Source of the DNA: Psittacicella hinzii
Lineage (GTDB): Bacteria > Pseudomonadota > Gammaproteobacteria > Enterobacterales > Psittacicellaceae
Reading direction: 5' to 3'
Assembly (NCBI RefSeq): GCF_003585935.1
Contig: NZ_NRJG01000035.1
Span: 1-40,339, forward strand
Length of the DNA stretch: 40,339 bases
In this document: piece after piece, positions 1 through 40,339 of the stretch
Position numbering within the stretch: position 1 is the stretch's first letter
Layout of the letters: the number at the start of each line of letters is the position of its first letter
The notes under the pieces: generated by a model
The model's input: the letters and a program-made list of their open reading frames with translations, nothing else
Database searches by the model: none
Told to the model about the DNA's origin: nothing
Translations under genes and position numbers: made by a program

Positions 1-498
1 GTTTTGCAGTGCTTCACTTAGGCTAGAGATGGCTTAATTATTTACTTGTGAGTTTTGAGCTATAAGCTTTGCTTTATTATTAATAGAGATTTTGGTTAAA
101 TTTACTAGTAGTTTAAGTAGTTGATTTACGATAAATTTGCGATCAAATCGGTAGTGCAATTACTATCCCCTAGCTACTTAAATTATCTATGTAGGTACTA
201 GGTTGTAATTTTGCGGTAATAATTTCTCTACAAATTGATAGCATTGTATTTGTAATTAAAGTTTTAATTCGGGCTTTAGGAGATTGTTAGGAAAATTTTT
301 TCTATTTAGAGTAAACTATAGAGATAAAAACCTCTATTAGTGTGGCTCATTTTCACCGAAAATGTGCTCTAAAAGGAAAATTCTTCTTTAATATGTTGCT
401 ATACCGATTTTTACTTTAAACTCTTTAGTAAGATGGCTGGTAGTAGCTTAACCACTCTAAGTAAAGAATTTTTGTTGTTATCTAGATAATTATTTATC
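1..498. other. Non-coding stretch, left edge
   Basis: No reading frame with coding character is visible on either strand. The stretch is AT-rich and ends at the start of the secreted-protein gene at 499. I see no clear terminator, tRNA or strong promoter. The last bases before the ATG carry no Shine-Dalgarno sequence. Confidence 0.5.
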
Positions 499-1374
499 AT
501 GTATCATTTTCAATATAAAATTTCATCTTTGTTTTCTCGCGCTAATCGTAAAGCTTTAAGCTTAGGTTTAGTTTTAGCTCTAGCTGGTACAGGTGTTGCT
601 CAAGCAGGTAACTCTGGGCAAACCTACTATAATCCAGTAGCAAATGAACCTACTAAAGTTGCTAAATACTACGATAAACTCGAAGAAAAGATAATTAATC
701 TTTATAAAACCGATCCAGATTTCTTCAATGCTTATAACTCGCTATACGAATCAAACATTCAAGCATTAAACATGCTAAGCCAAGCTGGTTATACGCTTCA
801 CTTACGTAGTGATCTCTTAAAATTATTACAACCTTTAGCTTTAAACATTGCCACTAAAGCAGAACTTAAAAAAGACGAGCAAGGTGTTGCGCGTTGGTAC
901 AATCCAACTGCCGATAAAATTATTGCTATGGCTGGTTACTGTGCGCAAGCAACTTTCAGTGGTCAAGCATTAAATATTAACTTAGCGCGTATGTGTGATG
1001 CAACCATGATCCCATGGTTAGTATTTAACACTAAAGATGCTGCTCCAGGTCAAGATTATGCGTTTTACATGTTAAACGTATATACAGGTATTGGTAAAGA
1101 AGTTGCTAAATACGACGCTAAATCTTTAGGTGATGCTTTTGCACCAGCACAAAGTTTACTCAACGATTATTATGAGGGTAAAGTAGATGCGACTAAAGTA
1201 GGTGCTTTTGCTTTATTACCTAATAAGATGGAAAGTGCTGAATATCGCTTTTTAACAAAAGCGGAAGTAGCAGAACTTTTACGTAAAAAATATAATTGGA
1301 AAGTTGATTTAACGGATGCTAGCGCAAGCGAGTTATCGAAATACAACTACCAGAATCTTTTCCGTGGTATTTAA
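499..1374 (+). CDS. Secreted protein of unknown function (paralog A)
   Basis: A 291-residue protein with a long Sec signal peptide: basic residues at about 15-18, a hydrophobic core (LGLVLALAGTGV) and a probable cleavage after AQA near residue 36, so the mature part is likely periplasmic or surface exposed. The mature part is mostly helical with two cysteines 18 residues apart (GYC...RMC), which could form a disulfide. It aligns by eye with the protein at 2681-3433: both start the mature part with a LY...F..Y segment, share the spaced cysteine pair, have a DY(A/F) segment after it and end with a (L/M)T(K/R)...(E/Q)LL..(R/K)Y helix. No known family is recognised. The start has no obvious Shine-Dalgarno, but the signal peptide supports it. 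A strong terminator follows at 1454-1481, so it is probably monocistronic. Confidence 0.8.
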   Translation: MYHFQYKISSLFSRANRKALSLGLVLALAGTGVAQAGNSGQTYYNPVANEPTKVAKYYDKLEEKIINLYKTDPDFFNAYNSLYESNIQALNMLSQAGYTLHLRSDLLKLLQPLALNIATKAELKKDEQGVARWYNPTADKIIAMAGYCAQATFSGQALNINLARMCDATMIPWLVFNTKDAAPGQDYAFYMLNVYTGIGKEVAKYDAKSLGDAFAPAQSLLNDYYEGKVDATKVGAFALLPNKMESAEYRFLTKAEVAELLRKKYNWKVDLTDASASELSKYNYQNLFRGI

Positions 1375-1404
1375 TAAATCGCGGTAAAATATATACACAT
1401 TCAT

Positions 1405-1429
1405 TGATCTTCTAAATTAATCAAGATCA
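1405..1429. repeat. Inverted repeat in 3' region
   Basis: TGATCTT and AAGATCA form a perfect 7-bp inverted repeat with an 11-base loop, about 30 bases after the stop of the secreted-protein gene and before the main terminator. It may protect the 3' end; no T-run follows directly. Confidence 0.4.
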
Positions 1430-1453
1430 TATTGTTACTTTTATTTGCATATT

Positions 1454-1481
1454 AAGACACCTCATCTAAGGTGTCTTTTTT
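1454..1481 (+). terminator. Rho-independent terminator
   Basis: Perfect 9-bp stem (AAGACACCT / AGGTGTCTT) with a 6-base loop, running into a T-tract (TTTTTT). It closes the transcript of the secreted-protein gene at 499-1374. Confidence 0.9.
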
Positions 1482-1573
1482 ATGTTTGGGGTTACTGCAT
1501 CGCAACAGTAATGAGCAGTAATATGGAGTAAATCCCGCGGTTATAGATCTTAAACGATATGTTTAATAAATTA

Positions 1574-1602
1574 TAGTCAGCGCTAGATTTATAGTCTATA
1601 AT
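1574..1602 (+). promoter_or_regulatory. Probable sigma70 promoter
   Basis: A consensus -10 box TATAAT (1597-1602) lies 17 bases after TAGTCA (1574-1579), which matches TTGACA at four of six positions. It would start transcription near 1609, about 70 bases ahead of the small membrane-peptide frame at 1681 and upstream of the NUDIX gene at 1851. Confidence 0.55.
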
Positions 1603-1680
1603 CGTAGAATACAGAAAAATTTCTTTAAGTTTTCGTAGAACAAGTTAAAAATTCAATTCCAAAATTATCTGGAGGTTGTT

Positions 1681-1764
1681 ATAGATATTTTTGGTGCAAT
1701 AGTAACTATCGTTATTTGCATGATTGTAGTTACTTATTTAATCGATTATTTTAATAAGAAGTAG
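1681..1764 (+). CDS. Possible 27-codon membrane peptide with an AUA start
   Basis: A perfect GGAGG (1671-1675) stands 5 bases before an open frame that starts at ATA (1681) and ends at TAG (1762-1764). The peptide reads IDIFGAIVTIV... and finishes ...YLIDYFNKK: one hydrophobic segment of about 18 residues followed by a basic tail, the usual look of a bacterial single-span small membrane protein. There is no ATG, GTG or TTG in frame near the Shine-Dalgarno; the first in-frame ATG (1720) lies inside the hydrophobic segment. AUA is a very rare start codon, so this is either an unusual start, a start lost by mutation, or chance. It sits between a good promoter (1574-1602) and the NudE-like gene at 1851, with which it could share a transcript. 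No family recognised. Confidence 0.35.
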   Translation: MDIFGAIVTIVICMIVVTYLIDYFNKK

Positions 1765-1850
1765 TAGTGAGTAAGAAGCTTAGTTTGGCTTGTCTCTTAG
1801 TTGCTTTTTATACTTCTGATACTTAGATTTCCTTATCTTGAGGTTTTAGT

Positions 1851-2411
1851 ATGACAAAAAAACCTATGCCTAAAGTAGCAGCTCCCTATACGTTAGGTAA
1901 ACTTGGTATTTTTACGGTTGAAAGTTTAGACATTGAATTTAGTAATGGGGCTGAGCGTACTTACTATCGTCTTGCTTCGCGCAATGATGCTGTAACTGTA
2001 CTTGCAATTTACCAAGAGCAATTAGTTATGGTGCGTGAGTTTGCTGCTGGTACATTAAAATATCAGTTTGGCTTTGTTAAAGGTGGCATGGAGCAAGGAG
2101 AAACTCCTGAACAAGCTGCCATTCGTGAACTAGCTGAAGAAGCAAGTTTTAAAGCTGGTAAAGCTACGCTCTTAAGTTCAACTTTTAGTTCTCCAAGTTA
2201 TGGTACAGGTAAACATCATATTGTATTAGTTGAAGGTTTAGAACCATTAGCTGAACCTATTCCAGGTGATGAACCAGAATCATTAGAGATTAGTTTTTGG
2301 CCAGTAAGTCAAGTAAGTGAACTGTTTAAGCAGGAGAACTTTACTGATGTGTATGCTCGCTTAGCGGTTTACGAGCTGCAAGCTCACTTAGTAAAGACTA
2401 AACATAGCTAA
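1851..2411 (+). CDS. NudE-like NUDIX hydrolase, first copy
   Basis: A 186-residue NUDIX protein close to NudE (ADP-ribose / NADH / Ap3A pyrophosphohydrolase). The N-terminal GKLGIFTVESLDIEFSNG resembles E. coli NudE (FTVESVDLEFSNG), and the GDEPE(S)LE motif near residue 140 is typical of the family. The NUDIX box lies at residues 78-100: G78, E84, R92, E93, L94, E96 and E97 fit G-x5-E-x7-REUxEExGU, but the last conserved glycine is serine (EEASF). The metal-binding glutamates are kept, so activity is likely, perhaps with altered specificity. The start has GAGG 8 bases upstream. A second NudE at 8671-9237 has the intact box and the usual cysQ neighbour, so this copy is the extra, diverging paralog. 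Confidence 0.85.
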   Translation: MTKKPMPKVAAPYTLGKLGIFTVESLDIEFSNGAERTYYRLASRNDAVTVLAIYQEQLVMVREFAAGTLKYQFGFVKGGMEQGETPEQAAIRELAEEASFKAGKATLLSSTFSSPSYGTGKHHIVLVEGLEPLAEPIPGDEPESLEISFWPVSQVSELFKQENFTDVYARLAVYELQAHLVKTKHS

Positions 2412-2451
2412 AAATAACTAAAGAATAGCCAAAGAATAGCTATAAAACAGC

Positions 2452-2468
2452 TGAGCTGTACCCCAAAA
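2452..2468 (-). repeat. 17-bp dispersed repeat, copy 1
   Basis: The minus strand reads TTTTGGGGTACAGCTCA, identical over 17 bases to the plus strand at 30207-30223. It lies about 40 bases after the stop of the NUDIX gene. Related shorter pieces (GTACAGCTC) occur at about 35035 and 35095. Confidence 0.5.
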
Positions 2469-2580
2469 GCAAATCCAGAACTACATTACATCTCAACTTA
2501 ACAAACAAATTTTACTTTTAAATTGTCTAACTAAGTGATACAGCACAATAAAACAATTTAAACTCAATTACAATTCTTTA

Positions 2581-2636
2581 AGATAAATTACTTAAAATCG
2601 ATTACTTAAGATCAATTACTTAAATCGATTACCCAA
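2581..2636 (+). repeat. Four imperfect 13-15 bp direct repeats before the second secreted-protein gene
   Basis: Four successive units of the form (A)GATCAATTACTTAA / AATCGATTACTTAA occupy 2581-2636, ending 44 bases before the ATG at 2681. Spacing is slightly over one helical turn, so they could be an operator for a cooperative regulator, or simply a local tandem duplication. Confidence 0.4.
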
Positions 2637-2680
2637 GATGGTAATCTCCTCACATTTTACTTTTAAGGATAAATATAGAT

Positions 2681-3433
2681 ATGCGTTTATTTTCTAAGTT
2701 TACTACTTGCGTAAGCTTTATGACTGCAGCATTAGGGGCTAGCGTAGCTTTACCTATAAGTGCAGCATACGCAGCACCTACAGGTCCAGAAATAGAAAGT
2801 CAATTTGCTACCCTGTACAATGCTAATAAAGAAATGTTTGATAAATACCTTTTTAACGCTAAAGGTGCTGACAACTGGATAAATAAACAAATTGCTGAAG
2901 GCGAAACGTTGAAATATTTTTACGATGTAGGTCCGTTGCTGTTAATGCCAATGGCTAATCCAATCTTAAGTGATTTAATGGTAAAAATGGCAGATTATGG
3001 TCCGGTGCTCTATAGCGAAAACTTAAACAAGTTTGTTATAGGTATGTACTTATGTACGGGGATGGCAGTCCTAAAATATACACCAAAAGATGCTAATATA
3101 GAGCAAATGTGTACAAGTTTAGCGACTTCTTTAAACTTTACCTTAACTGATCAAGGTGATTATTTTGGTGGGATGTTAATCCACGGTTTAAATAAATATC
3201 GCTTCTTAGCCAAAACCAAACTGCAATCAGAAGTAGAAGAAGCTTTAAAAGGTTTAGATTCTGCTTACGTTTACAATAAAGAACCTAAAGCAGACTTTAA
3301 TAAATTTGTAAATATTGTATTCCTACCATTAGAAAAAGCTTTTGGGGGAGTTCGTATGACACGTGAACAAATCGAACAGTTACTGCACATGCGTTACCCA
3401 AATATTAAGCTTTCATATAGTGAGAAGTTTTAG
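2681..3433 (+). CDS. Secreted protein of unknown function (paralog B)
   Basis: A 250-residue protein with a clear signal peptide ending SAAYA|AP near residue 32, so it is exported. The mature region is helical and has two cysteines 19 residues apart (YLC...QMC), as in the protein at 499-1374, and ends with MTREQIEQLLHMRYPNIKL, which matches the C-terminal helix of that protein (LTKAEVAELLRKKYNWKVDL). Identity is low, so the duplication is old or the proteins evolve fast, as surface proteins do. AAGGA lies 11 bases before the ATG, and four short direct repeats sit upstream at 2581-2636. A terminator follows at 3518-3550. Function is unknown. Confidence 0.8.
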   Translation: MRLFSKFTTCVSFMTAALGASVALPISAAYAAPTGPEIESQFATLYNANKEMFDKYLFNAKGADNWINKQIAEGETLKYFYDVGPLLLMPMANPILSDLMVKMADYGPVLYSENLNKFVIGMYLCTGMAVLKYTPKDANIEQMCTSLATSLNFTLTDQGDYFGGMLIHGLNKYRFLAKTKLQSEVEEALKGLDSAYVYNKEPKADFNKFVNIVFLPLEKAFGGVRMTREQIEQLLHMRYPNIKLSYSEKF

Positions 3434-3517
3434 GCTTATATTTAGGTTTTAAGTCGGTATAAGTGAGACATCACCAAGTTTATATTTTTCTTGTGTAGAA
3501 AATCTTTTTGTTTTAGA

Positions 3518-3550
3518 GTTGGTAAAGCTAACGCAAGTTAGCTTACCAAC
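3518..3550 (+). terminator. Stem-loop terminator
   Basis: GTTGGTAAAGCTAAC, a GCAA tetraloop, then GTTAGCTTACCAAC: a 14-bp stem with one bulged A, followed by an interrupted T-tract (TCTTTAATTTTG). It ends the transcript of the secreted protein at 2681-3433. Confidence 0.75.
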
Positions 3551-3752
3551 TCTTTAATTTTGTCTATATTTGCGTTTAGCTTTGGGCTTTGCAAGGATAG
3601 GTAGGACTAAATCTTAATAGCTCTAGTTGGTATATTAGGTAAATTTTCGTATAGATAATTTTATTAAATTAGAAATGTCTGCTAAACTCTTAACCATTTT
3701 TGCGAAATATCAACAATTTATCAGGTAAAAAAGTCTTTAGTTTCTAAAAAAG

Positions 3753-3768
3753 TGTGATCTATGACGCA
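3753..3768 (+). promoter_or_regulatory. Weak CRP-like site
   Basis: TGTGA TCTATG ACGCA: a perfect left half of the CRP consensus TGTGA-N6-TCACA with three of five matches in the right half. Its centre is about 70 bases upstream of the start expected from TATACT at 3819-3824, a position compatible with class I activation. It shares AAGTGTGATCT with the better site at 20484-20499. Confidence 0.3.
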
Positions 3769-3872
3769 AATCCGCAAGTTAAAGCCGCTATCCCTTAGGT
3801 AAATCGAGCTTGAGGTTGTATACTAATCCTAGACAAGTTTACTTTTTTTATCTCAAGGCATAGGATCTGAAT

Positions 3873-4526
3873 ATGGTTGGAATAAGCGGCGATTTAACTT
3901 ACGCACAAAAACTTCGTTTACAGTTTTCCGAGCAACGTAAACAACGTTTTGCTCTGGATCAAAACTATAGCGCAGTGCAGTGTGAAATAGATTTAAATGA
4001 AATTTTTGAACGTGCTGGCAAAGAACTCGAAGAATATATTTTAGGAGTAAAACGCCTAGCCGACGTTTTTGCGGGGCAAGGAGTTGGAGGACAAGCTACT
4101 CTTGAGGTAAAAACTCCCGTAGCACGTGAAATCTATAAAGACTTAACTTTAGTAACTCTAGATGGTAAAAGTTACTTTAGTAGTGAGAATTTAAATCGTT
4201 TACTTAAGATATGCTATTACACCCAACGTTTAAATTCAGAAGCAAATAGAGTACGTGATCAAGAGTTATTAGCAAAAGCTAATTTACTTTGTCAGCCATT
4301 TGTGGACTATGGAGTAAATCCAGATGAGTACTTAGCTTTACTGCTTTATTTAGTACACTTAGAAAGTAAAAACGATCGTTTGCCAGATCCTGAACAAGAA
4401 GCAGCATTAACTTTACTTGAACAAGTAGTAAATCAATATATGTTGCAAGAAATCTCGTATGTGCAATTAAGTCAGTATTTACTACTTACCCCGCAAGAGT
4501 TACGAGAGCTACCTAAATTTAAGTAG
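3873..4526 (+). CDS. Unknown cytosolic helical protein
   Basis: A 217-residue protein with no signal peptide or membrane segment; it is rich in Leu, Glu and Gln and looks all-helical. The start has AGGA 8 bases upstream. Two cysteines are present (Cys37 and one in LKICYY). The C-terminal half (LALLLYLVHLESKNDRLPDPEQEAALTLLEQ, residues about 165-200) suggests a compact helical bundle. I recognise no family. It appears to be transcribed alone, with a CRP-like motif about 110 bases upstream and an inverted repeat at 4554-4578 downstream. Confidence 0.7.
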   Translation: MVGISGDLTYAQKLRLQFSEQRKQRFALDQNYSAVQCEIDLNEIFERAGKELEEYILGVKRLADVFAGQGVGGQATLEVKTPVAREIYKDLTLVTLDGKSYFSSENLNRLLKICYYTQRLNSEANRVRDQELLAKANLLCQPFVDYGVNPDEYLALLLYLVHLESKNDRLPDPEQEAALTLLEQVVNQYMLQEISYVQLSQYLLLTPQELRELPKFK

Positions 4527-4553
4527 CAAAATGTAATTGCTATATTACAACTC

Positions 4554-4578
4554 AACCCCGCGCTTTAAGCGTGGGGTT
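4554..4578 (+). terminator. GC-rich inverted repeat, possible terminator
   Basis: AACCCCGCGCTT and AAGCGTGGGGTT are separated by one T, giving up to 12 pairs (one G-U) with a tight loop. It lies 27 bases after the stop of the gene at 3873-4526. No T-run follows, so intrinsic termination is uncertain; it may stabilise the 3' end. Confidence 0.45.
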
Positions 4579-4630
4579 AAGTCATTGTTGATAGAGTTAA
4601 TAGATCTTAGGCTAATTGAGTGTTAATCGT

Positions 4631-4805
4631 GTTGATCGAGTGGTAGCTCATTAAGTGTTTATTGAGTTGATCGAGTGGTAGCTCATTAAGTGTTTATTGA
4701 GTTGATCGAGTGGTAGCTCATTAAGTGTTTATTGAGTTGATCGAGTGGTAGCTCATTAAGTGTTTATTGAGTTGATTGAGTGGTAGCTCATTAAGTTGTT
4801 AATCG
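4631..4805. repeat. 35-bp tandem repeat array (5 units)
   Basis: Five head-to-tail units begin at 4631, 4666, 4701, 4736 and 4771. Each starts GTTGATCGAGTGGTAGCTCA and ends TTAAGTGTTTATTGA. Units 1-4 are identical; unit 5 has GTTGATTGAG and a diverged end, and a decayed half-unit continues to about 4826 (AATCGAGCGCTAGCGCATTG). There are no spacers, so it is not CRISPR. Units 1-4 each hold one GATC at exact 35-bp spacing. The array ends at the -35 box of the putative small RNA promoter. Copy-number variation between strains is expected because perfect copies recombine easily. Confidence 0.9.
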
Positions 4806-4822
4806 AGCGCTAGCGCATTGAG

Positions 4823-4851
4823 TTGTCATAAAGGGAGAAATTCGCTATAAT
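4823..4851 (+). promoter_or_regulatory. Strong sigma70 promoter for a putative small RNA
   Basis: TTGTCA (4823-4828), a 17-base spacer and TATAAT (4846-4851): a near-consensus promoter, the best in the window. Transcription would start near 4858. No protein-coding gene follows on this strand before the terminator at 4985-5019. The decayed last unit of the 35-bp array overlaps the -35 box. Confidence 0.8.
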
Positions 4852-4857
4852 AAGCCG

Positions 4858-5019
4858 CGAGTATAACTCATGTTCTTATTTTACAAATGTGTGTCTAATG
4901 CTTTGGTTTACTTTGTGTAAGTAAGAACATTAGCTTAGAGTTGATATGCTTTGGAAAAGGTCTACAAAAGCTAGCAATAAAAACGCACTTGGGTGGTCTA
5001 CCTAAGTGCAATTTTTTTT
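4858..5019 (+). ncRNA. Putative small RNA, about 160 nt
   Basis: A near-consensus promoter (4823-4851) and a strong terminator (4985-5019) bracket about 160 bases with no useful ORF (the longest ATG frame is 16 codons). The interval folds: GTTCTTATTTTACAAA (4872-4887) pairs with TTTGTGTAAGTAAGAAC (4912-4928) in a long stem with a 24-base loop containing GTGTGTC; TAGCTT (4931-4936) pairs with AAGCTA (4968-4973); the terminator is the third stem. I do not recognise it as 6S, 4.5S, GcvB, Spot 42 or tmRNA. The architecture of stem, single-stranded stretch and terminator with eight T's is that of an Hfq-type trans-acting RNA, but this is inference. Confidence 0.6.
4985..5019 (+). terminator. Strong rho-independent terminator
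   Basis: GCACTTGGGT, loop GGTCT, ACCTAAGTGC: a 10-bp stem with one G-T pair, followed by AA and eight T's (5012-5019). Confidence 0.92.
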
Positions 5020-5145
5020 GGGCTAAATTTGGAAGTTATAAGGTCATAGTTTTTAGCGCCTGTGATGACAAAACTATGGAGTAAGAGAATCTTAAATTAT
5101 TACACTAATCCAAGAATGATAGTTAAACTTACATCTAAATGTTAG

Positions 5146-6438
5146 CTAAGCATTACGTTCAGCAAGAATTTGCTGTACGACTTTAAGTCTAGTTTGAATA
5201 ACTTGAGCTTTGTAGTATTGTTTAGCACACATAAAACGTAAGTACTTAGTATCTAAGCCGGCGGTTAAGCTTGAGAGATCAACTACGTTTGTTAGCCAAT
5301 CTTTAAAGTTAAAGATAAATTCTTTTTCATCAAGTTGGCTATGATATTGGCGTAATGCTACTCGATTAAATGAGTGTAAGTATTTAGTGAAATCAACAAA
5401 GTCTCTTTCTTCTTGATTAGCTAAATAGAGTTCGAGTTGCATTTGGATTTGTGCACGGATATGTTCTGGATAATAAAAGGTTAGTATCGGAGAATTATCT
5501 TTGAACAGTGCTTGATCAGCTAATTGATCATCTAATTGATCATCTAATTGATCATCTAATTGATCATCTAATTGATCATCTAATTGATCATCTAATTGAT
5601 CATCTAATTGATCATCTAATTGATCAAAAGTTTGAGCTACTGCTGCGCTTTCTATTTGCTTAGCAGCTGCTTGATCGTCTTGCGATAGATTTAAGTGCTG
5701 TTGGGTATCTTTTGGCTGTGTAAAGTAATTTGGGTACAGATGTTGAGTAATAGCGGTATTGATAGCTAATTGCATACCAATCACTGTACCTAAAGCAGTA
5801 AACTTGAGTAAGTAATAATGCGTTATGTGATACAACTGCCGATAGAATAACTGATGTTTAGCTTGCGACCAAGGGATGCGCGAAATAGTAATCAGTAATC
5901 TATGTCCTAAAGAAGTTAAACTTGGATCTGCAGCAGTAAAGATATTAATCTCTAGTTGCTGTAAATGATTTAACAGTTGGGAAATAGCTACGGCATCTTT
6001 TTCAGGATCAAAAGGGGCTAGCTGTTGGTTAGATGCACTCCACGTTTGGTGGCGTACTTGTTTTGCCGTATATTGATACAGGCAGGCCAGAGCTCTTAAG
6101 CGTTCATTAATTAATTCATAGTGCGCATAATGCTGATGGACAGCAATAGTCGCTAACATGAGTTTGTTAATGAGTTTTTGAGTTTTAATTTGAGTTTTAG
6201 GATGCTGCCAATCTAATCCTAGAAGGCTACTATTTTCCGTATCTGCATACCGAAATAGTGCATTAAAAAGATTGAGTCGACTCACATAACGCGGATTAAA
6301 AATTTTGCCGCATAGAGCATGCATTGCCGGATAACGAGATTGCTCAAGTAATTGTTTAGCTTTTTCTAAATCCGCTGCTTCTTGTTCTAATTGCCAAAGT
6401 GGTAAAGCGCGATAGTAAGTAGTAAGGCTTGAGGTCAT
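5146..6438 (-). CDS. Unknown protein with a (DQLD)9 repeat
   Basis: A 430-residue protein, no signal peptide; AAGGA stands 8 bases before the ATG. Residues 1-240 are helical and rich in Leu, Tyr, His and Gln. Residues 271-306 are nine copies of the tetrapeptide DQLD (the copy nearest the C-terminus reads DQLA), encoded by a 12-bp repeat at 5519-5626, an acidic coiled or disordered linker. A second helical part follows (QIQMQLELYLANQEERDFVDFTKYL, then FNFKDWLTNVVDLSSL). One hydrophobic stretch (FTALGTVIGMQLAINTAI, about residue 213-230) is too polar to be a sure membrane span. No family recognised. Because the repeat is a multiple of three, copy-number change alters linker length without frameshift. 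Confidence 0.75.
   Translation of the reverse strand: MTSSLTTYYRALPLWQLEQEAADLEKAKQLLEQSRYPAMHALCGKIFNPRYVSRLNLFNALFRYADTENSSLLGLDWQHPKTQIKTQKLINKLMLATIAVHQHYAHYELINERLRALACLYQYTAKQVRHQTWSASNQQLAPFDPEKDAVAISQLLNHLQQLEINIFTAADPSLTSLGHRLLITISRIPWSQAKHQLFYRQLYHITHYYLLKFTALGTVIGMQLAINTAITQHLYPNYFTQPKDTQQHLNLSQDDQAAAKQIESAAVAQTFDQLDDQLDDQLDDQLDDQLDDQLDDQLDDQLDDQLADQALFKDNSPILTFYYPEHIRAQIQMQLELYLANQEERDFVDFTKYLHSFNRVALRQYHSQLDEKEFIFNFKDWLTNVVDLSSLTAGLDTKYLRFMCAKQYYKAQVIQTRLKVVQQILAERNA
5519..5626. repeat. 12-bp in-frame tandem repeat, 9 units
   Basis: Nine tandem units of TCTAATTGATCA on the plus strand (the first begins GC), coding DQLD on the minus strand. Eight units (5531-5626) are perfect. 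Each contains the palindrome TGATCA and therefore one GATC, at 12-bp spacing; a further GATC lies just outside at about 5514. Perfect identity implies recent expansion and likely length polymorphism. Confidence 0.95.
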
Positions 6439-7321
6439 AAAACACGTCCTTACAGAATAATCTGAGCTTTATAAATATGGTCTTTTCTCCCTATATTTTT
6501 ACTATAGTAAATAAAAGTAAAATAATTCTGTTTTTTTCGCGTTTTTTACAAATACCATACCTAAATAGTTTTTCTGGCTGTTTTTATGCCTGATAATCAA
6601 CACTTTATTCATATCGAGATATGTGAAAGCAAAGTTAAGTATAGATGATTTAGGGTAAGGGAGGCGTTAAAGAGGAGGATTGTCTTGTTTAAGGGCTGTC
6701 GGGAAGATTGCTAACTGCTTGAAAATACGAAAGTAAACGAAAGTTGAGCTTCTAAAGTCAGAATCTTTTGCAGTTAAGTTGTATCATTTTTGAGGTACAG
6801 CTACCTCAGTTTATTTGCTTGCGATAGGAGATTTTTTAGTAATGAGGCTCTTTGTTGTAGAGATAGAGCAAAAGTAAAGATACAACACAACAAGAAAAGT
6901 AGAGACACAAAAAATTTTACGTCATAAAGTCTATTTACTAGTAAGAATAGCCAAGAGAGTATTGGCTAAAATTAGTACTAATGACATAAAACTTACATAA
7001 AAGTGTGTATGTTTATTAATCTGTGTTGCAAGTGAGAAAAATGTCGATTTTTCCTCACAAAAGATAGCAGCACCTTACGCTTAAATTTCTTCGTTTTATA
7101 TCTTTTTGAGAAATAGACGCAAAAACAGCAAGGTTAAATAAGAGAGAAATGTGAGTTCTTTCCGTGAGATTGCTTAATATTGACGACTTTAATGAAAAAG
7201 ATAAAACAATTTTTACGAAAAATTACCCTCTTACTGAAAAAGTGCTATATTAGTAATAAGGAGACGTTGCAAGTAATAACTAAGAGATTTACATATCTTG
7301 TATTAGACTAGCGAGGTAACC
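6439..7321. other. Long non-coding region between divergent genes
   Basis: No credible gene in 880 bases. It holds a perfect hairpin TGAGGTA-CAGC-TACCTCA at 6791-6808, an inverted repeat at 7033-7059 (GTGAGAAAAAT / ATTTTTCCTCAC), and a possible promoter for the KilA-N gene (TTACCC at 7223, 17 bases, TATATT at 7246-7251). The length is unusual for a small genome and may hold an unrecognised RNA. Confidence 0.45.
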
Positions 7322-7759
7322 ATGCAGTATATTGGCAGTTATCATACCGAATTAGCCGAACTTAGTTCGCAAGTAAGCCAAGTAGAAAAAGAAAACTACT
7401 TTAACCTTAATGAAATTGCACAAAAGTTCTCGGTCGATCCTTATTTAACCATTTGTAATTGGTTACAGCAACCAGCAACCTTAGACTTGTTGGTAGCTTG
7501 GGAACAATTACATAATCAGCAGTTTAACTTAGCAGCTTGGGAAAAGATTAAATCATCTGTAGGAAGTAATTCTTTTGCTTTAAGCCCAGTTGCTTGGGTA
7601 AGTTTAACGCAAGCCCAAGGGTTATATTTGCACTCACGTGATCCTAAAATAGTGTTAGCGCATCCGGCTTTAGCCATGGATTTTACGATGTGGATAAGTC
7701 CGAGTTATCGCTTAAAAACCATTCTCGAATATATGTTACAACGCAGCAAGCGTAGCTGA
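7322..7759 (+). CDS. Stand-alone KilA-N domain protein
   Basis: A 145-residue protein matching the KilA-N DNA-binding domain across about residues 26-140: the YFNLNEIAQKF start, an NW(L)...T..L segment, then HPALAMDFTMWISPSYRLKTI (114-134), which is close to the family signature HP.LA..FA.WISP.F. KilA-N proteins are mostly from phages and large DNA viruses and act as DNA-binding or regulatory proteins. Here no phage genes flank it, and it lacks the usual C-terminal partner domain (ANT or Bro-C). GAGG is 6 bases before the ATG. It may be a domesticated phage remnant working as a regulator. The C-terminus RSKRS is basic. Confidence 0.8.
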   Translation: MQYIGSYHTELAELSSQVSQVEKENYFNLNEIAQKFSVDPYLTICNWLQQPATLDLLVAWEQLHNQQFNLAAWEKIKSSVGSNSFALSPVAWVSLTQAQGLYLHSRDPKIVLAHPALAMDFTMWISPSYRLKTILEYMLQRSKRS

Positions 7760-7932
7760 ATGCCCCCAGCGAAATTTCTTGCCATGGGCAAAGATTTTTA
7801 GGGCAGTCACAGGTTATTAGGTTTAGCCAAAGTAAGCGTAAGCTTACTTGATAATAATCTGGGAGCATGACCACCTATCCAGATGCTTGCCGCTTCTAGC
7901 TGTTGGAGGCCAGAGCCATAAGCTAGAAACCA
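7760..7932 (+). other. Hairpin-rich 3' region or RNA after the KilA-N gene
   Basis: Between the KilA-N stop and the stem-loop at 7933-7963 several hairpins can be drawn: CTTTGCCC-type pairing around CTTGCC-ATG-GGCAAAG (about 7780-7795), the perfect AAGTAAGC-GTAA-GCTTACTT with a GNRA-like loop (about 7830-7850), AGCAT / ATGCT around 7865-7890, and TCTAGCT / AGCTAGA (about 7896-7928). This is denser structure than the neighbouring intergenic DNA. It may be a long structured 3' UTR or an RNA processed from it; I do not recognise a known RNA class. Confidence 0.4.
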
Positions 7933-7963
7933 GGCCTTCTATTTAGTTGCTAAATAGAAGGCC
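7933..7963 (+). terminator. Strong stem-loop terminator
   Basis: GGCCTTCTATTTAG-TTG-CTAAATAGAAGGCC: a perfect 14-bp stem with a 3-base loop, followed by GTTTATT. It probably ends transcription from the KilA-N gene. Confidence 0.75.
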
Positions 7964-8670
7964 GTTTATTGAGTAATGGATTAAGAATTCTCCTTAGTGG
8001 TTCTTCTATCCCGTATCAAAGAAGTTCATTTCTTTTCTCATATCCGAAGTTATATCTTACCTTTGATTTTATCGTCTTTTCCTCCCTCTCCTACTCCTTC
8101 TTCTACTGCTCTCCGATTACTATTCCTGTTTCTCCGACTACGACTCTTCCTCATTTTTTAATAATTTATCGAGTTGTTTATTGGCTAGATAGTCTATTCA
8201 CATTATTTATCAATTCCCATTATTATCAATTCACACAGTTGTATTTATCTTTATTCAGCTTCTCTTATCCAGTCTGCTCTTTATGTAGAAGTCTTTTTGG
8301 TCGAAATCTTTTTATCAGGTAGTCTATTTGTTCTGAATTGTCTGTATTTAGCAGCTATTTATCAAGTCTTGTAGTGGATCACTTTTTCCTTTACCACCTA
8401 CTCTGTCCTAGAGGATAGATAAAAAATAGCGATTTTTAGTGTTTTGAGCTCCTAATATTTGGAGTTAAAGTACTTGGTAGGCATGCGTTTGATAGGCGGG
8501 ATTAATTGCCATCCTTACCCCTTATAAAGCAAAGTGCTAAATGCTTGAATTTACTCACCTTTTTACGCTTATTTTTAGCAAAATCCCCCTCATAGTTTTA
8601 TAATATAAAGACCTAATTTTTTCTTCAATTACATGGGTAATGCCCATAGATCTAACATCTTTGCAAAATT
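7964..8670. other. Non-coding region with a C-rich, G-poor segment
   Basis: No credible gene. The frame at 7969-8322 begins at a TTG without a Shine-Dalgarno and is a by-product of a pyrimidine-rich strand. In 8041-8160 I count 38 C against 9 G, the composition of a Rho utilisation site on plus-strand RNA. A promoter for nudE lies at 8575-8604, and ATGGG-taatg-CCCAT makes a small hairpin at 8633-8647 in its leader. Confidence 0.5.
8575..8604 (+). promoter_or_regulatory. Probable nudE-cysQ promoter
   Basis: TTAGCA (8575-8580), 18 bases, TATAAT (8599-8604). Transcription would start near 8611, giving a leader of about 60 bases to the nudE ATG at 8671, with a small hairpin at 8633-8647. Confidence 0.55.
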
Positions 8671-9237
8671 ATGACTAATAGTAAACGTACAAAACCACAA
8701 GTAAAAGAGATTCGTCCTCTGGGCAAGCTTGGCATGTTTAGAGTGCAGGCTTTAGACTTAACTTTCGCAAATGGACAAGAAAGGGAGTATTTTCGTTTAG
8801 CGGCTAAACGTGATGCAGTAACTGTAGTAGCTGTAGATGGAAATGACCTTTTACTCATTGAAGAGTTTGCGGGTGGGACTTTAGAGTATGAGTTAGGTTT
8901 TGTGCGTGGTGCAATAGATGAGGGAGAAACTTATCTCCAAGCAGGAGGACGCGAACTGGCCGAAGAAGCTGGTTATGAAGCATCTTCTCTTACTCACTTA
9001 ACTACTATGTACAATTCAACAGGTTATCAAACAGCCAAAATGTACGTGGTAGTGGCTACAGGTTTAAGTGCCTTAGCTCAACGTCCAGAGGGTGATGAAC
9101 CTGAACCACTTGAAATTGTACGTTGGCCATTAACTAAACTTGATGAGCTATTAACTCATCCGCGTTTTCGCGATAGTCGTAATCTGGTGGCATTATATGC
9201 TTTCCGTGATTACTATCATCAATATATGCAGAGTTAA
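8671..9237 (+). CDS. nudE: NudE, ADP-sugar / dinucleotide NUDIX hydrolase
   Basis: A 188-residue protein closely following NudE, which hydrolyses ADP-ribose, NADH and Ap3A to AMP-containing products in the cytosol. The NUDIX box is complete at residues 80-102 (G80, E86, R94, E95, L96, E98, E99, G101, Y102). The family motif EGDEPEPLEIVRWPL near residue 140 matches E. coli NudE (EGDEPEPLPQVRWPL), and the RD(S)RN(L)VAL segment matches EARNVSAL. It is followed 24 bases later by the cysQ homologue, an arrangement I recall from other gammaproteobacteria; both enzymes clear adenine nucleotide by-products. The leader has only a weak Shine-Dalgarno. A diverged paralog is at 1851-2411. Confidence 0.92.
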   Translation: MTNSKRTKPQVKEIRPLGKLGMFRVQALDLTFANGQEREYFRLAAKRDAVTVVAVDGNDLLLIEEFAGGTLEYELGFVRGAIDEGETYLQAGGRELAEEAGYEASSLTHLTTMYNSTGYQTAKMYVVVATGLSALAQRPEGDEPEPLEIVRWPLTKLDELLTHPRFRDSRNLVALYAFRDYYHQYMQS

Positions 9238-9261
9238 GTGTAAGCAGTGAGAAAGTAGCAG

Positions 9262-11937
9262 ATGAATACCTCAAAATTAGCCGCGATTTATAGTCCGGCA
9301 GAATTAGAAAAAGTATTACCCGAACTCTTTAAAAATCAAGTCTTCTTACCTGTATGTCAATTGCTCATTAACGCTGGTGCTGTTGCTACGGCAGTAGGGG
9401 CAGCTGATTTAGCTGTTGACTTAAAAGATGACAATTCAGAAGTAACTTATGTAGATAAGATGCTTTCTACATACTTTACCGAACAACTACCACAGATTTT
9501 TGGGGACTTTGCGATTTCGGAAGAGAATATGGCAGAGTATCCGGATTTTGATTTACAACATACGCGTTGTTGGTGGTTAGTAGATCCGCTTGATGGCACT
9601 AAAGGTTATGCTCAAGGACGTGCAGACTATTGCCACATGCTAAGTTTTATCGATCAAGGACAAGCGTTAATGACGTTTGTCTATGAACCTGTAGCTGGTA
9701 AGCTACACTATGCAGTACAAAACCTTGGCGTGTTTGTCGTAAGTTTAGAGTCTGCGGCTATAACTTATCAAGTGCAAGGACAAGAAGTAAGTGAAGCACA
9801 GTTTGTAAGTGCAGTACGTCAAGCTGGTAGTCAAGCTATGAGCTTAGTACAAGCAAACTACCAAGCAAGCTTTAAATTTAAACGTATAATGCATGCAGAT
9901 GCCGTAAATACGTATGAGTTTTTAGTTTGTTCTGGTGTAGGTAATGTACGTGAGTTTGCTACTAGTGATACTTACATGCAATATCTAACGCAACAAGTAG
10001 CAGCTTACCAAGAGTTAAAGACTCAAGCTTTACAACACTATGCAGCTTATAATCTGGCGTGGAATCAATTTATTACAGATGAGATCTATGCCTTAGAAAA
10101 ACGTCAGGGCTTAAAACATACTCCGCTTTATCAGATTAGCTTTGAAAAAGAAGAAGCTGATGCTAATGCAGTGGGTAATGAAGTCTCTAGTACTAATCCA
10201 GCTGCTACAAGTGCAGCTAACAGTACAAGCGCAGCTGCAAATTCAAATAATGAGTATGTATTTGCTCCGAAAGCAAAAGCTCAAGCTACGAACGTAGAGC
10301 AAACCTCTGATTTAGAAGCTAAAACCGACGAAGCTAAAGTTAAAGAGCTTAAAGAACTTCTAGCAGACTCTCGTCCGCTTGAACAACGAATTGCTGATCT
10401 TAAAATTGCTAAGCCTCGTCTTACTCTTAATCCAGCTTATGCTTCGCTTTACCAGAAGTTTAACCGCCAAGCATTAACTGCAGGTTTACAGTTCTGGCGC
10501 AAGATCTTAACTACAGATAAGCAAGTAGCAAGTAAAGCAGAACTAACTTTCTTAAATAATAGCTATGCTCTTAATGCCTTTAGAAAAGCTTTTGCAGCAT
10601 GGGTAAGTAAATTCGAGCAAAGCCCAGCCTCTACTTTTATCGCTCAAGAAGAGGTTGTAAACTGCGTAGCTCCGCCAAGTGTTTTAGGTAAGTATTTATT
10701 ACAACAATGTGTCTTAGAACTGCGTTGGGAAGATCTCGCTGATATCTATAAGATGCCATTAGATCAAGATACGCAACTAAGCATCTCTTGCCAAAACCAA
10801 ACTGAACTTACAAGTCAGAGTTCGCAAGTAGCTACAAATAAAACTGCTCTGGCGGTTAATGCTGATTTTGCTGAACTTGGTTTAGATATACCTGCATGGG
10901 CATGGGAGTATGAACACTATACCCGCTATCATCATTTCTACTTAGCGGCTTATAGTATTAAACATTTCCCGGCTGCAGCTTATGAACGTCAAGTGCGTTT
11001 ATTAGCTAGTGCCTTTAATCCTCTGTTTGGACAAAGTTTAAACTTAGGAGGCGAACAAGAAGTACCTGTACGTCTAAACTTACAGCACTTCCCGCATTTA
11101 GATGTACTAGCCAGCCACAATAAGCTAGCAGTTAAATATCAAGATGAGTTACTATTAACTTATGTAACTTTAGGTCATAAGGCTGTAAATGAAAGTCTAG
11201 CCAAAAAAATGCAGTATCTAACTACTGAAGAAAAATTCTATCTTACAGTATTAGTACATTTAACCGCTGAACTTGCAGACTTTGCAGCTAAGTATCCTAA
11301 TCCGCACTTTATTCTTGATAAAACTGCCAAACCTGAAGCTTATGCAGCAATTAATCTAATTCAAGGTGCACGTACGCAACAAGCTTTAGGAGTATTTGCT
11401 CTACCTTATCGTGAGGGTAACTTTAAGTTAGATACTATGCATTCGGCAGGAGTAAAAGCAAGTAAAGTGTTTGCTTGTTTATCTGACGGACGTTTAACTA
11501 ATTACTTACTTCCTAATGCTATGAAGATTTGGGACGTAGCTCCAGCGCTAGTTTATGCACAAAACTCAACTAGTCCGCATGCTATGATCTTCAATCTATC
11601 GGATGTAAACCAAGTACCATGGAAGAGAACAAATATTAACTTTAGTAGTGAAGAAGTATATCCATTAATGATGACTGAAGACTATATGTCAATTCCGTTT
11701 ATCTTAGATATACCAACGCTAATGTATTTACAACTTCCGTACTTACTCAACTTCCATAAACCATTAAAAGAGCAAGCTTTAGCTCGTCAACACTATTGCC
11801 AAGCTCATCCTGAAAATGCGCAAGCATTTATGGCTGAACTAGCAACTCGTGAAATGAGTGAAGAAGAGTTTATAGCAACTGGTTTAAATCCAATTATGCG
11901 TCAAGCATGGCAAACCTTTAAAACAACTCTAGCTTAG
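9262..11937 (+). CDS. cysQ: CysQ-family 3'(2'),5'-bisphosphate nucleotidase with a huge insertion
   Basis: An 891-residue member of the inositol monophosphatase superfamily, against about 246 for E. coli CysQ, which turns 3'-phosphoadenosine 5'-phosphate into AMP. N-terminal part: DNSEVTYVD (57-65), SEEN (86-89), WWLVDPLDGTKGY (104-116, first metal-binding aspartates) and IDQGQALMTFVYEP (130-143), all aligning with CysQ. The C-terminal fold motif appears only at 728-763: SAG..AS(K)...LSDGR...NAMKIWDVAP, with D758 as the expected third metal ligand. DPLDG and WD are thus 650 residues apart instead of about 120. The extra part includes a disordered Ala/Ser/Asn-rich linker (300-345), a charged helix (346-383) and unknown helical regions (384-725). 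A 130-residue tail follows WD. The frame is continuous and its codon use matches neighbours, so it is not a sequencing join. Downstream of nudE by 24 bases; it ends before the hairpin at 11987-12014. Confidence 0.85.
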   Translation: MNTSKLAAIYSPAELEKVLPELFKNQVFLPVCQLLINAGAVATAVGAADLAVDLKDDNSEVTYVDKMLSTYFTEQLPQIFGDFAISEENMAEYPDFDLQHTRCWWLVDPLDGTKGYAQGRADYCHMLSFIDQGQALMTFVYEPVAGKLHYAVQNLGVFVVSLESAAITYQVQGQEVSEAQFVSAVRQAGSQAMSLVQANYQASFKFKRIMHADAVNTYEFLVCSGVGNVREFATSDTYMQYLTQQVAAYQELKTQALQHYAAYNLAWNQFITDEIYALEKRQGLKHTPLYQISFEKEEADANAVGNEVSSTNPAATSAANSTSAAANSNNEYVFAPKAKAQATNVEQTSDLEAKTDEAKVKELKELLADSRPLEQRIADLKIAKPRLTLNPAYASLYQKFNRQALTAGLQFWRKILTTDKQVASKAELTFLNNSYALNAFRKAFAAWVSKFEQSPASTFIAQEEVVNCVAPPSVLGKYLLQQCVLELRWEDLADIYKMPLDQDTQLSISCQNQTELTSQSSQVATNKTALAVNADFAELGLDIPAWAWEYEHYTRYHHFYLAAYSIKHFPAAAYERQVRLLASAFNPLFGQSLNLGGEQEVPVRLNLQHFPHLDVLASHNKLAVKYQDELLLTYVTLGHKAVNESLAKKMQYLTTEEKFYLTVLVHLTAELADFAAKYPNPHFILDKTAKPEAYAAINLIQGARTQQALGVFALPYREGNFKLDTMHSAGVKASKVFACLSDGRLTNYLLPNAMKIWDVAPALVYAQNSTSPHAMIFNLSDVNQVPWKRTNINFSSEEVYPLMMTEDYMSIPFILDIPTLMYLQLPYLLNFHKPLKEQALARQHYCQAHPENAQAFMAELATREMSEEEFIATGLNPIMRQAWQTFKTTLA

Positions 11938-11986
11938 AGCGGTATGAAACTACTCTCTTAGAATTGTTATAGCTATTCTAAACGTA

Positions 11987-12014
11987 GAACCCCCAGTCAA
12001 CTGACTGGGGGTTC
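11987..12014. terminator. Hairpin between convergent genes
   Basis: GAACCCCCAGTC-AACT-GACTGGGGGTTC: a perfect 12-bp GC-rich stem between the cysQ end (11937) and the end of the minus-strand gene at 12122. T-runs are poor on both sides (TACTGTTATT on plus), but position and strength suggest a bidirectional terminator. Confidence 0.65.
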
Positions 12015-12121
12015 TACTGTTATTCATTGTGATCAATAAGGGCTCTAATAGCTAGATGGCTAAGGATATAAATACAATCTACAGAAGTAGGATTTATAGC
12101 ACCATAGAGCTATGCTCGAGA

Positions 12122-13426
12122 CTAGAATACTCCATTATTGTAGGCATAGATAAAAGCAAAGAAAGCAATAATTAGTAAGCAAACTAAGAAGAACTTACGT
12201 GCACCGCTTGGACGTGCAGCTTTAGAAGCTTTAGTATAGTTCGCAAAGTCTTGGTTTTCTTCGCTAGATAAGTAAGTACGAGCGTCTTTAGTCACCATTT
12301 TGTCGTATTGCTCTAAGCTTACGTTGTTTTCAGCTAACACATGATTACGCATTTGCTGCGCAGCTGCAAGCACTTCCATGGCATTTTCTAATGGTTGGGC
12401 ACAGAATTGCGCGTAAGTAGTGGTAAAGAACTCAACTAACATCCGTTGGTAATCACCAGCTGCTTGGTCGATAAAGTTTAAGAAAGTCTCAGAAACACGT
12501 AATTGACCGTATTTTTCAGCAAAGTGTTCACGTTCACAAGTTAGAGCAAATTGATGGAAATCATCTAAGAAGTCCACGTCTTTACTATTGCGGATTTCTT
12601 TCCATCTTAACATGTCAGGGATGGCTTTTTCTACCGAGTCATAGATGTAATATGATTGCATTAGATAATCTAAGTTACCTAGCATTAACATATTTTGATC
12701 ATCTTGGTGCATTGGCCAAATAGTTGGATGAACGTGAATATTTTCTTTATCAGCATAGATATAGTGTAATTGAGCGTATAAGCTAAAAATACCACTAATA
12801 CCAGTTAAGTATAAAATGTAGTCATACATTTTATCTAATACTTGATCAGCTTGCGCATTGTTCTCAGCTACTAATGGATAAGCGTACGCACATGCTGCAT
12901 ATAAACCATCACTAGCTGCGTCACGCGGATCCATACGTTTTGGTAGTAGGTTTTTAAACGTAGTTTCACCTGCGTAGAATTTACTTAAAATGCTCTCGAA
13001 CTCTTCGGCTGTATAAGGTTTAACCGCTAGTTGACGATTTAAGTTTAATTCTTGGTTGAGAACAAATAACTGAATCGCTTTACGTGTAGCATTACGACGT
13101 AAGGTATCATTTTTACTTAAACCAAGTACTTCCATTTGTACGAGGTAAATGAAGCTGATTTGACTTGAAACGCACAGACTTTTTAATTGGAAGTGTGGTG
13201 AGTCTGTATGATAGAAAGTCCCACGTAAACAACGGACACCACAAGCTAATTCTTTAGGGTTTTCACTATCATGATAGCTAGCAAGACCATTTACGGCATA
13301 AACTCCAACTACGTCATGAATTAAAGCGTTATCACCATAGAAGAATGCTACATCTTTATCAAAGATAGGTTGAACTTTATTTACTAAATCAGGATTCTGA
13401 TAAACTTTATAGTTAATGTTTGCCAT
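12122..13426 (-). CDS. Unknown tail-anchored membrane protein
   Basis: A 434-residue protein without a signal peptide but with one hydrophobic segment at the very C-terminus (FFLVCLLIIAFFAFIYAY, about 411-428) after a basic SGARK, the layout of a tail-anchored inner-membrane protein with a large cytosolic domain. The cytosolic part is helical, with conserved-looking elements DPRDAASDGLYAACAYAYP (about 168-186) and HVHPTIWPMHQDDQNMLMLG (about 231-250). No family recognised. There is no obvious Shine-Dalgarno at the ATG. It is transcribed alone, convergent with cysQ. Confidence 0.7.
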   Translation of the reverse strand: MANINYKVYQNPDLVNKVQPIFDKDVAFFYGDNALIHDVVGVYAVNGLASYHDSENPKELACGVRCLRGTFYHTDSPHFQLKSLCVSSQISFIYLVQMEVLGLSKNDTLRRNATRKAIQLFVLNQELNLNRQLAVKPYTAEEFESILSKFYAGETTFKNLLPKRMDPRDAASDGLYAACAYAYPLVAENNAQADQVLDKMYDYILYLTGISGIFSLYAQLHYIYADKENIHVHPTIWPMHQDDQNMLMLGNLDYLMQSYYIYDSVEKAIPDMLRWKEIRNSKDVDFLDDFHQFALTCEREHFAEKYGQLRVSETFLNFIDQAAGDYQRMLVEFFTTTYAQFCAQPLENAMEVLAAAQQMRNHVLAENNVSLEQYDKMVTKDARTYLSSEENQDFANYTKASKAARPSGARKFFLVCLLIIAFFAFIYAYNNGVF

Positions 13427-14349
13427 GTGGTGAGTACTCAGAAGTAAAGTGGCATAGTATAAAAAGTGAGAAGCTGTATTTCTTTGTTTATAAATTCTTG
13501 GTAAGAATATATGATTAAGAGTAAGCTTAAAAATAAGGGGTAGCTTAATAAGAGTTACTTAACTAGGGCATAAAACTTTAGCTAAGCAAATCAGCTTAAA
13601 TTGGACTATTGAGTGCAACTCAATACTTACTTAGTATAGCAATAATTGAGCTTAAAATTTTAAAAAGCACGCTAGAAAAATAGTTCACAGCATGTACAAG
13701 TCGTGCTTGCATTATAGTGAAACTATAGTTTAAGAATTACTTAAACAATAGACTGCTCAAACTTGTATTCTAATTACTTAAATCATAGTTTGAGATATAG
13801 CCTAGCTATAGCTTGATCAATTATTGGGTAAAACGACAGCAGGACTAAAAAAGTATAGTTTTGAGGCTCTGTGAGTAATATTTCAGGTTTTATATGTTTG
13901 AGCTTTAACGGTAGATTACCCATTGCTATAAAATATAGTCTTTTCCCTATTATATCGTTGTTGTAAAAAAAAAAACATGGGAAATGGCTCATTCCGAGGC
14001 GGAGTATGTAAAAAATAAATAGGAGTTGTAATCGCATTTTACTCGATCCAAAAGTGTATATCTTAGATAAAGTAAATCCCAGAAAGGAGTAACAACTCTT
14101 TTCTGGGATTTATGCCTTGGTAGTAATTTTTGAGAAACTCTCTATTTTTTACTTTGAGTATGCTTAGCCAGCTTCTAAGTGTTAGTGACTTCTAGGTGCT
14201 AATGATTTCTAGAACTGATGGCTTTAAACGGTTAAAGCTTCAAGTAACTGAACCTTTGGGTAACTAAATCAAACCTTTCAGCAACTAATAACTTCAGAAA
14301 CCAGAAGTAATAAACAACTAGAGCTCTATCTGTTAGCAGCTGGTATATC
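13427..14349. other. Non-coding region with terminator hairpin
   Basis: About 920 bases without a convincing gene. An 84-codon minus-strand frame at 13783-14037 lacks a Shine-Dalgarno, runs through an 11-base A/T homopolymer (13965-13975) and looks accidental. Imperfect repeats of (AGT)GACTTCTAGGTGCTAATGATTTCTAG type occupy about 14170-14215. The only clear element is the stem-loop at 14074-14112. Confidence 0.5.
14074..14112. terminator. Long stem-loop terminator
   Basis: AAATCCCAGAAAGGAGT and ACTCTTTTCTGGGATTT form a 17-bp stem (one G-T pair) with loop AACA or similar. On the minus strand it is followed by ACTTTAT and would end the transcript of the GT8 gene at 14350-16500, 240 bases beyond its stop; on plus it is followed by ATGCC. 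Confidence 0.6.
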
Positions 14350-16500
14350 TTATTTAGCTAGCTGAGAAAAATAATATTTCATATGTAAAGCTAAATTCAT
14401 AAACTGCTGTTGCCAAGGACTAGTTGCATAGAAGAGATTGTGCCAAGGTTTATTAGGACCGGCATAATGTAAAACAAAGAGAGTTCTTTGATCATCTTCT
14501 ACTTGGCAATGACGGAATAGAGGTAGCTCGGATGTATAGTTTAAAGGATACTTATTAATATAGTTAAGTCCTCTATGTAATTGCATCCAACCACTATTTT
14601 CTTGAGCAATAATGTTTAGGAGATCCTGATCTTGGAACAAGGTATCTTGATCTTGATGGATCTGTGCCATGCGTTCTACAAGATAATAAGGTGGGTGCTG
14701 TTTAGCATACCAGTGTTTTAAGTTCCAGAAGATAACACCTGCATTAAAGTAAGTTATGTCGTATAAACTTGCTGGATTAGGCTGACAGAAACGTAAAAAG
14801 TGCTGAATATGTTCTTTGTTTTCTGCTAAATAAGGTTTAGTTAAACAATCATAAGCATATTCATCAGAAGTAGCTGCAAAACACTGCTCTTCAGGTAAGA
14901 AATTACCAGCAAAATCACCTAAATCATTAACGATTAACGTATCTATATCTAGATAAAGGATCTGCTCTACTTCTGGATAGTCTTTAGCAAAGATATCTGG
15001 AATAAACAGACGCGAGAACGTATCAATCGAAATATGTCTCTTATGCTCAAAAGGAAACTGCTCTAAATATTCTTGCATATTAATCAAGTGCACTTTAGAG
15101 CCATCCCAAGTAATACGTTGTTCTAAGTATGCAAGATCTTCTGGATTAAGATCACGATACATAATATAGATATGGTAATGCGTGGTAAGACTGCGATAGT
15201 GCAGTAAACTCTCAATACAAGCTAAGGCACAACCATAGTAAGCTTGGTTAAACGATAAGACAATATGTACGTGATGGGATTGCTCGGTTTGTGTTTCGAT
15301 TAAGCGTTTGTACTCATGGTATTGCACGTAGGCACTACCTGCAGCATTAGGAGTAGCTGGGTAGAACAAATTGAGATAGCGCAAATAATAAAGCGCAAAC
15401 ATCGCTTGTACAGGACTGCAGCTAAGTCCAGGATTAAAGTTCTCAAGGTTACGTTGACTAAAATCATTAACCGTACTATCTGCTCGTAAAGTAAAAAACG
15501 CATTTACTAAGTGCTTGCCTTGTTGGGTGATCCATGAGACTTGTTTACGCAGGTTTTCAAGTTTAAAGGTAGCTGGAGGAGCAACGCTTGCAACTAGATG
15601 TTCAATGGTTAAAAGATAAGGGCTCGGTTTATCTTGTAACGCAGCTGACAGGGCATTGAAAGCCACCAGGTTAGATTTAATCAGGAAGAAATTTAACCAA
15701 TATTGACTGAACGTAGAGGCAAGAAGAGAATTGCTACTTTGCATAAAAAACTCTTGTTCACTATGCAAATAGGCAAGAGCTTTCTTGGCAATTTGGCTAC
15801 CAAATTTAATATTACTAGTAATATTAAACATTCTTTCTACATTTACTCCCTCGTGCCAAGCAGCAAGATTTACATACAATACCCCATTACTTGGAAAGTA
15901 ATTAACATGAGATAAATGCTTGTAAGTTAGCTGTTGAATGGCATAGAGATCGCTGGTACTTAAACCGAGAGTAGGTATAGATTGCCCTTCTTTCGCGCAA
16001 AAGGTAAGCTCTTGATCAGTAAAGTCATAGAAAATAGTTGCATAGTTTACTTCTTCTAACCAAGAGAGATCTTGCGGCACAAGCGTATCGTATCTTACTA
16101 AGAGTAAGTTACGAGCTTGTGGGAAGTTAGCTACTACCTCATCAATTAAAAGTAATTGATATAGAGGATAGTAAACTTGGTAACAATCTGGTAAAAGCGC
16201 AAAATCAATCTCGTGAGCTGTTTCTTGCTCGGCAAGTAGTGTTTGTACTTGTGAGTTTAAATCGTAAATACTGCACTTGATCTCAAGTTCACGTAGCACA
16301 CGGAGTTCATGACTAAGTTGCTCTACGCTCATGCTCTGATCAAAAGTTAGATGCAAGTGTAGCTTGTGTTTAGGAGTATTATTAAGAATACTGGTTATGC
16401 TAACCAGATTTAAATGTTTATGTTCTTGAGTAAAAACATAACCTACATGGATCATCTGGTCTGTAGGTGAGGTATTTACACTCGGTTGTTGGAATAACAT
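14350..16500 (-). CDS. Tandem GT8 family glycosyltransferase, N-terminal domain degenerate
   Basis: A 716-residue protein made of two GT8 (LgtC/WaaJ-like) units. The C-terminal unit (about 405-716) is intact: HIVLSFNQAYYGCALACIESLL opens the fold; YLDID (516-520) carries the DxD that binds Mn and the UDP-sugar; YFNAGVIFWNLKHW (584-597), DQD (624-626) and HYAGPNKPW (678-686) are the other family motifs. The N-terminal unit (about 15-300) keeps the shape (VGYVFTQEHKHLNLVSITSIL, YFPSNGVLYVNLAAWH at 201-216) but has VRYDT (135-139) where DxD should be, so it is probably not catalytic. Cytosolic, probably membrane-associated, transferring hexose to a surface glycan. It is one of three such tandem genes here (see 20982-23252 and 25674-28277). 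No Shine-Dalgarno is seen at the ATG. Confidence 0.88.
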   Translation of the reverse strand: MLFQQPSVNTSPTDQMIHVGYVFTQEHKHLNLVSITSILNNTPKHKLHLHLTFDQSMSVEQLSHELRVLRELEIKCSIYDLNSQVQTLLAEQETAHEIDFALLPDCYQVYYPLYQLLLIDEVVANFPQARNLLLVRYDTLVPQDLSWLEEVNYATIFYDFTDQELTFCAKEGQSIPTLGLSTSDLYAIQQLTYKHLSHVNYFPSNGVLYVNLAAWHEGVNVERMFNITSNIKFGSQIAKKALAYLHSEQEFFMQSSNSLLASTFSQYWLNFFLIKSNLVAFNALSAALQDKPSPYLLTIEHLVASVAPPATFKLENLRKQVSWITQQGKHLVNAFFTLRADSTVNDFSQRNLENFNPGLSCSPVQAMFALYYLRYLNLFYPATPNAAGSAYVQYHEYKRLIETQTEQSHHVHIVLSFNQAYYGCALACIESLLHYRSLTTHYHIYIMYRDLNPEDLAYLEQRITWDGSKVHLINMQEYLEQFPFEHKRHISIDTFSRLFIPDIFAKDYPEVEQILYLDIDTLIVNDLGDFAGNFLPEEQCFAATSDEYAYDCLTKPYLAENKEHIQHFLRFCQPNPASLYDITYFNAGVIFWNLKHWYAKQHPPYYLVERMAQIHQDQDTLFQDQDLLNIIAQENSGWMQLHRGLNYINKYPLNYTSELPLFRHCQVEDDQRTLFVLHYAGPNKPWHNLFYATSPWQQQFMNLALHMKYYFSQLAK

Positions 16501-16989
16501 ATATTTTTAAAGTAAGACGGAAAAATTAAATAGCAATATGCTAATATTGTATAACATGTCCGGAGATACGATTACAGTTGGAAATATCAGGCTTTAGTGG
16601 ATACGTCGATGATGGATCGGAGGAGTGATTTTTGATTGTAAAAGTGTGGTTTCTTGAAGTAAAAAGAAGTGCTTGAGTCTAAGTTTAGTATAGGTAAGGC
16701 ATAACGAAAGCATAACTAAAAAGTGATTTTTTAGATCTTAATTCTTAGTTCTTAACTCTTAACTAATGTTAGCTATCGTTATACTGACGCCTATAATAAA
16801 TAGCTAAATCCCTCTAAGCATAGGAGATCCACGTTTAGAGGGATTTGCACATTATTAGGGATAAAAGGTTTTAAGAGTTTTAGAAAAGCTTTAAGAGTAA
16901 AAGTTCTAAGAGTTTAAGGTTAACTAAAGCTATTTAAATCCTCTTTTACTAATCCCTAAGCTAAGTTTGTGAGTATTTCAAAGTGAGAT
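16501..16989. other. Intergenic region with terminator
   Basis: Contains the terminator of the sulfatase gene (16806-16846) and, next to 16500, AT-rich DNA that should hold the promoter of the GT8 gene (minus-strand TATACAAT around 16545-16555). No gene is seen. Confidence 0.5.
16806..16846 (-). terminator. Stem-loop terminator of the sulfatase gene
   Basis: AAATCCCTCTAA (16806-16817) and TTAGAGGGATTT (16835-16846) form a perfect 12-bp stem with a 17-base loop, 145 bases beyond the sulfatase stop. On the minus strand the stem runs into AGCTATTTATTA. Confidence 0.65.
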
Positions 16990-18633
16990 CTAAGCATCGC
17001 CTTTAGCAGCTTGAAGCATTAAGTCAAACTCTTCAGGATTCCATTGAATTGGACGTGGTTGAGTGCTTAACCATTGATAAAAAGCACGACGTAATTCTAC
17101 AAACTTCTCAGGCATTTGTTGAGCTAGATCTTTAGTGTAACCTGGATCAAGTTTTTCGTTATAGAGTTTGATTGGGTTAGATGAACCATCATTGAGGTAA
17201 ATAAGAGCATATTCACCATCACGGATTGCCCATGAACCTTTAGCATTACGTTCGAGGTTTGGGTTGTTTGGAGCTTTATCTGCTTTGTAGGTAATGTAAT
17301 CCCAGTAGCCAGACCAGAATGGCATGTTTTCTTCACTATAGTGGAAAGCTCCAGGACCAGCCCAGTAGAGATATTTGTGTGGAGATTCTTTAGTTTTACC
17401 TGCTAGTACCGGCATAATATCTTTACCATCAAGCTTTAAGTTATAAGGGATTTTAATCCCTGCTAACCTTAAAGAGGTTGGTAGAATATCCATAGCAGAA
17501 ATGAACGTATCATTTACTGAACCAGCCGGAATTAAGCGTGGATAGTAAACAATAAATGGTACATTGAGTGCCCCATTGTGGTACAGACCTTTATAGCTTG
17601 AGTTATTACCATTTAATGGTAATGGCGCTTCGTGTACCGAACCATTATCCGAAAGGAAGAAAATAATGGTATTGTCTAGAGCATTTTTCTCTTTAAGTTG
17701 AGCAATGATCTTACCAATGCCCTCATCGGCAGCATTTAGTGAAGCATAGTATTTGTCAGCTTCAACATTACCGGTGTTGAATTTATCCATGTACTTAGCT
17801 GGTGAGGCTTGTTCGAGAGGAATATGCGGCACACTATAAGCTAAATTAATATAAAATGGTTTATCTCCAGATTGGTCGATAAAGTCCATGGTTTCTTTGG
17901 TGAGGTTATGTGTAGTGTAACCCCATGAAGTTTCTGGTTTATCATTACGCCAGAAAGCTGGAGAGTTGTATAATGCCGCTCCTGAGGCAAAGTAACTATA
18001 CGAAAAATCAAAACCACGATCTTGCGGCGCAAAACCTTTATCAGGGATCGCTGACCAGTTGTCGTGATAGTCACGTGTTTGTAACTCTGGAGAAATGTAC
18101 TTACGACCAATTGAGCGATCGCGATTTACACGGGCATTATGGAACTTCCCAATGTTAGCCGTGTTATAACCGGCAGCTTGGAATAATTCTGGTAAGAATT
18201 TTTGCTCTAAAGGCACTCCAGAAAATGAATCATCATTTCCGTAGATCCCAAACGATCCTGGAGCTTTACCAGTAAAGATCGCTGCTCTTGATGGACCTGA
18301 TACCGCATGCGCCACAAAAGCATTAGTCATTTTTACCCCTTGGGCAGCTAGTTCACTAATGTTAGGCATGGCTTGTTCTGCGGCAGCGATCAGTTTATCA
18401 AGATCGGCTGCATAACGCGGAGCTTGCGGTTTTTGTGCTAGAGCGTTTTTATTAAGCGTAGCGAGGTTAAAGTTGAGTTGCCCGATACCTAAGTCATCCA
18501 TCACAATTACAAGAATATTAGGACGAGAAGGATCGGTTGACACTGCATGCGAGGGAGTTGCTAGCATGGTAGCTGGAGCTACTAAACTCGCAAGAGCTAG
18601 GCATTTATACCATGGCTTTAAACTTAATTTCAT
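16990..18633 (-). CDS. Serine-type periplasmic sulfatase
   Basis: A 547-residue type I sulfatase with a signal peptide (MKLSLKPWYK..., cleavage probably after SHA at 30). The catalytic motif is S112-G-P-S-R116, the serine version of C/S-x-P-x-R; Ser112 must be oxidised to formylglycine. Other features: MDDLG (45-49, calcium ligands D46 and D47), TGKAPGSFGIYGN (121-133), IGKFHNAR (161-168), VPHIPLE (268-274), FLSDNGS (326-332) and YKGLYHNGALNVPFIVYYP (347-365). Substrate cannot be told; glycosaminoglycan or mucin sulfate esters are plausible for a host-associated bacterium. Serine-type enzymes need a radical SAM maturase, and one is encoded just upstream on the same strand (18940-20361). AGGA stands 9 bases before the ATG. 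The 306-base gap to the maturase contains short repeats. Confidence 0.9.
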   Translation of the reverse strand: MKLSLKPWYKCLALASLVAPATMLATPSHAVSTDPSRPNILVIVMDDLGIGQLNFNLATLNKNALAQKPQAPRYAADLDKLIAAAEQAMPNISELAAQGVKMTNAFVAHAVSGPSRAAIFTGKAPGSFGIYGNDDSFSGVPLEQKFLPELFQAAGYNTANIGKFHNARVNRDRSIGRKYISPELQTRDYHDNWSAIPDKGFAPQDRGFDFSYSYFASGAALYNSPAFWRNDKPETSWGYTTHNLTKETMDFIDQSGDKPFYINLAYSVPHIPLEQASPAKYMDKFNTGNVEADKYYASLNAADEGIGKIIAQLKEKNALDNTIIFFLSDNGSVHEAPLPLNGNNSSYKGLYHNGALNVPFIVYYPRLIPAGSVNDTFISAMDILPTSLRLAGIKIPYNLKLDGKDIMPVLAGKTKESPHKYLYWAGPGAFHYSEENMPFWSGYWDYITYKADKAPNNPNLERNAKGSWAIRDGEYALIYLNDGSSNPIKLYNEKLDPGYTKDLAQQMPEKFVELRRAFYQWLSTQPRPIQWNPEEFDLMLQAAKGDA

Positions 18634-18939
18634 AGTATGGATCCTAAAAGTTAGTGGAAAAAGTATAAAAGTTTAAATGAATTAACTTGGCAAAAATAGT
18701 AGAACGATAAACCTATACAATCTGAATAGGTAACGATGAGAATAAGCAATCAGAACAGGCAACAATTAAGGCTGGCAACAATCAGAACAAGTAGCAATCA
18801 GAACAAGCAACTGTCAGAACAAGCTGCAATCAGAACAAGCTGCAATCAGAACAAGTGTAGCTTTATCTCTGCTTGAGATGATACAGAGCCAAGATCTTAG
18901 CTCTACCTTAGTTTTTAAGCCAGCTCTTAATCTAGCGTG
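18634..18939. other. Gap between maturase and sulfatase, filled with short repeats
   Basis: No gene or clear terminator. The middle (18745-18855) is an imperfect tandem array. The sulfatase may be read from the maturase promoter or from a promoter of its own near 18660-18720. Confidence 0.5.
18745..18855. repeat. Imperfect 13-16 bp tandem repeats
   Basis: About six copies of (G)CAATCAGAACAAG. The clearest are two perfect 16-bp units AAGCTGCAATCAGAAC at 18821-18836 and 18837-18852; older copies upstream vary in spacing (GCAATCAGAACAGG at about 18746, CAATCAGAACAAG at 18779 and 18795, CTGTCAGAACAAG at 18811). Confidence 0.75.
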
Positions 18940-20361
18940 CTAAACATATTGCATTATTGCCGCAGCTGGATATCCAGCTTGAATAATAACGCGTAGCTTA
19001 TTCATAACCGGCATAGTATGAGTAAAGAAAGCATAGTAAGAAGGGCATAAATAATTATGTTTATATGTTTGCCCTTCAAGTGTTACTAGACGATGTTTAG
19101 GGCAGCCGCCATTACATAAAGCTAGAACTTGACATTGCTGACATTTAGAGGTGAGTGTTTGTTGTTTAGCTGCACCAAATTTTTCTGCGTTTGCAACAAC
19201 TGTTTGCGCCAGATTAGGTTGAGCAATATTTCCAAGTTTATAACCGGCATACACAAAGTGATCGCAAGCATAGAGATCACCATTAGCTTCAACAATGAGC
19301 GAAGTGCCACAGGTTGGACGATAGACACAATTAGCACTTGGATAGCCTAACCATTGTCCAGTAAGATTATCAAACTCACGGATAAAGATTTGCCCTACAT
19401 CATGTTTTACCCAATAGTCAAAGACCTCAATTAAAAACTCTCCATATCCATGAGCTGGTACACTAAATGGTGCTAACTTAAAGTCAACAGGTGGTTGATA
19501 AAGACCCTCTTGACTATGACTTGGCTCTCTACCTCCACAAGCATAAGGTTGATAGTTAGCTACCTCTACACAAGGAATAAACTGCATATGTTTTACTCCT
19601 AAGTTTTTAAGTGTAAGGTAGGTTTCTAAACCATGTTGCCAATTAGCATCATTTACAACCGTAAGAGTATTGAACTCGACTTGATATTCTTGTAAGAGTT
19701 CAATAGCACGTTTTACTTTGCCATAAGTAGGTTTGCCATTAACAGAGATACGATACTTGTCATGAATGGCTGCACTGCCATCGATTGATAAGCCAATTAA
19801 AAAATTATGCTCTTTAAAGAATTGCATCCATGCACGATTAAAAGCAATACCATTAGATTGCAAAGCATTGTGGATTTGTTTATTGCCGCGATGTTTTTGT
19901 TGCAGAGATACTACTTTGCGGAAGAAGTTTAATCCCATTAAGGTAGGCTCTCCACCTTGCCATGTGAAGTCGATGCGCGAAGCTGGATTTTGTTCGATGT
20001 ATTTACGAATATAAACTTCGAGCACTTGATCTGACATGTGCGGATGTAAAGCTGAAGCTATATTGGCAACTGTATTTGCATTGGCGATAGCATCTGCATT
20101 GGTAACAGAATTAGTAACAGTAGTAGCTGGAGCAACAGTTGTAGCTGAAGTAATAGTATCATCAGTAGTAACAGTAGATACTGCATTAATAGCATCATCT
20201 TGATTTGAGTCACAGCTCAAAGAATTACTCGCCACAGATAGATCTGTAATTTGTTGTGAGGCAAAGAGTTCTTCTTTTTCTAAATAGAAACAATAGGTAC
20301 ATTTAATATTGCACTGAAAACTACTTGGCTTTGCCATGAGATGAAATACAGGAACTTGCAT
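18940..20361 (-). CDS. Anaerobic sulfatase-maturating enzyme (radical SAM/SPASM) with a low-complexity insertion
   Basis: A 473-residue radical SAM enzyme that converts the active-site Ser or Cys of sulfatases into formylglycine without oxygen, in the cytosol before export. FHLMAKPSSFQCNIKCTYCFYLEKEEL opens the protein, with the CxxxCxxC cluster at C17, C21 and C24; FTWQGGEPTLMG (132-143) and LIGLSIDG are typical of anSME. The C-terminal SPASM region has cysteines for two further clusters (YRPTCGTS, DLYACDHF, SKCQQCQVLALCNGGCPKHR, YLCPSY). Between residues about 36 and 107, where family members run almost directly from YLEKE to MSD.VLE.YIR.YI, there are about 70 extra Thr/Ala/Val/Asn-rich residues. 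AGGAGA stands 7 bases before the ATG. The target is very probably the adjacent serine-type sulfatase. A CRP-like site lies about 130 bases upstream. Confidence 0.93.
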   Translation of the reverse strand: MQVPVFHLMAKPSSFQCNIKCTYCFYLEKEELFASQQITDLSVASNSLSCDSNQDDAINAVSTVTTDDTITSATTVAPATTVTNSVTNADAIANANTVANIASALHPHMSDQVLEVYIRKYIEQNPASRIDFTWQGGEPTLMGLNFFRKVVSLQQKHRGNKQIHNALQSNGIAFNRAWMQFFKEHNFLIGLSIDGSAAIHDKYRISVNGKPTYGKVKRAIELLQEYQVEFNTLTVVNDANWQHGLETYLTLKNLGVKHMQFIPCVEVANYQPYACGGREPSHSQEGLYQPPVDFKLAPFSVPAHGYGEFLIEVFDYWVKHDVGQIFIREFDNLTGQWLGYPSANCVYRPTCGTSLIVEANGDLYACDHFVYAGYKLGNIAQPNLAQTVVANAEKFGAAKQQTLTSKCQQCQVLALCNGGCPKHRLVTLEGQTYKHNYLCPSYYAFFTHTMPVMNKLRVIIQAGYPAAAIMQYV

Positions 20362-20483
20362 GGGCTTTCTCCTGTGCAGATAGTTAAAATTTGTGAAATT
20401 AGAGCTAACTGGCAGCTAAATACTTTAGTTCTATCTGTATTATATAAAAAGAAAAGGAAAATAACGTAAATCTTTCTCGGATT

Positions 20484-20499
20484 TGAGAACTAGATCACA
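20484..20499. promoter_or_regulatory. CRP-like binding site upstream of the sulfatase maturase
   Basis: TGAGA ACTAGA TCACA on plus (TGTGA TCTAGT TCTCA on minus) matches nine of ten conserved positions of the CRP palindrome TGTGA-N6-TCACA. It is flanked by AAAAAG on one side and AAAT on the other, like strong sites. It is about 123 bases upstream of the maturase ATG, suggesting carbon-source control of the sulfatase system. Confidence 0.5.
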
Positions 20500-20862
20500 C
20501 TTTTTAGCAGAAATTTACAATTTCAATAAACTCCTGAAAATAAAGCCTAAAAAGCGTAAGGTGGGAAAGAAAAAGGTAGGCTTTTACAAGTTGAATTGAT
20601 TAACCATATGACAACTAAAGCAAATAAACGTAAGAAAAATCTAAAGAAAAGCAAGAAAAATTTACGTTTAACCTTAGTTTTTATCAGGTTAATTTGTAGA
20701 TGAGTACGTAATAAAAATTAGCTGTACTACACAAAAGATAAAGTCTTACATTCCCCACGAGAAAGTAATCCTGCACTATCAAACTATTAGCTAATTAACT
20801 AATGAATCAAGTTTAAGCAATTAGCCAATAACCATATACCAGCAATACCTACCCTAAAAGAA

Positions 20863-20887
20863 AAGTCCAGAAATAAATTCTGGACTT
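20863..20887 (-). terminator. Rho-independent terminator of the second GT8 gene
   Basis: AAGTCCAGAA, a short loop, TTCTGGACTT: a perfect 10-bp stem which on the minus strand is followed by TTCTTTTAGGG. It lies 95 bases beyond the stop of the gene at 20982. Confidence 0.8.
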
Positions 20888-20981
20888 AAATCGTTTTAAG
20901 ATCGGTTAATAATGATTGTCTGACGACATTTTAGTTTTGCTATCGTGCCATGGTTGGTTGCGTTTAAAGCATTATGGTTTC

Positions 20982-23252
20982 TTATGCTTCGCTGTTATCT
21001 AACTTGGATGCAAGACGAAGTCTCATTTGCTGCGCTAAAGCAAAGAAGAAATAATACCAATCAGCGGTTCTTACTTTAGGAGACATCCAAGGTTTCACTA
21101 AGCCTAAGTAATGCTGGACATAAAGCGTAGATTCTTGAGGATAGAGCGTGTAGTTAGGAGTAAACAGCTGTAACCTTGAAGAAGCTAACTTAAAGTTATT
21201 GTTGTTATAACCTTGCGGTAATGACAAGAAGCCACCATGTGTTTGGGCAAAGAGATTCAACACGTCTTGATCAGGATGAATGATCTCTTCACGTTTTTTT
21301 GCAGCTAGTTGTAATAGATAGTCATCTGCTAAACCTAGTTTACGCCACTGGCGTAAATTCCAGACACACATGCCAGAGTTAAAGTATTGTACTTGGATTA
21401 AGGTTTGTGGCTGGAAAGAAGTGAACTTAGCATAGTGTTCTGCATCTTTTCTACCTTCAGGTTTAGCAACTAGATCCATGCGTAAAGAAATAAAGGCAGG
21501 CTGATCAGGTACGGCAGCGAGTACATATTCTCCTAGATCTATCTCCACGAGATCAGCAAGATCACCTAACACTAAAGTATCACAGTCTAAGTAGATAAGT
21601 TGCTCAACTTCTGGATATCTTTGTTTAAAGATTGCAGGGATCAGTAAGCGCGAGTAAATATCTAAGGTAAAGTGTCCGAATAGTTTAAGCTCATAATGCT
21701 CAAACTCAGCTCTCATATCAATAAACTCAATATCACAGTTTTCTGCTTGGACTCTAGTTCTTAGTTCATGCATTTGCGCATCACTAAAACCTCGCTGTAA
21801 TACATAGAACTGATAACGATTAAAGTCTTGACGACTAAAGAAAATACTCTCAAGACAAGTACGTAAAGGTTTTAAGTATTTAACGTTAGCTGCTAAAACT
21901 AGATGCACCGTACGTTGAGGGGTTAGAGCACGTCGTGCGGCTAAGCGTTGAGTAACTAGATCCGCAAAGTTTAAAACTTCAGCACTAGGAGCTTGAGCAT
22001 AATCATAGACAAACTTACTCTGCCAAGCAAAAGAAGCTAAAGGTAACTCTAAGTTGTTGTAGCTAGTATTAGCTCCTTGTGTAGAAGCATGGCTATTGAG
22101 TTCTGGACTCACATATTGCACTTCAGCTCGAGGATCGATTTGTTGCTTACCATGGGTGAAGTTAGAACTAACCATTAAAGGTAATAGGCTTTTACCTTTA
22201 GTTCCTTTATAGTGTAGTACTAGCTGACGGATTTTTACTTGACTTTTTTGTGCTAAACCTACACCTTGCTGCGGATTACCCATAAACAGATCATAACCTA
22301 CAAGACTGCGTGTATAGTTAGCCATCTCAGCAAGGATATGCGCTCCACAATGTGTACCTATAAGTGTAAGTACATCTGCTACTACTTGCGGAGAATTGCT
22401 TTGACGATAATAATCAAGAGCGATGAGTAATGGTTGATAGAGATTACCTAAAGCAGCTGCATAATCTGTTAGGTAATATTGCACTACTCCAGGTTCAAGG
22501 TAGAACGGAGTCTGATATTGCTGGGTAAAGGCTTGACAGTGTTGCGCTTGGTGATAGAGCTCGTCCTGACTGCGACTCATAAGAGCAAGCTCTAGACTAT
22601 CGTTTTCGAAATACCCTCCAGCTTGTATATAAGCCTCAAGAGTATAGTCACAAGCAATAGAAAAACATATCGGAGCGACTTGCAGAGTATTAAAAGCTTG
22701 TAAGCTATGTAAGACCAAACTATCAGCATCGAGGACAATTAAACGTTCTACTTGTGCATTATGGCGCTGTACTATTGCCGGTACTAGTAAACGCATCACA
22801 TTAGCAGCTACGACCGGACTTACAAAGCGTTTAGCTGCTTGATGTTGACTTTGACTTTGTCGTAAGTGTTGCTGCACATAAGCATAAGGAACACTAGCAT
22901 CGATGATGGTGTAACTTAACTGATATTGCTCTAAGTGCTGCAAAATAGGAGCAAGCATGTTTAAAGTAACACTTTGCTCAATGATGAGGTAAAGATGTAA
23001 AGTAAACTGCTCTGGATGATAGTTGTAGTAGAGAATAGAGTTTAAACAAGCTTTAAGTTGTGTCAAATAATCAGCAGTAAACCACAGTGCTAAATGCTGA
23101 GTCGTAGACTGATTTGCTTTTGGAGCTAGAGAGCTTGCTGATTTTGCAAATTGGGCTACAACTTGCGTCGCAGTTAACTCAGCTGGCACTTCATATAAGT
23201 GCGGCTCAGTATGTAACTGCACAAAATAATTAAAATACGGAAGATCTGCCAT
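20982..23252 (-). CDS. Tandem GT8 family glycosyltransferase with two DxD sites
   Basis: Read from the ATG at 23252 this is 756 residues; a TTG eight codons earlier (23276) is possible but has no Shine-Dalgarno either. The N-terminal GT8-like unit has LIVLDADSLVL with D175-A-D177 and ends in LHYKGTKGKS (about 346-355), a version of the HYxGxxKPW motif. The C-terminal unit has YLDCDTLVLGDL (D556-C-D558), YFNSGMCVWNLRQW (623-636), HPDQD (659-663) and QHYLGLVKPW (713-722). Both units therefore keep the metal/UDP-sugar ligand, unlike the gene at 14350. It could add two sugars in succession, or one unit may have become structural. It is separated from the maturase gene by a terminator and has its own promoter region. 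Residues about 385-445 are a linker. Confidence 0.88.
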   Translation of the reverse strand: MADLPYFNYFVQLHTEPHLYEVPAELTATQVVAQFAKSASSLAPKANQSTTQHLALWFTADYLTQLKACLNSILYYNYHPEQFTLHLYLIIEQSVTLNMLAPILQHLEQYQLSYTIIDASVPYAYVQQHLRQSQSQHQAAKRFVSPVVAANVMRLLVPAIVQRHNAQVERLIVLDADSLVLHSLQAFNTLQVAPICFSIACDYTLEAYIQAGGYFENDSLELALMSRSQDELYHQAQHCQAFTQQYQTPFYLEPGVVQYYLTDYAAALGNLYQPLLIALDYYRQSNSPQVVADVLTLIGTHCGAHILAEMANYTRSLVGYDLFMGNPQQGVGLAQKSQVKIRQLVLHYKGTKGKSLLPLMVSSNFTHGKQQIDPRAEVQYVSPELNSHASTQGANTSYNNLELPLASFAWQSKFVYDYAQAPSAEVLNFADLVTQRLAARRALTPQRTVHLVLAANVKYLKPLRTCLESIFFSRQDFNRYQFYVLQRGFSDAQMHELRTRVQAENCDIEFIDMRAEFEHYELKLFGHFTLDIYSRLLIPAIFKQRYPEVEQLIYLDCDTLVLGDLADLVEIDLGEYVLAAVPDQPAFISLRMDLVAKPEGRKDAEHYAKFTSFQPQTLIQVQYFNSGMCVWNLRQWRKLGLADDYLLQLAAKKREEIIHPDQDVLNLFAQTHGGFLSLPQGYNNNNFKLASSRLQLFTPNYTLYPQESTLYVQHYLGLVKPWMSPKVRTADWYYFFFALAQQMRLRLASKLDNSEA

Positions 23253-23784
23253 AGTAAGATCTAGAAAAATACTCAAACAAAGTGATACACCACAAAGTTA
23301 GAGCTTGAGAAAAGAAAAAACTGTTGCAAAGAATACATAGAATGCTTATTCTGCAAACAGAGTAATGAAAAGAAGCGATACGTAAAAGTAAATTTTAACT
23401 TAAATAGCTTGGAAGTTGCTTATTAATTATGTATAGATTTATGCCATGTAAATCTATCTCATACAAATTTATTCTGTACACACTTAAATTTATTTCACAC
23501 AAACCTACTCTGTAGCAAGCGCTAAGGCATAAACTTGTTCACAAGTGCTGCTAGTTCTTTATTGCTTTTTTGCTTCAGCTAATAATTCTTTACAACTTCA
23601 GTTACTATTTAAACTACTTACAAGTAATAGTAAACACTTACTAATACTGTTTACCGAGAGATACAAAGAGATTTTTGTAACTTTTTGCATTTTTGTACTT
23701 GAAAAAATGCAAATATATCCCTATATCTAAATTAGAAAAAAGTATTAAACATTAAGATAATTCATAATTACCTCAAACAACACA

Positions 23785-23813
23785 CAGCTCATGCCTTGCA
23801 TGGGCTGTTTTTA
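23785..23813 (+). terminator. Orphan rho-independent terminator
   Basis: CAGCTCATGC-CTT-GCATGGGCTG (one T-G pair) followed by TTTTTAATT. A strong plus-strand terminator with no known plus-strand gene upstream in the preceding 10 kb. Confidence 0.8.
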
Positions 23814-23969
23814 ATTAGGTTTTGCTTGAGAAATGCTCTTCCCCATGTTAATTTTTACCTTTCCCTTTGTTTAGTTAAGGGTTTTGATATTTTATTTAGA
23901 CTTGGAACTTTGTAAGGCAAAAACTGCCTATTTTCATAGACTTATACAGACTTTAAATGGCATATTAGG

Positions 23970-24021
23970 TATAATAACAAAGAGATCTCCCAGAAAAAAG
24001 CAGTTTTTGTTAAAAACTGGG
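23970..24021 (+). promoter_or_regulatory. -10 box and structured leader before the gene at 24152
   Basis: TATAAT at 23970-23975 is followed, from the expected start near 23982, by TCCCAG ... AGTTTTTGTTAAAAACT ... GGGA: AGTTTTT-GTT-AAAAACT makes an inner hairpin, and CCCAG can alternatively pair with CTGGG. The stem is not followed by a T-run, so it is a leader structure rather than a terminator. Confidence 0.4.
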
Positions 24022-24151
24022 ATTCAAATTTAAATAACTTTAACTAATTTTTATCGTATTTTCAAAGACTAAGAATTTAAGTAATTAAAGTTCCACTCTT
24101 TTTCACATGCGATAACACACCAAATACTCGTCGGAGTACTAAGGAAAGTAT

Positions 24152-24817
24152 ATGGCGATAAATGCAAAAATTCTCGATAATGGCTATTTAGCGCAATCGA
24201 AAGATGCCTTGAGTGCTTATGTCCACTCACGTATTGTAGAAGAATTTCCATTCTTACAGCAAAACGCTGAAGCTAAAGTCGTATTACGTACTCTTATTTA
24301 TGATTTAGCAACTAAACGTCGTGATCCTAAATATGCCGTAGCTTGGTTAGCGCAAAACTTTGCAGATAAATCTTTATACGATCAAGCATATTTACCAATC
24401 GAAAATCCTGAAGATCCTGCTTATGGACGAACCTATAATATGTTCAAACTGCTCTTAGCAGATATTTATCAGTTCATTCGTGGGATGGAAGAAGACGAAC
24501 AAGCTGAATATTTAAAACGCTTTGAATCGTTTGGGATTTACGACAGCATGTCTCGTTTACTGGCAAACTTTGTTTACTTTGACTTAATTATTTTAAAAAT
24601 GTTAAGTTACTTCTATCCTCAAGTAGACTTTAAAGAAGCAGCTCCTGTAGTCTTAAGCCAAGAGCAAGTAGATTACTTACGTGCAGCTTTACAAACTTAC
24701 CTTGAACAAAATATCCCATTAGTAAACGATAAAGGCTTACAACTTAATACCGAAGTAATCTTTAAATATTTTGCTAAACATCCAACCGAACTCTTTAAAT
24801 CACCAGATCCAGAGTAA
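24152..24817 (+). CDS. Unknown cytosolic protein upstream of the YdjM-like gene
   Basis: A 221-residue helical protein with no signal peptide; AAGGA lies 6 bases before the ATG. It contains many aromatic and acidic residues (YLPIENPEDPAYGRTYNMFKLLLADIYQF about 92-120; LIILKMLSYFYPQVDF about 155-170) and no recognisable motif. The next gene starts 14 bases downstream, so the two are surely co-transcribed and may work together at the membrane. No family recognised. Confidence 0.75.
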   Translation: MAINAKILDNGYLAQSKDALSAYVHSRIVEEFPFLQQNAEAKVVLRTLIYDLATKRRDPKYAVAWLAQNFADKSLYDQAYLPIENPEDPAYGRTYNMFKLLLADIYQFIRGMEEDEQAEYLKRFESFGIYDSMSRLLANFVYFDLIILKMLSYFYPQVDFKEAAPVVLSQEQVDYLRAALQTYLEQNIPLVNDKGLQLNTEVIFKYFAKHPTELFKSPDPE

Positions 24818-24831
24818 TAAGGCTAAGACGT

Positions 24832-25554
24832 ATGCGAGCAAAAACTCATAAATCAATAGGTTTCTCTTTAGGGATTGTAGCTGCAGTTGCAAGCTACTAT
24901 TTCTATCCAGACATGAAGTTATTAAACTCTCTATTTGCGTTTATAGCTTTTTACTTTGGGTCGGTTGCTCCAGATCGTCTAGAGTTATGGGGGCTTATAC
25001 CCCATCGAACCTTTACTCACTGGTTTTTATTGTGGCTAGTCTTTTTTGGGGTATGTGTGTACCAAGCTTTTGTTTTACATAAACAAGGTTGGGTAATAGG
25101 TACTGCGTTTACGGCTGGTGCTCTTTATCATATTCTTTGGGACTTAACTAATAAACGACCTTTACCTTTCCTCGTGCTGTTTCCTCGTTTAGCTACTCAT
25201 TCTAAATGGAAAAACAATCCCGTATATGCTGCAAATGGCTTTTGCTTATACTGGTGGGAAAGTAGTGAGCACAATAAAAAGATTCGTTTTTTACACTATC
25301 TTATTGCCATAGGTTTAATTTATTGGATAGTGCCTACAGAATTCTGGCATGATTTTGCTAAGAATTATGATGTAATTCTTGAAGCTAAAATCAATGAAAT
25401 CAAAGCTAACTACCAAGAATTAGATTTTAGTTTTGTCGAGATCATTAAAGAAGTAGCGGCAACGATTTGGCACTTTATTAAAGTTATTGCTGCTAAAGTT
25501 TGGGAATGGATATTAATTGCCTTTGATGAAGTAGTTGCCTTTTTCAAAGAATAA
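24832..25554 (+). CDS. YdjM-like (DUF457) membrane-bound putative metal-dependent hydrolase
   Basis: A 240-residue integral membrane protein of the YdjM / DUF457 family (inner-membrane putative metal-dependent hydrolases; E. coli ydjM is LexA-regulated). Family features: FGSVAPDRLELWG (42-54, PD at 47-48), HRTFTHW (58-64) and ALYHILWDLTNKRPLPFL (97-113) with H100 and D104, the expected metal ligands. Three to four membrane spans are visible (about 10-26, 31-45, 64-82, 88-102) plus another near 160-176; the last 50 residues are helical and acidic. The usual family signature is HR..THS; here the serine is tryptophan. The substrate of the family is unknown. Second gene of a pair with 24152-24817; ends at the bidirectional terminator 25621-25657. 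Confidence 0.8.
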   Translation: MRAKTHKSIGFSLGIVAAVASYYFYPDMKLLNSLFAFIAFYFGSVAPDRLELWGLIPHRTFTHWFLLWLVFFGVCVYQAFVLHKQGWVIGTAFTAGALYHILWDLTNKRPLPFLVLFPRLATHSKWKNNPVYAANGFCLYWWESSEHNKKIRFLHYLIAIGLIYWIVPTEFWHDFAKNYDVILEAKINEIKANYQELDFSFVEIIKEVAATIWHFIKVIAAKVWEWILIAFDEVVAFFKE

Positions 25555-25620
25555 TCTAGATACGACTAGATACAATTAGGTACTGTACAACTAGCTTAGT
25601 ATTACCATTAAATTATAGTA

Positions 25621-25657
25621 AAACCCCGAGAACAAAGAATCTTTGTTTTCGGGGTTT
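25621..25657. terminator. Bidirectional terminator between convergent genes
   Basis: AAACCCCGAGAACAAAG (25621-25637) and CTTTGTTTTCGGGGTTT (25641-25657) form a 17-bp stem with one G-T pair and loop AAT. It is followed by AATTTATG on plus and TACTATAATTT on minus, and sits between the ends of the YdjM-like gene (25554) and the third GT8 gene (25674). Confidence 0.85.
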
Positions 25658-25673
25658 AATTTATGTTTAAGAG

Positions 25674-28277
25674 CTAATGATACACCGCAACAGTACGTTG
25701 GGTAAACGGCACATATGCCTTATCGTTTTTACTTGGTATCGTTAAATCTTTACCTGTGATGATATCTTTCATGCGCAGGCTTAATCTCCAGAAGAAAAGA
25801 TGCCATTCTGCTGTTGCAATAAACGGATTATTCCACGGTTTTTGTGGTCCAGTGTAATGCATGATATACAGCGGGCAACGTTCTGGATAGGTAGTGTAGT
25901 TAGGTTTAAACAGACGTAATTGGGCATCTTCAACCGGTCCGCGTAAGTTATTTAGACCTTGGTGTAGACGGAAGTAGCCACCATGCTGTTTAGCGAACAG
26001 ATTCAACATATCTTGATCTGGAAAAGCAAAGCTCATGTGCTGACGCATTTGCTCGAGTAAGTGGAATTGCGGCAACTCAAGTTCACGCCAGCGACGTAAA
26101 TTCCAAATAATCACTCCAGAATTAAAATACTCAATATCGTAAATGGTTTGCGGATTAGCATTAGTAAAGCGTAAGAAGTACGAGCGCTTGTCATCAATAT
26201 CATGATCTACAGGCCAATCATCTTGTAAGCGAGCATATAGATCAATGTCTGGTGTCGCACCAAAGATCTTATCTCCCAGATTAGCAACTGCAGTATCACC
26301 CAGATCATGCTGAATTAATAGATCTACGTCGAGATAAGTAACTTGTTCAACCTCTGGATAGTATTGCGCAAAGATATCCGGAATAAATAAACGTGAGTAG
26401 ATATCGATCGTAAAGTACTGTTTCGTAGTTAGATCTGGATACTTACTTAAGTACTCTTGCATATTGAACGGACGTATTTCACAATTACTCCAAGCGGCAC
26501 GCTGTTGTAATTGCTCTAAGTCTGCTTGTTCTATGTCGCGATAGAAAAGATGGACGATGTATTTATTATGCGGTTTACGATAAAAATACAGACTCTCAAG
26601 ACAAGTGTTTAGAGCCGTTAAGTAATCTTGGTTTGAGCAAAACACTAAGTGCGTGGTGATTTGCGGTTCAACGGGATTTTCTTCGAGTAAACGTTTGTTG
26701 TGCACAAGCATATCTGCAACAAACTGCACATCTTGCGTTTGTGGTACTTTGGCTAAGAAGTACTCGCGTTTAACTTGATAGATAATGCCAGGACGATAGA
26801 CTTCGCCTAATTGCGGATCAGTCACCCGTTTGGCATCTTTTCCAGCATAGTGTAAGGCTAAAACTGGTGCATATTCATCGCGATTACGGCGATATACATT
26901 TACTCCCTTAGCTCCTCTTTCAAAGTAATAACCTTGATGCCAGCGTACCATATTTAAGTCTGGATGGAAAATATTAGCTCCCAGAGCGATCATGAGTAGC
27001 GAGAGATATTCGGCTACCGGATCTACTGCTGCGCCATACAGATAGTTACGTAAACCTTGTTGTAACAAGATAGTCAGATCAGAGAAATAAGGTTTTAAAA
27101 TCGAGAGCCGAAAACCAGTGATGCCCGGTAAAACATAATGCGGAGACTTAAAGAAGGTAAAGTGCTCTTGTGCTTGAGCATTAAGAGCAGCTAATTCTGC
27201 AGCACTACGTGTATCTTCGGCTGTATGTATAGGAGCGGATGAACTATTGCATGGTACAAGGCTTGGATCGGTAGTAACACTAATAGCTCGCTCTAAAGAG
27301 GTTTCAAAGATTTTGGTGATGTCATAGAGAAAGAGAACATCCGCATCTGCAAGCAAAATAAAGTCAGCATGCGGAGAAATACTATGAATCACCTCAGGAA
27401 CTAGTAAGCGTATGAGTTTAATAGGCTCATAGGCCTCAAAATTCTGACGTTGTAGTTTTAAAATTGCATGTTGTAACAACTCATAATCATGTTGATGACG
27501 ATAAACGATCTTCGCAGGATCATAAGTTTGATAGAGTTGGGCAAAATTAGTCTCTAACCAAGCTAGAACAGCTGGATCAGCAATGGTTTGTCCTGTGCTT
27601 TGATATGTAGAGGAAGCAGAAATAGCTTTAGTAAAGGTCTGTTGTTTTGCTTGCGTGCTGGCTTTACTTTTGCTTTTGCTCTTAGTTTTTCTTTTACCTT
27701 TGCTTGAGTTAGTAGTTGTAGCATTACTTTGCTCTGCTTGCTTTTCATGCATTAGAGATTGTAAATTCTGATTATGTTGCACCCATAAAGGGTTGCTTTG
27801 TTCGAGTTGCTGAGCTAAATGCTTTTGGAAATAAGCGATACGCTCTGCATGACTGGTAATATGACTAGTTACACAGTCTAACGAACCTTGGATATTAACA
27901 ATGTTATAACTAACTGCAGCATCTTGCTTCATATATTTGCTTAATGGAGTAAAATCTGCAAGCGTTAAAGAATCATCAATTAAAAAGTACAGATGAATGG
28001 GTGTGTCTAAATTATCAATACGATTATCAATAATTGAAATCACACTTTGTTCGAGTAAATCTAAGTAACTATGACTACACACAAATCCCACATGACAAAT
28101 ATTTGGGTTTGTATTAGCAGTCGAATCCTCGCTACCTTGGATTTGCTCAATAATTTGTTGCTCGATCGGGCAAATGTAGCTTTCAATATGTTGATAAGCT
28201 GATAACTCTGGACTAAATGGCTCGCTCGTAGTTATTAGCTCATACTCATTGAAAGGAATATGTGGTGAGTTGAACAT
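25674..28277 (-). CDS. Tandem GT8 family glycosyltransferase, longest of three, with a Lys/Ser linker
   Basis: An 867-residue protein with two GT8 units. N-terminal unit: CHVGFVCSHSYLDLLEQSVISI (61-82), LLADADVLFLYD (308-319, DxD at D311/D313) and LALHYAGKDAKR (473-484). It is interrupted by a basic low-complexity stretch, SSKGKRKTKSKSKSKAS (191-207), which could bind phospholipid or polyanionic glycan. C-terminal unit: LVFCSNQDYLTALNTCLESLYFYRK (544-568), YLDVDLLIQHDLGD (648-661, D650/D652), YFNSGVIIWNLRRW (717-730), FPDQDMLNLFAKQHGGY (752-768) and MHYTGPQKPWNNPF (806-819). Both units look competent. It shares the order and spacing of motifs with the genes at 14350 and 20982 and closes the cluster. 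Its stop is only 17 bases from the terminator stem. No clear Shine-Dalgarno at the ATG. Confidence 0.9.
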   Translation of the reverse strand: MFNSPHIPFNEYELITTSEPFSPELSAYQHIESYICPIEQQIIEQIQGSEDSTANTNPNICHVGFVCSHSYLDLLEQSVISIIDNRIDNLDTPIHLYFLIDDSLTLADFTPLSKYMKQDAAVSYNIVNIQGSLDCVTSHITSHAERIAYFQKHLAQQLEQSNPLWVQHNQNLQSLMHEKQAEQSNATTTNSSKGKRKTKSKSKSKASTQAKQQTFTKAISASSTYQSTGQTIADPAVLAWLETNFAQLYQTYDPAKIVYRHQHDYELLQHAILKLQRQNFEAYEPIKLIRLLVPEVIHSISPHADFILLADADVLFLYDITKIFETSLERAISVTTDPSLVPCNSSSAPIHTAEDTRSAAELAALNAQAQEHFTFFKSPHYVLPGITGFRLSILKPYFSDLTILLQQGLRNYLYGAAVDPVAEYLSLLMIALGANIFHPDLNMVRWHQGYYFERGAKGVNVYRRNRDEYAPVLALHYAGKDAKRVTDPQLGEVYRPGIIYQVKREYFLAKVPQTQDVQFVADMLVHNKRLLEENPVEPQITTHLVFCSNQDYLTALNTCLESLYFYRKPHNKYIVHLFYRDIEQADLEQLQQRAAWSNCEIRPFNMQEYLSKYPDLTTKQYFTIDIYSRLFIPDIFAQYYPEVEQVTYLDVDLLIQHDLGDTAVANLGDKIFGATPDIDLYARLQDDWPVDHDIDDKRSYFLRFTNANPQTIYDIEYFNSGVIIWNLRRWRELELPQFHLLEQMRQHMSFAFPDQDMLNLFAKQHGGYFRLHQGLNNLRGPVEDAQLRLFKPNYTTYPERCPLYIMHYTGPQKPWNNPFIATAEWHLFFWRLSLRMKDIITGKDLTIPSKNDKAYVPFTQRTVAVYH

Positions 28278-28772
28278 GCATCACACTCGATAAAATCAAG
28301 TAAATTTAATCTGCCTTAGTTTTAAGCTTTGGTTTGAGAAAATAAGTGGTAAAAGTATCAAGCTTATTCCCGATTAAGAGTAAGATAACTTGCTTAAAAC
28401 GTAAGTTGCTCGTTACAGTTGCATACAGAATTTTGCTATTTACTGCGTTACATTTTGTATTTGCTACGTTACATTGTGATGTTAACTTTTCTATTGTCGG
28501 TAAACAATGTAGGTAAACAATGTCGAGCGTAGATTAGGATTTAAGTTGAGTTAGTAGTTAAATTAAAGACGTGAATTAAAAAGTATATAAGTCAAAGCTA
28601 GAGATCAAAGTCACTCTTAAATTTAAGAGTTTAAATTGAAGAGTTTAAATTGAAGAGTTTAACTTTATCCAACTTTGAAGTTTTAGGAGGTGTGTAGAGT
28701 TGTATTTCCACACAACCTCTTCTAAAAAAGCTTAAGCAATCAAGAGCTTAAGCAATTAAGAACTTAAGTTTA
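28278..28772. other. Non-coding region with palindrome and tandem duplications
   Basis: No gene. Contains a two-unit 13-bp repeat GGTAAACAATGT(A/C) at about 28499-28524, a perfect 18-bp palindrome at 28613-28630, a 14-bp repeat AAGAGTTTAAATTG (28625-28638 and 28639-28652, plus a partial third), and AGCTTAAGCAAT repeats around 28730-28760. The promoter of the third GT8 gene should lie near 28300-28450. Confidence 0.5.
28613..28630. repeat. Perfect 18-bp palindrome
   Basis: ACTCTTAAATTTAAGAGT is its own reverse complement, about 335 bases upstream of the third GT8 gene and overlapping the start of a 14-bp tandem repeat. It could be an operator for a dimeric regulator. Confidence 0.6.
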
Positions 28773-29747
28773 TTAAGCTTGATGCTTTGGAAAATGACTT
28801 ACGACATTTTTTAAAAAGTCTTGTAAGACGGTTTTGCTATCACGATCATCAGATAGTAAGAGGTTTACACATACATGTGTTACCCCTAAAGCTTCTTGCT
28901 CTTTCCATTACTTAACTAAAGCTTTAGAACCTGCACGAATACGTCTTGGACGTGGCATTTCTAATGGTGCGTCTGGATCAGCTAAGAGATGTACAAAAGT
29001 TCCATAACTAAAAGGCACTGGGGAAGCAAGATCAGCTTGCTGTAGTTCACTGATCTTAGTACTTAGGTTTTCTTGTGTAATGCCATGAGTTAGCCATGCA
29101 TCAGCATGCTGTCCAATCCATGTAGTATCTTGACGTGCTTGCCCAATTATCAGCATAGGGATTATGCCTAGTGGTTTAGGATAAGTTTCTAGATTACCTT
29201 TAAACGTACCGTAGTTTTACGTAGAGAAATCGGGATAAGATTGATACATTAAACGCGTAATAATATCCCATGTTTCTCGGAAACACTCGCCACGATTGAG
29301 AAAACTCTGATTAAAGGCTGGATACTCACGTGGACGATCCCCAGTAGCTAATCTGAGAAGGAAACGACCTTTACTTAGTTGATCCATACTTACAGCTTGT
29401 TTTGCGGTAAGAATTGGTTCGCGTAAGGTCGTAACTATCCCAGCTGTACCTAAGCTGATGTTTTTAGTTACTGCAGCTAAGTAGCCGAGAGTGACAAAAG
29501 GATCATAAGCTTGCCCTACATCACCAAACTCCGGATCATAAAGAGGCACATCTCTTACCCAGAGATCCGCTAGTTCTGAATTGTCAGCCATTTGAGCTAA
29601 CTCAAACATATCACCAAGATCTGAGTATGGTTATTGATAGTCTTTAAAAGGAGCAATTAAACCTAAAGTAAGTTTACCTGCGAAACACTTGGCGATAGCC
29701 GCGGTGTTGCGCAAGAGTATTTTTGTAGGTACGAAGATTGTTAAACA
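28773..29747 (-). pseudogene. Broken LLM-class flavin-dependent oxidoreductase
   Basis: Reading from the ATG at 29747 the fragments give a bacterial luciferase-like oxidoreductase of about 320 residues (the LLM family with conserved MFxNLRTYKNTLAQHR start). Fragment 1: MFNNLRTYKNTLAQHRGYRQVF, then a frameshift near 29680. Fragment 2: GKLTLGLIAPFKDYQ, in-frame TAA, PYSDLGDMFELAQMADNS...LWVRDVPLYDPEFGDVGQ...GRFLLRLATGDRPREYPAF...YPDFST, TAA at 29217-29219. Fragment 3: NYGTFKGNLETYPKPLGIIPMLIIGQAR...LADPDAPLEMPRPRRI...ALVK, TAA at 28908-28910. Fragment 4: WKEQEALGVTHVCVNLLL...VVSHFPKHQA, ending at 28773. Three in-frame stops and one frameshift in well-conserved surroundings mean loss of function, fairly recent because the similarity remains strong. 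Such enzymes use FMN or FAD to oxidise small substrates. Confidence 0.9.
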
Positions 29748-30175
29748 TATAAACGTCCTTAAAAGTAGATTGATAATAGTTACTTAAAAGTGCGTTTATT
29801 ATAATCTGGAACTAATACCTAATTAATAGCTATTAATACAGCAGTATTCTATTTACACCAGTCGATAGGAATGTTAGAACAAAAACCGTACTGACTTATA
29901 TGCTCTTGCACACAGTCTAACATACTGACGAGAAAAACTCGTAAAATACTTATATTTGTATTTACAGAAGATGGGAAATTTATGTTTACGATTACCTTGA
30001 TAAATGTTGGTAAAGCTACAAACTGTCAAGTTTGTCAACCAAAGTTAACTTTGTTAGTTATATAGAAATTGTTGCATAGAATGCTGTGGGATTGCGAAAC
30101 TTCTATATTGGAAAATAGCAATGAGATATAGAAGTTAGATCTGTAAGAAGGGGACTGCTCAAGAGGAGTAATAAT

Positions 30176-30198
30176 AGGAGCAAGTATATCTTGCTCCT
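30176..30198. terminator. Stem-loop downstream of the two-UAG gene
   Basis: AGGAGCAAG-TATAT-CTTGCTCCT: a perfect 9-bp stem, with an outer alternative pairing AAGAGGAG / CTCCTCTT. On the minus strand it is followed by ATTATTACTCC, and it lies 140 bases past the stop at 30338. Confidence 0.55.
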
Positions 30199-30206
30199 CT
30201 TGTAGA

Positions 30207-30223
30207 TTTTGGGGTACAGCTCA
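30207..30223 (+). repeat. 17-bp dispersed repeat, copy 2
   Basis: TTTTGGGGTACAGCTCA, identical to the minus strand at 2452-2468, just beyond a stem-loop in both orientation-relevant contexts (3' regions of genes). Related GTACAGCTC pieces occur at about 35035 and 35095. Confidence 0.5.
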
Positions 30224-30337
30224 TCTTAAGTAAAGGATAAACTTAAGGAAATAATTTGAAAACACTATATAAGAAACAAACACTGACTATTACTAATAGT
30301 ATCCAATACATAGTTCTTTGTTTGGCAAGTAATTTTT

Positions 30338-31435
30338 CTATTCTATCCTTATTTTTTTTTGCCAATTTGCTTTTAGCTCTAGAGGTACTTTTCCTTCTTG
30401 ATCAAATTGATTTACATCGTGGTTTATATTGTCTAATATTTGTTTTTGGTAATTTAAATTTAACCAGCACAATAGGCAGTATAAACAAATAGCAGTATAT
30501 GTTAACCAATTATCTCCCGATTTTAGAGTTCCAAGGATAGCTATTAGAATAGGTAATCCTAAAAATTTAGGTAACAGTTTACTAATGATTTCGTTTACTC
30601 TAGACTCAAATTTTTCACTATTGTATGGAGAGTATGTAAGCTCTTTGATGGATTTTTCATTGCTGAAATTTTCTGTATGTGGAGCGTATTGCTTATGTAT
30701 AGATTGATTTATTTGCGTAATTTCACGTAGTAAGTCAAGAATAGTCGCTTTTTGTTTAAAAGTGTCAGTAAGGACAAAAGCTAAAACAGATTGTTTAGAA
30801 CTAATATAAGAATCGGTTTTTTCCTTATTTGGATAATCAGAATGTGTAGTGGTTTCTACCTCATCTAACCAACCTGTAAAATCGATGATTACTTGTATCT
30901 GCTTTTGATTTAACTCTTGCAATAAATTGCAAAAATCTGGAATTTGTTTAGACACATCAAGAGACAGTTCAAAAGTTTTCTTACCAAAGAATATAAGCTT
31001 TTTACCTACCTAGTCATAGTAAGCAGCCTTATCGGTAAGTTGAAGTAACAATTTCTTTATGCTTTCATAATTTAGCAAATATTGAGGTTTCTCTTTATCA
31101 TCAGAGGAGATCTTTTCAGATTTTATAAAGTAAGGAGTGCTACCTATTACTGTATTGCCAAGATAAGCCATATCTCCTTCTATAAATGCTGCAAAATCAT
31201 CAAATAATCTACCAATATTAAGAGCTGGGGTGTGTATATTTAATTGGATCGGTTGGTTAATCTTTAATTCACCAGCATAAGTACTAATCCCAGAATCGTT
31301 GAAATTATCATCTGTAAGAAGTTTGAGTAACTAAAGATCTTCTGTAGAATTAGGACAAAAATTTGCAAGATCTGAGTTTTCAACAAACTCCGCTTGACGG
31401 TAGATTTGCACCAACTGAGAAAAAGTAATCGTCAT
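30338..31435 (-). pseudogene. Unknown membrane protein gene interrupted by two in-frame UAG codons
   Basis: One continuous frame runs from the ATG at 31435 to the TAA at 30338 (366 codons counting the stop), broken only by TAG at codon 35 (31331-31333) and TAG at codon 142 (31010-31012). The start is strongly supported: AGGAGG stands 8 bases before the ATG. The three segments are MTITFSQLVQIYRQAEFVEN... (1-34), [14 protein letters not shown]...TDKAAYYD (36-141) and VGKKLIFFGKKTFELSLDVSKQIPD... (143-365). The last has two membrane spans (FLGLPILIAILGTL and WLTYTAICLYCLLCWLNL, about 290-330) and a charged tail. A downstream GTG (30955) could restart a 205-residue product. UAG is an ordinary stop in other genes here (for example at 3431, 4524 and 11935), so genome-wide reassignment is excluded; it is a pseudogene or a readthrough gene. 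No family recognised. Confidence 0.7.
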
Positions 31436-31556
31436 TGACTAAACCTCCTAACTTTTTTCTAGGTAGATTATCTGAAAGATAAAATATAGATTTTTCTGGT
31501 TGTCAGAAAATCATTATTTAATCACAGCAACAGCAGGCTGAATTCTTACCACTACA

Positions 31557-33788
31557 CTAAAACCGATCACTAAAGAAAAATACCCAAATAAAGTAGAACC
31601 ATAAAGGCACAAAAACAAAGTAAAAGAGAATAAAGAAGATGCGTGATTTTGCTGTTACTTGGCGAAGATTTGCAAAGTAATGCACGCGATGACGGATACA
31701 GTTTTGTATATCATAACCATGACAGAAAATAATCAACCCTTGAGGAGTATTACTCGTAATCTGTCCAGTAACATCATCAAGCATTTTTGGTAGCTGTTGA
31801 GTGATTTTACTGTAAGTGTTTTCTGCACTACACTCGTTTTCCCAAATTTGCAATGTAACTTCTTGCCATTGTGCACCTTTAAAGGTAGCGGCAAATTGTT
31901 CTTGCTCTTGTGCAAATGCTTGCTTAAGAGCTTGCTGCATGGCCGAGCTATTGTACTGATACTTAGTTAACTCTTGATTGAGTTGGGTGAGTGCTTGTTT
32001 AATGGTCTCTTGATTTTGTTGTACAAAATGCTGTAAGTACTTAACTACGGCTTGCTGTTGCTTACCTGCATGTAATTGGATTGTTTGCGGTTTAATTTCT
32101 TTTAATGGTGTATGCGCAAGTTCATAAGTAAGATTATGAAACGTAAGATGAAGTAGATTCCAGCCGTTCTCTTCACGGTAAGTTTTGTAACCTTGGCATT
32201 TTCTTATATCTTTAGTAAAACTGATGGTTTGTTGTGGAGCTTGCTGAATATAGGCAAGCTTATTACTTAAATGCTGCTGATTACGTTTATAACTCTCGAG
32301 TAAAGATTGACGATATAGATAGGTAGTTAAACCCCATTGCCCAATAAAAGTTTGACTCAATACTTGCCAGAGAATTTCAAAGAGAGGTAAGAACTTTTGC
32401 GTAAAACTAAAAGTTTGGGTTACAAAGTCATCGGCAGCTAACTCACGATAGATAGCACCAATTAAACAGTCAACTAATAACCAATCAAGATCTTGCCCTT
32501 GATATTCATGTAATAACCATGCGTAATCTTGTGGCTGAAAGTTTGGAATAATCACTACGTAATTTTGCTCGGCTTGAGGTAGTTCTTGCGAGTTAAACTC
32601 AGTGCTTATTTCATAACTCCGTTTACTTAATTGGGTTTTAAGTAAACTGATTTGTTGATCGTTTGTTTTTTGGTTTGAGTTTGGCTGTTGGTGTGAATGT
32701 GAACTTTGTTGCGCACTTTGTAGCTCAGTACCTTGTTGCGCTGCTTTTAGTTGCGCAAGTTCTTGTTGGGCTTGATTCTCGGCTACTTTTTGCGCAAAGG
32801 CTGCAAAGTTTTCTTCCTCTTGGACTACTTGTTCAGTAGAGCGCAGAATTTGACGTGCAGGTTGGATAATCCGTGGATTAGCACGTAGGATTAAGTATTT
32901 AAAGTTGCTTGCAAACTCTTGGGTTGCTGATGTTTGTGTTGTTTGTGTAGTACTTTGAGCAGTAGATTGCGCAGTAGATTGTGCAGTAGCCTGATTATCT
33001 TGAGAAGTAGTTTGCGATCTAAATTTAGCTAGAGCCTCATCTCTTAGTTCTACTTGGCTGTGAGAATTTACTTGATCTTGGAAGCTAGTCTCTTGGTCCT
33101 TAGTCTCTTGGAGTTTAGTTTGTTGTGCTCTAGTTTGTACTTGAGTGCTCGTAGTTTGTGAACTAAATTGTGCTTGCTGTAAAATTTCTTCAGGATAGAA
33201 AGCTGCGAGTTCTGGCACTATTTCATTACGTAAGATCTTAATTAAGGCAGCATTAGCTTTGCTTAAATCGTAATCGTAGTGCATTAATAGGGCTGCTAGT
33301 TGTGCCAAACTAAAAGCATTAAGACTAATACTTTCACCTTGTAAATAAGTGCAAAGTTTAGTTTCATAACGCATGGTTACGTATGATTGCACATAGCTAA
33401 GTAAAACTTCACTATAGTTGGCTGCAAGAGTTTCAGGATTAGGCAGGCTTAACCGGTTTAAGTCAGCCTCTTGTAATTCTGCATAGAGACTACTTAACCA
33501 AATTGCATAATGGTAGTTAACTTTTTGAGGATTCTGATTGAAGTATTTACTGTTGCGTTTTTCGTTTACCTTGCCTTTTAGGTACATGCCGGTTATTTCT
33601 GGATGTAACTTACAAGCACCATGTTTAGGTGAGATGATTAACTCACGCATGGCATGAGCTTCAGGTAAGAAACTAAAAGCATATAAACTCCCTTGTAAGT
33701 TTAAGAACAAAGACTCTAATCTTTGTTGCCAATAGTAAGTAGCACTCGAGGGAGTAATAGGTGGTAAATAAGTGTAAGGTGACTCCAT
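31557..33788 (-). CDS. Unknown large Gln/Thr-rich protein with a C-terminal membrane segment
   Basis: Read from the ATG at 33788, which has GAGGA 5 bases upstream, it has 743 residues; a TTG four codons earlier overlaps that Shine-Dalgarno and is rejected. Regions: a helical N-terminal domain (1-205), a Gln/Ser/Thr-rich low-complexity linker (about 210-290, including AQST repeats, and again about 330-385), a helical C-terminal domain (390-710) with DWLLVDCLIGAIYREL, and a final hydrophobic segment FFILFYFVFVPLWFYFIWVFFF (about 716-738). It resembles a tail-anchored cytosolic protein. No family recognised. It is divergent from the gene at 34048, and an exact 21-bp duplication lies just upstream of its Shine-Dalgarno. 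Confidence 0.7.
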   Translation of the reverse strand: MESPYTYLPPITPSSATYYWQQRLESLFLNLQGSLYAFSFLPEAHAMRELIISPKHGACKLHPEITGMYLKGKVNEKRNSKYFNQNPQKVNYHYAIWLSSLYAELQEADLNRLSLPNPETLAANYSEVLLSYVQSYVTMRYETKLCTYLQGESISLNAFSLAQLAALLMHYDYDLSKANAALIKILRNEIVPELAAFYPEEILQQAQFSSQTTSTQVQTRAQQTKLQETKDQETSFQDQVNSHSQVELRDEALAKFRSQTTSQDNQATAQSTAQSTAQSTTQTTQTSATQEFASNFKYLILRANPRIIQPARQILRSTEQVVQEEENFAAFAQKVAENQAQQELAQLKAAQQGTELQSAQQSSHSHQQPNSNQKTNDQQISLLKTQLSKRSYEISTEFNSQELPQAEQNYVVIIPNFQPQDYAWLLHEYQGQDLDWLLVDCLIGAIYRELAADDFVTQTFSFTQKFLPLFEILWQVLSQTFIGQWGLTTYLYRQSLLESYKRNQQHLSNKLAYIQQAPQQTISFTKDIRKCQGYKTYREENGWNLLHLTFHNLTYELAHTPLKEIKPQTIQLHAGKQQQAVVKYLQHFVQQNQETIKQALTQLNQELTKYQYNSSAMQQALKQAFAQEQEQFAATFKGAQWQEVTLQIWENECSAENTYSKITQQLPKMLDDVTGQITSNTPQGLIIFCHGYDIQNCIRHRVHYFANLRQVTAKSRIFFILFYFVFVPLWFYFIWVFFFSDRF

Positions 33789-33810
33789 ATCTATCCTCAA
33801 AAAGACAAGA

Positions 33811-33852
33811 AAATGAGTAATTGAACAGTAAAAATGAGTAATTGAACAGTAA
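33811..33852. repeat. Exact 21-bp tandem duplication in a promoter region
   Basis: Two identical units (33811-33831 and 33832-33852), each AAATGAGTAATTGAACAGTAA-like, about 25 bases upstream of the start of the gene at 33788. Two helical turns in length, so it would keep the phase of any binding site it carries. Confidence 0.8.
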
Positions 33853-34047
33853 AAATTAATGGTTGGATAAAATTGCTATCTTCTTGTATTATACGCAGAA
33901 AAATGCAGTTTTTAGCTTAATTTTTCTAAGTCCAAGCTAAAGTTTAGCTATACTATAAACAGTTAAAAATTAGCTAGAAAAATCTAAAAATAACAAGAAA
34001 AAAGTAACTAACTCAGTTACCCATTCCAACGCATTACAGGAGCCTTT

Positions 34048-34917
34048 ATGTACTTAGCAGCCTTAAACGTATTCTGGAAAGAGATTTGGCAAAAAGCTTT
34101 TAAGCATCGCCGTAAAGCTTTAGAGCGAGAATATATCGATCCGCAACAGTATCTTGAACCAGCAGAATTGCTGCAAGATCTACTTGTGCTAGGCATGTCC
34201 TCTTTACATTTAGGAGTATCTATTCTTCCTGAAAATCGTCAAGCTTATGTGTCAACTGAAGGTGCGATTAAAGGCTCACTAAAGAAAGCTCCAAACGCAG
34301 CAGTTCAACACGAAGTTAAGCAAGAAGCTAAGCAAGAAAATTCTTCACAAGAAGTAAGCACTACCACAAGCGCTTATTCTACAGCAAGTCAGAGTAAGAA
34401 CTCACAAGGAGTAGATCTCTTTATTTGGGGTAGGAATGAACGTAATCAGGTTTATGACCTACTCAGCGATCAAACTTATCTTTTAGCGCTCGCAGCGCAT
34501 CTAAAACAAGATCAAGAACTTGCAAGCAAAAGCTGGTGGCAATTACTAACCCAAGAGCAACAAAAACGCAGCCCAGTACAGCCTGAACAAGTAGTAACTC
34601 TAGTGCCACACGAGTTAAATCCGGATTTTGCAGCAAGAATTAGTCAGATCAAGCCTGAAGATTACGCCAAAGAAATAGCTAATGCTTATGCCTTTGTGGC
34701 AAGTAGAATTTGGCAGATTTATAATTATTGCCATGAAATTCGTCATAACAATTGGAATCAACTGTACCTTGAAGTAGATAAGTTTGCAGACTTTGAAGTT
34801 GACTTTGCGGAATATAGTGCAGAACAACTAGTACAAGGTGAACGTCTTTGGGAAGACGATTACAAAGAGCACTGTACTCTTTCGAGCAAGATAAAACAAG
34901 ACTTAAGCCATGATTAA
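34048..34917 (+). CDS. Unknown protein divergent from the Gln/Thr-rich gene
   Basis: A 289-residue cytosolic protein; AGGAG is 6 bases before the ATG. The N-terminal part is basic and helical (FWKEIWQKAFKHRRKALEREY), the middle (about 85-125) is a Lys/Gln/Ser/Thr-rich low-complexity linker like the one in the divergent gene, and the C-terminal part is acidic (VDKFADFEVDFAEYSAEQLVQGERLWEDDYKEH). No family recognised. The shared head-to-head promoter region (33789-34047) and similar linkers suggest the two proteins may work together. Confidence 0.65.
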   Translation: MYLAALNVFWKEIWQKAFKHRRKALEREYIDPQQYLEPAELLQDLLVLGMSSLHLGVSILPENRQAYVSTEGAIKGSLKKAPNAAVQHEVKQEAKQENSSQEVSTTTSAYSTASQSKNSQGVDLFIWGRNERNQVYDLLSDQTYLLALAAHLKQDQELASKSWWQLLTQEQQKRSPVQPEQVVTLVPHELNPDFAARISQIKPEDYAKEIANAYAFVASRIWQIYNYCHEIRHNNWNQLYLEVDKFADFEVDFAEYSAEQLVQGERLWEDDYKEHCTLSSKIKQDLSHD

Positions 34918-35773
34918 GTCATGATATAAGCTATAGTTATTAAGCTACTTATGGTGTTAAGCAATAGGTGCTAAGGTGTAGATTTAGTGTAGTTTGAGTA
35001 TCACTTAATAAAGTTGAGTATCGCTTGTGGTGTACAGCTCTGCTTGAAGGTTGTCTGAATAAAGTTTGAGTAGAGGTTTATTTTTGAGTACAGCTCATAC
35101 CCATTATTAACCACTCTTAGAAGCTCAATTTGCTTTAGTTATCAACACTAATTGCGATTCATTTGCATTGACATCAATGGTGGTTTTTGGACTTAAAATA
35201 GCACAAAACCTTACTTTTGATTTATCTGGCGAAATAATTTTTCCCAACAACTAACAAAATTTGCCGACAGCTTAAATTCTGTGGGCTTAAATCGCTAATA
35301 ATTAGAATTTTTTTTAGATTTCAAGTATAATAGAGAACTGATTGAGAAAATCCAGCGGTAAACTGGGTTTTTTGCTCTAATAATCAAAAAGTTATTTTAA
35401 GATTAGCAAAATATAAACTCCAGACTAATGCTTGTAAAAAAGTTATTTTCTGAAGTTTTTCTTATTTTTAAGTGCTTAAAGATAAAAGAGCAGGTAAATT
35501 TATACTGTAGGTTTACTGGTTTACTGTTGGTTTACTATCGTAATGGTAATTTACTTCGACTTTTATCGCTTGGAGCTTCAACTTTGCTTTAGCAGAATCG
35601 TTATCTAAGTAGATTTTTCCAGCTTAAGCGGTTTATGAGCCTCTTAGGCTAGAAAGCCACTGGCCTGTATAGATCAAAGTCTACGCCACAGCACTTAAAT
35701 TAAATAAGTCATAGCCTTTAAGGTAGTCATTTTAGGTAGCTACCCACAGCTAGCAATTTTTAAGAGTTTATCA
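34918..35773. other. Long leader/intergenic region before pheS
   Basis: No gene is certain. It holds GTACAGCTC repeats (about 35035 and 35095), a -10 box TATAAT (35326-35331) followed within 40 bases by a terminator (35347-35368), a Phe-rich 54-codon frame from 35428 without a Shine-Dalgarno, repeats of GGTTTACTG type (35509-35560), and inverted repeats AGCCT-CTT-AGGCT (about 35638-35650) and TAGCT / AGCTA followed by ATTTTT (35737-35762) close to the pheS start. Confidence 0.5.
35347..35368 (+). terminator. Rho-independent terminator or attenuator upstream of pheS
   Basis: AATCCAG-CGGTAA-CTGGGTT-type stem (7 bp, one G-T) followed by TTTTTT. It lies about 20 bases after a TATAAT box (35326-35331) and 400 bases before pheS. 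It could end the transcript of the gene at 34048-34917 or attenuate a transcript entering pheS. Confidence 0.6.
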
Positions 35774-36775
35774 ATGATAGATTTATCACAACTTTCATCA
35801 ATTACTGCCGCGGCAAGAGACGAAATTAATGCTGCGACTACCATTGCTCAACTTGAAGAAGTTAGGGTAAATAATTTCGGGAAAAAAGGTGCGTTTTCGC
35901 TATTAATGCAACAATTACGTGACGTACCAGCTGAATCTCGTGCTGAAGTAGGGGCGCAAATTAATGCTGCTAAACAAGAAGTACAAGATTTATTAAACGC
36001 ACGTAAAGAAGATCTTTCTTTAGCAGAAATGAATGCTAAATTAGAAGCTGAACGTATTGACGTAACCTTACCTGGTAGTAGCGTAGGCGTAGGTGGTTTA
36101 CATCCAGTAAGTAAAACTATTAACCGTATTGTTTCGTTTTTCTCTGAAATTGGCTTTACGGTAGTAGGTGGTCCAGAAATTGAATCAGCGTTTTATAACT
36201 TTGACGCTTTAAATATTCCTGCTCATCACCCTGCACGTGCAGACCATGATACATTCTGGTTTGACGCGCAACGTTTATTACGTACGCAAACTTCAGGGGT
36301 GCAAATCCGTTCAATGGAGAAGATGGCAGCACCTTTACGCATTATTGCTCCTGGTCGTGTGTATCGTAATGACTATGACCAAACACATACACCAATGTTC
36401 CACCAAATCGAATTATTATTCGTGGATCATGCAGATAAAGTAAGCTTTAAAAACCTTAAAGGGGTAATTAAAGACTTATTAACTAATGTGTTTGAAGAAG
36501 AATTACAAATTCGTTTCCGTCCGTCATATTTCCCGTTTACTGAACCATCAGCTGAAGTTGATGTGATGGGGAAAAACGGTAAATGGTTAGAAGTACTAGG
36601 TTGCGGTATGGTTCACCCTAAAGTATTAGAATCTGTAGGCATTGATCCAACTAAATACCGTGGCTTTGCTGTAGGGATGGGGGTTGAGCGCTTAACTATG
36701 TTACGTTATGGCGTAACTGACTTACGTGCCTTCTTCGAAAACGACTTACGTTTCTTAAAACAATTTAATAACTAA
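35774..36775 (+). CDS. pheS: Phenylalanyl-tRNA synthetase alpha subunit
   Basis: A 333-residue protein of full family length (E. coli 327). It forms the alpha2-beta2 class II synthetase that charges tRNA-Phe. The N-terminal coiled coil (about 1-85) binds tRNA. Class II motif 2 is seen in [20 protein letters not shown], the substrate site in [17 protein letters not shown] (about 247-263), and motif 3 in [14 protein letters not shown] near residue 302-315. The start has only a weak AAGAG. pheT begins 48 bases downstream. Confidence 0.98.
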
Positions 36776-36823
36776 ACTTAAGTCTGTCTATAAACTTCTT
36801 ACCAACGAATTTTTGGAAACAAC

Positions 36824-39235
36824 ATGATTGTTAGTGAATTAGCTTTACGTAACTGGGTTGAGTTACCAGAACGTGATACTGTAATTACCGACTTAACAAT
36901 GTTAGGTCTAGAAGTAGATGGCGTTACTCCAGTTGCTGGTACTTTTACGAAAGTAGTAGTCGGAGAAGTAGTTGAGTGTGCCCAACACCCTAATGCCGAT
37001 AAACTTCGTGTAACTAAAGTTAATGTAGGTGGCGACGAATTATTAGATATTGTTTGTGGTGCACCGAATTGTCGTCAAGGTCTAAAAGTATGTGTGGCAA
37101 CTGTTGGTGCTGTGCTACCAGGTGACTTTGAAATTAAAGCCGCAAAACTAAGAGGAGAACCTTCGAATGGTATGTTATGTTCATACCGTGAGTTAGGTAT
37201 TGACATTGAATCGGAAGGGATTATTGAATTACCTGCAGATGCGCCTCTGGGCATGAACGTAGTTGACTATTTAAAAACTGATGATGTAGTTGTAGAAATC
37301 GGCTTAACTGCTAACCGTGCTGACTGTCTGTCACAATTAGGTGTAGCGCGTGACTTAGCTGCTAAATATCATCGTGCAACGCGTTTTGCGAGCTTTAAAG
37401 AAGAATTATTTGCCCAAGCTCGGGATCGTGTAACTATTGACGAAGTATTCCCTGTAAGTTTAGAGAATGCTCAAGCATGTCCTGCATATGCTAGTCGTGT
37501 AATTAATAATGTAAATGTAAGTGCTAAAACTCCAGAATGGATGGTGCAATTCTTAGCACGCGTAGGTGTAAGATCGATTGATCCAATCGTAGACATTACA
37601 AACTACGTATTACATGACTTAGGTCATCCAATGCACGCTTTTGATAAAGCACGCTTAAACCAACAAATTATCGTTCGCTCTGCACAACAAGGCGAAAAAA
37701 TGGTAATGCTTTCGGGTGAAACAGCCGAATTACAAGATAATACTCTAGTAATTGCTGATGCAAAAGGTCCGATTGCTATTGCTGGTATTTTTGGTGGTGA
37801 GGACTCTGGTGTTAATGCTCAAACTAAAGACATTGTCTTAGAAGCAGCACACTTTGCTCCTTTATCGATTGTAAATCGTGCACGTCAATATGGTTTACAC
37901 ACCGACGCTTCACACCGTTATGAACGTGGTGTTGATTCACAAATGCTCTTGGTAGCAATGGAACGCGCTACGCAATTAGTATTAGAAATTTGTGGTGGAC
38001 AGGCAGGTCCAGTTAACTTAGTAGGACAAATCCCTGCTAATACTAAACAAATTACTTTAACGCATGCACTACTTGAACAAATCGCAGGTATTACATATAG
38101 CAGCGAGAAAGTAGTACAAGTGTTAACGGATTTAGGTTGTACAGTTGTAGCAAACGCAGATCAAACTTACAACGTAACTACTCCAAGCTGGCGTTTTGAT
38201 TTAGAGATTCCAGAAGATCTGGTCGAAGAAATCATTCGTGTAGATGGCTATGAAAATATCCCAACTGCTTCGCCAGTAGCTGAATTAAGCATGCGTCAAT
38301 TCAACGAAGTTGATCTTGCTTTAAATCGCGTAAAAGATGTATTAATCAACCGCGATTTCCAAGAAGTAGTTACTTACTCGTTTGTTGAACCAAAACTGCA
38401 AGCTTTATTCCATCCAAACGAGCCAACGCTTGACTTACCAAACCCTATTTCGGTAGAAATGAGTCAAATGCGTTTAAGCTTATTTACCAATTTATATAGT
38501 ACTTTAGCTTATAACTTAAAACGTCAACAAAAACGCGTACGCATTTTTGAGACAGGGTTAACTTTTGTACCAGACGCTAATGCTGAAATGGGCGTGCGTC
38601 AAGAGCTAGTTCTAGCAGGTCTAGTAGCTGGTACAACTTTACCAGAAAACTGGGAGCACACTGCTAAACCTGTAGACTTCTTCCACTTAAAAGGTGTGGT
38701 CGAAGATGTACTAGCAATTACGGCAGCGCAAGCTAACCAAAGCATTCGCTTTGTCGCTACGCAAGCTCCAGGTTTCCACCCAGGTCAAACTGCTGCTATC
38801 TTAATTGATGGTGAGCAAGTGGGGATCATTGGTAAAGTACACCCAAGTTTAGCTAAACCATTTGGGGTAACAGGTGACACCTTTATGTTCACTTTAGCGC
38901 ATAAAGCAATTAACCGTACTCATGTACCTCAAGTACAAGCGATTTCTAAGTTCCCAAGCAATAAACGTGATATTGCCTTAATTCTTGATGAGTCAGTAGC
39001 CGTTGGTGACTTACTTGCATATGCAAAACAAGCAGGCGGTGAGTTATTAACTGATGTACAGTTATTCGATTTATTCACAGGCGCAAGCTTAGGAACTGGC
39101 AAAAAATCTGTAGCCTTAACATTAACCATTACAGCCACAGATCGTACTCTAGAAGATGCAGAAATTAATGCTGAAGTTAACTTAGTAGTTAACGCATTAA
39201 GTGCTAAATTCGGAGCGATCTTACGTGAGGTATAA
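36824..39235 (+). CDS. pheT: Phenylalanyl-tRNA synthetase beta subunit
   Basis: An 803-residue subunit of normal length (E. coli 795). The N-terminal tRNA-binding (EMAP-like) domain contains VVVGEVVECAQHPNADKLRVTKVNVG (about 44-69), followed by the B3/B4 editing region with the family stretch ADCLSQLGVARDLAA, the B5 domain, the class II core-like domain (about 480-690, QMRLSLFTNLYSTLAYN) and the C-terminal anticodon-binding FDX-ACB domain (AISKFPSNKRDIALIL...ATDRTLEDAEINAEV, about 705-800). GGAAA is 7 bases before the ATG. ihfA follows one base after the stop codon. Confidence 0.98.
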   Translation: MIVSELALRNWVELPERDTVITDLTMLGLEVDGVTPVAGTFTKVVVGEVVECAQHPNADKLRVTKVNVGGDELLDIVCGAPNCRQGLKVCVATVGAVLPGDFEIKAAKLRGEPSNGMLCSYRELGIDIESEGIIELPADAPLGMNVVDYLKTDDVVVEIGLTANRADCLSQLGVARDLAAKYHRATRFASFKEELFAQARDRVTIDEVFPVSLENAQACPAYASRVINNVNVSAKTPEWMVQFLARVGVRSIDPIVDITNYVLHDLGHPMHAFDKARLNQQIIVRSAQQGEKMVMLSGETAELQDNTLVIADAKGPIAIAGIFGGEDSGVNAQTKDIVLEAAHFAPLSIVNRARQYGLHTDASHRYERGVDSQMLLVAMERATQLVLEICGGQAGPVNLVGQIPANTKQITLTHALLEQIAGITYSSEKVVQVLTDLGCTVVANADQTYNVTTPSWRFDLEIPEDLVEEIIRVDGYENIPTASPVAELSMRQFNEVDLALNRVKDVLINRDFQEVVTYSFVEPKLQALFHPNEPTLDLPNPISVEMSQMRLSLFTNLYSTLAYNLKRQQKRVRIFETGLTFVPDANAEMGVRQELVLAGLVAGTTLPENWEHTAKPVDFFHLKGVVEDVLAITAAQANQSIRFVATQAPGFHPGQTAAILIDGEQVGIIGKVHPSLAKPFGVTGDTFMFTLAHKAINRTHVPQVQAISKFPSNKRDIALILDESVAVGDLLAYAKQAGGELLTDVQLFDLFTGASLGTGKKSVALTLTITATDRTLEDAEINAEVNLVVNALSAKFGAILREV

Positions 39236-39236
39236 C

Positions 39237-39584
39237 ATGGCACCGCGCAAATCAGTGACTGAACAAGTAGATCAAGATCGAGTTGAAGAAAAATTACCTT
39301 GTGTAACGCGTAAAGATTTAGCTTATAAACTGCAAAATCAATACGGTTATGATTTAGCGATTAGTAAAAAATTCGTGCAAATTTTCTTCGACACGATTCG
39401 CGAAAAACTATTAAATTCAGAAACCGTTAAATTATCTTCATTCGGTACGTTCTCGGTAGTACAAAAATCAGCTCGTCCAGGTCGTAACCTGCGTACAGGC
39501 GAAGAAGTAATGATTACGGCTCGTAAAGTTGTACGTTTCCGCCCATCGCGTAAATTACGTACAAACTCTTCATACGACGATTAA
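39237..39584 (+). CDS. ihfA: Integration host factor alpha subunit with N-terminal extension
   Basis: From the ATG at 39237 (GAGG 6 bases upstream, overlapping the end of pheT) the protein has 115 residues, against 99 in E. coli. Residues from about 23 on are a normal HU/IHF fold: TRKDLAYKLQNQYGYDLAISKKFVQIFFDTIREKLL, then KLSSFGTFSVVQKSARPGRNLRTGEEVMITARKVVRFRPSRKLR, with the DNA-bending proline in ARPGRN and the family signature through FRPS. The first 22 residues (MAPRKSVTEQVDQDRVEEKLPC) are extra and mixed-charge; no internal start codon would give the usual length. IhfA pairs with IhfB to bend DNA sharply at specific sites. The pheS-pheT-ihfA order is conserved in gammaproteobacteria. 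Confidence 0.95.
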   Translation: MAPRKSVTEQVDQDRVEEKLPCVTRKDLAYKLQNQYGYDLAISKKFVQIFFDTIREKLLNSETVKLSSFGTFSVVQKSARPGRNLRTGEEVMITARKVVRFRPSRKLRTNSSYDD

Positions 39585-39694
39585 ACTACAGCAAGCTAAA
39601 GGAAGATTTTTATCTTAAGTAGTCTAAGTTTACGAGCTTAAGATTATCCTTTAGAAACTCGTTTAAGCTAAGAGTAGGTTTAACCCCTGATTGG

Positions 39695-39723
39695 GATCTT
39701 ACGGGCTATGAGCCCGTAAGATC
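39695..39723. terminator. Perfect stem-loop after ihfA
   Basis: GATCTTACGGGCT-ATG-AGCCCGTAAGATC: a perfect 13-bp stem about 110 bases after the ihfA stop. No T-run follows (ATCCTAG), so it is either a weak terminator or a 3' end stabiliser of the pheST-ihfA transcript. Confidence 0.5.
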
Positions 39724-40207
39724 ATCCTAGTAAACAATTTAGATATAAAATCTAAGAATCAACCATATAACTAAACAATCAGGTTACCCTAGCTCTTAAT
39801 ACCTTTTTGGTCAACGCACAATTACAAGTGTTAAGCTTATTTTTAACCTAAAGTTGATGGTAATATCCTATATTTAATGCCCAAGTTGGTTTTCTCTGCT
39901 TTTTACTCTTTTTTGTTATGGTTGCTGAACCCAACCGTTGCAAAGCAGAATACAATCACCCTAGCCGAGTACTAAAGTGGCGCGCTAGCTTGGCAAGCTA
40001 AGTAACAAGTAACACCTAGGATAGAACTCTCAATTTTACTCTTGCAACTCTCTATCCAAAACAAACTAAAACAAACTAAACAAACTTTGCAAGAAAAAAT
40101 AAGTTTAAAGAGGCGTAATTAAAAAAGGAACTTACGCGTTGCACCTTAAAAGTTTAAAACTAGTGTTTTATTCCTAGCAATTAACGATATGCTAACCAGA
40201 TGTATTT

Positions 40208-40236
40208 AACCCCAGGAGCTAATGGCTTCTGGGGTT
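40208..40236. terminator. Stem-loop terminator near the right edge
   Basis: AACCCCAGGAGC-TAATG-GCTTCTGGGGTT (one G-T pair) followed by AATTTATGG on plus and AAATACATC on minus. Similar in design to the element at 25621-25657. The gene it serves may be outside the window. Confidence 0.6.
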
Positions 40237-40339
40237 AATTTATGGGTAAAATTTAGAAAGCGACGAATAGGCAAAATACATCCTAATTTCCCGAAATTTT
40301 TTAGTCTACTCCCTCCCTACTTCATTTGGAGGGAGTAAT

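Follow-up and report, generated by a model that had tools for sequence, protein, structure and literature searches.

How does a housekeeping phosphatase build one metal site when the motifs expected to supply its ligands lie several hundred residues apart? The question is raised by a gene in a 40,339-nucleotide stretch of DNA (the window, meaning the whole stretch that was analysed) from Psittacicella, a genus of bird-associated bacteria. Through comparison with the other genomes of the family, we propose that the gene encodes a putative CysQ-type phosphatase of the IMPase family whose fold is interrupted by 312-494 inserted residues, predicted to be mostly helical and specific to the genus, a reading in which we have moderate confidence.

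The long cysQ gene and its setting

The first-pass annotation had described a CysQ-like protein with widely separated motifs, and its reading frame, motif and coordinate claims were exact on rechecking. DPLDGTKGY occupies residues 108-116 and WD residues 757-758 of the window protein. The distance from D108 to W757, put at about 650 residues against about 120 in E. coli CysQ, measures 649 residues, compared with 121 from D83 to W204 in the K-12 enzyme. The gene and its upstream neighbour are:

8671..9237, + strand: nudE (ADP compounds hydrolase), NCBIfam NF008736 at 186 bits, above cut-off
9262..11937, + strand: long CysQ-like gene, 891 aa

The family sample consists of four Psittacicella genomes that are 87-92% complete (87% for the window genome), and absences from them are provisional for that reason. 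The long form (726-891 aa) is present in all four, with orthologues of 767, 726 and 763 aa in P. gerlachiana, P. hinzii and P. melopsittaci, respectively. An assembly or frame artefact is therefore ruled out, and aligning the homologues, as the first-pass annotation had advised, established that the insertion is lineage-wide. Outside Psittacicella, CysQ was encoded by ORFs of 247-370 aa among the matches listed when 148 genomes of the order were surveyed. The paralogous SuhB-like IMPase of Psittacicella is of ordinary length (ORFs of 283-294 aa). In every segment of the long CysQ pN is lower than pS, with pS near saturation.

The nudE-cysQ context was described as kept, and it is: nudE lies immediately 5' of the long cysQ in 4/4 Psittacicella genomes, with a spacing of 24 bp in the window. 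Because many other Enterobacterales also have nudE upstream of cysQ, we regard the long gene as orthologous by position to their nudE-linked cysQ. A second NudE homologue is encoded at window positions 1851-2411 and is 44% identical to that at 8671-9237; this second NudE-like gene occurs in all four genomes and is near the long cysQ in three.

Other genes of the window include three GT8-family glycosyltransferase-like proteins of 716-867 aa (14350-16500, 20982-23276 and 25674-28277), in which the recognised domain is C-terminal and some 400-520 N-terminal residues are without assignment. A 430-aa ORF with an (LDDQ)n tandem repeat and no confident family match is on the minus strand (5146-6438), as is an arylsulfatase-like gene (16990-20361) adjoining an anaerobic sulfatase-maturase (radical SAM) gene. 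Finally, a small ORF at 7322-7759 (+) encodes a KilA-N domain, which is common in phages.

The N-half and the presumed C-half of the fold

The N-terminal part of the protein is divided as follows:

9334..9744, + strand: N-half of the IMPase/CysQ fold, residues 25-161, holding E87/E88, D108, L110 and D111
9583..9609, + strand: DPLDGTKGY metal-site motif, residues 108-116
9745..9870, + strand: extra hairpin-helix-strand, residues ~162-203, missing from CysQ in the alignment with the CysQ family
9871..9927, + strand: residues ~204-222, FKFKRIMHADAVNTYEFLV, placed by the order of elements and by the end of the VIA-align match at model residue 214

By sequence, residues 25-161 are securely assigned to IMPase/CysQ. 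They match PF00459 with an E-value of 9.6e-23 (81.5 bits versus a gathering cut-off of 27), although this match spans only profile positions 10-180 of 271. The best NCBIfam model is TIGR01331 (CysQ), at 73.2 bits over positions 5-172 of 250; the window protein misses its curated cut-off of 228.8 bits because the match covers only part of the model. Similarly, hhalign of the N-half against the CysQ family alignment gives 99%, with similarity ending at about residue 161. E87/E88, D108 and D111 are unvaried across the four species.

In P. hinzii, AF2 predicts the N-half with pLDDT mostly 85-98 to about model residue 210, and the secondary structure of the ~40-residue addition at 162-203 is likewise confidently predicted. 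When residues 25-214 were compared with known structures by VIA-align, IMPases were matched at Z ~18 (for example, 2bji at Z 18.4, rmsd 1.9 over 142 residues). The FKFKRIMHADAVNTYEFLV segment is probably the equivalent of the two strands ahead of the substrate-side loop, with the insertion beginning after it; this placement follows the order of elements, and the sequence match itself is not significant.

IMPases are recognised by the motifs DPxDGT, a Glu, G[ST]AA and WDxA; in Mycobacterium tuberculosis SuhB and human IMPase the metal ligands are the Glu, the two Asp of DPxDGT and the Asp of WDxA (Asp235 and Asp220, respectively) (PMC2080633). All of the ligands listed for these two enzymes have invariant counterparts in the four Psittacicella species, the last of them in the C-terminal part of the protein:

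11428..11697, + strand: presumed C-half of the IMPase fold, residues ~723-812
11497..11544, + strand: TNYLLPNAMKIWDVAP, 16 invariant residues including WDxA (757-760)
11698..11934, + strand: helical C-terminal extension, residues 813-891, past the end of E. coli CysQ

This region is conserved much as the N-half is. No invariant run in the protein is longer than TNYLLPNAMKIWDVAP, and the top two conserved 15-residue windows of the whole sequence are 100-116 and 745-762. Invariant columns make up 55% of the C-half (~720-812) and 47% of the N-half, compared with 0-28% in the insertion; dN is 0.16-0.24, 0.20-0.31 and 0.42-0.82, respectively, so that the insertion evolves fast. WDVA at 757-760 is unvaried in the four species, and each protein has one WDxA, in the same alignment column in all four. 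A second copy of the C-terminal motif near residue 210, which would have spoken against a split fold, is absent; there is no second WDxA anywhere in the protein. When columns of the region after residue 225 were shuffled, WD.A appeared in all four rows in 7 of 20,000 trials. Of the G[ST]xx motif of the substrate loop, expected some 25 residues ahead of WD, there is only a degenerate form, HSAGxKxS, with G730 placed 27 residues ahead of W757.

Homology searches with the C-half were negative. The similarity of the segment flanking WDVA to CysQ is not significant; neither hmmscan of the C-half against Pfam and NCBIfam nor hmmsearch recovered a significant CysQ match; and the hhalign score was equalled by 18 of 100 column shuffles. 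A MAFFT E-INS-i alignment that paired WD with WD was discounted, since shuffled controls do likewise in one third to over half of cases.

Closure of the alpha-beta-alpha-beta-alpha fold was approached by structure prediction, with the 726-aa P. hinzii orthologue modelled from an alignment in which the CysQ rows were cut to the N-half, so that no CysQ rows covered the C-half. Full-length CysQ rows were not used: default MAFFT puts the C-half of CysQ next to the N-half, and a manual alignment of the WD would have been circular. An AF2 model of the window protein from the four orthologues alone was discarded (mean pLDDT 42). In the P. hinzii model, in which WD is 591-592, VIA-align matches to IMPases reach residues 593-600 in about 12 of the 50 rows listed. 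These residues pair with IMPase residues ~189-265, depending on the entry, around the WDxA helix (225 in 2hhm and 1imc); the untrimmed rows report just the two end residues of each alignment, and the register shifts by several residues. Structure prediction, the check advised by the first-pass annotation, did place the WD segment of this orthologue as in IMPases, but with a local pLDDT of ~23-38, and the model's placement of this segment where crystal IMPases have the WDxA helix is suggestive only.

Alternatively, CysQ could be the N-half alone, with residues ~223-891 an unrelated genus-specific domain, the WD coincidental and the N-half co-opted in a fold that does not close. The negative sequence tests of the C-half, the end of profile similarity near residue 161 and the missed TIGR01331 cut-off are all what this would predict. 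However, half an IMPase loses a metal ligand and half of its sheet, and yet the metal residues of the N-half are invariant; WD.A recurs in four of four proteins far beyond the shuffled expectation, within the most conserved block; and AF2, given no CysQ rows for the C-half, sets the WD segment at the expected site, at low confidence. We consider this alternative unlikely. The conservation of WDxA, the slow evolution of the region and the low-confidence AF2 placement suggest instead that residues ~723-812 are the missing IMPase half, and a fold split by a very large insertion yet closed is likely, not proven.

The insertion and other enlarged enzymes

Between the N-half and the presumed C-half lies the following region:

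9928..11427, + strand: Psittacicella-specific insertion, residues ~223-722, predicted mostly helical
10159..10296, + strand: Ala/Ser/Asn-rich low-complexity stretch, residues ~300-345, window species only
11092..11292, + strand: helical segment, residues ~611-677 (residues 445-511 of the AF2 model of P. hinzii)

From the order of elements, we infer that the insertion is bounded by the FKFKRIMHADAVNTYEFLV strands on one side and the HSAGxKxS segment on the other. Its length is ~494 residues in the window protein and 357, 325 and 312 residues in the other three. The first-pass annotation's central claim of a CysQ fold split by more than 500 residues survives as the best reading, with its figure lowered. 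The large helical regions that it described agree with the AF2 prediction. The disordered Ala/Ser/Asn linker is present in the window protein but is a feature of one species rather than of the insertion in general, being gapped out of the rows of the other three in the alignment. The helical segment at model residues 445-511 has pLDDT mostly of 65-95 per 10-residue block, low at the first few residues. The C-terminal extension (75-79 residues, 19% invariant) is predicted with pLDDT mostly 78-96 from about model residue 660.

No relatives of the insertion were recovered: neither Pfam nor NCBIfam gave a match at curated cut-off, and the PDB, 369 class-level genomes and 394 order-level genomes, all searched outside the family, yielded none. 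Further homologues were likewise absent from genome contigs beyond the three Psittacicella species and from viral contigs. Three candidates were rejected, namely matches to Pfam TelA (E 0.006, 16 bits versus a cut-off of 30, absent from the orthologues) and to a phage late gene activator in the PDB (E 0.4), both attributed to chance, and a match in genome G714 (E 0.005), which is a 47-aa frame containing a stop and was treated as noise.

The first-pass annotation had suggested that the insertion could couple pAp removal to a second enzyme, a scaffold or a regulatory domain, and these results bear on that. A second module with a function of its own, whether as an enzyme, a pAp sensor or a scaffold for protein docking, would suit the better conservation of residues 555-719 (28% invariant, and partly confidently helical) and the excess of pS over pN throughout; its site by the substrate-side beta9-alpha6 loop (PMC2080633) would also suit coupling to the phosphatase. 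Set against this are the lack of any Pfam, NCBIfam, PDB or outside-family relative, the variability in length and sequence of most of the insertion (0-9% invariant columns) and the occurrence of insertions in other core enzymes. The suggestion finds no support in the searches, and we judge such a module rather improbable.

The enlargement of other enzymes was assessed in a small, not genome-wide, sample of 30 ORFs (29 random, one swapped by hand) together with the window genes. Most matched core enzymes are of ordinary length (IleS, SerA, CysE, RsmH, PheS, PheT and NudE), and MurE, MurG, RNase II and RecJ exceed the length of their models. Three of the four are located as follows, each position being preceded by its locus identifier:

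L106:7099-8973: MurE, insertion in 4/4 Psittacicella, absent from the other Enterobacterales tested
L106:14943-16199: MurG, insertion in 4/4 Psittacicella, absent from the other Enterobacterales tested
L093:1268-3715: RNase II, core enzyme with an extra internal or N-terminal segment

MurE ORFs are 610-628 aa in the four Psittacicella genomes versus 492-530 aa (one 575) in others, with matches breaking at ~273-390; MurG ORFs are 416-435 aa versus 356-408 aa elsewhere, with a break at ~175-230 and one internal stop in two of the four Psittacicella matches. As these four enzymes are also oversized, and MurE and MurG genus-wide, the long CysQ looks like the extreme of a wider tendency rather than a recognisable fused enzyme, and the MurE and MurG insertions point to a lineage tendency toward loop expansion. 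It is also conceivable, although doubtful, that helical segments have been added across the lineage (most in CysQ, but also in MurE, MurG and RNase II) for a shared function such as the construction of enzyme assemblies or the control of activity, in which case the CysQ insertion would be a new pAp-responsive or assembly domain.

Predicted function and known systems

E. coli CysQ hydrolyses pAp with Mg2+ (PMC9757072). On sequence evidence, the long CysQ would be the one candidate pAp phosphatase of CysQ type that the four genomes yielded: an NrnA-type pApase was not found in them, the single DHH protein being of RecJ length and identified as RecJ. An ACPS-family protein is encoded in all four, below the Pfam cut-off in one. 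pAp arises from acyl-carrier-protein synthase, and this would be its source here, since no match to PAPS reductase was found in the four Psittacicella genomes. A pseudo-enzyme that keeps the fold for another role and has lost pAp hydrolysis would account for the unusual residues around the site (KGY in place of KEF after DPLDGT, WDVAP in place of WDTAA/G and the degenerate GSSLK), but every direct metal ligand is invariant and the genomes hold no other pAp phosphatase candidate that we found, which makes it very unlikely.

Most likely, the long CysQ is a phosphatase that acts on pAp and carries a helical accessory insertion; for the substrate and the part played by the insertion we infer the following. 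The beta9-alpha6 loop of IMPases touches the substrate (PMC2080633), and the insertion would sit past the strand leading into this loop, after which the chain would return so that the WDxA helix completes the fold. In the usual three-metal mechanism, the N-half would hold Mg2+ through E87/E88, D108, D111 and the residue 110 carbonyl, and the C-half through D758; the metal would activate the water that removes the 3'-phosphate from adenosine 3',5'-bisphosphate (pAp), yielding AMP. The insertion would most probably act as an accessory domain, a cap or a packing element, where the active site opens or where subunits meet, rather than as a second enzyme, and would have grown by the lineage tendency that also lengthened loops in MurE and MurG.

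If a housekeeping enzyme can accommodate an insertion of up to twice its own size between the two parts of a single metal site, it offers a strong natural test of the limits of fold interruption. If MurE, MurG and RNase II have been enlarged by insertions of this kind genus-wide, Psittacicella would be a good bacterial case for weighing neutral against functional expansion. For annotation, the long CysQ is a protein in which pipelines recognise only half an enzyme.

Relative to known systems, the long CysQ resembles E. coli K-12 CysQ (TIGR01331) in the T/D metal loop, SEE and DPLDGTK of its N-half and in the WDxA downstream, and it shares the nudE linkage of cysQ in many Enterobacterales. Unlike CysQ (~246 aa), it extends to 726-891 aa through the insertion, the small extra hairpin-helix and the C-terminal extension; its C-half is too diverged to score, it carries the KGY and WDVAP variants, and it falls under the equivalog cut-off. 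With the wider IMPase family (PF00459, including SuhB, human IMPA1, HisN and yeast Hal2/Met22) it shares the fold of residues 25-214 and the metal-site residues, but the IMPases of the PDB, among the matches listed, have chains of at most ~360 residues and none with an insertion this large. It also has parallels in MurE and MurG of Psittacicella, each a conserved enzyme interrupted by a genus-wide internal insertion; in those enzymes, unlike the long CysQ, the insertions are of ~60-120 residues and both halves are still easily recognised.
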